Assembly (NCBI GenBank): GCA_030644725.1
Contig: CP130629.1
Coordinates: forward strand, 3,239,501-3,303,500
From: Candidatus Electrothrix communis
GTDB taxonomy: Bacteria > Desulfobacterota > Desulfobulbia > Desulfobulbales > Desulfobulbaceae
DNA: 64,000 nucleotides
Direction of reading: 5' to 3'
The notes beneath the pieces are model-generated. The model was not told the origin of the DNA. It did not search any database and saw nothing but the letters and a program-made list of their open reading frames with translations. This document shows positions 1 through 64,000 of the stretch, in pieces. A program made the translations under genes and the position numbers. Each line of letters opens with the position of its first letter. Position 1 is the stretch's first letter.

Positions 1-47
1 TGTGAAGGGTATTGACACCCCTCGATAAATCACGGGGTTCTAATCGG

Positions 48-154
48 TTGTCCCTCCGGGACAAGGAAGAAGGGTCGTCCCGTAGGGACGTAGCGAATAG
101 AGCCCAGGGTTTCAACCCTGGGGATTATATGTACGGGCACGGCACGCCGTGCCC
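48..154. repeat. Cluster of four intergenic palindromes (REP-like)
   Basis: Four hairpins follow one another downstream of rdgB. They are TTGTCCC/GGGACAA (48-54 with 58-64), CGTCCC/GGGACG (76-81 with 85-90), CCCAGGGTT/AACCCTGGG (103-111 with 114-122) and GGGCACGGC/GCCGTGCCC (135-143 with 146-154). All have 2-3 base loops. No coding sequence is supported here. The density of GC-rich palindromes resembles repetitive extragenic palindromes spread by REP-associated transposases, but no such transposase is in the window. They may also help terminate the rdgB transcript arriving on the minus strand. Confidence 0.6.
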
Positions 155-237
155 CTCCGTAATCACATCAAACCCATCTTCCCACACCAAATCAGGGCGT
201 CACCCAGCAGCTTACCCACAGGCAAAGCCGCCGCGAC

Positions 238-921
238 TTAGACCATCCTCTCCTGCGACCAGTCATTATGCTCGAATTCAGCATGATCCGGCTTTTTGGG
301 TTTAATCTCTTCCATACGCTGACGAAGCCAGGTCGTCACCTTGTCTAGCTCAGAGCTTAGCTCCTGCATAGCCTTGCCCCGATGACTGACCGCGCTTTTT
401 TCTGCCATGCCTACCTCGGCAAAGGTTTTGCCAAAGTCCTCGTAGTAAAAAACCGGGTCATAACCAAAGCCTGAATCACCCTGGCGCTCTTCTGTGATTT
501 TCCCCTCACAGCTGCCTTCCCAGGTCAAGGCCGGGCCTCCCGGTGTTGCTAAAGAGAGAACGCATTGAAAACGGGCTGTACGGTCTGTTTTCCCTTGCAT
601 CTCCTGAAGCAGTTTTTCGCAATTATCCCAGTCACTGGCATCCTCACCGCTATAGCGGGCAGAATAGACGCCAGGTGCTCCGTCAAGGGCATCCACTACC
701 AGGCCGGAATCATCGGCAAGTGCTGGTACGCCGAGGACTCGTGCGTAATGATAGGCCTTTTTATAGGCATTATCCTCAAAGGTCGCGCCATCTTCAATCG
801 CTTCAGGCAAGGGGCCGTAGTCTTTCAGACATTTTACCTCAATTGGAAAATCCTTTATCAACGCTTGAAACTCTTTGACCTTATTCTGGTTATTGGTGGC
901 AAGAACAATAATGTTGTTCAT
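238..921 (-). CDS. rdgB: XTP/dITP pyrophosphatase (RdgB/HAM1 family)
   Basis: A 227-residue housecleaning nucleotidase that hydrolyses non-canonical purine triphosphates (XTP, dITP, ITP) to the monophosphate and pyrophosphate, keeping deaminated purines out of nucleic acids. The substrate-binding start VLATNNQNKVKEF is at residues 6-18. The LADDSGLVVDAL acid motif lies near residue 68, FGYDPVF near 152 and the KSAVSHRGKAM signature near 174. The protein is about 30 residues longer than the usual family length because of a charged C-terminal tail. It lies 79 bp downstream of queH on the same strand, so the two may be cotranscribed. Cytosolic. The family assignment is firm. Confidence 0.96.
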   Translation of the reverse strand: MNNIIVLATNNQNKVKEFQALIKDFPIEVKCLKDYGPLPEAIEDGATFEDNAYKKAYHYARVLGVPALADDSGLVVDALDGAPGVYSARYSGEDASDWDNCEKLLQEMQGKTDRTARFQCVLSLATPGGPALTWEGSCEGKITEERQGDSGFGYDPVFYYEDFGKTFAEVGMAEKSAVSHRGKAMQELSSELDKVTTWLRQRMEEIKPKKPDHAEFEHNDWSQERMV

Positions 922-1000
922 AGGTTTATCTCCATAAGAAAGGAATCAGAATATCGTTTTTATTTCGTTTTTTTCCCGGCCCGGCGGCTCAGAATGGGAG

Positions 1001-1543
1001 TTATTTTTTTCGCATCTTTTTATCATACCGTTCCTGCTCACTGTAAATACAACCGCAATAAGGCTGGCGATACAAATCCATTGCAATGGATTCATCAATT
1101 CCCTGTTGCCAGCCTTCACGAAAATCCTGATAGAGAAACTGGACAGAAAATTTCCGCGCCAAGGCCTCGGATTTTTCCTGAATCATCGCATGACGCTGAT
1201 ATTTTGAGTAGAGCAGAGTGGTTGTAAAGGCATCAAAGCCTTGAGCAGCAGCCCGTTCTGCAACGGCCTCAAGACGTATATCATAACAGAGGCCGCACCG
1301 CTCGTTTTCATGAAAAACAACCTGGCGGAGATATTCTGTTAAGCCGTAGTTACGGTCAATGGCTACCTTGAAATCTTTTTTTTCGGAAAATTCAACCAGG
1401 GCATTCATCCGCCGTTTAAACTCACGAAAGGGGTGAATATTAGGGTTAAAGAAATAGCCGCTAACCTCATGCCCCTGGCTGCGCAACACCTCTAGCGGGT
1501 AGACCGTGCAGGGGCCGCAGCAGGTATGGAGCAGTACCTTCAT
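1001..1543 (-). CDS. queH: Epoxyqueuosine reductase QueH
   Basis: A 180-residue protein of the QueH (formerly DUF208) family, which reduces epoxyqueuosine to queuosine in tRNA as the cobalamin-independent alternative to QueG. The N-terminal [17 protein letters not shown] carries the Cys-Cys-x-x-Cys pattern. [10 protein letters not shown] in the middle and [12 protein letters not shown] near the C-terminus supply the other cysteines expected for the Fe-S cluster and redox dithiol. The start codon overlaps the stop of the upstream regulator gene in an ATGA arrangement, so translation of the two is probably coupled. Confidence 0.95.
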
Positions 1544-3168
1544 GATTTTACCTTGAACTGCTTCGGATCAATCCCGTAATTATGTATTTTATAATTAATG
1601 ATCCGGAGGCTTGTTTCCAAGCGGGCTGCCGCCTTGGTTTGGTTGCCGTTGGTATGCTTAAGTGCATCAATAATCAGCTCCCGCTCAAAGCTCTCTACCG
1701 CACCGGCCAAAGAGAGTTGGCTGTCAGTGCTCACCGTTTCTGAACTTTGCAGGGTAGGGGGGAGATGGACCGAGCTTATCGTGTTAGAATCACAGATAAG
1801 TACGGACCGTTCCATGCAGTTTTGTAATTCACGGACATTGCCCGGCCAATGATATTTAATCAGCAGGTCAATAGCTGTGGTCGATATCCGTTCAATCCGT
1901 TTATTATTTTCTTTGCAAAATTGCTCCAGAAAATATTCCGCCAGCAGCAGGATATCTGTCCGCCGTTCTCGGAGGGGAGGGAGATGCACAGGAAAGACAT
2001 TGAGCCTGTAATACAGATCCTCTCGGAACACGCCTTCAAGCACGGCCTCCTCAAGATTGCGGTTGGTGGCCGCAACAAGGCGAATATCCGCTTTAATAAT
2101 TTCAGTTCCTCCGAGACGCTGAAAGCAGCGTTCCTGAATCACATTGAGAAGCTTTATCTGGACAGTGGTGCTGATCTCGCCGATTTCGTCCAGGAAAAGG
2201 GTTCCACCTTCGGCCTGTTCAAATCGCCCTTTCTTTCGATGTTCCGCCCCGGTAAAGGCCCCTCTTTCATGCCCGAACAGCTCGCTTTCCAGAAGATTTT
2301 CAGGGAGGGCGGAGCAGTTAACCACCAAGAAGGGTTTATCTGCTCGGCGAGAATTATGATGCAATGCCTTGGCAACCAAGGATTTACCGGTACCGGATTC
2401 ACCTCGTAGCAGAACAGTGGCATTGGAATCCGCAACCCGATGCGTCATTTCAAACACTTCCTGCATCCGTGAAGAATTTCCAATAATATCACTCAGGCGG
2501 TTCTTGGCGGATAACTCCCTGCGGAGGCGCTGATTTTCCTGCTGGAGAGCCTCTTTTTCTCTGTTTATGACCTGAACCCTGTGTACAGCCTGGGCGATCA
2601 ACGCGCTGACAATGGTGAGAAAACGCAAATCCTGTTCTGATTGCGAGCCGAATTCTTTTTCATAATATCGATCAACAGACAAGGCGCCTATGGATAGATT
2701 ATCTGGCTGGCTATGGATATCCTGAGTAAAAACCTTTTGTTCGGAGTTTTCAAAAGTGACCTTGATAGGTACGCAGATAAAAGAACTTTTCTTTTTCTCC
2801 TCGTTACTCCGGATTCCGGTTCTATTGAGGAATAAGGGCTCTTCACCGATCCGGGGAACAATCACCGGTTCACCGGTGGAAACAACTCGACCGGTGATCC
2901 CCTCACCCAGTTTATATTTTCCTTTCTTTTGCGCTATTGCTGTAATCCCACAGGCAATCTCAATTTCCAGTTCTCTGGTCAATGGATTAACGATAGTTAC
3001 GGTACCGTTTTCCATTTCTTTCATATCCGCCAGCACTCGGACCACACTGTTTAGACTCTCCTGAAGGTCGGTTCCGGTAGCAAGAATTTTCGTAATTTCG
3101 TAAAGACAGGAGAGGTCTTGACGCGCAAGATCCTGATTTCTTATTAAAGTATGTAGGTCAGTGGTCAT
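1540..3168 (-). CDS. Sigma-54-dependent activator, NifA-like (GAF-AAA+-Fis HTH)
   Basis: A 542-residue enhancer-binding protein. A GAF-type sensor domain covers about residues 20-200 and a short coiled linker follows. The AAA+ domain has Walker A GESGTGKS at 256-263, the sigma-54 contact loop GAFTGA at 303-308, and a [10 protein letters not shown] Walker B. A Fis-type helix-turn-helix occupies the last 45 residues ([18 protein letters not shown]). This architecture matches NifA, and the C-terminal helix is NifA-like, but no nitrogen-fixation gene is in the window, so the regulon is unknown. It diverges from the tRNA-Ser pair and overlaps queH by 4 bases. The ligand of the GAF domain cannot be read from sequence. 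Confidence 0.9.
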
Positions 3169-3191
3169 AATGAATCAACATCAGGAGAATA

Positions 3192-3220
3192 TTGACAGAA
3201 TAAATTTTAAGTGGTATAAA
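3192..3220 (+). promoter_or_regulatory. Sigma-70 promoter of the tRNA-Ser pair
   Basis: TTGACA at 3192-3197 and TATAAA at 3215-3220 are separated by exactly 17 bases. The first mature tRNA base is at 3246, which leaves a leader of about 20 bases. This is the best promoter match I found in the window. Confidence 0.85.
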
Positions 3221-3245
3221 AGCTCAACACTCTATTCTAGAGTCA

Positions 3246-3331
3246 GGAGGAATGGCCGAGTGGTTGAAGGCGGCGGTCTTGAAAACCGTTGTACGAAAGT
3301 ACCGTGGGTTCGAATCCTACTTCCTCCGCCA
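3246..3331 (+). tRNA. tRNA-Ser (anticodon TGA)
   Basis: An 86-base class II tRNA. The acceptor arms GGAGGAA (3246-3252) and TTCCTCC (3321-3327) pair fully, followed by discriminator G and an encoded CCA (3329-3331). The anticodon TGA is at 3280-3282 in a 7-base loop closed by a 5-bp stem. The long variable arm (TTGTACGAAAGTACC region) and the GGTTCGAATCC T-arm are typical of serine tRNAs. It reads UCA-type serine codons and is not tRNA-Sec. Confidence 0.97.
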
Positions 3332-3364
3332 CCTTGATATTACGTTCTTGTTTTGCAAGACTTA

Positions 3365-3457
3365 GGAGAGATGACCGAGCTGGCCGATGGTGCTCGCCTG
3401 CTAAGCGAGTGTGGGGGTCAAACTCCACCGAGGGTTCGAATCCCTCTCTCTCCGCCA
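3365..3457 (+). tRNA. tRNA-Ser (anticodon GCT)
   Basis: A 93-base class II tRNA 33 bases after the first. Acceptor GGAGAGA (3365-3371) pairs with TCTCTCC (3447-3453), and CCA is encoded at 3455-3457. The anticodon stem CTCGC/GCGAG (3393-3397, 3405-3409) presents GCT at 3400-3402. The long variable arm and the GGTTCGAATCC T-arm are present. It decodes AGC/AGU serine codons and is probably cotranscribed with the preceding tRNA. Confidence 0.97.
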
Positions 3458-3464
3458 TAAATGG

Positions 3465-3498
3465 AAAAGCCGCTCTTTTTGTAAGAGCGGCTTTTTTT
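3465..3498 (+). terminator. Rho-independent terminator of the tRNA-Ser operon
   Basis: The arms AAAAGCCGCTCTT (3465-3477) and AAGAGCGGCTTTT (3483-3495) pair perfectly over 13 bp with a 5-base loop, and the T tract continues to 3498. It starts 7 bases after the encoded CCA of the second tRNA. Confidence 0.93.
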
Positions 3499-3667
3499 AT
3501 TGCTCTTTTTTTGCTTTTCTTCACAATATTTCTAAGTACTTATGAGAAGTTCTTCAGATGTCGTCCCCCTGCCCTTCAGCCAGAGAGACCATTCAATTCA
3601 CATACGTGATTGGTAAAGAGGTAAGGGATTTCCCGAAAAATAAGCCCCCTCTTTTTTTGGTACATGT

Positions 3668-3704
3668 TGTAGGAGCAGGCCCCTGTGCCTGCCCGGTATG
3701 CAAG
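3668..3704. repeat. Dispersed palindromic repeat, copy A
   Basis: TGTAGGAGCAGGCCCCTGTG followed by CCTGCCCGGTATGC. It contains the hairpin GCAGGC (3675-3680) / GCCTGC (3687-3692). A clearly related copy lies at 46805-46838, overlapping the lptC stop. Both are at gene ends. The rest of 3499-3734 shows no coding signal. Confidence 0.6.
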
Positions 3705-3734
3705 GTAAGATATTTTTTGTTAAATACCTAATCC

Positions 3735-4196
3735 TTAAAATCCCCAGAGCAATGAACGCTTGATCCAGCCGGTCACTTTGCCGTTCTCGACCTTAACCCA
3801 TCCTTTTTTCTGCTCCAGTGTTTTAAACACCACGCCATAATAGGCCTTAGCAACCACCTTACTCTTGGTGCTGGGCTTCTTACGGATATTGATCTTTCCT
3901 TTGTTTTTCTTTTGCGCCTTGACGACCATATGGCCGGAGCGGCTGACAACATCTTTATGCACCCAACCGACAGCTCCCTCAAAGTCTTTCACCTGGAGCC
4001 ATTTACCGTTTTTTTTCAACACCTTGAGTGGAAAACCGATACCAAGTTTCCAGAGAACGTCTTTGTCCAGGCTCGGGCCGGAGCGCATATTTACATTATC
4101 GTTCTTAACAGCAACCATCCTGGCCAAGACCGGTCCAGCGGTCAAGCTGCTCAGAAGAACAAAAATGAATAGAATGATAAAAGTATTTTTTTTCAT
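3735..4196 (-). CDS. Exported protein with two bacterial SH3 domains
   Basis: A protein of about 153 residues when started at the ATG at 4196. An in-frame TTG at 4205 would add three residues, and neither has a clear ribosome-binding site. A signal peptide (MKKNT then a hydrophobic stretch ending in GPVLA) precedes two SH3_3-type repeats. The first has VNMRSGPSLDKDVLWKL and GWVHKDVV, the second has INIRKKPSTKSKVV and GWIKRSLL. Such domains bind peptidoglycan or envelope partners in the periplasm. No catalytic domain is attached, so the partner is unknown. It follows the parA-parB cluster on the same strand. Confidence 0.85.
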   Translation of the reverse strand: MKKNTFIILFIFVLLSSLTAGPVLARMVAVKNDNVNMRSGPSLDKDVLWKLGIGFPLKVLKKNGKWLQVKDFEGAVGWVHKDVVSRSGHMVVKAQKKNKGKINIRKKPSTKSKVVAKAYYGVVFKTLEQKKGWVKVENGKVTGWIKRSLLWGF

Positions 4197-4243
4197 GGTA
4201 TTCAAGATTTGTTTTTTATAAGTTTTTCTTTTTTGGTTACTGG

Positions 4244-4555
4244 CTACCTTTTCCTCTTTGTCAAGATACTCAAGACAGCCCCTTTCTTTTCTCCGAGACC
4301 TTGTTTTTTGTCCCGGCGTTCATCAATAACAATCTGCGTTATAACTCGCTTCACTCCATGCTGAAAAGGACAGGCATGCAGTTCCTCGGCCAGTCTAAAA
4401 AGTGCAGATGGCGTTCCATTGATGATCGTTCCCATATCATTGATTTCATAATCAACATCCTTTCCTTGTAAAAGCTCTTGGATATCAGCTATGTAATCAC
4501 TTAGACTGGTTTTTCCTGTCTCCATCGGAAGCACAGTGATCTGCATGAATGCCAT
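4244..4555 (-). CDS. MTH1187/YqgV-type thiamine-binding domain protein
   Basis: A 103-residue protein of the MTH1187 (DUF77) family, ferredoxin-like fold proteins that bind thiamine or its precursors and form tetramers. Family features seen are the beta-strand start MQITVLPMETG, the DYEINDMGTIINGTP segment and the terminal VKRVITQIVIDERRDKK strand. It begins 14 bases after the parB stop on the same strand and may share its transcript. No thiamine biosynthesis gene is nearby, so its role here is unclear. Confidence 0.8.
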   Translation of the reverse strand: MAFMQITVLPMETGKTSLSDYIADIQELLQGKDVDYEINDMGTIINGTPSALFRLAEELHACPFQHGVKRVITQIVIDERRDKKQGLGEKKGAVLSILTKRKR

Positions 4556-4569
4556 ATTTCCTTCCCCGG

Positions 4570-5457
4570 TTATTCTTCACTCTTTTTATCAGACACCAAG
4601 CTGATCAGACGGTCAAGATCGTCAGGGGACGAATACTCAATCTCTAATTTACCGCGTATTCCGTTCTGGACAATTTTCACTTTGGTATGAAAATGATTGG
4701 TTAACTTTGTTGATAGAGATCGACAGTAACCAACTGGTAGCCCATCTTTTTTCTTTTCTTTTTCTACAGGGACCTGCTTCTTTTTTTGGACCGCTTGACG
4801 GCAGAGGTTTTCGGTCTGACGAACAGAAAGATCCTCTTGCAGAATACGATCCCTGATCTCCTGCATATGGAGAGGATTATCCTTCAGCCGAAGGAGTACC
4901 CTCGCATGTCCTTCGGAAAGCAATGCGCTTGCCACGTCGTTTTGCAGTGAGGATGGAAGTTTCAATAACCTGAGTGTGTTGGTCACCGTAGAACGCTTTC
5001 TTCCTACCTTACGGGCAACTTCTTCCTGCGTCAAACGAAACTCTTCAATAAGGCGAGAGTAGGCGATAGCCTCTTCAATAGGATTGAGATCCTGGCGCTG
5101 AATATTTTCAATCAGAGCTAACTCTAATGTCTCGTTATCGCCTCCGGTCTCCATAATAACGACAGGTACTTCTTCTTCACCTATCAGGCGGGCAGCTCTG
5201 AGGCGACGCTCACCTGCAATCAGTTTGTACCGATTTCCGCCATTACTGCTGACCAAGAGTGGCTGAATGATACCTCTTTCGCGAATAGAATCTGCGAGCT
5301 GCTTGAGCTTTTCCTCGTCAAAATTACTCCTGGGTTGATGCGGGTTAGCTTCTATCTTGTCTATATCGCAAAGGAAAAACCTTGATTCCTCATCCAATGA
5401 CATATCGTCCGGCAGAAGCGCGGAAACTCCCCTACCCAACACGTTTTTTGAACTCAT
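4570..5457 (-). CDS. parB: Chromosome partitioning protein ParB
   Basis: A 295-residue parS-binding CTPase. The N-terminal tail VLGRGVSALLPDD is typical of chromosomal ParB. The ParB/sulfiredoxin domain contains IEANPHQPRSNFDEEKL and AGERRLRAARLIG. ENIQRQDLNPIEEA leads into the helix-turn-helix LTQEEVARKVGRKRSTVTN. The C-terminus supplies dimerisation. Its ATG overlaps the parA stop by 4 bases. Together with parA and the parS site 200 bp upstream it forms a complete segregation module, normally located near the replication origin. Confidence 0.97.
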   Translation of the reverse strand: MSSKNVLGRGVSALLPDDMSLDEESRFFLCDIDKIEANPHQPRSNFDEEKLKQLADSIRERGIIQPLLVSSNGGNRYKLIAGERRLRAARLIGEEEVPVVIMETGGDNETLELALIENIQRQDLNPIEEAIAYSRLIEEFRLTQEEVARKVGRKRSTVTNTLRLLKLPSSLQNDVASALLSEGHARVLLRLKDNPLHMQEIRDRILQEDLSVRQTENLCRQAVQKKKQVPVEKEKKKDGLPVGYCRSLSTKLTNHFHTKVKIVQNGIRGKLEIEYSSPDDLDRLISLVSDKKSEE

Positions 5458-6230
5458 TGCGTTTTCCTGTTTTTTCGTAAGAACTCATTACCAAGCTTAT
5501 TAAAGGCCTTAGCACCTGCGCAGTTCTTATCGTACTCAATAATCGTCTTACCGTGGCTGGGGCTTTCACTCAATCGTACATTCCTCGGTATAATTGTTTT
5601 GAAGACCTGCTCGTTGAAATGTTTTTTTATTTCATCTGAGACCTTATGGGTCAAGCTGTTGCGTTGATCAAACATGCTCATTAGCAAACCTTCAATATAA
5701 AGCCCCCTATTTAAACTTTTTCTCACCTTGCGAATAGTATTGATCAGCTGAGCCAAGCCCTCCATGGCAAAATATTCACATTGCATGGGTATAAGAACGG
5801 AGTCCGCTGCTGTCAAGCCGTTAATTGTCAAGAGTCCGAGAGAGGGGGGGCAGTCAATAATGATATAATCGTAGAGTTCTCGAACTTCTTTAAGGATCTT
5901 TCGTAATTGTTTTTCCCGATTTTCTTTTGAAATAAGTTCTATTTCAACCCCGACCAAATCTATGGATGCCGCAAGAATGGAGAGATTTTTGATGCTGGTA
6001 CCCTGAATACAGTCTATCGTGTTTGGGGATCCCATATAGCAATTATAGAGATGTTTTTCTGGGTCGGCATTAAACAGCCCAACTCCGCTTGACGCATTTC
6101 CCTGAGGATCTGAATCAACAAGCAACACCTTTTTCCCTTTTGTTGCCAAGACAGCAGCAAGGTTAATCGCTGTGGTCGTTTTCCCTACGCCACCTTTCTG
6201 GTTTGCAAGTACAACTATTTTTGATTTCAT
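5454..6230 (-). CDS. parA: Chromosome partitioning ATPase ParA (Soj)
   Basis: A 258-residue Walker-type ATPase that moves ParB-parS complexes. The deviant Walker A KGGVGKTTTAINLAA is at about residues 13-27, the switch DSDPQGNASSG near 40, and YIIIDCPPSLGLLT is the Walker B region. ParA lacks the N-terminal DNA-binding extension of plasmid type Ia proteins, so it is the chromosomal Soj type. It is the first gene of parA-parB, 205 bp from parS. Confidence 0.97.
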   Translation of the reverse strand: MKSKIVVLANQKGGVGKTTTAINLAAVLATKGKKVLLVDSDPQGNASSGVGLFNADPEKHLYNCYMGSPNTIDCIQGTSIKNLSILAASIDLVGVEIELISKENREKQLRKILKEVRELYDYIIIDCPPSLGLLTINGLTAADSVLIPMQCEYFAMEGLAQLINTIRKVRKSLNRGLYIEGLLMSMFDQRNSLTHKVSDEIKKHFNEQVFKTIIPRNVRLSESPSHGKTIIEYDKNCAGAKAFNKLGNEFLRKNRKTQ

Positions 6231-6435
6231 CAGAAATACAGCCCTCTTTTTTGTTGGCTTGCGACATTCTTACTACAATATAAAAAGAAAAATCACACGT
6301 TACATAAACAACAAACCGAGACTTCACGACCAGGTTTGCAAAAAAAAATAGCTTAAAAGAACAGAATGTCGATTGTTGATCTTCACCTTTCCGAGTATAC
6401 TACACCACTCTGAAAGAGTGGTGAATGTTTTTTTA

Positions 6436-6451
6436 TGTTTCACGTGCAACA
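6436..6451. promoter_or_regulatory. parS centromere site
   Basis: TGTTTCACGTGCAACA matches the known 16-bp parS consensus TGTTTCACGTGAAACA at 15 of 16 positions. The single difference, at 6447, is in the right half-site. It lies between divergent parA and nadB. Its presence also argues against an nadB start upstream of 6559. Confidence 0.93.
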
Positions 6452-6558
6452 TTTCCTCATTAATCCCCTGTAGCAATAATTTTAACCTCGCAAAAAAACT
6501 CGTTGAACAAGTAAGCTGTTCCTCCTCGTCAGTTAAATCATTTTCCAAAAAACAAGCT

Positions 6559-8169
6559 ATGTTTTTGACAGATATACTCATTATCGGCAGCGGGGTAGCA
6601 GGGTTATCCTTTGCCCTCAAAGTATCCTCCTTTGCCCGTGTTACTCTGGTTACCAAAAAACAAAGTGCGGACACCGCAACCAATCTCGCTCAAGGCGGAA
6701 TAGCAGCAGTCCTCTCCAAACATGACCGGTTAGAGAATCATATTCAGGATACGCTTACATCAGGAGACGGCCTCTGTCATCGCGCCATTGTCGAGACAGT
6801 GGTGGAAGAGGGGGCTGGTCGAGTCCGTGAATTGGTTGATCTCGGGGTGAGTTTTCAGCAGGGAAAAGAAGGGGAGGAATTTGATCTTGGGATGGAAGGC
6901 GGGCATTCAGCCCGGCGGGTTGCTCATGCTAAGGATATGACCGGTAGAGAAATTGAACGCGCTTTACTGGCCCAGGTGCAGGATAATGAGCAGATAGAAA
7001 TACTGGAAAATCATATGGCCGTAGATCTCCTGATGGAATCCAAGGCCGCAAAGAAGTCCACAGGTGGTAAAGATCGCTGTATCGGGGCCTACGTCCTGAA
7101 TCGGGCAACCGGTGAGGTGGAGACTTGGCGAGCAGGGGTAACAGTCCTCTGCACAGGCGGCAGCGGTAAGGTCTATTTGTACACCACAAATCCTGATATC
7201 GCCACAGGAGATGGTGTTGCTATGGCTTACCGCGCCGGAGCAAAAGTTGCTGATTTGGAGTTTGTCCAATTTCATCCGACCTGTTTTTTTAATGCAAAGG
7301 TGAAAAATTTTCTCGTCTCCGAAGCCGTACGAGGGGAGGGCGGTGTCCTGATTAATGAAAAAGGGCAGCCGTTTATGCGCCAATACGACCAGCGAGGGGA
7401 TTTAGCGACAAGAGATGCTGTTGCCCGTGGCATTGATACAGAGATGAAAAAAAGCGGCGCAGACTGCGTCTACCTGGATATTATGCATAAGGGTCAGGCT
7501 TTTTTGGAGCACCGTTTTCCGACTATCTACGGAACCTGTAAAAAATACGGTGTTGATATCAGTCAGGAGCCTATTCCGGTGGTACCAGCAGCACATTATA
7601 TGTGCGGTGGCGTGCTGACAGATAAATGGGGCGTCAGTTCGGTTAATAATCTTCTTGCTCTTGGAGAGACTGCCTGTACAGGACTGCACGGGGCGAATCG
7701 TCTAGCCAGTAATTCCCTGCTGGAAGCGGTGGTTTTTGCCCACCGGGCAGCGCAATGGGTCAAAAAACACTGGTTTGAAATAACCCATCAGGAAAGCAGG
7801 CCAGTCCAGGACTGGCGGACAGGCAGGGCACAGTCTATTGAGGAGAACGTCCTGATTAGCCATAACTGGGATCAGGTGCGACGCCTGATGTGGAACTATG
7901 TTGGTATAGTACGCAGTAAGAAACGGCTCCAGCTTGTAGAACGGCGTATGCGTCCGATTCTTATTGAAACCAAAGAGCATTTTTATAATTATCTGCTCAC
8001 TCCAGACCTGATTGAGCTCCGCAATATTGTTCTTATGGCTGACTTAATTATCAAAAGTGCGTCTCTACGCAGAGAGTCACGGGGGCTGCATTACCTGCTT
8101 GATTACCCGGAAAGGGACGACGTCCTCTTTGACAAAGATACGATTCTGGAAAAGACCAAGGACGAATAA
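6559..8169 (+). CDS. nadB: L-aspartate oxidase
   Basis: A 536-residue FAD enzyme that oxidises L-aspartate to iminoaspartate, the first step of de novo NAD synthesis. Anaerobes can use fumarate as acceptor. The dinucleotide-binding motif IIGSGVAGLSFAL is at residues 7-19. TNLAQGGIAAVL, the HSARRVAHAKDMTG region and HGANRLASNSLLEA near 370 are family signatures. I chose the ATG at 6559. A longer frame open from 6373 would encode the parS site and adds 62 low-complexity residues with no family match. No nadA or nadC is adjacent. Confidence 0.95.
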   Translation: MFLTDILIIGSGVAGLSFALKVSSFARVTLVTKKQSADTATNLAQGGIAAVLSKHDRLENHIQDTLTSGDGLCHRAIVETVVEEGAGRVRELVDLGVSFQQGKEGEEFDLGMEGGHSARRVAHAKDMTGREIERALLAQVQDNEQIEILENHMAVDLLMESKAAKKSTGGKDRCIGAYVLNRATGEVETWRAGVTVLCTGGSGKVYLYTTNPDIATGDGVAMAYRAGAKVADLEFVQFHPTCFFNAKVKNFLVSEAVRGEGGVLINEKGQPFMRQYDQRGDLATRDAVARGIDTEMKKSGADCVYLDIMHKGQAFLEHRFPTIYGTCKKYGVDISQEPIPVVPAAHYMCGGVLTDKWGVSSVNNLLALGETACTGLHGANRLASNSLLEAVVFAHRAAQWVKKHWFEITHQESRPVQDWRTGRAQSIEENVLISHNWDQVRRLMWNYVGIVRSKKRLQLVERRMRPILIETKEHFYNYLLTPDLIELRNIVLMADLIIKSASLRRESRGLHYLLDYPERDDVLFDKDTILEKTKDE

Positions 8170-8478
8170 AAAAACATCCCAAAAGAGGGTGGTTTTATCG
8201 GGCGAAATAAAGCCCAAGATATGCGCTCATCTCATACGGTTGCTCAATGCGATTTTTTTCTCTTTTGCAGAGTAAATTCTTTCCTGATAGCTACAAATAA
8301 TCCTTTTTATACATATTTGATTAAAATACAATATATAGAATTTATTGATTGATAAACACCTATATGTTGTGCTATAAAGCTCAAGCCAGTTCTTAATCAA
8401 AGGCTCTTCTTCATGAGCACATTCCACAATATTCTTGGCTGAAATAATCAAAGCCACTATCACTCAAGGGACACATAC
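8170..8478 (+). other. Intergenic region between nadB and nrdJ
   Basis: About 309 AT-rich bases without a supportable gene. Only a weak hairpin (GGGC/GCCC near 8200) follows nadB, so I do not call a terminator. I looked for a cobalamin riboswitch ahead of the B12-dependent reductase and did not see its conserved B12 box. A promoter candidate is listed separately. Confidence 0.5.
8349..8378 (+). promoter_or_regulatory. Candidate sigma-70 promoter for nrdJ
   Basis: TTGATA at 8349-8354 and TATAAA at 8373-8378 have an 18-base spacer. They lie about 100 bases upstream of the nrdJ ATG in otherwise non-coding AT-rich DNA. The AT content raises the chance of a random match. Confidence 0.4.
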
Positions 8479-10662
8479 ATGGGAAAAGATATGAGCAGCA
8501 ATATCTCTCGACAGCTTCTGACAGAGACTGCGGAAACTGTCTTGGCACGTCGTTATTATCTTAAAGATGGGAACGGCAATGTGCTGGAAAATTGGGATTC
8601 CCTCTGTCGACGAGTTGCAGACGCTGTCGCAGCAGTTGACAACGAGTTGGGAGATTATGAGGCTATTCGGGAAGATTTTTTTAATATGATCCACCGCCTC
8701 GATTTTCTGCCCAATTCTCCCTGCCTCATGAATGCTGGAACAGATCTTGGTCAGCTCTCTGCCTGTTTTGTTCTCCCTGTGGATGACTCTATGGATGGAA
8801 TCTTCACCTCTATTCGTAACGGTGCCTTGGTCCATAAAACCGGCGGTGGGACCGGCTATTCTTTTTCCCGGCTTCGCCCAAAAAATTCTGCTGTCCGTTC
8901 CACCCAAGGAGTCGCTTCCGGACCGCTCAGCTTTGCAGCGGTTTTTGATGCCGCCACAGAGACCATCAAGCAAGGTGGGAAACGGCGTGGGGCAAACATG
9001 GGGGTTTTACGGGTTGATCACCCTGATATAATGGGGTTTGTATCTGCCAAAGAAGATCAAGATAAATTTACCAATTTTAATTTCTCTGTGGCAATCACCG
9101 ATGCCTTCATGGATGCGGTTAAAACGAACAGCGATTACGACCTGATTGATCCTTCGGACAACCGAGTTGTGGACTCCTTAAATGCGGCCAAGGTCTTTGG
9201 TAAAATTGTTGATCTTGCTTGGCATAACGGAGAGCCCGGCGTCCTCTTTATTGATGCGGCCAATCGAAGTAATCCAACCCCGCAGCTGGGAGAATTCGAG
9301 GCAACCAATCCTTGTGGTGAACAATGGCTACTTCCCTATGAGTCTTGCAATCTCGGCTCCATCAATCTGGGGCAGTATATCCGCGAGGGTAAGATGGATT
9401 TTGAACGTCTCGGCAAAACCGTGAAAACAGCAGTACGCTTTCTCGATAATGTGATTGACTGTAATCGCTTTCCTATCCCGGAGATTGCTGATATGACACG
9501 AAAGACGAGAAAAATCGGACTTGGTGTTATGGGAATGCATGATATGCTTATCCAGCTGGGACTTCCCTATGGCGGAAAAGAGGGCCGAGAGGCATCAGCC
9601 GAGATAACGCGCTTTATTCGTGAGCAAGCTGAAATGGCTTCTATTGATCTTGCTGAAACAAAAGGGACTTTTCCTGCCTATGATCCAAAGATCAATGATT
9701 ATCCAGCTCGTCGTAACGCCGCCCTGACCTCCATCCAACCCACAGGAACCGTGTCGATGATTGCTGATTGCGCCTCAGGTTGTGAGCCATATTTTTCTGT
9801 GGTTATGGAAAAAAATGTTATGGACGGTGATCGCTTCCTGATGGTCAATAAGCATTTTGAGGCTGTGGCCCGCAAAGAGGGCTTTTTCTCAGATACGCTG
9901 ATGAAGAAAGTTGCCCGTACCGGGACTGTTGTCGGACATGATGAAATTCCTGCAAAATGGCAAAATATCTTCCGCGCTGCCCAAGATATTACCCCGGAGG
10001 AGCATATTCGAATGCAGGGAGCCTTGCAGACCAATGGGGTGGACTCATCCATCAGTAAGACCATCAATCTGCCTGCTTCGGCCAGCAAAGAGGATGTACG
10101 TTTATCCTACATGCTCGGTTTTGAATTGGGCTGTAAAGGGCTGACTGTCTACCGGGACGGTTCCCGTGATTCCCAGGTACTTAATACGGGTAGCTCTGAT
10201 AAGAAAAAGACAGCCACTGTTTCCAGCCAAGGATCTCTTCATAAAAAAGAACTGCCCGATGTTCTCAGTGCGAAGCGCTACCGCCTGAAAGACGCCAACG
10301 GGAACACCATCTATATCATAGTTTGTTTTGGTGAAAATGAGACGCCGATGGAGGTCTTTGCCAAGTTCCCCTTTGATAATCGGGTCGACCTGAAAGACAA
10401 GTCCACCATGTGGACAACTACCTGCCGTCTGGTCTCTCTGGCTTTGCGCTACCAGATTCCCATAGAGGAGATTATCAAACAACTTGATCGCTCCAGCGGA
10501 CATATGCTTGACTTACCCGCCCAGTTGGGTAAACTGCTCAAATCGTTTATGGCCGGAACCCGGAACGGGTTTTCGTCTTCATGCCCGGAATGTCCTGGTG
10601 CCTTAGTCTTTGAAGAAGGCTGCGAGGTCTGCCGGGAATGCGGCTACTCTAAGTGCTCCTGA
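8479..10662 (+). CDS. nrdJ: Adenosylcobalamin-dependent ribonucleotide reductase (class II)
   Basis: A 727-residue class II enzyme that makes deoxyribonucleotides with an adenosylcobalamin radical, independent of oxygen. Seen are [20 protein letters not shown] (first active-site cysteine region), the glycine-rich [13 protein letters not shown] loop, the [18 protein letters not shown] active-site segment and [21 protein letters not shown]-terminal zinc-ribbon-like tail ([22 protein letters not shown]) probably carries the redox-active cysteines that re-reduce the active site. AGGGA lies about 13 bases before the ATG, and a second ATG at 8491 is possible. No other reductase gene is in the window. 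Confidence 0.96.
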
Positions 10663-10707
10663 TAGAGCTGTGAAATCTTTGAGGGCAAAAAAGTAACCTG
10701 AATAACT

Positions 10708-11229
10708 ATGGCGAAAATACAGAGAAATCAGTCTTGCCCCTGCGGATCTGGGAAAAAACACAAACATTGTTGTTTAATCCTGCACCAAGCCGGACACTCC
10801 CCCTCTCCCATGCAGCAGATGAAGGTCTCTTTATTGGGAGAGATAGCTAAAATTCAGCGAGATGCTGCTGAGTTCAAAGCCCGGGTTTATCAACTCGGTG
10901 TCTTTATTTTTTTCAGCATGGAAAATGGAGACGCCTGGGTGCTGGAGGTAACAGACAGTGATGCAGTTCAGGTGGCAAACCAAGGGCAGGCGCATAAACC
11001 GCCGGTGACGGAAGATAAAGAGCGGATAGTGGTGGACTGGAGTCATAATTTTGCCCTTCAGGATAAACGTCTTTTTATGACAGGGTATAGCGATGGGACG
11101 GAGCAAGAAATTCTTGCAGCTCCGACCCAGCAGATCAATGCTGCTCTTCGCAGAATCATGAAGCAGTATCCCAAAGAACTGCTGAATAAGATTCATATAC
11201 GTGACGAGGAAGACATAGCATCTGCCTAG
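10708..11229 (+). CDS. SEC-C zinc-motif protein of unknown function
   Basis: A 173-residue protein. Residues 1-25 hold a SEC-C motif (CPCGSGKKHKHCC), a zinc-binding module also found at the SecA C-terminus and in stand-alone proteins. The remaining 150 residues have mixed alpha/beta character (an LEVTDSDAVQVAN strand region, then IVVDWSHNFALQDKRLF), and I do not recognise a family. It lies 45 bp after nrdJ and could be the last gene of that unit. Cytosolic. Confidence 0.75.
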   Translation: MAKIQRNQSCPCGSGKKHKHCCLILHQAGHSPSPMQQMKVSLLGEIAKIQRDAAEFKARVYQLGVFIFFSMENGDAWVLEVTDSDAVQVANQGQAHKPPVTEDKERIVVDWSHNFALQDKRLFMTGYSDGTEQEILAAPTQQINAALRRIMKQYPKELLNKIHIRDEEDIASA

Positions 11230-11329
11230 CTCTTCTTTGATGATCCTCTGCCACACAGGATGGCTGCCCCTCCTTCCAAATATTTCGAAAAATGATGTTG
11301 AAAGCAGGAGCAGTAAAAAACAACTTGAT

Positions 11330-11335
11330 TATAAT
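11330..11335 (+). promoter_or_regulatory. Candidate -10 element of the acyl-lipid operon
   Basis: A perfect TATAAT lies 27 bases before the first ACP start codon, in the only gap longer than 100 bases near the head of the 13-gene cluster. No good -35 hexamer is found at standard spacing, so the call is weak and an activator-dependent promoter is possible. Confidence 0.3.
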
Positions 11336-11362
11336 TGAAAATTTTTTAGCGACTGACATATT

Positions 11363-11620
11363 ATGACCAGAGATGAATTGCAAGAACGTATCATAAGGAT
11401 TCTGACAGAGGATTTTGAGTTTGAAAATCCCGGCTTGAATGATAATCTCCGCGATGTTCATAATTTCGACAGCATTGATGCCATTGAGTTGCTTGGCAAA
11501 ATAGAACTTATCCTGGAAACTACCCTCACCAGAGAGGAAAAAGAACAGGCTATGGAGATCAGGACGATCAATGATATTCTTGATTATATAGAAAAAATAA
11601 TCCGTTTTCGTGCCGAATAA
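11363..11620 (+). CDS. Acyl carrier protein (first of two)
   Basis: An 85-residue acidic four-helix carrier protein. The phosphopantetheine attachment serine is S37 in NFDSIDAIEL, and helix III (TREEKEQAMEIRTINDILDYI) is present. It differs from a housekeeping AcpP, which has GADSLDTVEL at this site. It opens the ketosynthase/radical SAM operon, 33 bp before the first ketosynthase, and likely carries the growing chain of that pathway. A second, distinct ACP lies at 16533-16799, so two carriers may serve different stages. Confidence 0.92.
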   Translation: MTRDELQERIIRILTEDFEFENPGLNDNLRDVHNFDSIDAIELLGKIELILETTLTREEKEQAMEIRTINDILDYIEKIIRFRAE

Positions 11621-11653
11621 CTCTCCTCTTCCTTTCTTACCTATCTTATCCTC

Positions 11654-12907
11654 ATGACAAGACGCGTCGTCATCACCGCCTGTTCCGCAATTACGCCCAT
11701 CGGCTACGGTAAAGATGAAATTGTAAAGAATCTCAGGCAGGGCAAATCCGGGGTAGCCCCGCTTCGTGATGATGGCCTGCTGAGCGGGCATATCCACTCC
11801 CGCGTCTTTGGGACTGTGAGCTACCCCATCGAATACGATTTTCAGCGCTATTATCGCAAAACCATGGGGCCAGTGGCCTATTATGCCTGTCAGGTGGCTA
11901 AAGATGTATTGGCACAGTCTGGATTAGACGAAGAGTTTATCACCTCCGGTCGCCTCGGGGTCGCATTCGGTTCAACCCACGGCAGCCCCACAGTTCAGCG
12001 TGATATCTACAAGACGTTTTTCAACGAATGCGACACTAAACTCTCCTCCATCGGTGCGGTGGATTATCTCCGTTCCATGGTGCATACCACAGCGGTCAAT
12101 ATCACCCGAATGTTCGGCATCACCGGGCGGGTTATCTCCTCATCCACGGCCTGCACCACCAGCAGCCAATCCATCGGCTACGGATATGAGGCCGTTAAAT
12201 TCGGTATGCAGGATGCCATGCTCTGCGGCGGAGCGGATGAGTACGACACCACCACGGTGGCAGTATTTGATAATTTGCTGGCCTGCTCTGTAAAGTATAA
12301 CGACACCCCGGAATGTACACCAAGGCCTTTTGACAGCAAACGGGATGGCTTGGTTGTCGGGGAAGGCGGCGGTGCCGTGATGCTGGAGGAATACGAGTTC
12401 GCCAAAAAACGCGGCGCAACCATCTTAGGAGAAATCATCGGCTTTGCCTGCAATAATAACGGCGGCGATCTTATCCTTCCCAACCATAAAGGCATTGAAG
12501 CAACCCTGCGCCTTGCCCTTGATAATGCAGCAATCACCCCGGATGCTGTGGATTTTATCAGTGCCCATGCCACAGCGACCAAGATGGGGGATGTCATTGA
12601 GGCCCAGGCCACGCATTCCGTGTACGGCGACAGACCGCTTGTCAGCGGCCTGAAAAGTTACATGGGCCATACCATGGCAACCTGTGGGGTCATTGAGTTG
12701 ATTCTGACCCTCTACATGATGGAACAGGGATTTGTTGCTCCCACCCTAAATCTGGATGAGGTGGACGAACGCTGTGCCATGCTCCGCCATTGCCGAGAAA
12801 TCACAGAAACCGAAATCCAAACAGCGGCTATTCAAAATTTTGCCTTCGGCGGAGTGAATACCTGTGTGTTGGTAAAAAATGGAGACAGTGTTGAGCCGGG
12901 GCATTGA
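11654..12907 (+). CDS. Beta-ketoacyl-ACP synthase, FabF-like (KS1)
   Basis: A 417-residue thiolase-fold condensing enzyme. The complete Cys-His-His triad is visible: C167 in SSSTACTTSSQS, H305 in ISAHATATKMGD and H339 in SYMGHTMATCG. It is therefore predicted to be catalytically competent, not a chain-length-factor-like inactive partner. It elongates or initiates an ACP-bound chain by decarboxylative condensation. The C-terminal signature AFGGVNTCVLVK is present. It overlaps the next gene by 29 bases. Sequence differs considerably from KS2 and KS3 in this operon, suggesting separate roles. Confidence 0.94.
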   Translation: MTRRVVITACSAITPIGYGKDEIVKNLRQGKSGVAPLRDDGLLSGHIHSRVFGTVSYPIEYDFQRYYRKTMGPVAYYACQVAKDVLAQSGLDEEFITSGRLGVAFGSTHGSPTVQRDIYKTFFNECDTKLSSIGAVDYLRSMVHTTAVNITRMFGITGRVISSSTACTTSSQSIGYGYEAVKFGMQDAMLCGGADEYDTTTVAVFDNLLACSVKYNDTPECTPRPFDSKRDGLVVGEGGGAVMLEEYEFAKKRGATILGEIIGFACNNNGGDLILPNHKGIEATLRLALDNAAITPDAVDFISAHATATKMGDVIEAQATHSVYGDRPLVSGLKSYMGHTMATCGVIELILTLYMMEQGFVAPTLNLDEVDERCAMLRHCREITETEIQTAAIQNFAFGGVNTCVLVKNGDSVEPGH

Positions 12908-13628
12908 CTTCTGCATAACTCTTGTTTACTGGGCCTGGTTTCTCTTCGGCTTCCTTTTCTTTTTTATCTGGCGATATCTTGCTGCGGCCCTGTTTGCCCA
13001 GGATACAGAGATCGCCTTCCAGCGACTGAACAGCCGTTTCTTTCAAATCCTTCTTAGTATCATCCGGCGAACTGCTCCAGGACAAAAAATACTGATTGAT
13101 GACGAGGTGGCGAATATTCGTTCCTCTGTGATTATCTGCAATCATCTTTCCTACCTGGACCCTCTGCTCCTTATCTCCCTCTATCCCCGCCAGCGAACCA
13201 TTGTCAAGCCTCGCTTTTTCATGATGCCGATTTTTGGTCAACTCGTTGCCAAATCAGGGTATCTGCCAGGTGAAGGGGCAGGGCGATTCTCCCGGCTCAT
13301 GGTCCGCCAGATGGATAGTATGCCGGAATATCTGCGAGCAGGAGGTAATCTCTTTGTCTTTCCCGAAGGAACACGGAGCCGCGATGGAAAGGCTGGCACC
13401 ATGCAGAAGGGGGCAATAAAAATCGCCCGGCTCATCGGTGCTCCTGTTTATCTCCTCCATGTGCAAAATACGGATAAACTCTTTCCCCCGGGAAAATTTC
13501 TCTTTGCAACACAAAGGAAAAATACAGTCACCCTTAAGGTGCTGGAACGGATAGAGACCGACGACTCATCCCCGCCTTCCACAGCAGAACTCATGCAACA
13601 GATAGAGGAGGCCTACCACAGCGCATAA
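12879..13628 (+). CDS. PlsC-type 1-acylglycerol-3-phosphate acyltransferase
   Basis: A 249-residue acyltransferase of the LPLAT family. An N-terminal hydrophobic segment (CITLVYWAWFLFGFLFFFI) anchors it in the membrane. The catalytic NHLSYLD (NHx4D) lies near residue 88 and the substrate-binding FPEGTRSRDG near 165. Its place in the operon suggests it moves the special acyl chain from ACP to a glycerolipid or another alcohol. The start is inside KS1, an arrangement typical of translational coupling. It could be a specialised paralogue of the housekeeping PlsC, and the acceptor is unknown. Confidence 0.9.
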   Translation: METVLSRGIDFCITLVYWAWFLFGFLFFFIWRYLAAALFAQDTEIAFQRLNSRFFQILLSIIRRTAPGQKILIDDEVANIRSSVIICNHLSYLDPLLLISLYPRQRTIVKPRFFMMPIFGQLVAKSGYLPGEGAGRFSRLMVRQMDSMPEYLRAGGNLFVFPEGTRSRDGKAGTMQKGAIKIARLIGAPVYLLHVQNTDKLFPPGKFLFATQRKNTVTLKVLERIETDDSSPPSTAELMQQIEEAYHSA

Positions 13629-13630
13629 TC

Positions 13631-15127
13631 ATGAAGGTTATTTTGATATCCATGCCCGATGTTGCGCCGATTCTCATCCATGAAGCGGCCCTTCATCTGC
13701 CTAATCACGGCATCGCCAGTGTGGGAGGGAATATTGATTCTGAGCATGAGGTATTGCTTATTGATTTGGTGCGCAAACGCCGCTCAATCAGAAAGTATCT
13801 GACCAAGGTCATTGAAAAAATAAAACCAGATCTTGTCGGACTTTCAGCCATGGCCTGGCAGTATGACACCTGTATTCGGATAGCCCGACTGATCAAAAGC
13901 CTGCTGCCCGAGGTCAAAATTGTTATTGGCGGTTATCATGCCACCCTCATGCATGAGGAAATAGCAACCTCCCAAGAAGCACAAGTACTTGATTTTATGA
14001 TCCGGGGCGAAGGGGAGGAGGCCTGCCGTCGTTTGGTCAACGCCCTTGCTGGTCAAGATGAGCTGGCAGGCATCCCCTCGCTCTCCTATAAAAAGGACGA
14101 GGAGTTTGTCCATAATCCCAGAGGGGAAAACCTGGATCTCAGCACCTTGAAGTTGCCTATCCGTGATAAGCGTCGCTTGACCTGGGGCTATCATATGGTG
14201 CATTCCAAGATTGAGGTGATTGAGACCTCGCGGGGCTGTACCCGATCATGCAATTTTTGCTCAATGAAGCATATGTATGGGCGCAGTTTCAGAGTCTTTC
14301 CCATTGAGCGCGTTTTGCAGGATATCGACGACATCTATTTTAGGAAAAAAACGCGCTGCATCTTTATCACGGATGATAATATCGTCCTGAATCAGGCCCG
14401 GCTCATGGCGCTCTGTGATGCAATCATGGCCAGGGCGTACAAAGGGCTGAAGCTCTTTGTACAGGCGGACTGTATTTCCATAGCAAAGAATGAAGAGATG
14501 GTGGCCAAAATGGCAGCAGCAGGCTTTGCCTCTGTCTTTCTCGGTATTGAAAATGTCTCACGAAAGAATTTGAGCACGGCCTGTAAAGGTGATATTATTG
14601 CTTCGGCAAAAAAGGCGGTTGAAAACTGCCATAAATATGGGATAATGGTTATTGGCGGCCTGATATTCGGATTTCCTGAAGATACAGAGGTGTCTATCAA
14701 GGAAAATTATGAATTTTTCAAGGACCTTCAGTGCGATGCTGCGTATTGCCAGATTCTGACCCCGTATCCAAAAACTGGGATCCGTGAGCATCTTCTTGAA
14801 CAGGGACTGGTCACAAATCCAGCGGACTATAAAAAATACAATGGGTTATGGGCCAATGTGCGGACAAAATATTTAGATTCGGCTCAACTCCACTATCAGT
14901 TTTGGTATCAGCGGCAGGTCGTGCTGAGCTGGTGGAATCCCTCATCACAGGCGGGAAAGCAGGATTGGCTGTGGATATTCATCTGGCGTTTCCTGTTTAA
15001 ACCCTTTTTGAAACTCCGCTATGTACTGCAATTTAAAAAAGACGATTGGACAGATCGTTATCAACAGGAGGTCAAGCGCTTGAATCGAATGAACAGGTTT
15101 GCTGATCTTGAAGAGTTCGGAGAATAA
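13631..15127 (+). CDS. B12-binding-domain radical SAM protein
   Basis: A 498-residue protein. Residues 1-145 form a cobalamin-binding-like Rossmann domain (VILISMPD, IVIGGYHATLMHEE, DFMIRGEGEEA). The radical SAM core follows with C203, C207 and C210 in RGCTRSCNFC, then GLIFGFPEDTE near 345. Related class B enzymes methylate or rearrange unactivated carbons (hopanoid, bacteriochlorophyll and fosfomycin pathways are known examples). The substrate here is probably the ACP-bound chain, which is inference from context. The gene starts 2 bases after the acyltransferase stop, and its last base is the first base of the next ATG. Confidence 0.92.
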   Translation: MKVILISMPDVAPILIHEAALHLPNHGIASVGGNIDSEHEVLLIDLVRKRRSIRKYLTKVIEKIKPDLVGLSAMAWQYDTCIRIARLIKSLLPEVKIVIGGYHATLMHEEIATSQEAQVLDFMIRGEGEEACRRLVNALAGQDELAGIPSLSYKKDEEFVHNPRGENLDLSTLKLPIRDKRRLTWGYHMVHSKIEVIETSRGCTRSCNFCSMKHMYGRSFRVFPIERVLQDIDDIYFRKKTRCIFITDDNIVLNQARLMALCDAIMARAYKGLKLFVQADCISIAKNEEMVAKMAAAGFASVFLGIENVSRKNLSTACKGDIIASAKKAVENCHKYGIMVIGGLIFGFPEDTEVSIKENYEFFKDLQCDAAYCQILTPYPKTGIREHLLEQGLVTNPADYKKYNGLWANVRTKYLDSAQLHYQFWYQRQVVLSWWNPSSQAGKQDWLWIFIWRFLFKPFLKLRYVLQFKKDDWTDRYQQEVKRLNRMNRFADLEEFGE

Positions 15128-16167
15128 TGCAAAAGACGTACAACCTTGAATTTACAGAGCAGGAGGTTCGCGAGGCGGTTGCCGCCAATCAGCTGCTTTC
15201 CATGGAAATCGAGTTCAGCCGGGTCTGTAACTTCCGCTGCTCCTACTGTTATGTCGAAGGTAAGGAGATCTGGGAGAATGAACTCTCGGAGGAAGAGATT
15301 AAGGGCGTTATTCTCCAAGCAAAGGAACTGGGGGCCCGCAAAATTATTATCTTGGGCGGAGAGCCCTCTATCTATCCCTATCTTGCCGAAATGCTCCGTT
15401 TCCTCGGACAGGAGGGTTTAGAGGTAGAGATGTTTACCAACGGTTCTGGGATTGATCAGGAATTGGCAACGGTGCTAGCTCAAGAAAAGGTACGTGTTGC
15501 CCTGAAACTGAATTCACAGAACGAGGCTCTTCAGGATAAACTGGCTGGTAAAAAAGGCGCTCATCAGGCTATCCACAGGGCCTTGAGCTTTCTGCGTGAA
15601 GCAGGATATCCCGGTGAAGATCTTTATCTGGCCATGAGCACGGTCATTTGCCGTCAAAATATCGAAGAACTCCCGGCAATCTGGCAATGGTTGCGGGAGC
15701 AGGATATCGAGCCGCTTTTTGAAGTGCTTACTCCCCAGGCTAATGCCTCTGAAAACACCTGGCTTGGGGTTGAACCGGAAGAGCTCAGGAATCTCTTTAC
15801 CAAATTGGCAGCTCTTGATCAGGAAAAATTCGGTCGCGATTGGGAGCCTCAGCCGCCGCTGGTGGGCAACCGATGTATGCGGCATCAGGTTTCCTGCTTG
15901 GTTACCTCGAACGGAGATGTTATGCCCTGTGTCGGGGTGACCATTTCCCTGGGAAATATTCGTAACAGATCGCTTGCCCATATTCTTCATAATAGCGAAG
16001 AAATACGAAATCTAAAAAATTATCGGGAGACCATAAAAGGGGCCTGCCGAACCTGCGAAAAGGCGGAAGAGTGCTACGGCTGCCGGGGCGCAGCCTATCA
16101 ACTCACTGGGGACTATCTTGCCTCCGACCCAACCTGCTGGCGTAACGCCACATTGACAAAATGTTAA
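15127..16167 (+). CDS. Radical SAM protein with SPASM-like C-terminus
   Basis: A 346-residue protein. The [4Fe-4S]-SAM motif CNFRCSYC has cysteines at 34, 38 and 41, followed by the glycine-rich IIILGGEPSIYP. The C-terminal third has a cysteine-rich auxiliary-cluster region: C..HQVSC, VMPCVGV, then CRTCEKAEECYGCRG and a final DPTC. SPASM proteins usually modify peptides, but other members act on small molecules. With no precursor peptide visible, the acyl chain or another lipid intermediate is the more likely substrate. Coupled to the upstream gene by a TAATG overlap. Confidence 0.9.
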   Translation: MQKTYNLEFTEQEVREAVAANQLLSMEIEFSRVCNFRCSYCYVEGKEIWENELSEEEIKGVILQAKELGARKIIILGGEPSIYPYLAEMLRFLGQEGLEVEMFTNGSGIDQELATVLAQEKVRVALKLNSQNEALQDKLAGKKGAHQAIHRALSFLREAGYPGEDLYLAMSTVICRQNIEELPAIWQWLREQDIEPLFEVLTPQANASENTWLGVEPEELRNLFTKLAALDQEKFGRDWEPQPPLVGNRCMRHQVSCLVTSNGDVMPCVGVTISLGNIRNRSLAHILHNSEEIRNLKNYRETIKGACRTCEKAEECYGCRGAAYQLTGDYLASDPTCWRNATLTKC

Positions 16168-16192
16168 GACCGGGTATTATTGTTTTCATCTC

Positions 16193-16501
16193 ATGGAAAA
16201 GATCGTGCAGAAATCCATAAAGGTTGTCGAGAACTCTTCGTGGTTCTCCGGCCATTTTCCCGACAATCCCATTTTTCCGGGAATTGCCCAGCTGGAACTG
16301 ATTGTCAAGCTGGTTTCTGAGGCAACAGGAACGCCGTTAAAGCTGATTGGGATGAGCAGAGTCAAGTTCAGAAAAATTGTTCAGCCTGGTGATCTGTTGG
16401 ATATTCAGGTTGCGCCGGGTACGAAAAAAGACCAATATACATTCAGGATTGTCGGTGACAATGAAGATGTATGCTCCGGCAGCATCTTTCTCTCTCGATA
16501 A
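16193..16501 (+). CDS. FabZ/ApeI-like hotdog dehydratase
   Basis: A 102-residue single hotdog protein. The FabZ signature FSGHFPDNPIFPGIAQLELI holds the catalytic His (GHFP) and a Glu in QLELI at the family position. It is about 40 residues shorter than FabZ, like the short dehydratases of aryl-polyene clusters. It is predicted to remove water from 3-hydroxyacyl-ACP to give a trans-2-enoyl chain. It is one of two dehydratase-type proteins in the operon (the other at 21868-22689), while no ketoreductase is encoded. Confidence 0.85.
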   Translation: MEKIVQKSIKVVENSSWFSGHFPDNPIFPGIAQLELIVKLVSEATGTPLKLIGMSRVKFRKIVQPGDLLDIQVAPGTKKDQYTFRIVGDNEDVCSGSIFLSR

Positions 16502-16532
16502 TATTAATAATATATAACCATATAGCGGATGC

Positions 16533-16799
16533 ATGAGTAACGACCTTAACACAACTGTCATTCGGGTTGCTGAAATCCTCATTAACGAACTCAAGCTTGA
16601 GGACGTGACCCCGGAAGCCTTTGACGCTGATTTGGATTTGGTGGATGAGGTAGGAATTGATTCAATGGATCTGGCCACAGTCGCCTTGGTGCTTCGGGAT
16701 GAATACGGGATTCGGATAGATGAAGATGATTATCCCAAGTTGACCACCGTGCGCATTATTGGCCAATACATCATTGATAAGCTGAACAGCGACGAATAG
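16533..16799 (+). CDS. Acyl carrier protein (second of two)
   Basis: An 88-residue acyl carrier protein with phosphopantetheine serine S44 in EVGIDSMDLATV. It has the usual acidic helix II and a YPKLTTVRIIGQYI helix IV region. It differs from the ACP at 11363 in both the serine motif and the surrounding helices, so it is not a recent duplicate. Its stop codon abuts the ATG of the following radical SAM gene with no intervening base, indicating tight coupling. Confidence 0.92.
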   Translation: MSNDLNTTVIRVAEILINELKLEDVTPEAFDADLDLVDEVGIDSMDLATVALVLRDEYGIRIDEDDYPKLTTVRIIGQYIIDKLNSDE

Positions 16800-17852
16800 A
16801 TGGCTGCCCAACAAGAGTATAAATTCTCTGATATCATAGCGGATCCGGCAATTAAAGAACGCTGGGAAAAGGTTCGTAAGTATTTTTTTCTCCGCGAATC
16901 CACCTATGATATGACCAACCGTTGCAATGTCCGCTGCGAGGGATGTTATTATTATAACGGGGAAAAGCAGTTTGCCCAAGAGGTCAAAGACGAACAGGCC
17001 TGGCAACAGCTTTTTGAAGCGGAAAAGGAGCGGGGTATCACCTTTGTCGTCCTGGCAGGGGCAGAGCCCTCGCTGGTGCCGGAACTTTGTGCTGCTGCCT
17101 ACCGGGTCATTCCACATGGGGCCATTGCTAGCAACGGGCTCAAGCCTATCTCTAAGGAGATAGATTACCGTATTCACCTCTCGGTCTGGGGCAATGATCA
17201 GACCAGCAAGGCTGTGCGCAAGGCCCCAGATATGCTGGCCCGCCAGATGGAAAACTATGCCGGTGACCCTCGGGCGGTCTTTGTCTACACCTTTACCTCG
17301 GAAAATATTGACGACGCTAAGGAAGTCACCGAGCTACTGGCGAAGAACGATCAGCAGATCACCTTTAATATGTTTTCCGCCCCGGTGGGGTATGACGGTC
17401 ATCTCCGCCATACCGCCGAGACCTTAGCAAAGACCCGGGCGATCATGGGCGAGCTGCTGACAGAATATCCGCAGACCGTGCTCTTTTCCCCCTATAATAT
17501 TGTCGCCCATACCCATGAGCAGGGCCTGCATGATCTCTTTTCCTGTCCTTATCCCCGGATGAACCCTTCCTCCGCCATCGGTCTTGGTCGTTCTTTCCGA
17601 CAATATCGCACAGACTTGCAATGGGACCGTGATGCAGCCTGCTGTGTCCCGGATACGGACTGCGCAGACTGCCGTCATTATGCAGCGGGCAGCGCAGTGG
17701 TTACGGCCAGGATGTATCGTCATGCCACCGACCCTACGACTTTTTCGGCCTGGCTTGATTATGTGGACACCTACCTCAGTGTTTGGGTCAAGGGGTATGA
17801 GAAGGGAGCGAATCTCTGCCCAACCCTTACCAATCCGCCTTCAAATACTTAG
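16800..17852 (+). CDS. Radical SAM protein (paralogue pair, first)
   Basis: A 350-residue protein. CNVRCEGC places the cluster cysteines at 42, 46 and 49 after the TYDMTNR lead-in. VVLAGAEPSLVPEL is the GGE-like segment, with Ala replacing the second Gly. A C-terminal cysteine patch (DAACCVPDTDCADCRHYA) could bind an auxiliary cluster. It shares layout and many motifs with the next gene: TNRCN, an ATNG/ASNG segment, LSVWG/LSLWG, and a CC..D..C..C tail. The two look like an ancient duplication that may act as a heteromeric or sequential pair. Substrate unknown. Confidence 0.88.
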   Translation: MAAQQEYKFSDIIADPAIKERWEKVRKYFFLRESTYDMTNRCNVRCEGCYYYNGEKQFAQEVKDEQAWQQLFEAEKERGITFVVLAGAEPSLVPELCAAAYRVIPHGAIASNGLKPISKEIDYRIHLSVWGNDQTSKAVRKAPDMLARQMENYAGDPRAVFVYTFTSENIDDAKEVTELLAKNDQQITFNMFSAPVGYDGHLRHTAETLAKTRAIMGELLTEYPQTVLFSPYNIVAHTHEQGLHDLFSCPYPRMNPSSAIGLGRSFRQYRTDLQWDRDAACCVPDTDCADCRHYAAGSAVVTARMYRHATDPTTFSAWLDYVDTYLSVWVKGYEKGANLCPTLTNPPSNT

Positions 17853-17866
17853 TAAAATTTTCCATT

Positions 17867-18865
17867 ATGAAAACTGTCAGTTCCCTGCTGGATGACCATT
17901 GGCACGAGCGGTATAAGAAAATTTCCAAGCTCAATTTCCGCAGTTCTATTTATGATGTGACCAACCGCTGCAACCTGCGTTGCAAGGGCTGCTTTTTCTT
18001 TTCTTCCGGTGAGCACGAGGCGGCAGCCGAGGAAAACGATATAAGCAAATGGCATGCCTTTGTGGAAAAGGAGATGGAGCGCGGGGTGAACCTGGCCATC
18101 CTCATTGGCGGTGAACCCACCCTCTGCCTGGACCGGATTGAGGCCTTTTATAAGCGCATGCCCACCTTCTGCGCCACCAACGGCCTGATTAAGGTACCTA
18201 GAGATCGTTTTCCGGACATGATGGTGGGACTCTCTCTCTGGGGTGATATCGAGGATGAGACAACCCTGCGCGGCAAGGATACCTTTAAGATTTCCAGTGC
18301 CAATTACGAAGGCGATCCCCATACCTATTATCTCTATACCATCACCCCGAAGCAGCTGGGAAAGACAGAGGAGATCATCCGTAAGATTAAGGATGTTGGT
18401 CTTAAAGTTCATATGCAGCTCCTTTCCAATGACGAGGGGGTGGACGGGTTTTCCTGGAAGCCGGAGGAACTAATTGCCATCCGTGATGAAATGGATGCCA
18501 TGCTGGCTGCCTATCCGGAAACAGTGATTTCCTGTAAATACTACCATGAGATTATCACCACCGGCCAAATGCTGGGCCGTCCCTTTGGCTGGATGGAATG
18601 CCCGTCTGTGACCCTGACTATTGATAATCGGGCTCCCCAACCCAAGCGACTGATCAACTTCATCCGCTGGTCCTCAGACTTGCAGACCATGCATCGCTGC
18701 TGCACCTCGGAAACCAGGGATTGTTCCACCTGTAAGGACGGTGCCGCCCATATGAGCTGGGTCATGGTCAATAAACGCGCCCATATGCGGAGCACCAAGG
18801 ATTTCCAAAACTGGATAGAGGTCTACGAGATGTTTGCCAAACTCTACCAGTTTATCCCTTGGTAA
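17867..18865 (+). CDS. Radical SAM protein (paralogue pair, second)
   Basis: A 332-residue protein. CNLRCKGC gives cluster cysteines 35, 39 and 42. LAILIGGEPTLCLDR is the GGE motif, and FCATNGLIKV and VGLSLWGDIED match positions in the preceding paralogue. The C-terminal HRCCTSETRDCSTCKDGAAH keeps the same cysteine spacing as its partner. It begins 14 bases after its neighbour and ends 7 bases before KS2. I know of no assigned function for this subfamily. C-C bond formation or dehydrogenation of an ACP-bound polyene is an inference from context only. Confidence 0.88.
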   Translation: MKTVSSLLDDHWHERYKKISKLNFRSSIYDVTNRCNLRCKGCFFFSSGEHEAAAEENDISKWHAFVEKEMERGVNLAILIGGEPTLCLDRIEAFYKRMPTFCATNGLIKVPRDRFPDMMVGLSLWGDIEDETTLRGKDTFKISSANYEGDPHTYYLYTITPKQLGKTEEIIRKIKDVGLKVHMQLLSNDEGVDGFSWKPEELIAIRDEMDAMLAAYPETVISCKYYHEIITTGQMLGRPFGWMECPSVTLTIDNRAPQPKRLINFIRWSSDLQTMHRCCTSETRDCSTCKDGAAHMSWVMVNKRAHMRSTKDFQNWIEVYEMFAKLYQFIPW

Positions 18866-18872
18866 ATCGTCG

Positions 18873-20123
18873 ATGGGAGCAAAAGATGCAGTTATTCTCG
18901 GCTGCGATGCTGTCTCACCGCTGGGGATTGAGCTGGATGGACAATGGCAGCGTGCCTTGGCAGGTGAAAGCGGCATTGGTCCGCTCAGTCGTTTTGCGTT
19001 AACAGAGGATTTCCCGGTCCGCATTGCTGGTCAGGTGCCGGATATTGATCATCTGGACTACCCCTTTCTCACTGCCCGGCATCAGGCTGCCTGGAGTTCA
19101 CCGGTCTTTAAATATTCCCTGCTCACCGTAATCCGCGCCTTGGAGCGAAGTGGCATTGAGCTGACCCCAGAGCTGGCCCCTCGTACCGCAGTGACCTACA
19201 GCTCGGCCATTGGCGGCTTGGATGCGGTGCTCAAGGCGGACAGACGCCTGCAAGCCGACCATAAGCTTCCCCCTCCCTACGCCAATCCCAACTCCTGCAT
19301 TAATATGATCGGCGGCAAGATTGCCATTGCCACCGGTGCGCAGGGACCAATTACCTCCACCATTACGGCCTGCGCCACCGGCCTGACCTCAATGCTCATC
19401 GCAGCTCTGCTCATGGCCCAAGGCCGTGCGGATCTCGCTATCTGTGGGGCTGTGGATTTTGCCCTGGTCGAGCCTATCGTGGCTGGTTTCCATACCATGA
19501 ACGGGGCCTACTATCCCAAAGAGGGCTGGGAGAGTGATCCAGCGGAAAGGGCCAGCAGGCCCTTTTCCCTTGATCGACGAGGTTTTGTTATCTCCGAAGG
19601 GGCTGGCGCGGTTATTCTTGCGACCAAGGAATTCGCTGATGCCCACGGCTTACCCTATACAGCCCGCCTGGCTGGTTGGGGTATGACCTCGGATGCTCAT
19701 CATTTTGTTGCCCCCCATTTTGCCACGGTCAAGCAATGTATGCAGGATGCCTTGACAGATGCCTCGATTTCTCCACAGGATATTGCCGTTGTCAATGCCC
19801 ATGCCGCTTCCACCAAGGTTGGTGATAAGGTGGAATATGAGGCCATGCGGGCGGTCTTCGGGGACAAGATGCCGCCTGTCACGGCCAATAAATCCCTGAT
19901 CGGACATGCTATGGGGGCCTCCAGCGTCATTGAAACCATCTTTGCCCTCCAAGGGATGCAGGAAAACATGCTGCCGCCCACCATCAACCATACTCCTGAT
20001 CTGGAACTTGAACTCGACTGTGTCACAGAAGGATGTCGTTCTGTAGCGCAGGAATATATCCTCAAAAACTCCTTTGGCTTTGGCGGCTGTAATGCCTGTG
20101 CAGTCCTGCAAAAGGTCGGATAA
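18873..20123 (+). CDS. Beta-ketoacyl-ACP synthase, FabF-like (KS2)
   Basis: A 416-residue condensing enzyme. The triad is intact: C167 in TITACATGLTS, H310 in VVNAHAASTKVGD and H345 in KSLIGHAMGASS. The SFGFGGCNACAV C-terminus is typical. I start at the ATG at 18873, 7 bases after the upstream stop. A TTG at 18834 would add 13 residues and overlap the previous gene. It is followed after only 3 bases by KS3. Adjacent KS genes often encode a heterodimer in type II systems, but here both partners keep the active-site cysteine. Confidence 0.94.
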   Translation: MGAKDAVILGCDAVSPLGIELDGQWQRALAGESGIGPLSRFALTEDFPVRIAGQVPDIDHLDYPFLTARHQAAWSSPVFKYSLLTVIRALERSGIELTPELAPRTAVTYSSAIGGLDAVLKADRRLQADHKLPPPYANPNSCINMIGGKIAIATGAQGPITSTITACATGLTSMLIAALLMAQGRADLAICGAVDFALVEPIVAGFHTMNGAYYPKEGWESDPAERASRPFSLDRRGFVISEGAGAVILATKEFADAHGLPYTARLAGWGMTSDAHHFVAPHFATVKQCMQDALTDASISPQDIAVVNAHAASTKVGDKVEYEAMRAVFGDKMPPVTANKSLIGHAMGASSVIETIFALQGMQENMLPPTINHTPDLELELDCVTEGCRSVAQEYILKNSFGFGGCNACAVLQKVG

Positions 20124-20126
20124 TCC

Positions 20127-21392
20127 ATGAAGGCACCAAAGAACAGACGCGTTTTTGTGGTCGGTTATGATGCGGCCACGGCCTTGGGCAATACCTTTGC
20201 CGCGACCTGGCAGGCCGCTGTCGAGGGCCGAGCAGGATTTCGCAAGGTCACTCGTTGTAAAACTCTCAGCCGTAGCAATGTGGTGGGGGAAATCCCCGAC
20301 TGGGATCCCAGTCAATTCCCCTATGTGGATCGAAAAGAGGCCTCGCTCTGGAATGCTGGCTATGTCTTCCTGACCATGGAAGTCTGCCGCCGGGCCTTGG
20401 AACACGCCGGGCTGGAAATGAACAACGAAACCAGCCCGCGTACCGGTTGCCTGATCGGCTCAGCCTTGAACGGTACCGATGCCTACCGGATCGCAGCGGA
20501 GAATTATCGGACCGGAGGACCCTTTAAGGTCAGCCCCTACCTTTTGCCCAATGTCTGCGCCAATCTGCCAGGTGGCAAGGCAGGCATGCTCACCGGCTTT
20601 ACTGGCCCGGTTTTCTCCCCCCAGGGGGCCTGCGCCTCAGGAAATCATGCCATTGCCCTCAGTGCGAGGATGATCCGGGACGGCGACTGTGATTTTATGC
20701 TGGCAGGCGGGGTGGAAACCTGCCTAGTTCCAGAGATCATCCAGGGTTTTTCCAATATGCTGGCCACTATCAAGGTGGGTGAGAAGGACAGGGCCTTTCA
20801 GGACCCGACCCAGGCCTCACGTCCCTTCAGCCGTGACCGCAAGGGCTTTGTCCTGGCCGAAGGCGGCGCCGTGCTGGTGCTGGCAGCAGAAGAGGCTGTC
20901 CACAGTCTTGGCCTGCAACCGCTGGCGGAGATCAGCGGGATCGGTTGGAACTCAGATGCCCACCATTTCACCCGACCCAATGCTACCACCATTATCCGAG
21001 CCATCCATGATGCCCTAGATGATGCAGAGATTGGCCCTACGGATATCGGCTCCATCAATGCCCACGGCACCTCAACCCCTACCGGCGATGCCACAGAGGT
21101 GGAATGCCTGCGTTCCGTCTTTGGCGATAGCATCTCCAAAGTTCCGATCTCAGCCAACAAATCACAGGTCGGCCACTCACTGGGGGCCTCTGCGGCCATA
21201 GAGGCGGCCTTATCCATAGAGGCTATGAACAAGGGGCTGGTTCTCCCCACAGTGAATCATATTCCTGATCCGGCTTTTGCTGATCTGGATGTGGTGCCCA
21301 ATGCGGTGCGCAACCATACTTATGAATTTATCCTGTCCAACTCTTTTGGTTTCGGTGGAACCAACTGCTGTCTTGTCTTGCGAGGTATCTGA
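20127..21392 (+). CDS. Beta-ketoacyl-ACP synthase, FabF-like (KS3)
   Basis: A 421-residue condensing enzyme with an intact triad: C169 in PQGACASGNHAI, H313 in SINAHGTSTPTGD and H350 in KSQVGHSLGAS. It ends in SFGFGGTNCCLVLRG. Of the three ketosynthases it has the most FabF-like histidine motif (NAHGTSTPTGD). Its stop overlaps the thioesterase start by one base (TGATG). Possible roles are elongation by KS3 with chain-specific steps by KS1 and KS2, but sequence alone cannot order them. Confidence 0.94.
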   Translation: MKAPKNRRVFVVGYDAATALGNTFAATWQAAVEGRAGFRKVTRCKTLSRSNVVGEIPDWDPSQFPYVDRKEASLWNAGYVFLTMEVCRRALEHAGLEMNNETSPRTGCLIGSALNGTDAYRIAAENYRTGGPFKVSPYLLPNVCANLPGGKAGMLTGFTGPVFSPQGACASGNHAIALSARMIRDGDCDFMLAGGVETCLVPEIIQGFSNMLATIKVGEKDRAFQDPTQASRPFSRDRKGFVLAEGGAVLVLAAEEAVHSLGLQPLAEISGIGWNSDAHHFTRPNATTIIRAIHDALDDAEIGPTDIGSINAHGTSTPTGDATEVECLRSVFGDSISKVPISANKSQVGHSLGASAAIEAALSIEAMNKGLVLPTVNHIPDPAFADLDVVPNAVRNHTYEFILSNSFGFGGTNCCLVLRGI

Positions 21393-21871
21393 TGCGACCT
21401 AAACCCTTTCGCCCCACCTTCTTAGAGAACGCTTCCTTTGTCCGGGATACCACCAGCGGCTTGGTCTGGTACCGCTGTGAAATGCGGACCCTGTATATTG
21501 ATACAGACCGTTCGCAAGTGGTCTATCATTCTAACTACCTCAAGTATTTTGAATTTGCCAGGGCCTCGCTCATGCGGGAGGCCAAGTATCCGTATAAACA
21601 GATAGAAGAGGACGGTTTTGTCTATCCCATCATCAAGACAGAGCTGAACTATTACTCGCCGCTCTTCTATGATGATTTGATGTATATTCACATCCGGCCT
21701 GGGAACATTGAGCGGGTCAGGCTCCAGTTTGATTATCTGATCACCAAGGCGGAGAGTGGCGAGATCTCTTGCACCGGTTTTACCCGCCATTGCGCAATCA
21801 ACGACAAAGGGATTCCGGTGGAGATTGATCCGCAGACCCAGCGCCTCTGGCAGGAATTTCCTGATTCATGA
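21392..21871 (+). CDS. 4HBT-type acyl thioesterase (YbgC-like)
   Basis: A 159-residue hotdog protein. The YIDTDRSQVVYHSNYLKYFEFAR segment aligns with the catalytic loop of 4-hydroxybenzoyl-CoA/YbgC thioesterases, with the conserved Asp and the VVYHxNY core. It could release the finished acyl chain as free acid, edit stalled chains, or accept CoA thioesters. The presence of both this enzyme and a PlsC-type acyltransferase leaves the exit route of the pathway open. Overlaps its neighbours by 1 and 4 bases. Confidence 0.85.
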   Translation: MRPKPFRPTFLENASFVRDTTSGLVWYRCEMRTLYIDTDRSQVVYHSNYLKYFEFARASLMREAKYPYKQIEEDGFVYPIIKTELNYYSPLFYDDLMYIHIRPGNIERVRLQFDYLITKAESGEISCTGFTRHCAINDKGIPVEIDPQTQRLWQEFPDS

Positions 21872-22689
21872 ACAACGACCGCCTTCCTGTTACCATCACC
21901 GTTCAACCCTGGTTCCGGGATCATTCCTTTGCTGGCAAAATCATCCTCCCTGCTGTAGAAACCCAGCTCCTACTCGCCGAGCAAGTTGCCGATACTCTTC
22001 CAGACGCAGATATCCCCGTCATGGAGGACATGCGCTTTGCCAAATTTCTCGAATTGCCCCCAGAGGCCACCGCTGTAGAGGCTCTCATTGAAATTTCTGC
22101 TGATGCGGAAGAAAAACGGGGAGGAGCTAAGCTGCTCACCCGGAGAGCATGCGGTAAGATGAGCAGGATTATAGAGCATGGGCAGGTCTTCTTTCCCCTG
22201 GTCGCTTCGGTCCCGGTTGATCGCGGCCTGGATTCGCAGGTTCATCCGGCTCCGCCCACAGGTATCCTCAAAGAAATCTCAGCGGAAGACCTTTATCGTC
22301 AATTGGTGCTCTTTGGGCCGCATTACCAAACCTTGCAGGAAACCCTGTATGTAAGCGAGGACAGCGCCTGGGGAAGCCTGAAAGCTCCTTCGCTCCCGTC
22401 TATTCATGCGGTGCAGGAACAACTCGGATCGCCCTTTCCCTTGGATGGTGCTATGCATGCGGCCTGTGTTCTTGGTCAGCAGCAGGTTGATTTTGCTCCA
22501 TTTCCGGTTGGTATTGATCAACGGGTTGTCCTGCGTCCGACCCAATCCGGTGGGGAATACCTGACCAAGGTGTCTGTTGTTGCGCTGTCAGACAAGGAAC
22601 TGGTGTTTGATTTGTTGATCTTTGATGGGGAAGGGGTGGTTTATGAAGCGGTGAAAGGGTTGCGGATGCGGGATGTGCGTGGGGGATGA
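21868..22689 (+). CDS. PKS dehydratase-like double-hotdog protein
   Basis: A 273-residue protein resembling the dehydratase domain of modular polyketide and polyunsaturated fatty acid synthases. The first hotdog has HSFAGKIILP (HxxxGxxxxP) with H19. The second has PLDGAMHAACVLG near residue 190, corresponding to the catalytic DxxxQ/H motif. Both catalytic residues are therefore present. It probably dehydrates 3-hydroxyacyl-ACP intermediates in concert with the small FabZ-like protein. It is the last gene of the operon, and 120 bp separate it from the next gene. Confidence 0.8.
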   Translation: MNNDRLPVTITVQPWFRDHSFAGKIILPAVETQLLLAEQVADTLPDADIPVMEDMRFAKFLELPPEATAVEALIEISADAEEKRGGAKLLTRRACGKMSRIIEHGQVFFPLVASVPVDRGLDSQVHPAPPTGILKEISAEDLYRQLVLFGPHYQTLQETLYVSEDSAWGSLKAPSLPSIHAVQEQLGSPFPLDGAMHAACVLGQQQVDFAPFPVGIDQRVVLRPTQSGGEYLTKVSVVALSDKELVFDLLIFDGEGVVYEAVKGLRMRDVRGG

Positions 22690-22809
22690 GGTGATGGTGT
22701 GGATAATTTTGTTTCTTTTTTTAACTCAGCATGTTCAAGTAGTTGCCAGTATAAGTTCAAGGTGCCTCATGGTGAGGTGTATTCTTATCAATGAACAGGA
22801 GGGGAGAAA

Positions 22810-23481
22810 ATGACGAAATGTACAAGAGAATCACCCAAAGGAAAAATATTCATCATGGCAATGGTGGGCATAATTTTTTTGGGAACATTTGTTTATCAGG
22901 CCGGGGCAGTATCAATGGGGCCATATGTTGATATTTCCAGCGGATCAGGAACGTTTGAGTGGGATATTTCTGGTTATGAGTTTGATGTCGATACCAATTC
23001 CGTGGCAGTAGGCTTTGCTTTGGATACAGCTGTTACAAATCAGTCATTCTTTAACTATCGTTTGAATATCGGTTTTGAAGGCCAGGAACACGAAGACGAA
23101 GAAAATCTTACCCTGGAACTGGACGGAGTGAGTTTTGAAAATATTTTTGGTTTTGCCCTCGTACCTGGACCATACTTCCGTTGGTGGGTTGGACCACTTG
23201 TCCGATTTGGCTTCAGTAGCGGGGAGACTGACACGCATTTTATGCCAGACGGCACTCCGTATAAAAATGAGTTCGAGTTTGTGCAGATTGGATTTGGAGT
23301 CGCTACAGGTATAAATTTCAAAGTCGGTTATAATGTCACACTTGCCTCATCCATAGGAACGCGTTTCAATGTAGCATGCGGTACAGGAGAAACAACGTAT
23401 CTCGGCAGCAATATTAAAGCTGAAGAGGATCTTTGTGGAGAGCATACAGATTTATTTTTAAATTTTGCTTTGTTGTTTTGA
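22810..23481 (+). CDS. Outer-membrane beta-barrel protein
   Basis: A 223-residue predicted outer-membrane protein. A strong ribosome-binding site (AGGAGGGGAG) precedes the ATG. The signal peptide includes IFIMAMVGIIFLGTF and ends near YQAGA. The rest alternates polar and hydrophobic or aromatic residues in strand-like pairs (FFNYRLNIGFEG, GPYFRWWVGPLVRFGFSSG, FVQIGFGVATGINFKVG) and ends in a phenylalanine (FLNFALLF), the usual barrel-assembly signal. Likely 8 strands. Function unknown. It may or may not relate to the lipid operon 120 bp upstream. Confidence 0.78.
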   Translation: MTKCTRESPKGKIFIMAMVGIIFLGTFVYQAGAVSMGPYVDISSGSGTFEWDISGYEFDVDTNSVAVGFALDTAVTNQSFFNYRLNIGFEGQEHEDEENLTLELDGVSFENIFGFALVPGPYFRWWVGPLVRFGFSSGETDTHFMPDGTPYKNEFEFVQIGFGVATGINFKVGYNVTLASSIGTRFNVACGTGETTYLGSNIKAEEDLCGEHTDLFLNFALLF

Positions 23482-23555
23482 TTGGATAGTAGGGTATTAG
23501 GGGACAGGATGATGTGGAGCGAAGTTCCAGGTGCTATGCTCGTGAACGTCTTGGC

Positions 23556-23583
23556 ATAGTGGGAGACTGCACTCTCCCACTAT
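23556..23583. repeat. Intergenic hairpin
   Basis: An 11-bp perfect stem (23556-23566 with 23573-23583, ATAGTGGGAGA/TCTCCCACTAT) and a 6-base loop lie between the barrel protein gene and the interrupted PilZ gene, which converge. There is no T tract on either side, so terminator function is uncertain. Confidence 0.5.
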
Positions 23584-24138
23584 TAGAGCAAATAAATAAA
23601 CATGGTCTTCCCCCTTTTTTACTCAAGAATATAACCACTTACATACTATTCATTTTCTCAAGAACAAAAAACTGCCAACCAACAGAACTCTCAGGAATTT
23701 TAAATCCGATTTCCATCTGGGTACCTGTTTTTTTCATCCATCGAGGGTATGCCGATATCAAATAGTTTTTTCTCGTTCGGTTCGATGAACCGCCGATCCC
23801 ATCATTATTACTGACTATCGTGGCTGAAATTACAACTCTAAATTTTCTAACACGCCAAATCGTAGCACTAAAAAACAATGAGAGGTTCGGCCAGAAAATT
23901 AACTGCGAACCTATTGAGGTGAAAGTTACCCGGAATCCGTCATAGGACACATCTGTTAACAACCCTTTATAATAACATCCACAATCCATAAAAGCAGCGA
24001 GATCCCCCGACAGATTATAATGGACCCATCTTTTAGGACAGCTATTTAAGGTAGATTTTTTTCTAAAAAGGGTGAATGTATTTTGATCGCTCGGCAACGA
24101 GTTTAAAATCCATACAGCCACTACCGGAGAGCATAAGC

Positions 24139-24441
24139 ATGTCACAAAAAAGAAGAGTCCACTCAGCTGCCTTCAAAGGAAAAGTTGCACTCGAAGCATT
24201 GAAAGAGTTGAAGCCAATTAATGCGTTGGCGTCCCAGTATGAGATTCAACCAAACCAGATAAGCCTCTGGAAAAAGCAGTTAAAAGAAGGGGTTCCCGAA
24301 ATATTCAGTAGAAAACGTAGTAAGGAAAAAGAGGACTCCCGTAAGGTTGAAAATCGTTTATATGAAGAGGTCGGGCGCCTGAAAATGGAGTTGGACTGGC
24401 TTAAAAAAAGTCTGAGTCATGTTCAGATCCACTTGATTTAA
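24139..24441 (+). CDS. IS3-family transposase OrfA
   Basis: A protein of about 100 residues from the ATG at 24139 (MSQKRRVHSAAFKGKVALEA). The helix-turn-helix INALASQYEIQPNQISLWKK is followed by the leucine-zipper-like VENRLYEEVGRLKMELDWLKK typical of IS3 OrfA. The frame ends just after the A7G slippery run, where a -1 shift would continue into OrfB. An upstream ATG at 24076 would add 21 residues without a family match. It appears intact, but transposition needs the OrfAB fusion, which is broken. Confidence 0.88.
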   Translation: MSQKRRVHSAAFKGKVALEALKELKPINALASQYEIQPNQISLWKKQLKEGVPEIFSRKRSKEKEDSRKVENRLYEEVGRLKMELDWLKKSLSHVQIHLI

Positions 24442-25239
24442 TTGATCCTAAGCACAAGTCGATCAGCATCCAGAGGCAATGTGACCTGCTCGGCATCAGT
24501 CGATCCCGCTATTACTATAAGCCTGCGGTCGAGAGTGAATTGAACCTCAAATTGATGCGAATTATTGATGAGATCTACACCAACTTCCGTTTTACGGAAG
24601 CAGACGAATGGTCATCGAACTGGAGCGGCGTTCTTTTCATGTAAACAGAAAACGGGTTCAAAGGTTGATGCGCCTTATGAGGATTGAGGCGATTTATCCG
24701 AAACCGAAGCTAAGCCAAAGGAATAGCGAACATAAGGTTTATCCGTACCTTTTGAGGAACATCTTGATTGATCATCTCAATCAGGTTTGGAGTACTGATA
24801 TCACATATATTCCGATGCAGGACGGTTTCATGTACCTGACGGCAGTTATTGATTGGTACAGCCGATACATTCTCAGCTGGCGCATATCCAATACGCTCGA
24901 TAACGATTTTTGTATTGAGGCCCTTGATGAGGCATTAAGTCAGGGATTACCCGATATTTTTAATACCGATCAGGGGGTACAGTTCACAAGCAAAAATTCA
25001 CAAAACGTCTGACAGATGTTGATGTAAAAATCAGCATGGACGGCAAGGGTCGGGCACTGGATAATATTTTTGTCGAGCGTTTTTGGCGTACAGTAAAATA
25101 TGAAAACATCTACCTGAAGGACTATCGAAACGGCAAGGAGTTATACCACGGTCTGGAGGAATATTTTTCATTTTACAATACCCAACGCCCCCATCAGTCT
25201 TTGGGGTACAGAGTCCCTGAATATATTCATTATTGCTAA
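24408..25239 (+). pseudogene. IS3-family transposase OrfB, two frameshifts
   Basis: The integrase-type catalytic part lies in three frames. The first piece has ISIQRQCDLLGISRSRYYYK. A one-base deletion in the T run near 24590 breaks what should read FYGSRRMVIEL. The second piece carries WSTDITYIP (first Asp) and FNTDQGVQFTS (second Asp). Another one-base deletion in an A/T run near 25000 precedes the third piece, DNIFVERFWRTVKYE (Glu). All three DDE residues therefore survive but not in one protein. Both lesions are in homopolymers, so assembly error is an alternative to decay. Confidence 0.85.
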
Positions 25240-25397
25240 TGCGACACACTCAAGCAGATACAGGGGGGAAATCATCAGATAAGAGAGGTCATTGTCAGTT
25301 CGAAATCTATCTTAAATTATGCCAATTTTTGTGTTGACTGTGGGGTCCACTTTAGATTAACTCGCGGAAATATACGTTTATCAAGTTTTACATTCAT

Positions 25398-25603
25398 ATC
25401 TTCCTCTTTTCCTCTACAAGACCAGCAAAAATACATAGAAAAGGAACAGGAATAGGGAATGAGGCTGCTGGCTCAAAGGTTCATGAGATGCTGAAAAATA
25501 CCATGACGAATACTCGCCGAGCAAATTTTACAAGAGAAGACAGGGAGTTGTCCCGAACTATGAAGCAGTGAAGGGGCGGTAGCGAACAGTCATAAAACAA
25601 CAA
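25398..25603. other. Non-coding stretch beside the interrupted PilZ gene
   Basis: About 200 bases upstream of the PilZ start and downstream of the small exported-protein gene on the minus strand. I see no gene or strong promoter. It should contain the original PilZ promoter. Confidence 0.4.
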
Positions 25604-25635
25604 AACCGGGTCATGTGCTCAGCACAGACCCGGTT
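25604..25635 (-). terminator. Rho-independent terminator of the small exported-protein gene
   Basis: The outer arms AACCGGGTC (25604-25612) and GACCCGGTT (25627-25635) enclose TGTGC/GCACA, giving a long hairpin with one bulge. Read on the minus strand it is followed by a T-rich tract (TTTTGTTGTTTT). It lies 48 bases beyond the stop of the gene at 25684-26031. Confidence 0.85.
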
Positions 25636-25683
25636 AAACATCAAGTATTCGCCCTGCGAGGGGAGAAGATTTGACTTATCTGC

Positions 25684-26031
25684 TTAGAATTGAGGAGCAA
25701 TTTTCTGCGCCATCTCATTCTGCAGGCCTGCCATCTTCTCAGGCAGAATTTTTTCCTTCACGATAGGCATCATGACAGTCTCAATCTTAGGCATCAAATC
25801 GTTGATCAACGGCTTGGCATTGATTTTTTCAGCCATAACCTGATCTCTCTTCTCGATCATCACGCTCTTAATAGCCGGTGATGCCAGAACATCGCTCATA
25901 GCAGTACCCACCTGAGGACTCCCTGTCCCTGCCGGTACATCTACCGCAGAAGCAGTATTGACTGAAAATGCAAAAGCAGCCAAAGAAAACACCAGTGCAG
26001 ACTTAACGGTCATTGATTTCAATACAGACAT
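25684..26031 (-). CDS. Small exported protein of unknown function
   Basis: A 115-residue protein started at the ATG at 26031, which has a strong GGAGGAAG ribosome-binding site. A longer frame to 26082 lacks this. The signal peptide (MTVKSALVFSLAAFAFSV) ends near NTASA. The mature part is Met/Lys-rich and helical (SPAIKSVMIEKRDQVMAEKI, LMPKIETVMMPIVKEKIL), with no cysteine. I do not recognise the family. It has its own terminator, so it is probably monocistronic. Confidence 0.75.
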   Translation of the reverse strand: MSVLKSMTVKSALVFSLAAFAFSVNTASAVDVPAGTGSPQVGTAMSDVLASPAIKSVMIEKRDQVMAEKINAKPLINDLMPKIETVMMPIVKEKILPEKMAGLQNEMAQKIAPQF

Positions 26032-26308
26032 TTCTTCCTCCTTTTTTATTATAAAAACTGTACCACTATGTGCGGCACACAAACAAAACTTTAATTATTC
26101 CGAAAACAGAAAAAAGTCAATTTCTTTTTTACTCACCAAAGGTCAAGCCCCTCTTGATTGTCATCAAACAAAAAACGACGTGACCATCAGGAGTTAGATT
26201 ACTCAAGATATATAGCATAAAACAATTCGTCCAGGTAACAATATAATATAACTATTTATTTTTAGAAATAGGGGGCACTCTACCTACTTGTCATATTTAT
26301 CATACTTA

Positions 26309-26827
26309 TCAATAGGTGCATTTATAATCCCCACCTTTAAAATCAACGACCTTAGAAAGTATATCCTGCAATTTATCTTTATTTACTTCAAGCTTTTCAG
26401 CCACATACACAGAAGCTAACTCCTCAGTATTCGGAACATCCAAATATCTCAAAAGGGCTTTCCTGTACGCGCAGTAGATACGAATCTCTTTGTCTGTCGG
26501 TTCTATAATTTCTTTTGTTATTTCTGGATCTCCTTCAATTTTTTTCTTTATAAGTTTTTTCTCCTCTTTTTTTTCTTCTTTTATGTCCAGCTTGCATGTT
26601 TTCATTTTTTTTTGAGTGAGAACAAAATCAATGACTTTATTTTTTTTACCAGGGACCCATGCTATACAATTCGTTTTAACAGGCCACCATTTTGGCTTTT
26701 CTTCTGATGCATTAAAGCTTCCTTTTTCGTCTTTCCAGAGATACATCTTAGAGCATGCTGAGGGAGGACCATTTATTATATTAAATAAAAGAACAGCACA
26801 GATAATTTTACCCCAAAAAAAAATCAT
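26309..26827 (-). CDS. Exported lysine-rich protein with DUF4124-like start
   Basis: A 172-residue protein. An N-terminal hydrophobic segment (GKIICAVLLFNIINGPPSAC) is followed by KMYLWKDEKGSFNASEEKPKWW, which resembles the DUF4124 pattern Y-W-D-E-G...S..P. A lysine/glutamate-rich linker (KEEKKEEKKLIKKK) then leads to a short globular C-terminus (EIRIYCAYRKALLRYLD). The cysteine in PPSAC could be a lipidation site, but the lipobox is poor. AT-rich relative to its surroundings. Function unknown. Confidence 0.6.
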   Translation of the reverse strand: MIFFWGKIICAVLLFNIINGPPSACSKMYLWKDEKGSFNASEEKPKWWPVKTNCIAWVPGKKNKVIDFVLTQKKMKTCKLDIKEEKKEEKKLIKKKIEGDPEITKEIIEPTDKEIRIYCAYRKALLRYLDVPNTEELASVYVAEKLEVNKDKLQDILSKVVDFKGGDYKCTY

Positions 26828-27465
26828 TTCAAACGTATTCCCATGATATGTTATATAAAAGTAATAAAATGCGCCCCCTAAAAAGTGATATAAAAGCTGA
26901 ACTGTTTATCAATTACCTCAAAAGTAGCGAGCACCCTCTCCTGCTTCTTCACAATTATTAATTGTAAAAAAAGACCAACTGTACACAACAGTGAATAAAA
27001 ATTATACACAATCCTATCATAAAAAAATACTGCGGAAAGAGAAGAGAGCATCCTCACCAAAATTCAGGGGGAGCCAAATAATATTGGCTCATCGTTTATG
27101 ACCCCCAGAAACTTCCTTGCGGCACAAGGAAATTCGAGAGTAGAGAAGAAAAATGAGGTTTAAATGAGGAGTTGATACCGACAAATATAATCGGAAATAT
27201 TATGCTTTAATGGATAAACGCCCCAGAGGACAAGATAGAAACCTGGCTTGCAAAAGACTCTATGGCGGATATACTCCTAGTTAGTGGTGAGACAGCGGGC
27301 GAGAGTGTTACCGAAAAAGAAAGAAAATGAAAAATGAGGCGGAAAAACAGCAGATTTTGTTGACAAGAAGTTCCATGAAAGACAAAATGCGGTATTTGGT
27401 TCGTTGTTCCCAGAGGCTTTTGGTGCTCTCCTGGAAATCTTGCTGCAAACAAAATCTGGTTCTGT
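26828..27465. other. Long intergenic stretch without a supported gene
   Basis: About 640 AT-rich bases. Short frames exist, including one reading NAPEDKIETWLAKDSMADIL near 27220-27330. They lack starts, ribosome-binding sites or a recognisable family. No inverted repeat of terminator quality was found. It may hold gene remnants, given the insertion-sequence damage nearby. Confidence 0.4.
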
Positions 27466-28008
27466 ATGGAGAAATTTATTCAACTTGTACCAAATATTTT
27501 ATCGAGCTTTCGATTGGTTCTGTCCTTTCTCTTTCCCGTGGTCCCGGAGGCTACCTGGATATGGCTGGTCATCGGGGGAGGCGGTAGTGATGCCCTGGAC
27601 GGCTGGATAGCTAGGCGTTGGCATGTTCAAAGTAAAACAGGGGCTATACTTGATGCAGTTGCAGATAAAACTTTTGTTCTCTCCGCCTTACTGACAATTT
27701 CTGCCCACGGTAAATTTTCTCTCTTTTTGATTCCTCTCTTGCTGGCCCGAGATCTGTTAGTGGCAGGCACCGCAATATATACTGCATCCATCAGAGAATG
27801 GGCGTCTTTCCAGCGAATGGATGTTCGTTGGTCCGGTAAGCTGGCCACAATCGCGCAGTTTTTTCTCCTGATGACAGCTGTGTTGTGGAGCGATAAGATA
27901 GACTTTACCCTCTGGCCTGCGATTCTATTCAGCGTTGCTGCTGCTGCCGATTACGGCTGGCTCTTTATGCTGGAGCTGCGACACCGGGCTCAAAAAAGCT
28001 CCTCATGA
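27466..28008 (+). CDS. CDP-alcohol phosphatidyltransferase family protein
   Basis: A 180-residue integral membrane enzyme. The complete family motif is at about residues 41-66: SDALDGWIARR, then HVQSKTGAILDAVADK, matching D-x2-D-G-x2-A-R-x8-G-x3-D-x3-D. Several hydrophobic segments follow (LFLIPLLLARDLLVAGTAI, ATIAQFFLLMTAVLW, ILFSVAAAADYGWLFML). Such enzymes join a CDP-activated lipid to an alcohol such as glycerol phosphate. The protein resembles PgsA in size, but the acceptor cannot be assigned. It lacks a clear ribosome-binding site at the ATG. Confidence 0.85.
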   Translation: MEKFIQLVPNILSSFRLVLSFLFPVVPEATWIWLVIGGGGSDALDGWIARRWHVQSKTGAILDAVADKTFVLSALLTISAHGKFSLFLIPLLLARDLLVAGTAIYTASIREWASFQRMDVRWSGKLATIAQFFLLMTAVLWSDKIDFTLWPAILFSVAAAADYGWLFMLELRHRAQKSSS

Positions 28009-28072
28009 TCTGCGATGATCTGAAATCCATGTGCTGTTCTTCGTTATCCCGCTCAAAAAAAGGAAGTCTAAT

Positions 28073-29785
28073 ATGACAGAAAAAAGTATTCATCAAAGTA
28101 AAGAAGAATATATCGGTGAGTTATCAGACGGCAAACGACACGGACACGGGCTGTGTATTTACCCTGATGGCGGACAGTATGAAGGCGAATGGCGGGATGA
28201 TAAACGACACGGAGCAGGTACCTATTTAGACCCGAACGGCGGCAGTTTTGAGGGAGAATGGAAAAACGGCATGAGAAACGGCTTGGGATGTATTGAATGG
28301 ACTGGCCGTTATCACGGAGATTGGAAGGATAACCTACGGCATGGTGAAGGCACGTTGACCATGCCTGACGGCGCTATGTATAAGGGGCAGTGGAAAAACA
28401 ATAAACGGGAGGGAAAAGGAACGCTGACCTACCCGGACGGGTCCGTGTACGAGGGAGAGTGGCGGGATAATCGTAAACATGGGCAGGGTACACTGACCCT
28501 TAAGAGTGGGCGTAAGTATACCGGTAGCTGGGAAAACGATGCTCGGAATGGTCAAGGAACCGTTTTTTTTCCTGATGGCGGTAAGTATTTCGGTGCCTTT
28601 GTTCAAGACCAGCGTCATGGTCATGGGGTCTACACTCACCCGGATGGGACAAAATATATCGGCCAATGGGAGCATGATAAATGCAATGGTCGGGGAACCT
28701 ATACCTATCCTTCCGGAGCCTCGTATACCGGTTTTTGGAAAAACGGAAAACGACATGGCGAAGGAACGCTTATATATGAAGAAGAGGACAGATACGAGGG
28801 AGAAGAGGACATATACGAGGGAGCAGATGACATATACAAGGGAGAAGAGGACATATACGTGGGAGAAGAGGACATACACGAGGGAGAAGAGGACAGATAC
28901 GAGGGAGAATGGCACGAAGACATGCGGCACGGCAAGGGGACCTATACCTATGCCAACGGGGATAGCTATACCGGTGAATGGCATAACGATAAAAAAGACG
29001 GGTACGGCACCTTCACCTATGTTGAAGGAGATACTTATATAGGTGAGTGGCGCAACGATCAGAAGCATGGCTCCGGTACCTATGCGGCTGCTGACGGGGG
29101 CAAGTACACCGGAGAATGGCGCGGTGATCTGATGCACGGACGCGGGATCTATGTTTCACGAGAGGGGGAACAATACGAAGGGGAGTTCCACGAGGGCAAG
29201 CGGCGTGGAGCGGGAACCTTCACATTCAGTTCTGGTAATTCCTATTCAGGCCAATGGCTGGATGGTGTAATGGAAGGAATGGGTACCTTAACCTGCACCG
29301 ACGGTACCATCTATAAAGGGGAGTGGAAAAACGGTTTCATGCACGGGACAGGGACACTCTCGTTTGCGGACGGTATGGTGTATACAGGTGAGTGGGATAT
29401 AGATAAGAAGAACGGACAGGGAACCTGCACCTTTCCAGATGGCGGTGTATATGAAGGCGAGTGGCGCAATAACGAACAGAACGGTCAGGGGAAATATACC
29501 TATCCTGACGGTGCTGTCTACGAGGGAGACTGGCAGGATAATAAGCGGCATGGGTATGGCCGCTATATTGATCCTGACGGCGATACCTTTATTGGCGGCT
29601 GGGATAATGATAAGAAAAACGGCAAAGGGATATTGACCTTTGCCAATGGTAGTGTCAAGAAGGGTTGCTGGATTAATGACAAGTTCAGCAACGAGAAGAA
29701 GAGCAAAGATAAGGAAACCAGGGACAAGGACTTCATGGATATGTTTGGCAGCGATTTGTCAGACGCTGCCGATCAGGTCGAATAA
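28073..29785 (+). CDS. MORN-repeat protein (about 21 repeats)
   Basis: A 570-residue protein. The ATG at 28073 follows AAAGGAAG; a GTG at 28031 is less likely. From residue 12 to near 530 it is a run of about 21 MORN units of 23 residues (consensus YEGEWxxxKRHGxGTYTYPDG), a beta-hairpin meander. Between units 10 and 11 sits a 7-residue tandem expansion (six copies of an EEDIYEG-like unit). The tail SDAADQVE is acidic, and no signal peptide is visible. MORN repeats bind lipids or proteins; in bacteria long arrays are of unclear function. No enzyme domain is attached. Confidence 0.9.
   Translation: MTEKSIHQSKEEYIGELSDGKRHGHGLCIYPDGGQYEGEWRDDKRHGAGTYLDPNGGSFEGEWKNGMRNGLGCIEWTGRYHGDWKDNLRHGEGTLTMPDGAMYKGQWKNNKREGKGTLTYPDGSVYEGEWRDNRKHGQGTLTLKSGRKYTGSWENDARNGQGTVFFPDGGKYFGAFVQDQRHGHGVYTHPDGTKYIGQWEHDKCNGRGTYTYPSGASYTGFWKNGKRHGEGTLIYEEEDRYEGEEDIYEGADDIYKGEEDIYVGEEDIHEGEEDRYEGEWHEDMRHGKGTYTYANGDSYTGEWHNDKKDGYGTFTYVEGDTYIGEWRNDQKHGSGTYAAADGGKYTGEWRGDLMHGRGIYVSREGEQYEGEFHEGKRRGAGTFTFSSGNSYSGQWLDGVMEGMGTLTCTDGTIYKGEWKNGFMHGTGTLSFADGMVYTGEWDIDKKNGQGTCTFPDGGVYEGEWRNNEQNGQGKYTYPDGAVYEGDWQDNKRHGYGRYIDPDGDTFIGGWDNDKKNGKGILTFANGSVKKGCWINDKFSNEKKSKDKETRDKDFMDMFGSDLSDAADQVE
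28781..28906 (+). repeat. 21-bp tandem repeat inside the MORN gene, six copies
   Basis: Six in-frame copies of a 21-base unit (GAAGAGGACATATACGAGGG plus one base). They encode EEDRYEG, EEDIYEG, ADDIYKG, EEDIYVG, EEDIHEG and EEDRYEG. The unit is derived from the YEGEW start of a MORN repeat but is only 7 residues long. High nucleotide identity between copies points to recent slippage expansion. Confidence 0.9.
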
Positions 29786-29792
29786 GCCTGGA

Positions 29793-29815
29793 TTGCTGGA
29801 GTCTGATTCCAGCAA
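29793..29815. terminator. Hairpin between convergent genes
   Basis: TTGCTGGA (29793-29800) pairs with TCCAGCAA (29808-29815) around a 7-base loop. It begins 8 bases after the MORN stop and lies before the end of the convergent gene at 29843. There is no clear T tract, so termination is only likely. Confidence 0.45.
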
Positions 29816-29842
29816 CCTGCGATCATTTTCATGAGGTTTTTC

Positions 29843-30910
29843 TTAGGAAAAATCGACTATCTCCAAGCCATCGATATTGACGAGCTCACAAAGATGGTCT
29901 GCCAGCGGCTCTGTACAGATATCCACCGGGCTCAGCGTGACGTATCTTTCACCGGTATATCGTTTATCTGTGATTTGTCGCTCTGTGATCACCCGTTCTA
30001 AGAGACCATCCTCTTTGACCTCAAGGCCTGTTTCATTGAGGTCAAGAAGATTATACTGCGCACACTCAGCAAGACTGACCAAGGCGTTATCCCCGATTTC
30101 TCTGATATAGGGCCGTAATTGGGGATGAAGCTCGTGATTCTGCAGGTAGAGAAAGGTATACAATACCTTGGCCTCTAAAAGCCGTCCTTTTTTTCGCGCA
30201 ACTTCCGCAGCATCAAGGATCTGGCTGTTAATTTCTTTTTTATGGTTCAGGGTCTTTGTTATTGCTGCATACTCCTCCTCTGCATCAGGAAAAATTGCTA
30301 CCAACTTGCTAAACCGTTCCTGCGCCAACTGAAAGCTGTTTTCTCCTAGACTCTCAATAACCTCATCAAGCAGACTTTTTTTGATTCGATCTATTTTTTG
30401 AATATAATTGGTGAGTTTTTCATCATCTGGATGATTTTTTTGGAGCTTGAGGAATGCCGATCTCGCCTTTCCGTACCATCTCTTTTCATAGAGATCAGCA
30501 GCCTTTTGGAAGCGTCCGCTATATTCTCCTTCTTGCTTTGCCTTTCGGCGCAGAGCAATGACCTTTTCCTCCAAACCGGGATCAAACGCCTTGATATTTC
30601 TCAGCAGGAGTGCTGTCTGTTCATGCTCTCCCTGCTCAAAGAGTTCTTGGGCCTGCTTATATTTTTCCGCGATATTAATATCACGATTAATATTAGATAT
30701 TAAAAGGATAAAATCAATTTTGCTATCCGGAAATTCCGAAGAGAGTTTTTCTGCAAGCTCCTTGGCTTTCAGCAGCTCACCGGCACTGATCAGCTGATAC
30801 ACTTCACCGGTTTTTTTCATTTTTTCCTGTTCATAGTCCGCAAAGACAAGATTACAGGAAGAACATTGTTCAGCATCGCTTTTCTGTCTGCACCTTGGAC
30901 ATGTTTTCAT
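29843..30910 (-). CDS. Zinc-ribbon and TPR-like helical protein
   Basis: A 355-residue protein. The N-terminus MKTCPRCRQKSDAEQCSSCNL is a four-cysteine zinc ribbon. The remainder is mostly helical with TPR-like hairpins (AGELLKAKELAEKLSSEFPDS, EKYKQAQELFEQGEHEQTALL, AADLYEKRWYGKARSAFLKL). The last 70 residues are different, with a possible beta-rich end (RYTGERYVTLSPVD). No signal peptide or membrane segment is seen. It probably serves as a protein-interaction scaffold. It is followed on the minus strand by the convergent MORN gene; I cannot assign a function. Confidence 0.75.
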   Translation of the reverse strand: MKTCPRCRQKSDAEQCSSCNLVFADYEQEKMKKTGEVYQLISAGELLKAKELAEKLSSEFPDSKIDFILLISNINRDINIAEKYKQAQELFEQGEHEQTALLLRNIKAFDPGLEEKVIALRRKAKQEGEYSGRFQKAADLYEKRWYGKARSAFLKLQKNHPDDEKLTNYIQKIDRIKKSLLDEVIESLGENSFQLAQERFSKLVAIFPDAEEEYAAITKTLNHKKEINSQILDAAEVARKKGRLLEAKVLYTFLYLQNHELHPQLRPYIREIGDNALVSLAECAQYNLLDLNETGLEVKEDGLLERVITERQITDKRYTGERYVTLSPVDICTEPLADHLCELVNIDGLEIVDFS

Positions 30911-30943
30911 ATCGCTTCTCTCTCAAGTGCTTATTTATATTTT

Positions 30944-31828
30944 TTATTTGTAGTAAACCCTGTTTATTAAGCGTTCAAAAACCCGCTCCACAGTCGCCAC
31001 AGAAAGAAAATACTTCCAAAAATGTTGGCGCAGCGAACCACCGATTACGTTGACCAGAGGGGTGACCACTTCAACCTGACCCCAACCCGGTCGCCATACA
31101 CGGGCCTTGCCTTTTCGGCCATGAATACTCAAAACCGGAATATCCAGGCAGGAAGCCAGATGGCCACCACCAGAATCATTGCCGATAAAAAAACCAGACT
31201 CATAGAGAAAGGCAGCGCATTGATCCACGCCTGCAAAGCTATGCAAGGGGAACCGGTCATCAATGATCGGCTGCCAATCCTCCTGTTCTGCCGCACTCAT
31301 GATAAACACCGGTTCAAACCCCTTGGTCTGTAAACGCGCCGCTAAGGCCAGAAAGCGTTGTGGCAACCAGTTCTTGCTGCGTTCAGCACTTGTCGGATGA
31401 ATACAGATCCGTTGCTGATATTTTCGGTGCTGTAAGGGGGCTGGCGGCCTGATGCCACTGAGCAGGGTGGGTTCGCTCAACTTGAAGATTTGGCCGCTGA
31501 TATAGGCCATATCTTCGGCTCGGTTAGCATTTTTTCGATACAGGCGCCCGTAGTTTATCCAGTTTTCCGCAATAGCCTGCTCGATTCCCGGCCACGGGGC
31601 TTTGGGGAAAAGGATGAGCTGAAAGCCAGCAAGAGCATAATCAACCGCTTCCGGTTGGAGCGTCGGGGCGATCCGATGCTGAGGAAACCAGCTATGCAGC
31701 TCGCACATGCGGCTGCAAAACATAGTGACCTGCAAACCGGCTCGCCGAGCATTTTCCAACAGGACCATCTCCAAGAGGTTGTCCCCCAAGCCCTGACCGC
31801 CAAGTACTGCTACTGGTCCTGCCGTCAT
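30944..31828 (-). CDS. Glycosyltransferase family 9 (heptosyltransferase-like)
   Basis: A protein of about 294 residues from the ATG at 31828 (preceded by AGAAGG). A TTG at 31855 would overlap the upstream gene by 20 bases. The N-terminal nucleotide-sugar fold starts VAVLGGQGLGDNLLEMVLLE. The C-terminal donor-binding part has ICIHPTSAERSKNWLPQRF and the GT9 signature FIGNDSGGGHLASCLDIPVL. Such enzymes usually add heptose to LPS inner core. Its closeness to peptidase U32 and its lack of other LPS-core neighbours leave the acceptor open. Cytosolic face of the inner membrane. Confidence 0.85.
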   Translation of the reverse strand: MTAGPVAVLGGQGLGDNLLEMVLLENARRAGLQVTMFCSRMCELHSWFPQHRIAPTLQPEAVDYALAGFQLILFPKAPWPGIEQAIAENWINYGRLYRKNANRAEDMAYISGQIFKLSEPTLLSGIRPPAPLQHRKYQQRICIHPTSAERSKNWLPQRFLALAARLQTKGFEPVFIMSAAEQEDWQPIIDDRFPLHSFAGVDQCAAFLYESGFFIGNDSGGGHLASCLDIPVLSIHGRKGKARVWRPGWGQVEVVTPLVNVIGGSLRQHFWKYFLSVATVERVFERLINRVYYK

Positions 31829-31835
31829 ATCCTTC

Positions 31836-34190
31836 TCACACCAAAACACCGTCAAAATTACCGCGCATAATTGTAGGCTGTTTACCCTTCCCTGTTTTTC
31901 GTGGCTCGCCGTGGTTTAAGAGACTGCTCAGCATTGCCGCTTCCCTACTGATTGCACCGTTGCTCAGGTCAAGCAGGAGAAAATCAGCGCCCATGCTGAC
32001 CAGCTCCTGTCGTTGCCGGAGCTGAGAAAAGGGCTGCATAGCCCGGGCTGTTGTTAAGCCGTTCTGGTGCTCCACGGTGAAGTATTCTTCCTGCGGGCTC
32101 ACCAGGGATTGCTGATAACGAAAATGGATACTGTCCAGACGGGCCGTGAACAGGGGGGGGCGGCCATAGGCATAGACACCCACCTGTATTTTTGGAGGTA
32201 TATCCCTGCCCTCATTTCTTTTTGCTCTCCTCCCCGACGTTTGTCGTGCATAATGATGGAGGGCAGAGGCAAGGTTATCCCCTTCGCTTTCAAGGGAAAA
32301 AAGTGCCCCCTGATAACCAAGATGGGCTACTGCCTGGAGGGCTGCCGAGTTAAGCAGGTTCAGAGTATAATTCCCGTACAACTCAGGACTGTAATTTTTT
32401 AGGCTTTCTATGAGGGGGTGAAACAGCCCGTATTGTGAAAAATGGCCCAAGGAGAAACGAGCATAGCCTTTTTCGCTCAGTTTTCTGAGCGCCTGTTGCG
32501 CCCAATCCAAGTCTGCTTCGTGGAGAACAGGAGGCAGGCACCAGAGAATTCTGGAGCTATACTTACGAATCTTATCAGATAATTGATCTGACTGGCGGAC
32601 ATTCTCCCGGTTGAACGGAACCAGAAAACGGGCTGGCCGTACCGGCATTCGCTGCCGAAGATCTCCGAGCTTTGCCACTGCCACCCACCAAGGCGGTTCC
32701 TTTTGCGCAGGACGACGCCCTCCGGTTTTGCTTTTCCCCTGCCCTTTACCAGCAAGGTTAAGGGTAACCGGTCCTCGCTTCCAAGCCAATTGGGCAAGGA
32801 TATCCTCGACCTTTCCCTTGTCCGCTATCACCTTATGGGTGGAGAGCTTTTCCCTCCGTTTATGCCCGCTTCGTTCGGCAATAATCCGGGAGCCTACATC
32901 CACTTTAAACAGCGTACCCTGGAAATGACGATGCACCTGCGCTTTTCTTTCAACCACCAGAGAAAACTGCGCTTTCTGGCCAGAACGAGCGGTTTTCCGG
33001 TGTTGTCCCCCGACTTGTAAGGAGCGCAGGGTAAAGCTGAAGCGATTGCCGCTCTGTTCATCATGGAGACGAAGTCGGTCTCCTTCGCTCACTTGGGCAG
33101 CGAGGAGGATTTGAAGGGTTAACTTGTTCTTACCGTCCCTGGTTCGTTCTTGTTGCATTCCCTTGATCCGGCCCAGCATCCTGCCGCTGTTGCCGGATTG
33201 GGAAGGCGTTATTGCCTCGGATGGTTTTTCCGAGAGCAGATAGCCACTGGATCGTTTTCTGCCCATTGCCTCATCAAGAAGCCTATGGGCCTCCTGTAAA
33301 ATCTTTTCTTGCACAGCATCTGGCTCATCCAAGGAGTCCAGCGCCATTCGGTAGGCTGCCACCGTGTTGGCCACGTATTGGGCGCTCTTTAATCGCCCTT
33401 CGATCTTCAGACAGCTGACACCGGCATCCCGCATTTCAGGGAGCATGTCGATTCCGCAAAGATCATTCATAGAAAAAAGATAGCCAGCTGCTGAACCGCT
33501 CTTTTCTTTTTGATTTCCCTTGCTGTGAGGAGGGGGGGCTGTCTGTTTGCCGGGGCGTTGCCAAGAATAATGGCGGCGACAAGGCTGGACGCATTGGCCG
33601 CGCAGGCTTGATTTCCCTCCGTGCATACTGGAAAAGAGACAGAGCCCGGAATAACTGAAGCACATAGCTCCGTGGATAAAGACCTCCAGTTCAGCGCCGG
33701 TTTTCCGGTGAATCGTGGCCATTTCATCAATGGTCAGCTCACGAGCCAGCACGACCCGCTCAAATCCCAGCGTGGTCAGCTCTTCTGCTCCAAGGGAATT
33801 ATGGACCGACATCAGGGTGGAGGCATGCAAGGGCAGGTCTGGAAACCAGGTCCGGGCAAGGTAAAGGAGGCCCAGGTCCTGAATGATCAAGGCATCAGGG
33901 CGCAATGCCTCAAAACAGGAAAGGGCTTCCAAGGCCGCAGGCAGTTCGGATTCCTTCACTAGACTGTTCATGGCAATGTACAGCTTGACCCCCTGTTTAC
34001 GGGCCTGGCGAATCATGGAACCTATTTCGGCAAAGGAGAAATCCCGGCTCAGGGCACGGGCATTGAAACCCGGTGCTCCCACATACACCGCATCAGCACC
34101 GGCTTCAAGAGCTGCTTCAAAGGCAGGGAAGCTCCCTGCCGGAGCAAGGAGCTCCATCGTGCTTTTTTTCTTTTTCAATTTTCTCTGCAT
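31836..34190 (-). CDS. Peptidase U32 family protein (RlhA/YhbU-like, with DUF3656)
   Basis: A 784-residue protein. Residues 12-300 form the U32 TIM-barrel-like domain (LLAPAGSFPAFEAALEAGADAVYVG, FIHGAMCFSYSGLC). The cysteines in CFSYSGLC and RGQCVQPCRR are expected to hold an Fe-S cluster. The DUF3656 region and a variable C-terminal half follow, with basic inserts (KRREKLSTHK, GQGKSKTGGRRPAQKE). Characterised relatives hydroxylate 23S rRNA C2501 (RlhA) or tRNA, so RNA modification is more likely than proteolysis. Translation may start at the ATG at 34157. GT9 follows with a gap of 7 bases. Confidence 0.88.
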   Translation of the reverse strand: MQRKLKKKKSTMELLAPAGSFPAFEAALEAGADAVYVGAPGFNARALSRDFSFAEIGSMIRQARKQGVKLYIAMNSLVKESELPAALEALSCFEALRPDALIIQDLGLLYLARTWFPDLPLHASTLMSVHNSLGAEELTTLGFERVVLARELTIDEMATIHRKTGAELEVFIHGAMCFSYSGLCLFSSMHGGKSSLRGQCVQPCRRHYSWQRPGKQTAPPPHSKGNQKEKSGSAAGYLFSMNDLCGIDMLPEMRDAGVSCLKIEGRLKSAQYVANTVAAYRMALDSLDEPDAVQEKILQEAHRLLDEAMGRKRSSGYLLSEKPSEAITPSQSGNSGRMLGRIKGMQQERTRDGKNKLTLQILLAAQVSEGDRLRLHDEQSGNRFSFTLRSLQVGGQHRKTARSGQKAQFSLVVERKAQVHRHFQGTLFKVDVGSRIIAERSGHKRREKLSTHKVIADKGKVEDILAQLAWKRGPVTLNLAGKGQGKSKTGGRRPAQKEPPWWVAVAKLGDLRQRMPVRPARFLVPFNRENVRQSDQLSDKIRKYSSRILWCLPPVLHEADLDWAQQALRKLSEKGYARFSLGHFSQYGLFHPLIESLKNYSPELYGNYTLNLLNSAALQAVAHLGYQGALFSLESEGDNLASALHHYARQTSGRRAKRNEGRDIPPKIQVGVYAYGRPPLFTARLDSIHFRYQQSLVSPQEEYFTVEHQNGLTTARAMQPFSQLRQRQELVSMGADFLLLDLSNGAISREAAMLSSLLNHGEPRKTGKGKQPTIMRGNFDGVLV

Positions 34191-34307
34191 TGACTGCTAG
34201 CGTTCTCCTTGAGCCGTTTATAGGGGTGGTTTTCTGACAACAGTGTACCATACTCATTTGTTCTGTCCATCTCTGTCCTGTTGTAAAAAAGTAAAATTAA
34301 GCTCTTT

Positions 34308-34874
34308 TCATTTTATGTAAGGCGTAGCCTGCTGTTTTTCTTTTTGCGACACATAAATCAGTTGCTCAGGAGCAAAACCGAGCTGTTTGGCCTGAGCAAC
34401 AAAGCGATCCAGCAGATCTTTCTCCACTGTTGGGGTACGCGCAAGCAGCCAGAGGTACGAATTGTCTGGGCCGGAGACGAAGGCATATTGATAATTTTCT
34501 CTGTCCAGCTCAAAGATAACATAAGAGCCGTAAAAAGGACCAAAGAAGGATACCTTCAGGTAACCAGTGGTTGGTTCTTCAACAAAAAAGGCCTTACCAA
34601 CAGCCTCCTTCCATTTATTTTCCGCTGGCAAAAAGCCACGATTGGTCACAGCAACTCCGCCATCTTCCCGCAAAGAGTACTCGGCAGTGACTTGTTCCAT
34701 GCCGCGCTCAAAAGAGTGGTCCAAACGGGCTATTTCGTACCATCTGCCAAGATATCTGTTGAGCTCAAACTCGTTGATCGGGGTAACGGATTTGGGCATT
34801 CCGAGGCAACCACCGAGGCATAATGTCGTTACGAGAAGGAATATTCTTTTCGTCATGAAATCTAGCTTCGCCAT
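34308..34874 (-). CDS. blc: Outer-membrane lipocalin (Blc-like lipoprotein)
   Basis: A 188-residue lipoprotein. The signal sequence IFLLVTTLCLGGCLG has a lipobox ending at the cysteine near residue 23. The lipocalin signature NRYLGRWYEIARLDHSFERG follows, with FFGPFYGSYVIFELD and the third motif YLWLLARTPTVEK near residue 150. Bacterial Blc binds lysophospholipids and fatty acids at the outer membrane. A second ATG at 34856 would give a shorter n-region and is equally possible. Monocistronic by spacing. Confidence 0.93.
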   Translation of the reverse strand: MAKLDFMTKRIFLLVTTLCLGGCLGMPKSVTPINEFELNRYLGRWYEIARLDHSFERGMEQVTAEYSLREDGGVAVTNRGFLPAENKWKEAVGKAFFVEEPTTGYLKVSFFGPFYGSYVIFELDRENYQYAFVSGPDNSYLWLLARTPTVEKDLLDRFVAQAKQLGFAPEQLIYVSQKEKQQATPYIK

Positions 34875-35024
34875 ATAATTCCCATTGGTTAAGTTGTCAA
34901 AAGTCTGTCTGCGTTATTGAGCGATTTATCCCATTCTGTCAATGAAGATTTTTCACGGATAATCAAGCAAATGTGAAAAATGACTGCGGCTCTGTTATTT
35001 TATTGGGGCACAAGGGAAAATGGG

Positions 35025-35056
35025 TTGACAAAAGCTCAAGAATGATTATTTATATA
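35025..35056 (+). promoter_or_regulatory. Candidate promoter of the small cysteine-containing exported protein
   Basis: TTGACA at 35025-35030 is followed by an AT-rich TATTTATATA segment (35047-35056). The spacing is 16 to 20 bases depending on which hexamer is the -10. The gene start is 55-60 bases downstream. Confidence 0.45.
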
Positions 35057-35110
35057 GTATATGATTTAAACTTGATCAAGCATTTGGCAATACCACTACG
35101 GAGGATAAAT

Positions 35111-35443
35111 ATGCAGCATTCAGTAGCGACACTCTTTCTCTTCTCCTCCCTTTTTCTCGCCAGTTCCGTTTATGCCACAGGAGTATGCCTCACAGGATAT
35201 GGGAATACTCCAGATGAAGCATTTAAAGTAGGCACAAACCTCTTGAACAAAATGACTGTCGAGTTGGGAAAAGAGTCGCTTTTAGCAAATCTTCAGATCC
35301 GCATTTTACCAGAAAAGAAAAAAGACCTTTTTACAGTGATGGTCTACTCTATGGACAAACCAACGTCTTGCGATTTGCCAGAGAAACCTCAAACAGCAGA
35401 GGAGAAACGAGCGAACTGTACAAAGAATATCTGTTCTATCTGA
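35111..35443 (+). CDS. Small exported protein of unknown function
   Basis: A 110-residue protein started at the ATG at 35111, which has GGAGGATAAAT just upstream. An extension to 34973 is open but lacks these signals. The signal peptide MQHSVATLFLFSSLFLASSVYA precedes a short mature chain of about 88 residues (TGVCLTGYGNTPDEAFKVG...) with four cysteines, including one pair near the C-terminus (NCTKNICSI). This suggests a disulfide-stabilised periplasmic protein. No family recognised. Confidence 0.7.
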   Translation: MQHSVATLFLFSSLFLASSVYATGVCLTGYGNTPDEAFKVGTNLLNKMTVELGKESLLANLQIRILPEKKKDLFTVMVYSMDKPTSCDLPEKPQTAEEKRANCTKNICSI

Positions 35444-35516
35444 TAGATGAAAAGCACCGCTTAAAATATCAAAACCAAAGGAACCGTTGCTGTTCATATC
35501 GGGAGGGGCAAAACAA

Positions 35517-36599
35517 TCAGGGGCGGGGTAACAGGACGTACTGAAGCACCGTATCATTATTTTCAGCACCATCATAGGCAAGAATAAGTTGATACCCGGT
35601 TTCTTCTTCCCGATGAACAGCCACCCCTTCAACCTTTCCCTTCTTCGGCGAGGTGATATCGCCAAGGAAATGTATCCTTCCCCGCTCCCCATCCTTCAGG
35701 TCTTTTCCTAAAATCAAATCCTTGCCGTCCCAATGATATAACTGGTAGCTGTTGTCGCCGTCACCGACAGGGCCAGCCAGGATGAGAAATCCGTCTGAGA
35801 CCTTGGTGATATCGCGGATGCCGCGACCGCCCAGTTGGACATAGAGCAACTCGTATGTCTTTTCAGCATCATCGAATTTGAGTTTCATGACCGGAATATA
35901 GTTTTCCCGAAGTACAGGTCCGCGAAAACCGACATAGAGCCAGCCGTCTTTTGCAGCAACCCCCTCAATATCAATGCCGTTTTCCTTGCTGGGAATACGA
36001 CTGAAGGGATGCAGGACAGGATCGTGCTTGATGATTTCTCGCAGGCTGATTCTCTGGCTCTCCACCTCGTTACCTTCCTTGTCGAGTCTGATTCGATAGA
36101 GCCAAGCTCGATTCCTCTCCTCTTCAAGTCTATCTGCTTGAAATTTTTTCCTGTTTTCCTCTTGAATCCTCGCCTTCTTGACCTTTTGTCGTTTAAGACA
36201 ATGCGCTCCAACTATGTAGACGGAATCGCCCTCAACAGCGATGCCTTCGATGTCCAGTTCCTTTCCTTCCGCTTGATCACCTTGCAAGAGGAGAATATTT
36301 TTATGGACCGCATAACCGCTTTCTATTTTTCGCAGCAATTGGATATAATTTTCATTGTTGTCGACCCCAACCGCCTCATCCGAGCCGATCACCAAAAACG
36401 AGCTGAACACAGCAACAGCACTAATATCCGAACCAGCTAATATTTCTCCTGATACCCTGATAAATGGACCGCTCTCTATCCTTCCCCTACTCTCCTTGGC
36501 AATTGCAGGAGCAAAGAGAGAAAAAACTGAGAGAACTGCATAAAAAAGGACAGCCCTCCAAAGAGGCACTGTCCTTTCTCGGTCTTGCTGCGAGATCAC
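35517..36599 (-). CDS. DUF3616 beta-propeller-like exported protein
   Basis: A 360-residue protein. An N-terminal hydrophobic segment (AVLFYAVLSVFSLFAPAIA) acts as signal peptide. DUF3616 features are repeated aspartate-glutamate-glycine stretches (LDIEGIAVEGDSVYIVGAHC, GIDIEGVAAKDGWLYVGFRGP, KGKVEGVAVHREEE) typical of a propeller. The start overlaps the nusB stop by 4 bases, so it is coupled to nusB although functionally unrelated. Periplasmic role unknown. Confidence 0.82.
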   Translation of the reverse strand: MISQQDRERTVPLWRAVLFYAVLSVFSLFAPAIAKESRGRIESGPFIRVSGEILAGSDISAVAVFSSFLVIGSDEAVGVDNNENYIQLLRKIESGYAVHKNILLLQGDQAEGKELDIEGIAVEGDSVYIVGAHCLKRQKVKKARIQEENRKKFQADRLEEERNRAWLYRIRLDKEGNEVESQRISLREIIKHDPVLHPFSRIPSKENGIDIEGVAAKDGWLYVGFRGPVLRENYIPVMKLKFDDAEKTYELLYVQLGGRGIRDITKVSDGFLILAGPVGDGDNSYQLYHWDGKDLILGKDLKDGERGRIHFLGDITSPKKGKVEGVAVHREEETGYQLILAYDGAENNDTVLQYVLLPRP

Positions 36600-37021
36600 T
36601 CGGCCTTCCTGCCTTGCAGGTTGTCCAGAATGCCGTTTATGAAACTGATAGATTCCGGTTCTGCATAGCGTTTAGCGATTTCCAAGGCCTCATTGATGGC
36701 CACGGTCCCTGGGACATCCTTGATATACAGCATTTCATAAGCGGCGATGCGAAGGATGTTGCGGTCAACCAAGGCCATCCGTTCCACCCGCCAATGGTGA
36801 GAACAGTCAGCAAGGGCTTTGTCAATCTCCCGCTGACGAGCACAGATCCCGTTGATCAACTTTTCCGCATAGGGATGTGCTTTTTGATCACTTTTAAAGC
36901 AGGTGTAAAAATTTTCTACCTCGTTATGGAGGATGCTGCTTTCAGCAGAGGGACGTTCCTGGAGCTCGTGCCCGTAAAAAAATTGCAGGGCGAGTTCCCG
37001 TGATTTTCTTCGTAGACCCAT
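36596..37021 (-). CDS. nusB: Transcription antitermination factor NusB
   Basis: A 141-residue all-helical RNA-binding protein that joins NusE/S10 at boxA in rRNA antitermination. Family features are RRKSRELALQFFYGHEL at the start and the C-terminal WRVERMALVDRNILRIAAYEM plus VAINEALEIAKRYAEPESISFINGILD. It lies 77 bp downstream of ribH, the common ribH-nusB pairing. DUF3616 overlaps its 3' end. Confidence 0.97.
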   Translation of the reverse strand: MGLRRKSRELALQFFYGHELQERPSAESSILHNEVENFYTCFKSDQKAHPYAEKLINGICARQREIDKALADCSHHWRVERMALVDRNILRIAAYEMLYIKDVPGTVAINEALEIAKRYAEPESISFINGILDNLQGRKAE

Positions 37022-37098
37022 ATCAAGCCACGATCGACGACAGAAAAGATGTCGTTCTGTTCTTTTTAAAATACTTCCTCATTATCACCAGGTCACTC

Positions 37099-37563
37099 CT
37101 ACAGTTGCTTCATGAGACTGATCATCTCCAGCGCGGCCACGGCAACATCCGCGCCCTTATTTCCAGCCTTGGTACCGGCGCGTTCAATGGCCTGCTCAAT
37201 GGTTTCGGTGGTCAAGACACCGAAGAGTACCGGAATACCGGCATCCAACATAACCTGCGCACTTCCTTTGGCAACCTCATTGGCAACAAAGTCAAAATGC
37301 GGGGTGGCGCCCCGAATGACCACGCCGATACAGATAATCGCATCGTACTTGCCGGACTTGGCCATCTTTTGGGTAGCAAGGGGGATTTCAAAGGCACCGG
37401 GAACTCGGGCAACATCAACATCCTCATCCTTAACACCGGAGCGAATCAAGGTGTCCATGGCCCCTTCCAGCAGTTTTTCGGAAATAAAGGAGTTAAAACG
37501 AGCAACAATAATTCCGATTTTGCATCCGTTCCCTTGAAGGTTTCCTTCTATATAGTTTGCCAT
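37099..37563 (-). CDS. ribH: 6,7-dimethyl-8-ribityllumazine synthase
   Basis: A 154-residue enzyme joining 5-amino-6-ribitylaminouracil and dihydroxybutanone phosphate to lumazine, the penultimate step of riboflavin synthesis. [20 protein letters not shown], the [15 protein letters not shown] turn, [21 protein letters not shown] with the catalytic His, and [17 protein letters not shown] are all present. The partner genes ribE and ribBA lie 23 kb away in this window, so the pathway is split. I saw no FMN riboswitch upstream. Confidence 0.97.
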
Positions 37564-37749
37564 CTTTTTCTTTTCCTTCTTTTCTATTGAGTTGTTCGAG
37601 GCAATATACTTATTGTCATCTATTGTCCGTATAAGGTGTTTATATGGGTCGCTACTATAACAGCGATATCTCTAAAAGACAACGTATCCCTTACAGGATA
37701 CCGTCGTTGCAAAGGAGTTGGGCCGCAAGACGCCATTCCGACAGTCGAC

Positions 37750-39363
37750 CTATTTGACAAAAAAATCATTACCCTTATTATCTATCAGAAGAAAGGCCGG
37801 GAAATCCTTTACCTCAATTTTCCAGACCGCCTCCATGCCCAATTCAGGGTAATCAATACATTCAACCTTGGTTATGCTCTCCTGGGCCAACAGAGCTGCA
37901 GGGCCGCCGATGGATCCCAGGTAGAACCCGCCGTTATCTCGACAGGCATCCGTGACCTGCTGCGATCGATTGCCCTTGGCGATCATGATCATGGAACCCT
38001 TATTTTTTTGGAGGATATCCACATAGGAATCCATACGCCCGGCAGTGGTGGGACCAAAAGATCCTGAGGCCATACCTGGCGGGGTTTTAGCCGGACCTGC
38101 ATAGTAGACCGGGTGCTGTTGCAGATAATCAGGCAGCAGTTTACCACTATCCAGTAGCTCTTTCCATTTGGCATGGGCAATATCCCTGCCCACGATAATG
38201 GGGCCGTTCAGCAGGATGCGGGCAGCCACCGGCAGCTGGTCAAGCTGGGCAAGAATCTCCGGCATTGGCTGATCCAGGTCGATGCGCACGGCCTGTTCAT
38301 CTTTACTCTGCCGCAGGGCTTCGGGAATTAGACGTCCTGGATTATAATCCAGTTCCTCCACCCATACTCCCTGGTGGTCTATCTTTGCCTTGAGATTGCG
38401 ATCGGCGGAACAGGACACTCCCAAGCCGATGGGGCAGGAAGCGCCATGTCGGGGCAGGCGGATTACTCGAATATCGTGGGCAAAATACTTGCCGCCGAAC
38501 TGAGCCCCTATGCCGATTTTCCAAGCCTCTTGTACAAGTTCCTGCTCAAGGGCTGTATCCCGGTAGGCCTGACCGTGTGCATTGCCTGTAATAGGCAGGG
38601 CATCAAGGTATTTAGTGCTGGCCAGCTTGACGGCCTTAAGGTTGGCCTCAGCACTGGTACCGCCGATGACAATGGAAATATGATAGGGCGGGCAGGCGGC
38701 GGTTCCCAGGATTTTCATTTTTTCGACCAGAAATTCCTTCAGCACTCCGGGGTTAAGGGTCGCCCTGGTTTCCTGATAGAGAAAGCTCTTATTGGCACTC
38801 CCACCACCTTTGGCGATAAACAAAAAACGGTAAGTAGCACCGGGGACGGCATAGATATCAATCTGGGCAGGCAGGTTGTTCTTGGTGTTGACCTCCTCGT
38901 ACATACCCAGGGCCGAATTTTGCGAATAACGCAGGTTTTCCTCTGTATAGGCGGAAAAAATACCGGCAGTGAGCTGCTCGGCATCATCACAACCGGTCCA
39001 GACCTGCTGACCTTTCTTGGCCATAACGATAGCGGTTCCGGTGTCCTGGCAGACCGGCAGCACGCCCTTGGCTGCGATCTCGGCATTGCGAAGCATGGCC
39101 AAGGCTACGGCTCGGTCATTATCCGAGGCTTCGGGATCATCCAGGATAGCAGCAACCTGGCGGTTATGCTCTGGGCGAAGAAAAAAGGAAACATTATGCA
39201 GCGCTGTCCGGGCCAGCAACCAGAGGGCCTTCGGGGCTACTTTGAGCATCTCGGTGCCAGCAAAGCTGTCCGTGCTCACATATTGCTCCGATTCTTCCAA
39301 GCGGCGGTACAGGGTTTGATCCTCGCCTAAGGGGAACGGGGCATGATAGATGAATTCGGTCAT
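37750..39363 (-). CDS. fumA: Fumarate hydratase, class I (Fe-S)
   Basis: A 537-residue oxygen-sensitive [4Fe-4S] fumarase interconverting fumarate and malate. The cluster cysteines are recognisable in [12 protein letters not shown] near residue 105, [13 protein letters not shown] near 224 and [12 protein letters not shown] near 318. The C-terminal beta domain carries [17 protein letters not shown] and [15 protein letters not shown]. Alpha and beta domains are fused in one chain, as in FumA/FumB. A GAGG lies 8-11 bases before the ATG. The enzyme type fits anaerobic metabolism. Confidence 0.95.
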
Positions 39364-39751
39364 TTTGAGGCCTCAGGGGATGGTATTGTAAGACGTTTGT
39401 AAAAAAAGAACGTTCGATGTGTTGCACCTTTCGTACATACGGTCCGTTTGAACCAAAACTCTGTTGTAGGAAAATCGAAGTAAGAAAGAAACATTATCAG
39501 TCTTCGAACGAGACAGCGATCAGTATATATCAGGTTTTTTAAAAGCGCACCTGCTCAATGCAGATCTGACGATGACCGAATACGTCACAATCTATTTGCC
39601 AATTAGAAGTAATAGAGTATAATTAAAAAGTTTGTTATCGTCGAAATTGAGCGGCAATAAAAAGCATTTCTCGTGATTAAGACAGCAGATAACCTGACCT
39701 TATTCATCCAGTTTCTCACGATTTTTAAACGCTCTGTTTATTTTTTTCAGT
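39364..39751. other. Intergenic region between divergent fumA and the amidase gene
   Basis: A 388-base stretch with no supported gene. It must contain both divergent promoters. Only one good candidate was found, for the amidase, and it is listed separately. No terminator or riboswitch-like structure was recognised. Confidence 0.5.
39596..39623 (+). promoter_or_regulatory. Sigma-70-type promoter candidate for the AMIN amidase
   Basis: TTGCCA at 39596-39601 and TATAAT at 39618-39623 are spaced by 16 bases. It implies a leader of about 120 bases before the ATG at 39752. Confidence 0.6.
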
Positions 39752-42157
39752 ATGTTCTTTGTCGTTCGGTCTCCGTATAATTTTCAGTGGGTCGGTCATT
39801 TTTCCCGGTTGCTGATATTGCTCTTCCTGATAGGGCTGCCCGGTATCGCGACAGCTGCGACCGGCGCGTCGTCGTCCTCTACCTACAAAAATGCAGTGGA
39901 GTGGCAGTATAAACAGGCCAGCGATTATTATTATAAGCTGAGGAACAATCCCTCCCTTGCCGGAAAACGCGAAAAATGGCTGATCGGCATCTACGAACTG
40001 CAGCGCATCTATCGGATAGATCCGAAAAGCAACAGGGCTTCCTCGTGTTTGTATACCATCGCACGTATGTATCGCACGCTGTACGAACGCTTCGGCCTGA
40101 CTGCCGACCTTGACAAGGCGATTTCTTTTTATACAGATATCCTTACTTTTTTCCCAAAGGGGAATAAGGCCGATAATGCGCTCTACGCCTTAGCCCAAAT
40201 AGAACAGGAGGAAAGAGGGAATTTCAAACAGGCTGTTCAGTATTACGACCAGCTGATGCGTTCCTATCCGACCAGCAGCAAGAAAAGGTTGGTTAAGGGA
40301 CAGTTAGAAAAATTGATAGAGGTTCTGGAGAATAATCCTGATTATCAGGAAGAGACAGCCAGCTCATCTGTCCCGATTTCTGCTCCAACGGTATCAACGC
40401 CCCAACCCAAAACTTTTGAAGTTACCCCGTCTGTGGTCCCTCCCGTGCTCCGAAAATCGGTGGCAAGCGAACGGCCGACTGAGTCGGCAAAATCGGTAGT
40501 AAATTCACCAAAGCCTCCAACCCCGATAACCCCAGTAGTAAAGGTGAAAAAGGTTGCCGCCGCCTCACCTGTAAAGAATGCTGTGAAAAATGCGAACAGC
40601 TCGATTTCGCAAAAAACAGCTCCGCCTGTTCAGCAAAAACAAACTCCTGAAGCCCCTCCTGCAACCCCTGTAAAAGAAGACAGAGCAACTTCCCGAACAA
40701 AAATTGTTTTATCCGCGTTGAAAAAAGTAGAGTCAACACAGAAGGGGAAAAAGAAAATTCTTGGGGGGAGAGATCAGGCAGGGGTAAAAAAACCGGTACA
40801 GGTTGATACAACAAAAAAATATCTGAAAAAAATTCCGGGAACCGTTGATGTCCTCCCGGTTCAATACTGGTCCTCTGATAATTACAGTCGGGTGGTTATC
40901 AAATCCTCGGAACCGGTTGCCTATCATGCCAACTTACTTGATCAACAGAACGGAGTTCCTCGACGTCTCTTTATTGATTTCCACCAGAGTTATATCCCGC
41001 TGAAATATCGCTCACCGGTTTCTATCGAGGATGGGCTCCTGAAGCGTATCCATACGAGTCAGCTTGATGCGACAACAGTGCGTGTCTACCTTGATACTGA
41101 ATCTATTGCCGATTATAAAGTTTTTAACCTCAAAGATCCGTTTCGGGTAGTTGTTGATGTTCGCGGGGGAAGGGGGAGAGCCCTGAGGATCCCGAAAAGA
41201 AAGGTTGCCCCTCAGATTACAACAGATATCAAACCTTTGGTTGTACAGACCAAAAAAAAGGAAGAAGCTGAAGCGAAGGTGGAAACTGCGGCGAACGAGA
41301 CCGCAGCAGAAAACACGCCAGAGATAAAAGCAGAAAAAATCATCACCCCCCGGAAGAGGAAAATAGTTCCTGCTGTAGCAAAGGCAAAGGCAGGAAAATC
41401 CCCGGTAGTAGAAAATCTGACCCTGGCCCAGCAACTCGGGCTTGGGGTGCGGCGGATCGTTATAGATCCAGGCCATGGCGGCAAAGACCCCGGAGCAGTA
41501 GGCTTCGGCCTGAAAGAAAAAGATATTGTTCTGAATGTGGCCAAAAAGATCAAAAAGATCCTTGAAGAAAAAAATGGTTACGAGGTGCTTCTGACGAGAG
41601 ATGGCGATGTCTCTCTTGCCCTTGAAGAGCGAACAGCCATTGCCAATACCAAGGAGGCAGATCTTTTTCTTTCCATCCACGTTAATGCTCATCCAGAAGA
41701 GACCATACGCGGGGTGGAAACATTTTATTTGAATCTGGCTACGCACACCGAGGCTATGCGGGTCGCTGCCTTAGAAAATGCCACCTCCACTCATAACATG
41801 AGTGAAATGCAGGATATTCTCTCTGAACTGATGCAGAATGAGAAGATCAATGAATCCTCTCAGCTCGCTGAGTTTGTCCAGCACAATATGATTACCGGCT
41901 TGAAGAAACAAAAATTCCAGGTCAAAAATCTCGGTGTAAAACAGGCCCCATTCTATGTCCTCATCGGTGCGGAAATGCCAGCTATCCTTGCTGAAATTTC
42001 GTTTATTACCAATCCAGAAGAGGCTAAATTGATGAAAAACGAGAAGTATCTACAAACCCTTGCAGAACAGATTGTTGCCGGTGTACTCTCCTATGCTGAA
42101 AATCAGAAAACAGCAGCATTAAAAATTGCCCCTTCACCAGAAACATCAGTGCAATAG
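39752..42157 (+). CDS. N-acetylmuramoyl-L-alanine amidase (AmiC-like, TPR-AMIN-Amidase_3)
   Basis: An 801-residue exported cell-wall hydrolase. After a signal peptide (LLILLFLIGLPGIATA) comes a TPR-like region (about 45-195) and a long Pro/Ser/Lys-rich linker. The AMIN domain (about 370-475; VLPVQYWSSDNYSRVVIKSS) targets peptidoglycan or septa, and a second Glu/Lys linker follows. The zinc amidase (about 570-790) has VIDPGHGGKDPGA near 572 for the first zinc ligand, LFLSIHVNAH for a second, and PAILAEISFITN with the catalytic Glu. The combination resembles delta-proteobacterial AmiC-type proteins used in daughter-cell separation. Confidence 0.94.
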   Translation: MFFVVRSPYNFQWVGHFSRLLILLFLIGLPGIATAATGASSSSTYKNAVEWQYKQASDYYYKLRNNPSLAGKREKWLIGIYELQRIYRIDPKSNRASSCLYTIARMYRTLYERFGLTADLDKAISFYTDILTFFPKGNKADNALYALAQIEQEERGNFKQAVQYYDQLMRSYPTSSKKRLVKGQLEKLIEVLENNPDYQEETASSSVPISAPTVSTPQPKTFEVTPSVVPPVLRKSVASERPTESAKSVVNSPKPPTPITPVVKVKKVAAASPVKNAVKNANSSISQKTAPPVQQKQTPEAPPATPVKEDRATSRTKIVLSALKKVESTQKGKKKILGGRDQAGVKKPVQVDTTKKYLKKIPGTVDVLPVQYWSSDNYSRVVIKSSEPVAYHANLLDQQNGVPRRLFIDFHQSYIPLKYRSPVSIEDGLLKRIHTSQLDATTVRVYLDTESIADYKVFNLKDPFRVVVDVRGGRGRALRIPKRKVAPQITTDIKPLVVQTKKKEEAEAKVETAANETAAENTPEIKAEKIITPRKRKIVPAVAKAKAGKSPVVENLTLAQQLGLGVRRIVIDPGHGGKDPGAVGFGLKEKDIVLNVAKKIKKILEEKNGYEVLLTRDGDVSLALEERTAIANTKEADLFLSIHVNAHPEETIRGVETFYLNLATHTEAMRVAALENATSTHNMSEMQDILSELMQNEKINESSQLAEFVQHNMITGLKKQKFQVKNLGVKQAPFYVLIGAEMPAILAEISFITNPEEAKLMKNEKYLQTLAEQIVAGVLSYAENQKTAALKIAPSPETSVQ

Positions 42158-42386
42158 CCGCTCCAGCCGCTCCAATCTTTTGAGTAAGCTGTAACGTAAA
42201 ATAAACTTTTCTGTTTTTTCATCTACCTGCATTCTTCGAAAAAAAAGCAAGATTATCCTCCCAAGCCTTTCTCTGCGGAGAGTGCATGCTCCGCTGCTTG
42301 AAATTTCATTGCAAAATCACCATTCGTGGTTATACACTGTATATATAAGCTTGAATATTTCAACATCGAGCACCACGGAGGATCAA

Positions 42387-42671
42387 ATGAAGAAAATAAT
42401 GCTTTTTTGTTTCTGTACAGCACTTTGCATGTGGTTAACATCTTGTGTTGGGCCTGGAACAGGCCCTTATGGTGCATATACAGAAGCTGATCGTTATCGC
42501 GATACTGTTCATACAGCGGCAGCAGTCGGCGCAGTCACTGTCGGTGCCTCAATTTTTGGAAATTTTTTTCACCACGGCAGGCATTACTACGGTCACCGCA
42601 GGGTACATGCCCCGAATGTATACCGTGCTCCTGTAGTGCGCCCTTTGCCAAGGGGCTATATCTACAGATAA
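42387..42671 (+). CDS. Small lipoprotein of unknown function
   Basis: A 94-residue protein started at the ATG at 42387, which follows ACGGAGGATCAA. The lipobox LTSC at residues 17-20 predicts lipidation. The mature part has a glycine/alanine segment (AAAVGAVTVGASIFGNFF) that may insert in or lie along the membrane. A His/Tyr/Arg-rich end follows (HHGRHYYGHRRVHAPNVYR). No family recognised. An upstream extension to 42282 lacks signals. Confidence 0.72.
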   Translation: MKKIMLFCFCTALCMWLTSCVGPGTGPYGAYTEADRYRDTVHTAAAVGAVTVGASIFGNFFHHGRHYYGHRRVHAPNVYRAPVVRPLPRGYIYR

Positions 42672-42733
42672 CAGCTGGTGTCGTTGGGAAAACCCCCGTT
42701 TTCTCGATACGGTTACCTCTCATTTCTCTCCTG

Positions 42734-42767
42734 CAAGAATCTGTTTTTTTTAAAAAACAGATTCTTG
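42734..42767. terminator. Bidirectional-type terminator after the small lipoprotein
   Basis: The arms CAAGAATCTGTTTTTT (42734-42749) and AAAAAACAGATTCTTG (42752-42767) form a 16-bp perfect stem with a 2-base apex. The A/T tracts are inside the stem, so it may act through the T run at 42744-42751. It lies 62 bases after the lipoprotein stop and 200 bases before pyrG. Confidence 0.6.
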
Positions 42768-42971
42768 TTCTCCTTTCCTCACTACTCCTTTCCTCGTCCC
42801 CTATCACTTACTCGGGTGGAAAAAGTATTCTTTTAAAACCCACAGGGTGTGGTTGTCAAACATTGTTGTTTGGAGTATGGTTGTCTCTTGTAAAAAGAAG
42901 AACGAAATCGGGACAGGAGCAGCTGGTTCCTTGCTTCCGTAACGCCGAATTTGGCATATAAAGGATGAAGT

Positions 42972-44618
42972 ATGGATACGCAACCGAGCAGAAAGACAAA
43001 ATTTATTTTTATAACCGGCGGTGTGCTCTCGTCCTTGGGCAAGGGGCTTGCTGCGGCCTCCATCGGTGCCCTGCTGGAAAGCCGAGGCATGACCGTCACC
43101 TTTCAGAAACTTGATCCCTATATTAATGTTGATCCGGGGACCATGAACCCCTTTCAGCACGGAGAGGTTTATGTTACCGATGACGGGGCAGAAACCGATC
43201 TGGACATGGGGCATTATGAAAGGTACACCGATGCGGTTATGGCGCAGATTAATAATTACACCTCTGGCAGGATCTACTACTCGGTGATCATGAAAGAACG
43301 CCGAGGAGAGTATCTCGGTGGAACTGTGCAGATGATTCCGCATATTACCGATGAAATTAAGCAGGCAGTGATGCAGCTTGACGGCACGGTGGATGTGGCC
43401 ATCATTGAAATCGGCGGTACAGTCGGTGATATTGAAGGCTTACCTTTTATCGAGGCGATTCGGCAGTTGCGCGGTGATCTCGGGCGAGAATACTCCCTGT
43501 ACATTCACCTAACCCTGGTGCCGTTTATCAAAACTGCCGGGGAAATCAAGACCAAGCCGACCCAGCATTCAGTCAAGGAGCTACTGGCCTCGGGTATTCA
43601 GCCGGATATCCTGATCTGTCGGACCGAAGTGCCGCTGGAAGATTCGATCAAGAAGAAAATAGCTCTGTTCTGCAATATCGATGCCCCGTCAGTTATCACC
43701 GCCATTGATGTGGATACGATCTACGAACTCCCGCTCCGTTTGCACGAGGAAGGTGCTGATGATCGTATTTTGCAAAAATTGGGCATTTGGACCGGTGCGC
43801 CGAACACCAAACCCTGGCAAGAGCTGGTCCATAAAATAAAGAATCCTGTCCATACCGTTACCATCGGTATTACCGGGAAATATGTTGAGCTAAAAGAGGC
43901 GTATAAGAGCCTACATGAGTCTCTGATCCACGGCGGAATAGCCAATGACACCAAAGTGGAGCTCAAATATATTGCTGCTGATGACTTGGAAGAGGGTAAT
44001 TCATCTGCTGAGCTCGAACAATGTGACGGCATCCTAGTACCGGGCGGCTTCGGCAGCCGAGGCACAGAAGGAAAAATCAGGGCCATTACCTATGCCCGGG
44101 AAAACAAGGTGCCCTTCTTTGGCATTTGCCTGGGCATGCAGCTTGCTGTGGTGGAGTTCTCTCGTGCTGTTGCCGGAATAGCAGGAGCGGATTCCAAGGA
44201 GCTCAATCCGACCACCAAGGATCCGCTCATTTACCTGATGAAGGAATGGTATGATTTTCGCAGCGGCAAAACCGAGATTCGGGACGAAAACTCGAACATG
44301 GGTGGTACGCTCCGCCTTGGTGCATACCCCTGCAGGTTGCGAGAGGATACCCTGGCCTATGCCGCCTATCAGCAGGAAGAAGTCAGCGAGCGACATCGTC
44401 ACCGCTATGAGTTCAACAACCTGTATCGTGAGCGCTTGGAAAAGGCCGGTCTCATTGTCAGCGGAACCTCTCCAGATGATACGCTGGTTGAAATTGTGGA
44501 AATCTCCGATCATCCTTGGTTCCTCGGCTGTCAGTTCCATCCCGAATTCAAGTCCAGTCCCATGAAGCCGCATCCGCTGTTCCGGGATTTTATCAAAGCG
44601 GCCTTGAGCAATAAATAG
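42972..44618 (+). CDS. pyrG: CTP synthase
   Basis: A 548-residue enzyme aminating UTP to CTP. The synthetase half has [23 protein letters not shown] and [31 protein letters not shown]. The glutaminase half carries the nucleophile Cys in [15 protein letters not shown] and HPEF near the end. AGGATGAAGT precedes the ATG. It heads the pyrG-kdsA-kdsC-lptC series, linking CTP supply to CMP-KDO formation, an arrangement I know from several Gram-negative genomes. Confidence 0.98.
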
Positions 44619-44671
44619 ATTGAAGCTGCACCGGCTTACAGAAAAAACATCTTTCCGGAGTTTGTTTGACG

Positions 44672-45514
44672 ATGAAATCCTTTGAGATAAGTATCCTTCC
44701 AGGGGGAAAAACCGTTCCTGTCGGACCTGATCACCCTCTCTTGCTGTTGGCAGGCCCCTGCGCCTTGGAATCCGGTGAACTCGGGTGGCGGGTTGCCAAG
44801 GAAATGAAGGAGATATGTGAACGCCTAGGGATTTCCTATGTGTTTAAGGCATCCTTTGACAAGGCAAACCGCACCTCTTTGGATTCATTTCGAGGGCCGG
44901 GCCTCCGAAACGGGTTGCGTCAGCTTGATCGTATCCGCCAGGAAGTGGGTGTACCCGTGGTCTCGGATGTTCATGAAACCAGTCAGATGGATCTTGCCGC
45001 AGATGCCCTGGATATCATTCAGATCCCAGCCTTTCTCTGTCGCCAGACCGATCTTCTGGTGGCAGCGGCGAAAACCGGAAAAACCGTGAATCTGAAAAAA
45101 GGGCAGTTTATGTCCCCGTGGGATATGAAACATGCTGTGGACAAGCTGCGCTCTGCTGGTTGTGATCGAATTATTCTCACTGAGCGCGGAGCAAGCTTCG
45201 GCTATAATAATCTCGTGGTGGATATGCGATCCCTGCCGGTGATGCGTTCTTTCGGCTGCCCGGTTATTTTTGATGCTACTCATTCAGTGCAACTGCCCGG
45301 CGGAATGGGAGGAAGCTCCGGTGGACAGCGGGAGTTTATCCCGACCTTGAGCAGGGCGGCTATGGCCGCTGGTATTGACGGCCTTTTTATGGAGGTCCAT
45401 CCTGACCCGGATAAAGCCCTCTGTGACGGACCCAACAGTATTCCCTTGGACGAGGTGGAGGCCCTGTTGGAACAGCTGCTGGTTATACGAGAAGCCGTAC
45501 GTAACATAATATAA
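44672..45514 (+). CDS. kdsA: 3-deoxy-8-phosphooctulonate (KDO8P) synthase
   Basis: A 280-residue enzyme from the ATG at 44672 (a TTG at 44666 adds two residues). It condenses arabinose 5-phosphate with phosphoenolpyruvate to give KDO 8-phosphate for LPS. Signatures are [47 protein letters not shown] and [21 protein letters not shown] and [15 protein letters not shown] complete the TIM barrel. The gap to pyrG is 53 bp and kdsC follows after 90 bp of repeat-like palindromes. Confidence 0.97.
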
Positions 45515-45521
45515 ACACCCA

Positions 45522-45596
45522 TCCCTCCCCTCCAGGGAGGGACAACAAAACATGAAAGTTGTTCGGGCGACTCCAAGGAGTCGCCGGTACTTTCAT
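45522..45596. repeat. Two palindromes between kdsA and kdsC
   Basis: The first hairpin is TCCCTCCC/GGGAGGGA (45522-45529 with 45535-45542). The second is compound. The outer arms ATGAAAGT/ACTTTCAT (45552-45559 with 45589-45596) enclose GGCGACTCC/GGAGTCGCC (45566-45574 with 45577-45585). Neither is followed by a T tract, and they lie inside what is otherwise one gene series. They look like inserted REP-type sequences. The first is related to the palindrome at 46837-46870. Confidence 0.6.
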
Positions 45597-45604
45597 ATAA
45601 ACCA

Positions 45605-46243
45605 ATGGACAAGGTGTCGGATAACAACGGTACATACTCTGATTGCGAATTGACGCAGTCCCTGCGTGAACGAGCCATGAAGCGGGAGCAGCCCATTTTG
45701 CGCAGTGATGCTTGGCGAGCCGCCATGATGCGGGCGAAAAAGGTTGAAGTGCTTTTATTGGATGTTGACGGTGTCCTGACCGACGGCACTCTTTTTTACT
45801 CAGGAGCATCTGAAGAAATCAAGGGGTTCAACACCCTGGACGGTTTCGGCCTGCGTCTTCTTCGCGATGCCGGAATTGCTGTGGGCTTAATCACCGCTCG
45901 CAGCTCCGAAGCAGTTTCCAGAAGAGCTCAAGAACTCAAGCTGGAGCATGTGTACACCGACTGCCGCAACAAGAGAGAAGCCTATGCCGCCGTTCTTGAA
46001 CAACATGGCTGGCAACCTGAGCAGACCGCCTATATGGGAGATGATTGGCTGGATCTGCCTGTCCTGATGCAGGTCGGGTGTAGTTTTGCTCCGGCCAATG
46101 CAGCAGCCGAAGTCTGCCGTCAAGTTGATTATGTCACGGAAAGAAGTGGAGGGCATGGTGCTGTTCGTGAGGCCTGTGAGCTAATCCTGGAGGCAAAGGG
46201 TCTGCTTTCCCAATTGCTGAATAAATACATGCAAACGACCTGA
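45605..46243 (+). CDS. kdsC: KDO 8-phosphate phosphatase
   Basis: A 212-residue HAD-family phosphatase producing KDO from KDO8P. VLLLDVDGVLTDGTL near residue 50 holds the nucleophile and acid aspartates. GLITARSSEAV is motif II, and AYMGDDWLDLPVL is the motif IV pair. RNKREAYAAVL supplies the motif III Lys. The 45-residue N-terminal extension is unusual for tetrameric KdsC. ATGs at 45677 or just upstream of the core might be the true start. The stop overlaps the lptC start (TGATG). Confidence 0.94.
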   Translation: MDKVSDNNGTYSDCELTQSLRERAMKREQPILRSDAWRAAMMRAKKVEVLLLDVDGVLTDGTLFYSGASEEIKGFNTLDGFGLRLLRDAGIAVGLITARSSEAVSRRAQELKLEHVYTDCRNKREAYAAVLEQHGWQPEQTAYMGDDWLDLPVLMQVGCSFAPANAAAEVCRQVDYVTERSGGHGAVREACELILEAKGLLSQLLNKYMQTT

Positions 46244-46809
46244 TGATAGGAAGTTATCGAAACCTTCTCTGGCTCATCCCGGTTGGTATTATTGCCGCCA
46301 GCCCGTTGTGGAAAGAATATGCAGCGCAGTTCCTGAAACCAAGAGGCGGCTACGATGAGGTTGCAGAGCGAGCCTATCAAGAGCAGTCGCAGGATTTCGT
46401 TATGGATGATGTTATTATTACGTTCACGACAAAAGGCGTTCAGACCTGGACCATCAGGGCCCAACAAGCCCAAACCGGTGAGACAGATCGAGAAATTCAT
46501 ATGATTGATGTTGATGCCCTGTATAACAAACAGGGCGAGTCACCTCTCAGTATAACCAGCACGAACGGGAAATACCATATGGATGATCAACATCTCACCT
46601 TGATTGATGATGTTGTGATTATCAAACCCCTTCAGCATGAAGAGATGTACTCAGACCTGCTCCATTATTATGACACCACCAAGATGTTAATCAGTCCCGG
46701 AGATGTTGAGATTAAGGGGCCTAAATTCAACCTCAAGGGTGGGAGAATGGATTATGATGTCTCTACCGGTGGCTATGATTTCAATGATCGGGTAGAGGTG
46801 GTACTGTAG
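46243..46809 (+). CDS. lptC: LPS export protein LptC
   Basis: A 188-residue bitopic inner-membrane protein bridging LptB2FG to LptA. One N-terminal membrane helix (LLWLIPVGIIAASPLW) precedes a periplasmic beta-jellyroll with repeated strands (VIITFTTKGVQTWTIRAQQA, LSITSTNGKYHMDDQHLTL, GPKFNLKGGRMDYDV). The gene follows kdsC as is common, but no lptA or lptB comes next. A repeat element and a 16-bp palindrome follow at once, then a convergent gene. Either the cluster was broken or lptA/B are elsewhere. Confidence 0.9.
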   Translation: MIGSYRNLLWLIPVGIIAASPLWKEYAAQFLKPRGGYDEVAERAYQEQSQDFVMDDVIITFTTKGVQTWTIRAQQAQTGETDREIHMIDVDALYNKQGESPLSITSTNGKYHMDDQHLTLIDDVVIIKPLQHEEMYSDLLHYYDTTKMLISPGDVEIKGPKFNLKGGRMDYDVSTGGYDFNDRVEVVL

Positions 46810-46838
46810 GGGCTGACCTCTGTGCCTGCGCGGTATAA
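46805..46838. repeat. Dispersed palindromic repeat, copy B
   Basis: TGTAGGGGCTGACCTCTGTG followed by CCTGCGCGGTATAA. It matches copy A (3668-3704) in most positions, though the internal hairpin is degraded. It overlaps the lptC stop codon, so the repeat supplies the last codon. A sequence of this type at two gene ends fits a REP family. Confidence 0.6.
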
Positions 46839-46870
46839 CTTATCCCTCCCCCACGGGGGAGGGATAAGTT
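46837..46870. terminator. 16-bp perfect palindrome between convergent lptC and cytochrome genes
   Basis: AACTTATCCCTCCCCC (46837-46852) and GGGGGAGGGATAAGTT (46855-46870) pair completely around 2 bases. It lies 28 bases after lptC and 8 bases before the end of the convergent cytochrome gene. It could terminate both transcripts, but the missing T tract and similarity to 45522-45542 also suit a repeat element. Confidence 0.55.
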
Positions 46871-46877
46871 AAATCCA

Positions 46878-48641
46878 TTACTTTTTTACTTTTTTTCCCT
46901 GAGGAATAATCGTAGGAGGAACTGCCGCTTCAGGAGCAGTCGGTTCTGAAGATTCTTCTTGCTGATCTTTCACCTCCTTTACCTCTTTCTCCTTTCTTTC
47001 CTCTTTTACCTCTTCTTTCACCTCTTTTTTTCGCTGGGCCGACCCGCAACCTAACCGCTTCGCTTTGTCGGCAAAAATAAAATTATCGTCATGCTCAGGG
47101 GTATGACATCCTAGGCAGACTTTCTCATCTGGACGGGCAACAGGCACTTTTCCCTGGCCTGCGCTATGCGCCGCTGCCGGACCATGACAGGCCTCGCAGC
47201 CAACGCTTTTCAATGACTTGGGCAGCATGAGTAGGAGATTACTTGCCTTGACCTTGTCGGCATCATAAAACGGCAACGTGACGTGACAGAGCACACAGTC
47301 TTCGTTAAACTGCTGATTTGCCTTTTCCAGAGTGGTCCAAGCCTGTGCATGTTTGCTGTCCTGCCAAACAGTCATCTGGGCTGCATGGCATTCCTGACAT
47401 TTCTGTGACCCTGCTACATCCTGAAGGGTAATTGTGGGGTCGTGCTGACCTGTTTTCGCAATTCGTTTTTGGTTGATCTGATTTGCCTTTTGGATAGCCC
47501 GGTCAATAATCTTTTTGACCTCTGGATCTTCCGGTAACGAGGTGCTCAGAGGAATAAAGCTATTGGTATATTTGCACAGACCTTCATCATCCGGGGCAGA
47601 ATCCCTGCTTTTCTTTAACGCCTTTATACTTTGAACAAGCTCTTTTTTCTCCGCTGATAATTTTTTATACCCTTTATCCTTTGCCAAGGCCGCCTTCTTT
47701 TTTTGTTTTTCCAGGCGGGCAAGCTGTTGATTCAATCTCTCCAGGCGATCCTCCTCGGTTCGGATCCTATTAAAAGACTTATCCGTCCATTTTCCGGCTT
47801 TGTTCCACTCAATTCGCATCATGCCTAGGTATTTTCCTCGGGTTCCGGTTTGGGCAATCAGCGTATTTTCAATTTTATAGGGTTCTGTGGTCGGAGCGGC
47901 ATGGCTCGATTCAAGAATCATATGAAGGCCGTCAACAGTTTCAGCTATTTCTTTATTGATTTGGTAGGAATAGCTTGAAAGAAGAATGGTCATATCAACT
48001 TTCTTTCCAACTTCAGCAAGGGTCTTAGGCAGCGTATCCTGCCAGGGAAGGATGGTATAGCTTTTCTCCTTACCTTCTCCAGCATGCTCACCCTGATCAT
48101 CCGTCAGTCCAAATAAAGCAATCTTTAAGCCACCAACTTTTGTAATAAGGTAGGGTGTGAATATGGGTTGCTTTTTCTCTGGATCAACCAGATTCATGGA
48201 AAGCCAAGTGGTTTTATGACGTTCTTGAAGCTCTTTCAATAAACTGATACCACCAGCCAAGTCGTGGGCACCGATCCCAAGAGCCCGGCAGTTCATCGCC
48301 TGCATAGCCGCAGCAAGACCATCGGCTTGGGCTTTTTCCGCGAGTTCTTTTTTAGCCTGTATTTTTTTATGCTTAAAAAGCAGAGAACCGCTATCAACAA
48401 AGAAAAAAGGAAGCTTTTCCTGCTCAGCAAATTTTGTTATCTGTAATGCTTTTCTGGACAGCCCGCCCAGTTGTTTTTTCTTTCAACCACAGGGCTGGAG
48501 CTCACCACGTACATCATTTCCGTAAAAAAGCAAAAATTCTTCTGCCCAAGATGGCGCCACCACGGTCAGCAGCAAAATAAGCAGCAGAAAAAAATGGGGG
48601 AATATGCGTTTTCTTTGAGACAGCATCGCAATAAAATTCAT
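46878..48641 (-). CDS. Candidate selenoprotein: 5'-nucleotidase-like domain fused to tetraheme cytochrome c
   Basis: About 587 residues from the ATG at 48641, reading through an in-frame UGA at 48485-48483 (codon 53). The signal peptide (HFFLLLILLLTVVAPSWA) is upstream of the UGA. The sequence around it reads ELQPCG-UGA-KKKQLGGLSRKA. The family pattern I know is PCGC...LGGL.RRA, so Sec would replace the second Cys. A metallophosphatase/5'-nucleotidase-like domain follows to about residue 290, then a charged coiled coil (about 295-350). Four CxxCH haem sites lie at about 415, 449, 482 and 509 (CQECH, CVLCH, CEACH, CLGCH). The tail is Lys/Glu-rich. Without readthrough the first in-frame ATG is 48305, which loses the signal peptide that a periplasmic cytochrome needs. 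Proposed role: exported redox protein. Confidence 0.8.
48454..48470 (-). promoter_or_regulatory. SECIS-like hairpin after the in-frame UGA
   Basis: On the coding strand CTGG (48470-48467) pairs with CCAG (48457-48454) around a 9-base loop that begins with G. Sixteen bases separate the UGA from the loop, within the range known for bacterial SECIS elements. The stem is only 4 bp, so it is supportive but not decisive. Confidence 0.4.
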
Positions 48642-48774
48642 GATATCATAAAATATGTTTTTTGGTTTCGAGGTGTGTTACGAGGTCTTAAGGGTAGTTA
48701 TGAGTAGTTATGGATCTATCCGTTGGTCAGGGGGGGAAGGTCATCAGAAAACGAATAACCTCTCCTTCGGTGGG

Positions 48775-50136
48775 TTATCCCGGCTTTTTTGTCTTCTTCC
48801 GCTGTTGCTGTGCCCGTTGCTGAAGAATTTTTCGCCATTTACTCAAGCGATCATGGATAACAGCTTCGAATCCTCTCTCCGTGGGCCGATAATAACGCTT
48901 TCCAGCGAGTTTATCTGGCAAATGTTCCTGAGCGACCAAGCCATCCTCGGCGTCATGGGCATACTGATATCCTTTCCCGTACCCGATTTTTTCCATTAAA
49001 CCTGTGGGGGCATTGCGGATATGGAGGGGAACGGGCAATGCGCCGGAACGACGTATTTCTTCTTTAATCTTTTTTTCTGTTAAATACAAGGCATTGCTTT
49101 TCGGGGCCGTAGCAAGATACACTGTGGCCTGATATAAGGCCAGTTCACCCTCAGGAGAACCGAGCATGTCGTAGGCCCTACGGCAGCTGATTGCCACATC
49201 CAAGGCTCTTGGATCGCTGACTCCCACATCCTCGCTGGCAAAACGAATCAAACGTCTGGCAATATAGAGCGGGTCTTCACCGCTGACGAGCATTCGCCCC
49301 AACCAATAGCAGGCTCCATCTGGGTCACTATCACGCAGGCTCTTATGCAGAGCTGAAATCAGGTTATAATGCTCTTCTCCGGCTCGATCATAACGAAGTG
49401 TCTGCCCCTGCACCACCTCAAGAATGGTTTTGCGAGTGATAGCCAACGGTATATCGCTCTCTTGTTCTACGATAAGAATTGCAGCGGTCTCAAGATAGTT
49501 AAGGGCCCGCCGACAATCGCCGTCAGCAGCTTGGGCGATCATCTCTGCAGCCTCTCTTCCCATTTCAATATCATAACCGCCTAATCCGGTGGCTTTGTCG
49601 TGCAAAGCCCGCTGGAGAATGCTTATGATATCTTCAACGGTAAGTGGCTGCAAAAGCAGCAGCTGGCAGCGTGAGAGCAGGGGCGCAATAACCTCAAAGG
49701 AGGGGTTTTCCGTTGTTGCGCCGATCAAGGTAAGTAGACCGCTTTCCACATGGGGTAATAAGGCATCCTGCTGATTCTTGTTAAAACGATGAATTTCATC
49801 AACAAAAAGGATGGTTGGTTTATCTTCTCCCTCTTTTTTTCCTTTTGTCTCCTCAACAATTTTCCTAATCTCTTTCACCCCAGATAACACGGCTGAGAAG
49901 AATATAAAATCAGCCTGGATACTATGGGCCAAAATAGAGGCCAAGGTGGTTTTTCCAGAGCCCGGTGGACCCCAGAGAAGTAAGGAGGGAATTTTGCCGT
50001 TGCTTATTAACTCACGGAGTAATCTTCCCCTGCCGACAAGGTGCTCCTGTCCGGAAAAATCATCCAGCGAAACCGGTCGCATACGCTCTGCCAACGGTAT
50101 CGAATGATGATTTTCTATCTTCTTGTTTTCATTCAT
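48775..50136 (-). CDS. rarA: Replication-associated recombination protein A (RarA/MgsA)
   Basis: A 453-residue AAA+ clamp-loader-like ATPase acting at stalled replication forks. LAERMRPVSLDDFSGQEHL is at the start, Walker A LLLWGPPGSGKTTLA near residue 52, Walker B ILFVDEIHRFNKNQQDALLP and sensor 1 LIGATTENPSFEV. The C-terminal tetramerisation part has RRLIRFASEDVGVSDPRAL and HIRNAPTGLMEKIGYG. It is upstream of the cytochrome gene on the same strand with a 133-bp gap. Probably a separate unit. Confidence 0.96.
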   Translation of the reverse strand: MNENKKIENHHSIPLAERMRPVSLDDFSGQEHLVGRGRLLRELISNGKIPSLLLWGPPGSGKTTLASILAHSIQADFIFFSAVLSGVKEIRKIVEETKGKKEGEDKPTILFVDEIHRFNKNQQDALLPHVESGLLTLIGATTENPSFEVIAPLLSRCQLLLLQPLTVEDIISILQRALHDKATGLGGYDIEMGREAAEMIAQAADGDCRRALNYLETAAILIVEQESDIPLAITRKTILEVVQGQTLRYDRAGEEHYNLISALHKSLRDSDPDGACYWLGRMLVSGEDPLYIARRLIRFASEDVGVSDPRALDVAISCRRAYDMLGSPEGELALYQATVYLATAPKSNALYLTEKKIKEEIRRSGALPVPLHIRNAPTGLMEKIGYGKGYQYAHDAEDGLVAQEHLPDKLAGKRYYRPTERGFEAVIHDRLSKWRKILQQRAQQQRKKTKKPG

Positions 50137-50451
50137 AGATCAATATTATGATCAGAAAATAAAGGGGCGTCAAGATGATAACATATAAAAAGCACATCAT
50201 GTCGGACTTATTCACTTAACAATTTAATATCAATCTGTTAAATATTCTTTATATTTCTTGCTCCAAATAAATTTGGGACATCTTTTTGAAAAGGAATAAT
50301 TAATCGCCGCTGTTGCCTTGTCAGAGAGTGAATGGTAGAATGTTTGTATAATTCTTTCTCCTGTGAAAGAACAAATAGGATTGTTTGTCGTATGGATCAG
50401 TTTTCACGATTTCTTTCAATCCGCTAAAAAAATACACAAAGAGTATCTATA
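50137..50451. other. Intergenic region between divergent rarA and the cyclase
   Basis: A 315-base AT-rich region with no supported gene. A TATAAT at 50347-50352 has only a distant TTGTCA (23-base spacing), so I do not call a promoter with confidence. No repeat or RNA structure was recognised. Confidence 0.5.
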
Positions 50452-52023
50452 ATGCTGCCGGATATCCTGTTGATTGCGGACGAGCCCGAACTGTGTCAAC
50501 AGGTGGCTGACATATTGCATGAGTATGATGTGGACTGGTGCTTCGAGTACGAGGCCTTGAACATTTGTATTCATCAACCGGTCAGAGTAGTTCTCGTCGT
50601 TCAGGACCTACCTGGGGCAAGCGGGATAGAGCTGTTTGACAACCTGCGTGCCTCTCGGCCCGGTCTGCTCGGTTTTTTGATAGTGGACAGGGAATCTGCT
50701 GGCGGCCTTTGTCCGGCAGCAATGGACAGCGGTTTTGCCGGACTGTTTTCCCCCCCCCTTGATCCTGATCACGTTCGGGACAGAATTGCTAAAGCAATGG
50801 AGTCAGCTGCCCTGCGGGAAGAAAATGCCCGACTTCGCGCCCTGCTCCCCCTGTATGGCTTGGGGGAACATTTCATGTCCTCCACCAGTCAGCATGATGT
50901 CCTGGAAAGCCTGCTCAATGTTATCGGTGACCAGACAGCGGCAGACAGCCTCTCGGTCATGTTGTATGACAAGGAGGAAGGCGTTCTCCGCATTGCCGCT
51001 TCTCGGGGTATTCCTGAAGAGATGATTGATCAAATCAGGATAAAACCCGGTGATAAGATTGCAGGTCGGGTTTTTCAGGAGCGCAAGCCGGTCATCTTGA
51101 ATCAGGAGACACAGAATGACTCCAGATTTGCTGATTTACTGAAACGGCCAGAAATCGTCTCTGCGGTCTCCTTTCCCATGATCGTTCGTGATAAAATTCT
51201 TGGTGTTCTCAATGTCAGTTATACTGACGGCGATATCCGATTTGCTGATTCCGACATTGAAATCCTCGGTATCTTCAGTACCCAAGCTGCCTTGGCCGTA
51301 GAAAATGTTCATGCCTTTGAATCAGTGGCCCAGGAAGCCAGATTGCAGGCCCTGCTGGAGCAATATGTTGCTCCTGAGGTGGCAGAGGTACTGCTTGCCA
51401 GTGATGCTGCTCTGACTACCGGCCTCGGTGAAATAAAGGAGGCAACTGTCCTTTTCGCGGATATCCGTAACTTCACCGGGATGGTCCAGGAAATTCCTTT
51501 GGCTATTCTGCGCGAATTTCTCAACGAATTTTTTCAGCTTTTTACCGAGACCATTTTCGAATACCGGGGCACTGTAGATAAGTTCATGGGGGATGCTGTC
51601 TTGGCGATCTTTGGTGCCCTTATAGAGCTCGACAACCCCTCCTTCACCGCTATAGAGACCGCTCTTGCTATCCAAGAACGCTTTGCTGACCTCAAAAAGG
51701 AGTGGGAGGGAAAGGATCCTTTTTTTACCACCATTGATCTGGGATTTGCCGTAACCCGGGGGGAAATGTTTCTTGGTAATGTTGGCTCGGCCAGACGCTT
51801 GGATTATACCGTCATCGGAACCGAGGTGAATATTGCTCAGCGCTTGGCTTCAAAAGCAACTTCTTCCAGAATATATATAACTGATAAGGTCCTTGAGGAT
51901 CTGGAGCGCAAACAGCCTGCTCGGAAAGTGCTGGTAAAAGATGTGGGCAAGATGGTTTTGAAGGGTGTACAGTACTCTGTCCCGACATTCAGCGTGCTGG
52001 GATTAGAGAAAGAAACAAAGTAA
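50452..52023 (+). CDS. Class III adenylate/guanylate cyclase with receiver-like and GAF domains
   Basis: A 523-residue cytosolic signalling enzyme. Residues 3-120 look like a degenerate response-regulator receiver (DILLIADEPELCQQVADIL, then VVLVVQDLPGASGIELFDNL); the phospho-acceptor position appears to be Gln-Asp. A GAF domain spans about 150-290 (LRIAASRGIPEEMID, GDKIAGRVFQERKPVIL). The cyclase domain runs from about 325 to 515. ATVLFADIRNFTGM holds the first metal Asp, GTVDKFMGDAVLAIFGA the second, and DYTVIGTEVNIAQRLAS the transition-state Asn/Arg region. Substrate (ATP versus GTP) cannot be fixed by eye. A PilZ-like gene converges on it. Confidence 0.92.
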   Translation: MLPDILLIADEPELCQQVADILHEYDVDWCFEYEALNICIHQPVRVVLVVQDLPGASGIELFDNLRASRPGLLGFLIVDRESAGGLCPAAMDSGFAGLFSPPLDPDHVRDRIAKAMESAALREENARLRALLPLYGLGEHFMSSTSQHDVLESLLNVIGDQTAADSLSVMLYDKEEGVLRIAASRGIPEEMIDQIRIKPGDKIAGRVFQERKPVILNQETQNDSRFADLLKRPEIVSAVSFPMIVRDKILGVLNVSYTDGDIRFADSDIEILGIFSTQAALAVENVHAFESVAQEARLQALLEQYVAPEVAEVLLASDAALTTGLGEIKEATVLFADIRNFTGMVQEIPLAILREFLNEFFQLFTETIFEYRGTVDKFMGDAVLAIFGALIELDNPSFTAIETALAIQERFADLKKEWEGKDPFFTTIDLGFAVTRGEMFLGNVGSARRLDYTVIGTEVNIAQRLASKATSSRIYITDKVLEDLERKQPARKVLVKDVGKMVLKGVQYSVPTFSVLGLEKETK

Positions 52024-52062
52024 AGAGAGGGGAAAGGGGAAGGGGAAAGAGGCTGAAGATTG

Positions 52063-52470
52063 TTACGACATCCCCTTACGATGCCGAGCTACGCCTGCTA
52101 ATAATTTTCTCACGGTTTTTTCTTCACTATTCCTGGTGAACTCAACCCCCATGATAAAGTTCCGGCTCTGTCCTTGCTGGAAAATATTAAACCAAAGCGG
52201 GATGGCGGTTATCTTGAATTGCTCGTCAGGGACTGAAGGCAGGTCAAAAAAAAGATTCAGGAAGCGGAGGTTATCTTCCTGGGTAGAGTAAAAAAAATGA
52301 TATTTATCATCCATAATCTCACTCATCAGTAGGCAGGCTTCGTTTTTTGAAAAATCGAACAGTTTTCCTCGAAGGGGTCCGGCCATAATTTTTTCGGTGC
52401 CCGCATGCTGCGCTGTAATTTCTATCGGAAGATAACTTCTGAGTGTATTTTTTTGTCCTGCTGAAATCAT
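52063..52470 (-). CDS. PilZ-like beta-barrel protein, unassigned
   Basis: A 135-residue protein. LRGKLFDFSKNEACLLM resembles the second PilZ motif (GxxxDxSxxGxxL), and NFIMGVEFTRNSEE the final strand (IGVEF). The N-terminal RxxxR c-di-GMP motif is not obvious, so ligand binding is doubtful. It ends 40 bases from the convergent adenylate cyclase stop. Together with the interrupted PilZ gene at 23.6-25.4 kb it suggests that c-di-GMP-type receptors occur in this genome. Function otherwise unknown. Confidence 0.55.
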   Translation of the reverse strand: MISAGQKNTLRSYLPIEITAQHAGTEKIMAGPLRGKLFDFSKNEACLLMSEIMDDKYHFFYSTQEDNLRFLNLFFDLPSVPDEQFKITAIPLWFNIFQQGQSRNFIMGVEFTRNSEEKTVRKLLAGVARHRKGMS

Positions 52471-52735
52471 TTTTTTCTGTTGGGAAGAAGCCCTGAATGA
52501 ATCGCTGTTTTTCTATTGTCCGGGCAACGGGAACAGGAACGGCTTGGAAATTTATTCTGCCGCAAAGAAAAACGCGCTGTTAAGAATGCATTGCTTATAA
52601 GAACCCCTCTTTGATTGTTTATCATAAATTTTCCTTTTTACCAGTAAAAAGCACATGCTTTTCAGGTCACACATTGTGGCGACACTTTCAAAGTTTAAAT
52701 TTTTATATTTCTTTTCATAAGTTGGAGTTGTTTCT

Positions 52736-54196
52736 ATGATTTTAAAAAATAAAGAGTTGCTGTGCAGCCGTTGTTTTATCGGCGGGGATTGGGTCTCCTC
52801 CGGAAATGGAAAAAGCATTGCCGTGCATAACCCGGCAAACGGTGCATTGGTAGGCTCTGTTCCTTCCTTGGGACGGGAAGAAACGCTTCAGGCTATAAAG
52901 GCGGGCGAGGCTGCTTGGCCTGCATGGAGAAGCAAAACCGCCCATGAACGTTCGCGTCTTATTCGGCGTTGGTATGATCTGATCATTGCGAATCAGGAAG
53001 ATTTAGCGAGCATCATGACTGCGGAGCAGGGCAAGCCGCTAGCAGAGTCACGGGGAGAGATTCTCTACGCAGCCAGCTTTGTGGAATGGTTTGCCGAGGA
53101 AGGGAAACGGGTATACGGGGACACTATCCCTATGGCCCAGCCAGGGAAACGGATCATTGTCTTAAAGCAACCAATCGGTGTTTGTGCGGCCATCACCCCC
53201 TGGAACTTTCCTTCTGCTATGATCACCCGGAAAGCAGCTCCGGCCCTGGCCGCTGGTTGTCCGGTGGTCGTGAAACCTGCCAGCCAGACCCCGTTGTCCG
53301 CTCTGGCCTTGGCCAAGCTTGCCCAGGAGGCAGGGATACCGCCGGGTATCTTTAATGTTCTGACCGGATCAGCCTCTGAAATAGGCGGGGCATTAACAGA
53401 AAGCTCGACCGTCCGAAAGCTCAGTTTTACCGGTTCCACCGAAATCGGGAAGATGCTGATGCGCCAATGTGCAGATACGGTCAAGAAGATTTCCCTGGAG
53501 CTGGGCGGACATGCCCCGTTTATCGTTTTTGACGATGCGGATTTGGACGAAGCGGTTACCAACGCTGTTGCCTCAAAATATCGTAATTCAGGCCAGACTT
53601 GTGTTTGTGCCAATCGTTTTATTGTCCAGGAGGGCGTCTATGATGCCTTTGCGGAAAAACTGATAAAAGCGGTGCAGGAGCAGCTCAAGGTCGGCAACGG
53701 CTTTGATGAAGGAGTGAACCAAGGACCGCTTATCGATCTGAATGCTGTCCAAAAAGTGGAGCAACAGATCAAAGATGCCTTGGGGAAAGGGGCCCGGTTA
53801 GGATCCGGGGGTAAAAGAGTCGGTGAAACCGGTTTCTTTTTTGAACCGACTATCCTTCTTGATGTGACCACCGAGATGCAGATCGCCTATGAGGAGACCT
53901 TTGGTCCGGTGGCCCCACTCTTTTCTTTTTCTACGGAAGAAGAAGCTGTTGCCCTGGCCAATGACACACCTTACGGTTTGGCCTCGTATTTTTTCAGCAA
54001 GGATATAGGTCGATGCTGGCGCGTGTCCGAGGCCTTGGAGTACGGCATGGTCGGCGTCAATACCGGTATCATGTCAACAGAATCCGCTCCCTTTGGCGGC
54101 ATCAAGGAGTCGGGTATCGGTCGTGAGGGCTCCAAGTACGGCATTGACGAATACCTGGAACAGAAATATCTCTGCCTTGGCGGGCTTGAAAAGTAG
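52736..54196 (+). CDS. gabD: Succinate-semialdehyde dehydrogenase (NAD(P)+)
   Basis: A 486-residue aldehyde dehydrogenase converting succinate semialdehyde to succinate. ITPWNFPSAMITRKAAPALAAG is near residue 150, the active-site Glu is in LELGGHAPFIVFDDADLDE and the nucleophile Cys is in YRNSGQTCVCANRFIVQ near 288. EETFGPVAPLFSF and APFGGIKESGIGREGS match the GabD subgroup. GGAG lies 8-11 bases before the ATG. No GABA transaminase is adjacent, so the aldehyde source is unclear. It has its own terminator. Confidence 0.93.
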   Translation: MILKNKELLCSRCFIGGDWVSSGNGKSIAVHNPANGALVGSVPSLGREETLQAIKAGEAAWPAWRSKTAHERSRLIRRWYDLIIANQEDLASIMTAEQGKPLAESRGEILYAASFVEWFAEEGKRVYGDTIPMAQPGKRIIVLKQPIGVCAAITPWNFPSAMITRKAAPALAAGCPVVVKPASQTPLSALALAKLAQEAGIPPGIFNVLTGSASEIGGALTESSTVRKLSFTGSTEIGKMLMRQCADTVKKISLELGGHAPFIVFDDADLDEAVTNAVASKYRNSGQTCVCANRFIVQEGVYDAFAEKLIKAVQEQLKVGNGFDEGVNQGPLIDLNAVQKVEQQIKDALGKGARLGSGGKRVGETGFFFEPTILLDVTTEMQIAYEETFGPVAPLFSFSTEEEAVALANDTPYGLASYFFSKDIGRCWRVSEALEYGMVGVNTGIMSTESAPFGGIKESGIGREGSKYGIDEYLEQKYLCLGGLEK

Positions 54197-54209
54197 ATAC
54201 GAAGTTGGC

Positions 54210-54246
54210 ATAGAGGGGCTTGCCCCCTCTATTTTGCCCTTTTTAA
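54210..54246 (+). terminator. Rho-independent terminator after gabD
   Basis: ATAGAGGGG (54210-54218) pairs with CCCCTCTAT (54224-54232) around 5 bases, followed by the T-rich tract TTTGCCCTTTTT. It starts 14 bases after the gabD stop and lies between gabD and convergent folE2. Confidence 0.8.
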
Positions 54247-54282
54247 TCCTTGGTGAATTCCCGGTAAGCTCTTAGTGAACTC

Positions 54283-55023
54283 TTAGTCCAAGTCGGTACT
54301 GTCGACATAGGCATAGGCGCTGTGTTTGTGGATGGACTCAAAGCTCTCCACGCTGACCGAAAACCAGCCTATCATCTCATGATTTTTTGCTTTCTGGGCA
54401 ACCTTTCTCACCACATCTTCAACAAACATGGGATTGGCATAGGCTTCTTCGGTGACAAATTTTTCATCAGGCCGCTTCAGGAGAGCATAGAGTTCACAGG
54501 AGCCGCAGCTTTCCACCATAGAGATCAGCTCTTCCAACCAGATGAACCCCAGAGGCTTTACCGTCAGGATAACCTCGGCCCGCTGATTATGTGCGCCTTG
54601 GGTGCTGATTTCTTTAGAGCAGGGACAAAGCGTGGTAAGAGGGACGCTGACCTTTAAGAGGAGCTGATGCTTCTGGTCATCAATACTCCCGATAAAGGAA
54701 CAGTCATACTCCATCAGGCTCTCTGTCCCGGTTACAGGGGCTTTTTTCGCGATAAAATAAGGAAATTGCATTTCCATTTCCGCCTGTTCCGCCTGGAGAT
54801 TGCTCTGCACCTCAGCCAGGAGTTCCGGGAAAATTTTTATGTGCATATCCTGCTGATACTTAGCCAAAATGCAGGTAAATGTCTCAAGGCAGGACTGCTT
54901 AAAGCGGTGGGGCAGAGAGGCCTGTAAGTTGATTTCAGCAACAGTCTGCTGCACGCCCCCTTTTTGTTCCCGAACGGAAACAGGGCAGGTAAAATGTTTT
55001 ATGCCGACGGAATGTAATTTCAT
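54283..55023 (-). CDS. folE2: GTP cyclohydrolase FolE2 (type IB)
   Basis: A 246-residue metal-promiscuous GTP cyclohydrolase making dihydroneopterin triphosphate for folate or queuosine precursors. The catalytic TLCPCSKEISTQGAHNQRAEV segment (near residues 142-162) has the Cys and His of the active site. Family features also include FTCPVSVRE at the start and EEAYANPMFVEDVVR near the end. It can replace zinc-dependent FolE under metal limitation. queH lies elsewhere in the window and uses the same deazapurine pathway downstream. Confidence 0.95.
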   Translation of the reverse strand: MKLHSVGIKHFTCPVSVREQKGGVQQTVAEINLQASLPHRFKQSCLETFTCILAKYQQDMHIKIFPELLAEVQSNLQAEQAEMEMQFPYFIAKKAPVTGTESLMEYDCSFIGSIDDQKHQLLLKVSVPLTTLCPCSKEISTQGAHNQRAEVILTVKPLGFIWLEELISMVESCGSCELYALLKRPDEKFVTEEAYANPMFVEDVVRKVAQKAKNHEMIGWFSVSVESFESIHKHSAYAYVDSTDLD

Positions 55024-55256
55024 GGAATTCTTTTTTCCTGCCAGAATCGGAAGAATTTTGGAAAAATTGAATCAGTATTATTGCATATCATTGATACAGC
55101 GAGCGAGCAATATTACCATATTTTTTCAACAAGCATAAGGCAATATTTACCGGTTTTACAAAATTGAATGTGCAGTTCCCCTTGCGCTTTTTCAGAAATC
55201 CTATTATCTGATGAAGTTATAATCGTATCAAAAAGAGGGTGAAAATCACCGAAAAA

Positions 55257-55658
55257 ATGACAAACAGAGACAATCAGGAAATCACTGTCCGTCTGGATAA
55301 ATGGCTATGGGCCGCCCGATTTTTCAAAACACGTTCGTTGTCTTCAAAGGCGGTGAGCGGTGGACATGTTCATCTCAACGGCAAGCGGGTGAAACCTTCT
55401 CGGATTGTGCAAGGGGGGGAGCTGCTCCGGATTAAACGAGGCACTGAGGAATATACAATTCGCATTTTGGCCTTAAGCAGTCGTCGTGGTCCGGCCAAAG
55501 TGGCTCAAACGCTGTATGAAGAAACCGAAGAGTCCCAGACTCAGCGTGAGAAGGCCCGTGAAGAACGACGTTTGGTCAAAGCACCTGCCTCCCGGCCTGA
55601 AGGACGACCTGATAAACGGGACCGGCGAAAGATTATAAAATTTCTGCGCGAGGACTGA
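55257..55658 (+). CDS. hslR: S4-domain RNA-binding protein Hsp15-like
   Basis: A protein of 133 residues from the ATG at 55257; a GTG at 55239 is the alternative. The S4 domain begins VRLDKWLWAARFFKTRSLSSKAVSGGHVHLNGKRV, matching Hsp15, which recycles 50S subunits with stalled peptidyl-tRNA. The C-terminal third is very basic (QREKAREERRLVKAP, RPDKRDRRKIIKFL), as expected for rRNA contact. It lies upstream of purH on the same strand. Confidence 0.88.
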   Translation: MTNRDNQEITVRLDKWLWAARFFKTRSLSSKAVSGGHVHLNGKRVKPSRIVQGGELLRIKRGTEEYTIRILALSSRRGPAKVAQTLYEETEESQTQREKAREERRLVKAPASRPEGRPDKRDRRKIIKFLRED

Positions 55659-55786
55659 GTTAGCTGGTGCCCTTGCCCGGCACCGTAAGTGAACCTCATG
55701 CCTCCGAAAAAAATACAAGAATATAGGAAAACAACATAGATATAGAGCATGACAAAGAACTACCTATTTGAGTGAGGAAAGGAAAA

Positions 55787-56398
55787 ATGAACAAAGTAGC
55801 AAGGGCCTTAATCAGCCTGACCGATAAATCCGGTATCGAAGATTTTGCCAAGGCATTAACCGAGATGGGTATTGAAATTCTGTCCACCGGCGGGACAGCC
55901 AAGAAAATGCGGGATAATGGCATTCCCGTGACCGACGTGTCGGAATTCACCGGTTTTCCGGAAATGCTGGATGGACGGGTAAAAACCCTGCATCCCCTGG
56001 TTCACGGCGGTATTCTCAATCAGCGGGAAAATGCCGATCATCAGCAGCAATGCACAGAGCACGGTATCAAGCCCATTGATATTGTGGCGGTGAATCTGTA
56101 TGCCTTTGAGAAAACCGTGACTGATCCGAAGTGTACCTTGGGCGATGCTATTGAAAATATCGATATCGGCGGGCCGACCCTGTTACGAGCGTCAGCCAAG
56201 AATTTTCAGGATGTGACCGTGATCGTTGATCCTGCTGATTATGATCAGGTCCTTGCAGAAATTCGTGAAACCGGCAACACAACCCTGAAAACCAGATTCA
56301 AGCTGGCTGTTAAGGTCTTTCAGTTGACCTCGGCCTATGATACCGCCATTGCCGATTGGCTGGTGAACGTGGATGTGGAGAGCAATCCTTATTTTTAA
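55787..56398 (+). CDS. purH: IMP cyclohydrolase (stand-alone PurH N-terminal domain)
   Basis: A 203-residue protein from the ATG at 55787 (preceded by GAGGAAAGGAAAA). It contains only the MGS-like IMP cyclohydrolase domain. [58 protein letters not shown] and [17 protein letters not shown] are the substrate-binding parts. The AICAR formyltransferase half of ordinary PurH (about 300 residues) is absent, so that step must be done by a separate gene. purN is downstream, after a terminator-like hairpin. Confidence 0.93.
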
Positions 56399-56437
56399 CG
56401 CGAAAGAGAAGCGGAAGAGCAGCGAAAAAAATGCAGG

Positions 56438-56476
56438 AAAGGGCGGTCTACTTTGTAGCCGCCCTTTGTATTTTCT
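56438..56476 (+). terminator. Terminator or attenuator between purH and purN
   Basis: AAAGGGCGG (56438-56446) pairs with CCGCCCTTT (56459-56467), and the inner CTA/TAG extends it with one bulge. TATTTTCT follows. The purN ribosome-binding site lies only about 20 bases further on, so partial readthrough is likely. Confidence 0.7.
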
Positions 56477-56506
56477 ATGCAGCTCTATGCAGTAAAGGAG
56501 AAAATA

Positions 56507-57082
56507 ATGCAGAAGATAGCAGTATTGCTGTCCGGATCAGGCAGGACCTTGGATAATTTTCATGAAGGTATTCAAGCAGGCACAATGAAGGCGGAGATTC
56601 AGGTGGTTGTCTCCAATGTCAGCGATGCCCTGGGGCTGGAAAAAGCACGAAAATATGGGTACCCGGCTTTTTACGCCGCTGATAATGCAGCCATCAATAC
56701 GATACTGGCAGAGTATGATATTGACCTTATAACCCTTGCCGGTTACCTTAAATTATATGAACCGCCGGAACAGCTCAAACAACGGGTTCTTAATATTCAT
56801 CCGTCCCTGATTCCTTCCTTCTGCGGCCCAGGTTTTTACGGCCATTATGTCCATGATGCGGTCAAAGCCAGAGGCTGTACTGTCAGCGGCTGTACTGTCC
56901 ATTTTGCCAACGAAATTTATGATGAAGGGCCTATTATCCTGCAAAAATGTGCTTCTTTAGATCCTTCAGATACACCTGATGATATTGCAGACAAAGTGTT
57001 TGCCAAAGAGTGTGAGGCCTTTCCGGAAGCCATTAATTTGGTGGATGAAAAGGGCGCCGCTTCCTTCTGGAACAGAGGTTGA
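56507..57082 (+). CDS. purN: Phosphoribosylglycinamide formyltransferase
   Basis: A 191-residue enzyme from the ATG at 56507, preceded by AAAGGAGAAAATA. It transfers formyl from 10-formyl-tetrahydrofolate to GAR in purine synthesis. IAVLLSGSGRTLDNF is the GAR-binding loop. The catalytic Asn and His are in VLNIHPSLIPSF and the catalytic Asp is in ANEIYDEGPIILQ. An upstream ATG at 56477 adds 10 residues and lacks a ribosome-binding site. pyrR follows after 2 bases. Confidence 0.94.
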   Translation: MQKIAVLLSGSGRTLDNFHEGIQAGTMKAEIQVVVSNVSDALGLEKARKYGYPAFYAADNAAINTILAEYDIDLITLAGYLKLYEPPEQLKQRVLNIHPSLIPSFCGPGFYGHYVHDAVKARGCTVSGCTVHFANEIYDEGPIILQKCASLDPSDTPDDIADKVFAKECEAFPEAINLVDEKGAASFWNRG

Positions 57083-57084
57083 AT

Positions 57085-57618
57085 ATGTCCGCCCGTATTG
57101 TTATGAACAGCGACGCTATTGAGCGAAGCATTGAACGGTTAGCAATGGAAATCCTTGAGCGCAATCAAGGAGTCGAAAACTTGGCGATTATCGGTATCCA
57201 TACCGGCGGAGTCTTTATGGCGACCCGGCTTCATGAAAAGATTACTGCTCACGAGGATAATGAGGTGCCGACCGCCAGTCTGGACATCACTCTATACAGA
57301 GATGACTGGAGCCTGATCTCGCAAAATCCCATAGTTCGCAAGACCAGTATCGAGTTCTCGGTTGAAGATAAAAACGTGGTGCTGGTTGATGATGTCATCT
57401 TTACCGGACGTACTATCCGGGCCGCGATGGATGCGATTATGGATTATGGACGCCCCCGTTCCATACAGCTGGCTGTTTTGGTTGACCGTCAGGGGCGTGA
57501 ACTCCCTATTCAACCGGATTATACCGGTGTCTGTATTCGAGCCGATGGGTCAGAGCGGGTTGACGTGCTGCTGTCTGAGGATAGGAAGGGCGATGAGGTC
57601 GTGATTGACAACAAATAA
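57085..57618 (+). CDS. pyrR: Bifunctional PyrR (pyrimidine operon attenuator/uracil PRTase)
   Basis: A 177-residue protein from the ATG at 57085 (AGAGG 7-11 bases before it). A phosphoribosyltransferase fold with the PRPP loop VVLVDDVIFTGRTIRAAMDA near residue 97, IGIHTGGVFMATRL near 38 and ALVDRQGRELPIQPDY near 137. PyrR represses pyrimidine genes by binding attenuator RNA with UMP and has weak uracil phosphoribosyltransferase activity. No pyrimidine gene follows it. Encoded two bases from purN, it may balance purine and pyrimidine supply. Confidence 0.93.
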   Translation: MSARIVMNSDAIERSIERLAMEILERNQGVENLAIIGIHTGGVFMATRLHEKITAHEDNEVPTASLDITLYRDDWSLISQNPIVRKTSIEFSVEDKNVVLVDDVIFTGRTIRAAMDAIMDYGRPRSIQLAVLVDRQGRELPIQPDYTGVCIRADGSERVDVLLSEDRKGDEVVIDNK

Positions 57619-57733
57619 GGAATAAATAAGGGCCATTCTCTTTCTTTGGATTTTTATGAGGAGCATGTCCCCGACAACGTATTTTTTTCGATCGTTAGAG
57701 TGAGAACGGTCGCAGAAACAGAGGGCGAGCAAA

Positions 57734-59143
57734 ATGACGCATTGTTCAGATCTTCAAAAAATTTGTCAGCGGATACGCGAAAAGTCAAAGAATTATGACC
57801 AGTATAATTTTTCTTCAGAGTTTAATGATTTTTTAAAGGCCTTTTTCGATCTGGCCCAAGAATATGATTCTCTTGATGATTTTTATCGAATCTGTGTTGC
57901 TGTTCCTCTGGAGATGACCGGCCTTGACAGCGCTCTGTATCTCCTGGATGAAGAAACCAAGGAACTCTATCTGGCTTGTGACAGTATCCAGGGGATTTGC
58001 CCCAAAAAAAAAGCGGCTCCTGAGCATGTCACCTTGAGTATTGAGCCGTACCTATGTGACAATTCCTACATTGCCCCTATTTATAGCAAGATACCGACGA
58101 GAGGGGCAGAGATTTCCAGGGAGACAGAACAGGAAGAGCACGAGAATCGCTGCCCCTCCAATAAAGCATACAACAGGAATCGTATCTTGGGGGTGTTCAG
58201 TGTTTTTCCTTTAGAGAAGCTCTCTGCGGATGATCGTTTCTTTCTGAGTAAGTACATAAACCGGATCGGCTATAACCTGCATAATCGGCTTATTGCTCTC
58301 CAAAATATTGATCATCTGAAGTTCATCAATACTCTGGTGATGGATATCGAGCATAATGTGATTGTGCCGAATATGTATTTTCGCCATCTCTTCAATAAAC
58401 TTCGTAAAAAGATAACAGAGCTTGAAGATCTTCGGGACGAAATACGCAAAACCACCGGCTCTGAGCTTGCCTCTTATCAATGCGAAAGCTGTTTGAGCCG
58501 TTGTGATCGACTGGGTGACGACTTACTTTTCTATCATTCTGAAATAGTTAAGCATCATTCAAATATCAGTTTGTTCTTGGAGAGCCTTTTTCGTCGCGAA
58601 CATTTCGAGAGCGGTCACTTAGTGCTTCATCCTAAGCGCTGTTTTGTGGAAAAGGAAATTATCCTGCCCCAGCTGGAGAACTATGCCAGTCGATTACGTT
58701 CGGCAAATATCACTGTGGATCGCCCGAATAATATGCTGGATGAAGAATTTCAGCTTATCGTCGACATCGGCCTCCTTGCACAGGTCTATGCCAATCTTTT
58801 TTCCAACGCGACCAAGTATACGGGCGAAGTTGTCACCAGGGAGGGAACGAAACGCAAGGCCATCGCCTACGGACGTGAAGTGATCAATGACTTTCCTGAA
58901 TGTGGAGAGCAGGGCGTCAAGTTTAATGTGTTCAGTACAGGACCTCATCTTGATCCAGAAGAAGCGCCGCTCATTTTTCAGGAAGGGGTGCGGGGGAAAG
59001 GCAGTAAGGGAATTTACGGTACCGGTCATGGACTTGCCTTTATCCAACATGTTGTTGAGCTTCACGGGGGGATTGTCGGGTATGAAAAAACCTCAGAAGG
59101 AAATAATTTTTTCTTTATCCTCCCTGTTTCTGATGTAGCATAA
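57734..59143 (+). CDS. Soluble sensor histidine kinase with GAF-like domain
   Basis: A 469-residue kinase without membrane segments. A GAF-type domain spans about residues 45-190 (YRICVAVPLEMTGLDSALYLLDEETKELYLACDS, then ILGVFSVFPL). The phosphotransfer helix is about 210-290 with the candidate His in LVMDIEHNVIVPN. It contains CESCLSRC, a Cys cluster unusual for this region. The ATPase domain holds the N box YANLFSNATKYT near 355, VFSTGPHLDPEEAPLIFQEG and the G2 region GIYGTGHGLAFIQHVV. The G1 Asp is replaced (STGP). No response regulator gene is adjacent. Confidence 0.85.
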   Translation: MTHCSDLQKICQRIREKSKNYDQYNFSSEFNDFLKAFFDLAQEYDSLDDFYRICVAVPLEMTGLDSALYLLDEETKELYLACDSIQGICPKKKAAPEHVTLSIEPYLCDNSYIAPIYSKIPTRGAEISRETEQEEHENRCPSNKAYNRNRILGVFSVFPLEKLSADDRFFLSKYINRIGYNLHNRLIALQNIDHLKFINTLVMDIEHNVIVPNMYFRHLFNKLRKKITELEDLRDEIRKTTGSELASYQCESCLSRCDRLGDDLLFYHSEIVKHHSNISLFLESLFRREHFESGHLVLHPKRCFVEKEIILPQLENYASRLRSANITVDRPNNMLDEEFQLIVDIGLLAQVYANLFSNATKYTGEVVTREGTKRKAIAYGREVINDFPECGEQGVKFNVFSTGPHLDPEEAPLIFQEGVRGKGSKGIYGTGHGLAFIQHVVELHGGIVGYEKTSEGNNFFFILPVSDVA

Positions 59144-59323
59144 AAAAATACAACTTTGTTCAGCAAGGAAATCAATGCTGACGGCGAGAGGACACCTTTC
59201 ACGGATTATGTGGGTTGTCCTTTTTTATCTCCTGAACTCTGCGGAAAAAGGGTATACACTGTACCGGTGTTCTGTTATACTTGAAAGTTTTCTTTCCTGC
59301 ATCAGGAGCATCCTAGCAGCGGT

Positions 59324-59803
59324 ATGGTTGAAAAAACGAGAAGAAAACTTATTTCACTGGCAGATAGCTTGTCTGATGTCTACGGACACCAGCAATGGGG
59401 GAATCAATGGCATCTTTTTCAGCTGACGGATCATTGGCCTCAGCTGGTAGGCGAGGCATTTGCCGAGCACAGCATGCCTGCCTATTTCCGGAGAAAAGAT
59501 CTCTGGGTTTATGCGTATAATTCCCTGTGGATGCAGCAGATGCATTTCAGCACAACAGATATCATTGCGAAGATCAATGTCTTCTTGCGAGGTGCTCTGA
59601 CTGTTGAGAATATCCGCTGGGCACTGCAACCCGCAGAGCTGATTGACACTCCTGAAGAAAAATACGTTCCCCCTCCGCTTGATGTTGATGCAGATGCTGA
59701 ACGGCAATTCCGATCTATGGCGGAAAATGTTGCGAATCCCGAGGCTCGGGAGGCCTTGTGCAGGCTTTGGAAGCGGATGGAAAGTCTTAAAGGTAAAAGC
59801 TGA
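59324..59803 (+). CDS. DUF721 protein (DciA-like)
   Basis: A 159-residue protein. The DUF721 pattern is visible: LTDHWPQLVGEAFAEHSMPAYF, then LWVYAYNSLWMQQMHF and LTVENIRWALQPAEL. DUF721 proteins include DciA, a loader or regulator of DnaB helicase, and have a nucleic-acid-binding KH-like fold. The C-terminal half (VDADAERQFRSMAENVANPEAREALCRLWKRM) is helical and acidic. It precedes a TPR gene and ribE on the same strand. Confidence 0.82.
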   Translation: MVEKTRRKLISLADSLSDVYGHQQWGNQWHLFQLTDHWPQLVGEAFAEHSMPAYFRRKDLWVYAYNSLWMQQMHFSTTDIIAKINVFLRGALTVENIRWALQPAELIDTPEEKYVPPPLDVDADAERQFRSMAENVANPEAREALCRLWKRMESLKGKS

Positions 59804-59911
59804 CAAAGATTTTATTTCGTTACGTTGTAATTTTTATAAAAATATCGTTGGGATCAAATCCCGACGGATTATATATTTGATTAATTTTGAAGTAACCCAC
59901 GGAGAAAACCA

Positions 59912-60517
59912 ATGTCTACATCTATCCAACCGCTGAGCTCCATCGGTCCGGCTGACCCAGAAAAAGCCCGAGAAGAAGAGCTGAAAAAAGATCCCGCCAA
60001 ACGCGATTACCTCGAAGGTCGTGAGCAGTTTAAAAAAGGTGATCATAGCATGGCGGCCATGTCCTTTCATAATGCCTTGAAAGCGTTTGAGGAAAAGGGT
60101 GATGAGCAGGGCGTTGCCAACGCCTCGGACCGACTCGGCGATGTCTGCCTGGAAAAAAAAGATTTTGCAGCAGCCCTGGAGCATTATCGGCGGGCCTATG
60201 CCATCTGCGAGAAAGAAGAAGACTCCTTTTCCACCTTGGCCTTGAATAAAAAAATCGCCGCAATCTACCGAGAGCAGGGTGAGCTGGACAAGGCAATGGA
60301 GATCATCTTTGATATGGTTGAGCATTACCATTTGACCAGGAATCCCCAAGGGATGGTTGAGGTTATGGCAGTGATTGCTCAGCTGTATCAGGAAAAAGGA
60401 GAAAATCAGAAAGCTGCGGATACCTATCGCACGGTTGCCTCCATCCATAAGAATTTTAAGCATAAACGCAAGGCCGAGGAGTTTACCGCCCTAGCGGATG
60501 AGCTGGAGCAGGCCTGA
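59912..60517 (+). CDS. TPR-repeat protein
   Basis: A 201-residue protein with a good ribosome-binding site (GGAGAAAACCA before ATG). After an acidic and proline-containing N-terminus it has four TPR-like units: YLEGREQFKKGDHSMAAMSF, DRLGDVCLEKKDFAAALEHY, KKIAAIYREQGELDKAMEII and AVIAQLYQEKGENQKAADTY. No signal peptide. It is 3 bases upstream of ribE, so it is cotranscribed with riboflavin genes, though no link to that pathway is known to me. Confidence 0.85.
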   Translation: MSTSIQPLSSIGPADPEKAREEELKKDPAKRDYLEGREQFKKGDHSMAAMSFHNALKAFEEKGDEQGVANASDRLGDVCLEKKDFAAALEHYRRAYAICEKEEDSFSTLALNKKIAAIYREQGELDKAMEIIFDMVEHYHLTRNPQGMVEVMAVIAQLYQEKGENQKAADTYRTVASIHKNFKHKRKAEEFTALADELEQA

Positions 60518-60520
60518 TCC

Positions 60521-61174
60521 ATGTTTACCGGTATTATTGAGGGACTAGGGACGGTCATTGAAAAACGACCTTCAGGCGGCGGGATGGTCTTCTGTCTGGA
60601 GGCGGGATTTGATCTGATCGACCCGGAAGAGGGCGAGTCCATTGCTGTGAACGGGGCCTGCCTGACTGCTCGTGACATCAAAGGCCGTCGTTTTTTGGCG
60701 GATGTCTCCCCGGAGAGCCTGACCCGGACAAGTCTGGGGCAATTGGAGGTCGGTTCCAAGGTCAATATGGAGCGAGCCCTACGTCTGGCTGATCGATTGG
60801 GTGGTCATCTTGTCAGCGGTCACGTAGATACCCTGGGACGGGTTGAGGAACGCAAGGCGGCAGGTGATTTTACCCTGTTTACCTTTTCCCTTGATGCGGG
60901 ATTGACCAAATACATTATTGAGAAGGGCTCGATTACTATCGACGGGGTGAGTTTGACGGTGAACTCTTGCTCCGGCAATCGCTTTTCCGTGTCGATAATT
61001 CCCCATACCTTGGCTATCACCACTTTGGGGCATCTCCGGCAAGGAAGTCGGGTCAATCTGGAAGTGGATATTATCGGGAAATATGTTGAAAAATTGCTCG
61101 GGGCACAACCTGCCGGGGCAAGTGAAAGTAAAATTAATCCGGCTTTCCTGGCAGAGCACGGATTTTTGAGATAA
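60521..61174 (+). CDS. ribE: Riboflavin synthase, alpha chain
   Basis: A 217-residue enzyme that dismutates two lumazine molecules to riboflavin. Two homologous lumazine-binding halves are visible. The first runs from MFTGIIEGLGTV to about residue 97, with GGHLVSGHVD near 91. The second starts at LGRVEERKAAG, with ITIDGVSLTVNS near 143. FTGIIE and the paired S/V-GH motif define the family. The stop is 55 bp from the ribBA start, and no FMN riboswitch sequence was recognised. Confidence 0.96.
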   Translation: MFTGIIEGLGTVIEKRPSGGGMVFCLEAGFDLIDPEEGESIAVNGACLTARDIKGRRFLADVSPESLTRTSLGQLEVGSKVNMERALRLADRLGGHLVSGHVDTLGRVEERKAAGDFTLFTFSLDAGLTKYIIEKGSITIDGVSLTVNSCSGNRFSVSIIPHTLAITTLGHLRQGSRVNLEVDIIGKYVEKLLGAQPAGASESKINPAFLAEHGFLR

Positions 61175-61229
61175 ATGAGATGCTCGGTCGCAGGCGGCTG
61201 AATGTCATAAAGAATTGAGTGAGCACATC

Positions 61230-62471
61230 ATGGCTGTCAGTCCTATAGAAGAAGTCGTTGAAGATATCAAGGCCGGTAAGATGGTCATCCTTGTGGATGA
61301 TGAAGACCGGGAAAATGAGGGTGACCTCTGCATGGCTGCTGAGGCGGTGACCCCGGAGGCCATTAATTTTATGGCGACTCACGGTCGTGGCCTGATTTGC
61401 CTGACTATGAGCCCGGATATTATTGACCAGTTGGGCCTGCCCATGATGGTGCAGGATAATCAGTCTCCCTACGGAACCGGCTTTACCATCAGCATTGAGG
61501 CTCGTACCGGTGTGACCACAGGTATCTCGGCTGCTGATCGAGCCAGAACCATTGAGGCCGCAGTTGCCCCAGATGCAACTCCTCGCGATATCATCAGCCC
61601 CGGCCATATCTTTCCTCTCCGCGCTCGGGAAGGCGGGGTGCTGGTGCGCACCGGCCAGACCGAGGGCTCTGTCGATCTCGCCCGTCTTGCCAGCATGCGG
61701 ACTGCCGGGATCATCTGCGAAATCATGAAAGACGACGGCACCATGGCCCGCATGCCGGATCTGGAAATATTCGCAAAAGAGCACGACCTGAAGATCGCCA
61801 CCGTGGCTGATCTGGTCGCTTATCGTCTGCGTGAGGATATACTGGTGCATCGTGCTGTGGAAACGCGCCTACCCACCCTTGCCGGAGAATTCAGGGTGGT
61901 CGCCTACACTAACGATGTTGATTCTTTTGAACATGTCGCCTTGGTGAAGGGCGAAATCAACCCGGATGAGCCGGTTATGGTTCGCGTCCATTCTGAATGT
62001 CTGACCGGAGACGTGTTCGGCTCCTCCCGCTGTGATTGCGGAGCGCAGTTGCAGGCCGCCATGAAGATGGTGGATCAGGAAGGCAGCGGCGTTATTCTGT
62101 ATATGCGCCAGGAAGGGCGAGGAATTGGTCTGATTAATAAGCTCAAGGCGTATAACCTGCAAGACGGAGGGTTGGATACCGTGGAGGCCAACGAGCATCT
62201 CGGTTTTAAACCGGATCTGCGGGACTACGGCATCGGAGCGCAGATGCTTCGTGATCTCGGGGTTCGCAAGATGCGTCTGCTGACCAATAATCCCAAGAAG
62301 ATTATTGGACTGGAAGGATATGGCTTAGAGGCCGTGTCTCGCCTGCCGATTGAGGTGCTCTGCGAATGCGAAAGCCGGGATTATCTCCGCTGTAAACGCG
62401 ACAAAATGGGACATATACTGGAATTGTACGGGGAGGAGGAGGCTTCAGGATCTATCAAGAAAGAGTCCTGA
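61230..62471 (+). CDS. ribBA: Bifunctional DHBP synthase/GTP cyclohydrolase II
   Basis: A 413-residue fusion from the ATG at 61230 (a TTG at 61215 adds five residues). The RibB half holds [20 protein letters not shown] and [21 protein letters not shown]. The RibA half starts near residue 210 and contains the zinc-binding [15 protein letters not shown], the active [20 protein letters not shown] and [12 protein letters not shown]. It supplies both precursors of lumazine, and with ribE and the distant ribH covers most of riboflavin synthesis. RibD is not in the window. Confidence 0.97.
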
Positions 62472-62540
62472 GTTTACTCTACCGTCTTTCTGGTTGCTCA
62501 GCTTGTGAATATTAGCGAAAGCTGAGTAATCGTCTTTGTT

Positions 62541-62571
62541 GTTCGACAGGGACTCTCTGTCCCTGTCGAAC
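62541..62571. terminator. 13-bp palindrome between convergent ribBA and glutamate synthase gene
   Basis: GTTCGACAGGGAC (62541-62553) pairs fully with GTCCCTGTCGAAC (62559-62571) around 5 bases. It is about 70 bases past ribBA and 30 bases from the end of the convergent gene. The T tract is absent. It could be a terminator or a REP-like repeat. Confidence 0.55.
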
Positions 62572-62600
62572 TGCTCGCCTGTGTTGCGTTCGTTTACCGT

Positions 62601-64000
62601 TTACCAATTCACCATATAGCAGGACAAATTTCGTCCCTCTTCAAGATCCTTCCCTTCCATAAAACGCTGCATGGACTCGGCAGCCACCTTGCCCTGATAG
62701 ATAGCCTTGGCCGCAGTCTGTGGGCCGAGAACGTCATCGCCGCCAGCGAAAATCCACGGAACCGAAGTCTGGAGGGTCCGGGAATTCACCGTATAGGTAC
62801 CCCAGGATTCCAGCTTGAGATCTGTGCCGTTATCCGCCTCATGCTGGACCTTCTGGCTGATAGCTGGGATAATGGAGTCAGCTTCGATGGTAAAGTTTGA
62901 CCCTTCCTGCATGACTGGACGACGACGACCGGAGTCATCCGGCTCGCCCAGTTCCATCCTGATGCACTCGACCCCGGTGAGCTGGTTCTCTTCATCGGCA
63001 TGAATCTTCACTGGCGCAGCAAGGATTTCCACCCGTACCCCTTCTTCCTCCAGATGATGGATCTCAGAGCCGGAAGCGGGCATCTCTTCTTTGCTTCGCC
63101 GATAGAGGATAAACACCTCGTCAGAGCCGGTTCGCAGAGCTGTTCTGGCTACATCAATGGCTACGTTGCCGCCACCAACCACCACCACTTTTTTGCCGAT
63201 ATCTACGATTTCTCCGGTAAGCACTCTTCGAAGATAGTCCACGCCATGCAGGACGCCCTTGGTGGTCTCTTCTCCTTCAATTCCTAACTTGCGTCCCTCA
63301 TGGGCACCGACACCGATAAAGACGGAATCGTACCCATCTTCTCGGAGCTCCTGGAGCGTCTTATCCTTACCTATGGTCACACCGAGTTTAATTTCTACTC
63401 CACAGCTCTTCAGGGCAGCAAGTTCCGCACCAATAATGTCGCGCGGCAGCCGATAATGGGGGATACCTACAGAGAGCATACCGCCGAACACGGGCAGGGC
63501 TTCATAGATGGTGCATTTATATCCTTGATGGGCCAGAACATGGGCGGCGGTGATCCCGGCAGGGCCGGATCCGATAATGGCGACCTTGCGCCCGTTAGGG
63601 ATAGCGCATTCCTTGGTCATTGCTTTCTTGTTAGCCACCATCCAATCGGTGAGATATCGTTCCAGCATACCGATGGCAACCGACTCGCTCTTTTTGCCCC
63701 GAAGGCAACTGCCTTCGCATTGAAATTCATGCGGGCAGACCCGGGAACAGACAGAGGGCATGGTGCTGGTCTCCCGCACCTTCCAATAGGCCTCCTCGAA
63801 TTTTTTATCTCGAAGTAAGGCTATGAATCCTGGAATGTCATTACGGATCGGGCAACCGTCTACACAAGCGGGCTTTTTGCATTGCAGACAGCGTTGAGCC
63901 TCAAGTATCGCGGTCTCTTCACTGTAGCCCGCAGTTACTTCCTTAAAATTTTTTATTCGCTCAGCCGGATCAAGTTCCTGCGGATGCTGCCGGGGGATAG
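62601..64000 (-). CDS. Glutamate synthase small-subunit-like FAD oxidoreductase (5' end outside window)
   Basis: The gene continues beyond base 64000. About 465 residues are visible, so a start at 63779 (a GTG) would truncate a continuous frame. Seen are an N-terminal Fe-S segment (CLQCKKPACVDGCPIRNDIP, then CSRVCPHEFQCEGSC), the FAD site VAIIGSGPAGITAAHVLAHQG and the NADPH site VVVVGGGNVAIDVARTAL. IFAGGDDVLGPQTAAKAIYQGK lies near the end. This is the GltD/GltA-type or NfnB/SudA-type subunit. It may work with a large glutamate synthase or a ferredoxin-NADP reductase partner encoded outside. Confidence 0.93.
   Translation of the reverse strand, partial: IPRQHPQELDPAERIKNFKEVTAGYSEETAILEAQRCLQCKKPACVDGCPIRNDIPGFIALLRDKKFEEAYWKVRETSTMPSVCSRVCPHEFQCEGSCLRGKKSESVAIGMLERYLTDWMVANKKAMTKECAIPNGRKVAIIGSGPAGITAAHVLAHQGYKCTIYEALPVFGGMLSVGIPHYRLPRDIIGAELAALKSCGVEIKLGVTIGKDKTLQELREDGYDSVFIGVGAHEGRKLGIEGEETTKGVLHGVDYLRRVLTGEIVDIGKKVVVVGGGNVAIDVARTALRTGSDEVFILYRRSKEEMPASGSEIHHLEEEGVRVEILAAPVKIHADEENQLTGVECIRMELGEPDDSGRRRPVMQEGSNFTIEADSIIPAISQKVQHEADNGTDLKLESWGTYTVNSRTLQTSVPWIFAGGDDVLGPQTAAKAIYQGKVAAESMQRFMEGKDLEEGRNLSCYMVNW

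What the first reader, a model, noticed from the sequence alone, without database searches (positions are those of the whole stretch)
48454..48641. In-frame UGA in an exported nucleotidase-cytochrome gene: candidate new selenoprotein with a Cys-Gly-Sec motif
Seen: from the ATG at 48641 to the stop at 46878 one frame reads signal peptide, ELQPCG, UGA, KKKQLGGLSRKA, and then the full cytochrome, with a single UGA and no indel. The next in-frame ATG is 48305, and none exists between. The signal peptide required by a c-type cytochrome is therefore upstream of the UGA. Known: 5'-nucleotidase-type domains fused to multiheme cytochromes carry PCGC before an LGGL.RR pattern, and the UGA replaces the second Cys. 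Inference: Sec is inserted. A 17-nt hairpin follows at SECIS-compatible distance. Sec in a haem protein would be notable for electron transfer or sulfur/selenium chemistry.
Basis: partly seen in the sequence, partly recalled or inferred. Interest (0 to 1): 0.93.

Follow-up and report, generated by a model that had tools for sequence, protein, structure and literature searches.

The report
Known selenoprotein family in cable bacterium
A gene in an electricity-conducting cable bacterium very probably reads one 'stop' codon as the selenium amino acid selenocysteine, but it belongs to a selenoprotein family that databases and papers already list and whose job is still open.

Summary
In detail: one frame, 48641-46878 (-), 587 residues, interrupted only by UGA at 48485-48483. 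The selenocysteine reading is strongly supported. The genome has tRNA-Sec, selA, selB and selD. The UGA sits at the same place in 33 of 34 family loci read, and exact Cys homologues exist. The hairpin after it meets the published bacterial SECIS criteria and recurs in the family, though its stability alone is unremarkable. The novelty claim fails: the protein scores 605.9 bits against NCBIfam NF041198 'UshA-like (seleno)protein', cut-off 275, and UshA-like CxU selenoproteins are tabulated in print in 2008, 2022 and 2026. What may be worth keeping: the fold is that of 5'-nucleotidases and SoxB, but none of 33 Sec loci keeps more than 3 of 6 metal ligands, while one ordinary nucleotidase used as control keeps all 6; C51, G52 and U53 are invariant. 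So it is probably a periplasmic Cys-Sec redox domain joined to a tetrahaem cytochrome rather than a nucleotidase. Substrate unknown. New member of a known kind.

The parts
46878..48641 (-). UshA-like tetrahaem selenoprotein gene (587 codons, UGA at codon 53 read as Sec)
   Evidence: NF041198 605.9 bits vs cut-off 275
48543..48641 (-). probable signal peptide, residues 1-33 (upstream of the UGA)
   Evidence: by eye from the translation; no signal-peptide predictor was run
47772..48542 (-). 5'-nucleotidase/SoxB-like metallophosphoesterase-fold domain, residues 34-290, with degenerate metal site
   Evidence: profile matches to PDB nucleotidases and SoxB, Foldseek on a low-confidence model, ligand table; Pfam-A alone lists no nucleotidase domain here at E <= 1
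48483..48491 (-). Cys51-Gly52-Sec53 motif
   Evidence: 33 of 33 Sec loci aligned carry C51, G52 and U53
48483..48485 (-). UGA codon read as selenocysteine
48454..48470 (-). bacterial SECIS-type hairpin, 6-bp stem, 5-nt apical loop GGGCU starting 18 nt after the UGA
   Evidence: criteria from PMC13188914 (passage)
47073..47414 (-). tetrahaem cytochrome c554-like domain, residues 410-523, four CxxCH motifs
   Evidence: PF13435 8.1e-12, PF14522 1.4e-6; cytochrome c554 1bvb

Best explanation
The gene is a bacterial selenoprotein gene of the known UshA-like (NF041198, PCGU) family. SelB binds the hairpin at 48470-48454 and Sec is inserted at the UGA, giving an exported protein: signal peptide, a 5'-nucleotidase/SoxB-fold domain, a helical linker, and a tetrahaem c554-like cytochrome. 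(Sec coding: strongly supported by sequence; SelB binding, export and haem attachment: inferred from motifs.) The dimetal phosphohydrolase site of the fold has decayed, and an invariant Cys-Gly-Sec motif sits in the loop after the first strand, close in sequence to the first metal-ligand motif of active nucleotidases. I infer that the Cys-Sec pair is the working site: it is oxidised and reduced as a selenenylsulfide, or it attacks a substrate, possibly a sulfur species, and electrons pass between it and the four haems and so to or from other periplasmic cytochromes.
For: tRNA-Sec 74.8 bits, cut-off 47, also by ARAGORN; selB 374.4, selA 628.6, selD 342.6 bits, all over cut-off; selD itself carries a UGA. 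UGA at the same column in 33 of 34 loci; exact Cys homologues L061, L062, L063, L064, L070. The window's hairpin meets the four printed bSECIS criteria. A hairpin at this place is as strong in at most 5% of synonymous recodings for 21 of 39 Sec genes and in at most 20% for 36 of 39; for 6 Cys genes 0 and 1. NF041198 605.9 bits. Fold: 3ivd 1.1e-28, SoxB 4uwq 3.3e-19, cytochrome c554 1bvb 8.3e-19; Foldseek UshA 1e-12. Metal ligands in 33 Sec loci: D43 25, H45 2, D86 9, N125 0, H126 5, H223 5; best loci 3 of 6; the one control nucleotidase, L072, 6 of 6. Thirty of 33 Sec loci have four CxxCH motifs. Neighbours: 9- and 16-haem cytochromes in 2 of 12 regions looked at (L081, L085), a thioredoxin-domain protein in 1 of 12 (L082).
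Against: No direct evidence of translation or of redox activity. Hairpin strength by itself is unremarkable: in a scan of the whole region 3.5% of recodings reach the window's stem score and 33% its free energy; family medians are 15% and 33%; z is -2.13 or -1.55 vs shuffles, depending on the stretch. L077 has only a 3-bp stem there (p 0.59). The test fixed the loop position after the family had been seen. L043 has no Cys or Sec in the motif, and L051 has a second in-frame TGA about 330 codons after the first. Both AlphaFold models are poor (pLDDT 51 and 47), so the place of the CGU loop relative to the old metal site is not shown by structure. Three of 33 Sec loci (L051, L056, L058) have no CxxCH, so the cytochrome is not essential to the Sec domain. 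In the other 9 of the 12 neighbourhoods I named no haem or thiol neighbour, and the window's own neighbours say nothing about function.
Confidence: 0.6

Rival explanations
1. The UGA is a real stop: the gene is broken, or only the part after 48305 is translated from its ATG.
For: Mechanically the longest stop-free ORF starts at 48305.
Against: That product would have no signal peptide although it holds four c-type haem motifs. The stretch between UGA and 48305 shows third-position excess against relatives, and invariant residues lie on both sides of the UGA. The UGA is kept in 33 of 34 loci. The Sec machinery is present.
Confidence: 0.03
2. The selenoprotein is a working nucleotidase or SoxB-like hydrolase in which Sec is a metal ligand.
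For: Clear homology to nucleotidases and to SoxB; an invariant D127 and mostly kept D43 and D83 could still bind a metal together with Cys51 and Sec53.
Against: N125 is found in 0 of 33 loci, H45 in 2, H126 in 5, H223 in 5, and no locus has more than 3 of the 6 canonical ligands. I recall no precedent for Sec as a ligand of such a site.
Confidence: 0.12
3. The UGA is read as another amino acid, such as Trp, or by general read-through.
For: None specific.
Against: tRNA-Sec with a TCA anticodon is present. The five homologues without UGA that align exactly carry Cys, not Trp. The UGA is followed by a SECIS-like hairpin.
Confidence: 0.01

Closest known systems
NCBIfam NF041198 UshA_like_PCGU, 'UshA-like (seleno)protein' (UshA-like, COG0737, CxU, in published selenoproteome tables)
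   Same: Match over 6-518 of 519 positions, 605.9 bits vs cut-off 275; CxU motif; one in-frame UGA.
   Different: Nothing that sets it apart as a new kind; it has a K/E-rich C-terminal tail (residues ~533-587) beyond the match.
NCBIfam NF049981 UshA_like_Sel_2 (UshA-like selenoprotein family 2, CxxU)
   Same: Weak homology (35.4 bits); Sec in a nucleotidase-like domain.
   Different: Below its cut-off of 140 bits; motif spacing CxxU rather than CxU.
Periplasmic 5'-nucleotidase UshA / CD73 / putative nucleotidase 3ivd
   Same: Fold of the N-terminal metallophosphoesterase domain.
   Different: Canonical metal ligands mostly lost; Cys-Gly-Sec in the loop after strand 1; Pfam-A lists no nucleotidase C-terminal domain; tetrahaem domain instead.
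Thiosulfohydrolase SoxB
   Same: Same fold; TIGR04486 55.8 bits, 4uwq 3.3e-19.
   Different: Far below the SoxB cut-off of 550 bits; metal ligands mostly lost; Sec present; cytochrome fused.
Cytochrome c554 (PF13435, 1bvb)
   Same: Tetrahaem CxxCH pattern of the C-terminal domain.
   Different: Here it is one domain of a larger selenoprotein.

Membership tests
NF041198 UshA-like (seleno)protein | Whole-protein score over the curated cut-off (275 bits) | tested here: met
   605.9 bits on the read-through protein; 599.1 bits in the six-frame search
NF041198 UshA-like (seleno)protein | PCG(U/C) motif with UGA at the second redox position | tested here: met
   PCGU at residues 50-53
Bacterial selenoprotein gene | Sec machinery in the genome: selA, selB, selC, selD | tested here: met
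Bacterial selenoprotein gene | bSECIS: loop 3-9 nt, stem 4-16 bp, G in the first two loop bases, spacing 16-37 nt, MFE <= -7.5 (PMC13188914, passage) | tested here: met
   loop 5 nt GGGCU, stem 6 bp, spacing 18 nt, -8.4 kcal/mol
Bacterial selenoprotein gene | Cys-containing homologues at the Sec column | tested here: met
   L061, L062, L063, L064, L070; exception L043 PSGR
Bacterial selenoprotein gene | Sec shown in the protein | not testable with these tools
   needs mass spectrometry or selenium labelling
UshA-type 5'-nucleotidase | Canonical dimetal ligands (D, H, D, N, H, H) | tested here: not met
   Window protein keeps D43 and H126 of the 6; no Sec locus of 33 keeps more than 3; control L072 keeps 6
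SoxB | Score over the TIGR04486 cut-off (550 bits) | tested here: not met
   55.8 bits
Multihaem c-type cytochrome | CxxCH motifs and an export signal on the same chain | tested here: inconclusive
   Four CxxCH motifs and PF13435; the signal peptide was judged by eye only and is on the chain only if the UGA is read through

The most novel reading that the evidence does not exclude
The family is a redox enzyme made from a dead hydrolase: a nucleotidase/SoxB fold whose dimetal site was dismantled and replaced by a Cys-Gly-Sec site that exchanges electrons with a fused tetrahaem cytochrome. In cable bacteria it would be a periplasmic seleno-oxidoreductase for sulfur compounds (persulfides, thiosulfonates) feeding or draining the filament's electron pool.
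Probability: 0.2. Interest if true: 0.65.

Novelty: new member of a known kind. Interest (0 to 1): 0.3.

Why it matters
The practical point is annotation: a plain gene caller would cut this gene at 48485 or start it at 48305 and lose either the haem part or the export signal. The scientific point is smaller: an old 'UshA-like' selenoprotein family, for which I found no tested function in the passages I saw, appears not to be a nucleotidase, because its metal ligands are mostly gone while the Cys-Sec motif is invariant. That makes a role as a haem-linked redox protein directly testable, here in a cable bacterium, an organism studied for its electron transport.

Tried and rejected
New selenoprotein family: rejected. 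True stop or pseudogene: rejected. Column-wise covariation of the SECIS: not run, because the stem slides between registers (for example CUGGGC/GUCCAG, CUUGGCG/CGCCAAG, UUCGGG/CCCGAA) and fixed columns would miss it; a synonymous-recoding test was used instead, first over the whole region (weak), then with the loop position fixed (stronger but chosen after seeing the family). Rfam over 48200-48800 gave three matches far below their gathering scores; over the whole window only two tRNAs. The gene neighbourhood of the window is uninformative (a rarA/mgsA-like ATPase upstream and an lptC-like gene convergent; named by eye). Plasmid collection: no match. Paper searches: 'cable bacteria'/'Electrothrix'/'selenocysteine' (20 of 67 papers listed, none of those with the word selenocysteine), 'PCGU' (20 of 55 listed, nothing relevant), UshA with selenoprotein terms, Olavius selenoproteome (8 of 15 listed), multihaem with selenocysteine, NF041198 (one paper). 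In PMC13047784 six terms including seleno, UshA and SoxB had 0 occurrences in the main text. PMC7435645 was listed but not opened.

Full report
What is there. The minus-strand frame from the ATG at 48641 to the TAA at 46880-46878 encodes 587 residues with one internal stop, the TGA at 48485-48483 (codon 53). The first in-frame ATG, GTG or TTG after that TGA is the ATG at 48305, codon 113. The product reads: likely signal peptide (residues 1-33, by eye), FLLFYGNDVRGELQPCGUKKKQLGGLSRKA, a nucleotidase-like domain, a helical linker, four CxxCH motifs, and a K/E-rich tail.

Whose genome. The closest named relatives found are Candidatus Electrothrix marina (83% identity, best segment) and Ca. E. 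aarhusensis (82%), so the window is from a cable bacterium or a close relative. The genome is one contig of 4,845,585 bases.

Is Sec inserted? The genome has one clear tRNA-Sec (74.8 bits, cut-off 47; ARAGORN), selB (374.4 bits), selA (628.6) and selD (342.6), all over cut-off. I read 34 loci of the family: 4 from the search for related loci and 30 from the genome search, the window's own among them; these 30 are high-scoring rows from a 297-genome sample of the phylum. Of the 34, 33 have TGA in the motif CGU. The exception, L043, reads PSGR. From the same sample I fetched 20 more places, 12 of them rows that one search listed without TGA. Five have Cys at the exact place: L061, L062 and L070 LCGC, L064 PCGC, L063 SCGC. 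Six are PCGU (L074-L079). L073 is PCVU and L080 ACPSU. Six have other Cys arrangements (L065-L069, L071). L072 is an ordinary nucleotidase without the motif. So where the motif aligns exactly the place is Sec or Cys, apart from L043.

SECIS. After the UGA comes CUGGGC-GGGCU-GUCCAG at 48470-48454: 6-bp stem, 5-nt loop beginning GG, 18 nt after the UGA, -8.4 kcal/mol. It meets the four criteria printed for the bacterial SECIS in PMC13188914 (passage). In most of the family the same place holds a hairpin, in sliding registers. Against synonymous recodings with each gene's own codon usage, a hairpin with its loop at this place is as strong in no more than 5% of recodings for 21 of 39 Sec genes, and in no more than 20% for 36 of 39; the window's value is 0.2%. 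In 6 Cys genes the counts are 0 and 1. That script took only genes with xCGU or xCGC in the first 150 residues, so L063, L066, L067, L069, L071, L073 and L080 were not in it, and two of its six Cys genes (L065, L068) have a shifted motif. Against this, the loop position was fixed after looking. When the whole region is scanned the window's value is 3.5% and the family median 15%; by free energy both are about 33%. The LGGL.RK protein motif makes hairpins likely here anyway. The evidence from position and from the Sec-versus-Cys contrast is fair to good; that from stability alone is weak.

Is it new? No. The read-through protein matches NCBIfam NF041198, 'UshA-like (seleno)protein', with 605.9 bits, cut-off 275. 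UshA-like CxU selenoproteins are in Table 2 of PMC2398784 (2008; 76 Sec sequences in 20 samples, 92 Cys homologues; passages and part 1 of section 6), in a table of PMC9312934 (2022; passages) and of PMC13188914 (2026; passages, which names NF041198). PMC2398784 remarks that, of its 20 main families, all except SelD, FdhA and UshA-like hold conserved Cys-based redox motifs. The passages I saw give no tested function for the family, and none of the papers listed (20 of 67) mentions selenocysteine in cable bacteria. I therefore call the gene a new member of a known kind; whether this very gene is already annotated somewhere I did not test.

What does it do? By profile the N-terminal domain is a relative of 5'-nucleotidases and SoxB (3ivd 1.1e-28, 2z1a 1.7e-26, 1ush 6.7e-20, 4uwq 3.3e-19), and Foldseek on a low-confidence model agrees; Pfam-A alone shows no nucleotidase domain at E <= 1. 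I compared six canonical metal-ligand positions in 33 Sec loci: D43 is kept in 25, H45 in 2, D86 in 9, N125 in 0, H126 in 5, H223 in 5. No locus has more than 3 of 6 (18 have one, 8 two, 4 three, 3 none), whereas the ordinary nucleotidase L072, the only such control, has all 6 (that these six are the ligands is recalled for the family, and the positions were matched through the alignments). In the same loci Y40, G46, E47, C51, G52, U53, G59, G60, G85, D127, G131, L135, L221 and G269 are invariant. This pattern says that the hydrolase site is gone and suggests that the Cys-Gly-Sec motif took over. The motif lies in the loop right after the first strand, next to the first ligand motif. That it faces the old pocket is my inference; the models are too poor to show it.

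The haem side. The C-terminal domain resembles tetrahaem cytochrome c554 (PF13435; 1bvb). Thirty of 33 Sec loci have four CxxCH motifs; L051, L056 and L058 have none. So the Sec domain also occurs alone, perhaps with separate cytochromes. I looked at 12 larger regions. In 2 the gene lies beside 16-haem and 9-haem cytochromes (L081, L085), and in 1 beside a thioredoxin-domain protein (L082); I tested only 8 neighbour proteins against NCBIfam. All this points to redox work; it does not name the substrate.

Verdict. Observation confirmed, Sec reading strongly supported, novelty claim not supported. Most likely a periplasmic Cys-Sec redox domain wired to a tetrahaem cytochrome. My odds: about 0.95 that Sec is inserted, about 0.99 that the family is the known one, about 0.6 that the domain is redox and not hydrolytic, and low on any named substrate. 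The confidence given for the best explanation is the 0.6, because its statement includes the inferred mechanism.

Noticed in passing
own genome G000:C1:1791388-1792317 (L026) and C1:1480453-1481394 (L027, L028): selD itself has an in-frame UGA (LARTCGU). A second selD-like gene shows no UGA in the matched stretch and reads with a partly repeated segment in its middle, perhaps a decaying or changed duplicate.
   Followed up: partly
L043 (G111:C168:34-1512): A family member with four CxxCH motifs in which both redox residues are lost (PSGR in place of PCGU); the same genome has another family gene with one TGA (G111:C38).
   Followed up: partly
L065-L069, L071, L073, L080: Relatives with other thiol/selenol arrangements at the same loop (PEGCGC, PGGCGC, PCGTC, PCSTC, SGCC, PCVU, ACPSU), as if the motif could move within the loop.
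   Followed up: no
G012:C97, G050:C35, G170:C129 (adjacent); G199:C46, G258:C39 (within about 4 kb): Two UshA-like genes lie together; in 4 of these 5 cases both have a UGA. In G012 and G199 one of the two has no CxxCH (L081, L082).
   Followed up: no
L051 (G088:C2): A family gene with a second in-frame TGA about 330 codons after the first; whether that one is its real stop was not tested.
   Followed up: no
window 3246-3328 and 3365-3454 (+): Two neighbouring tRNA genes; they also give weak matches to the tRNA-Sec model below its cut-off.
   Followed up: no
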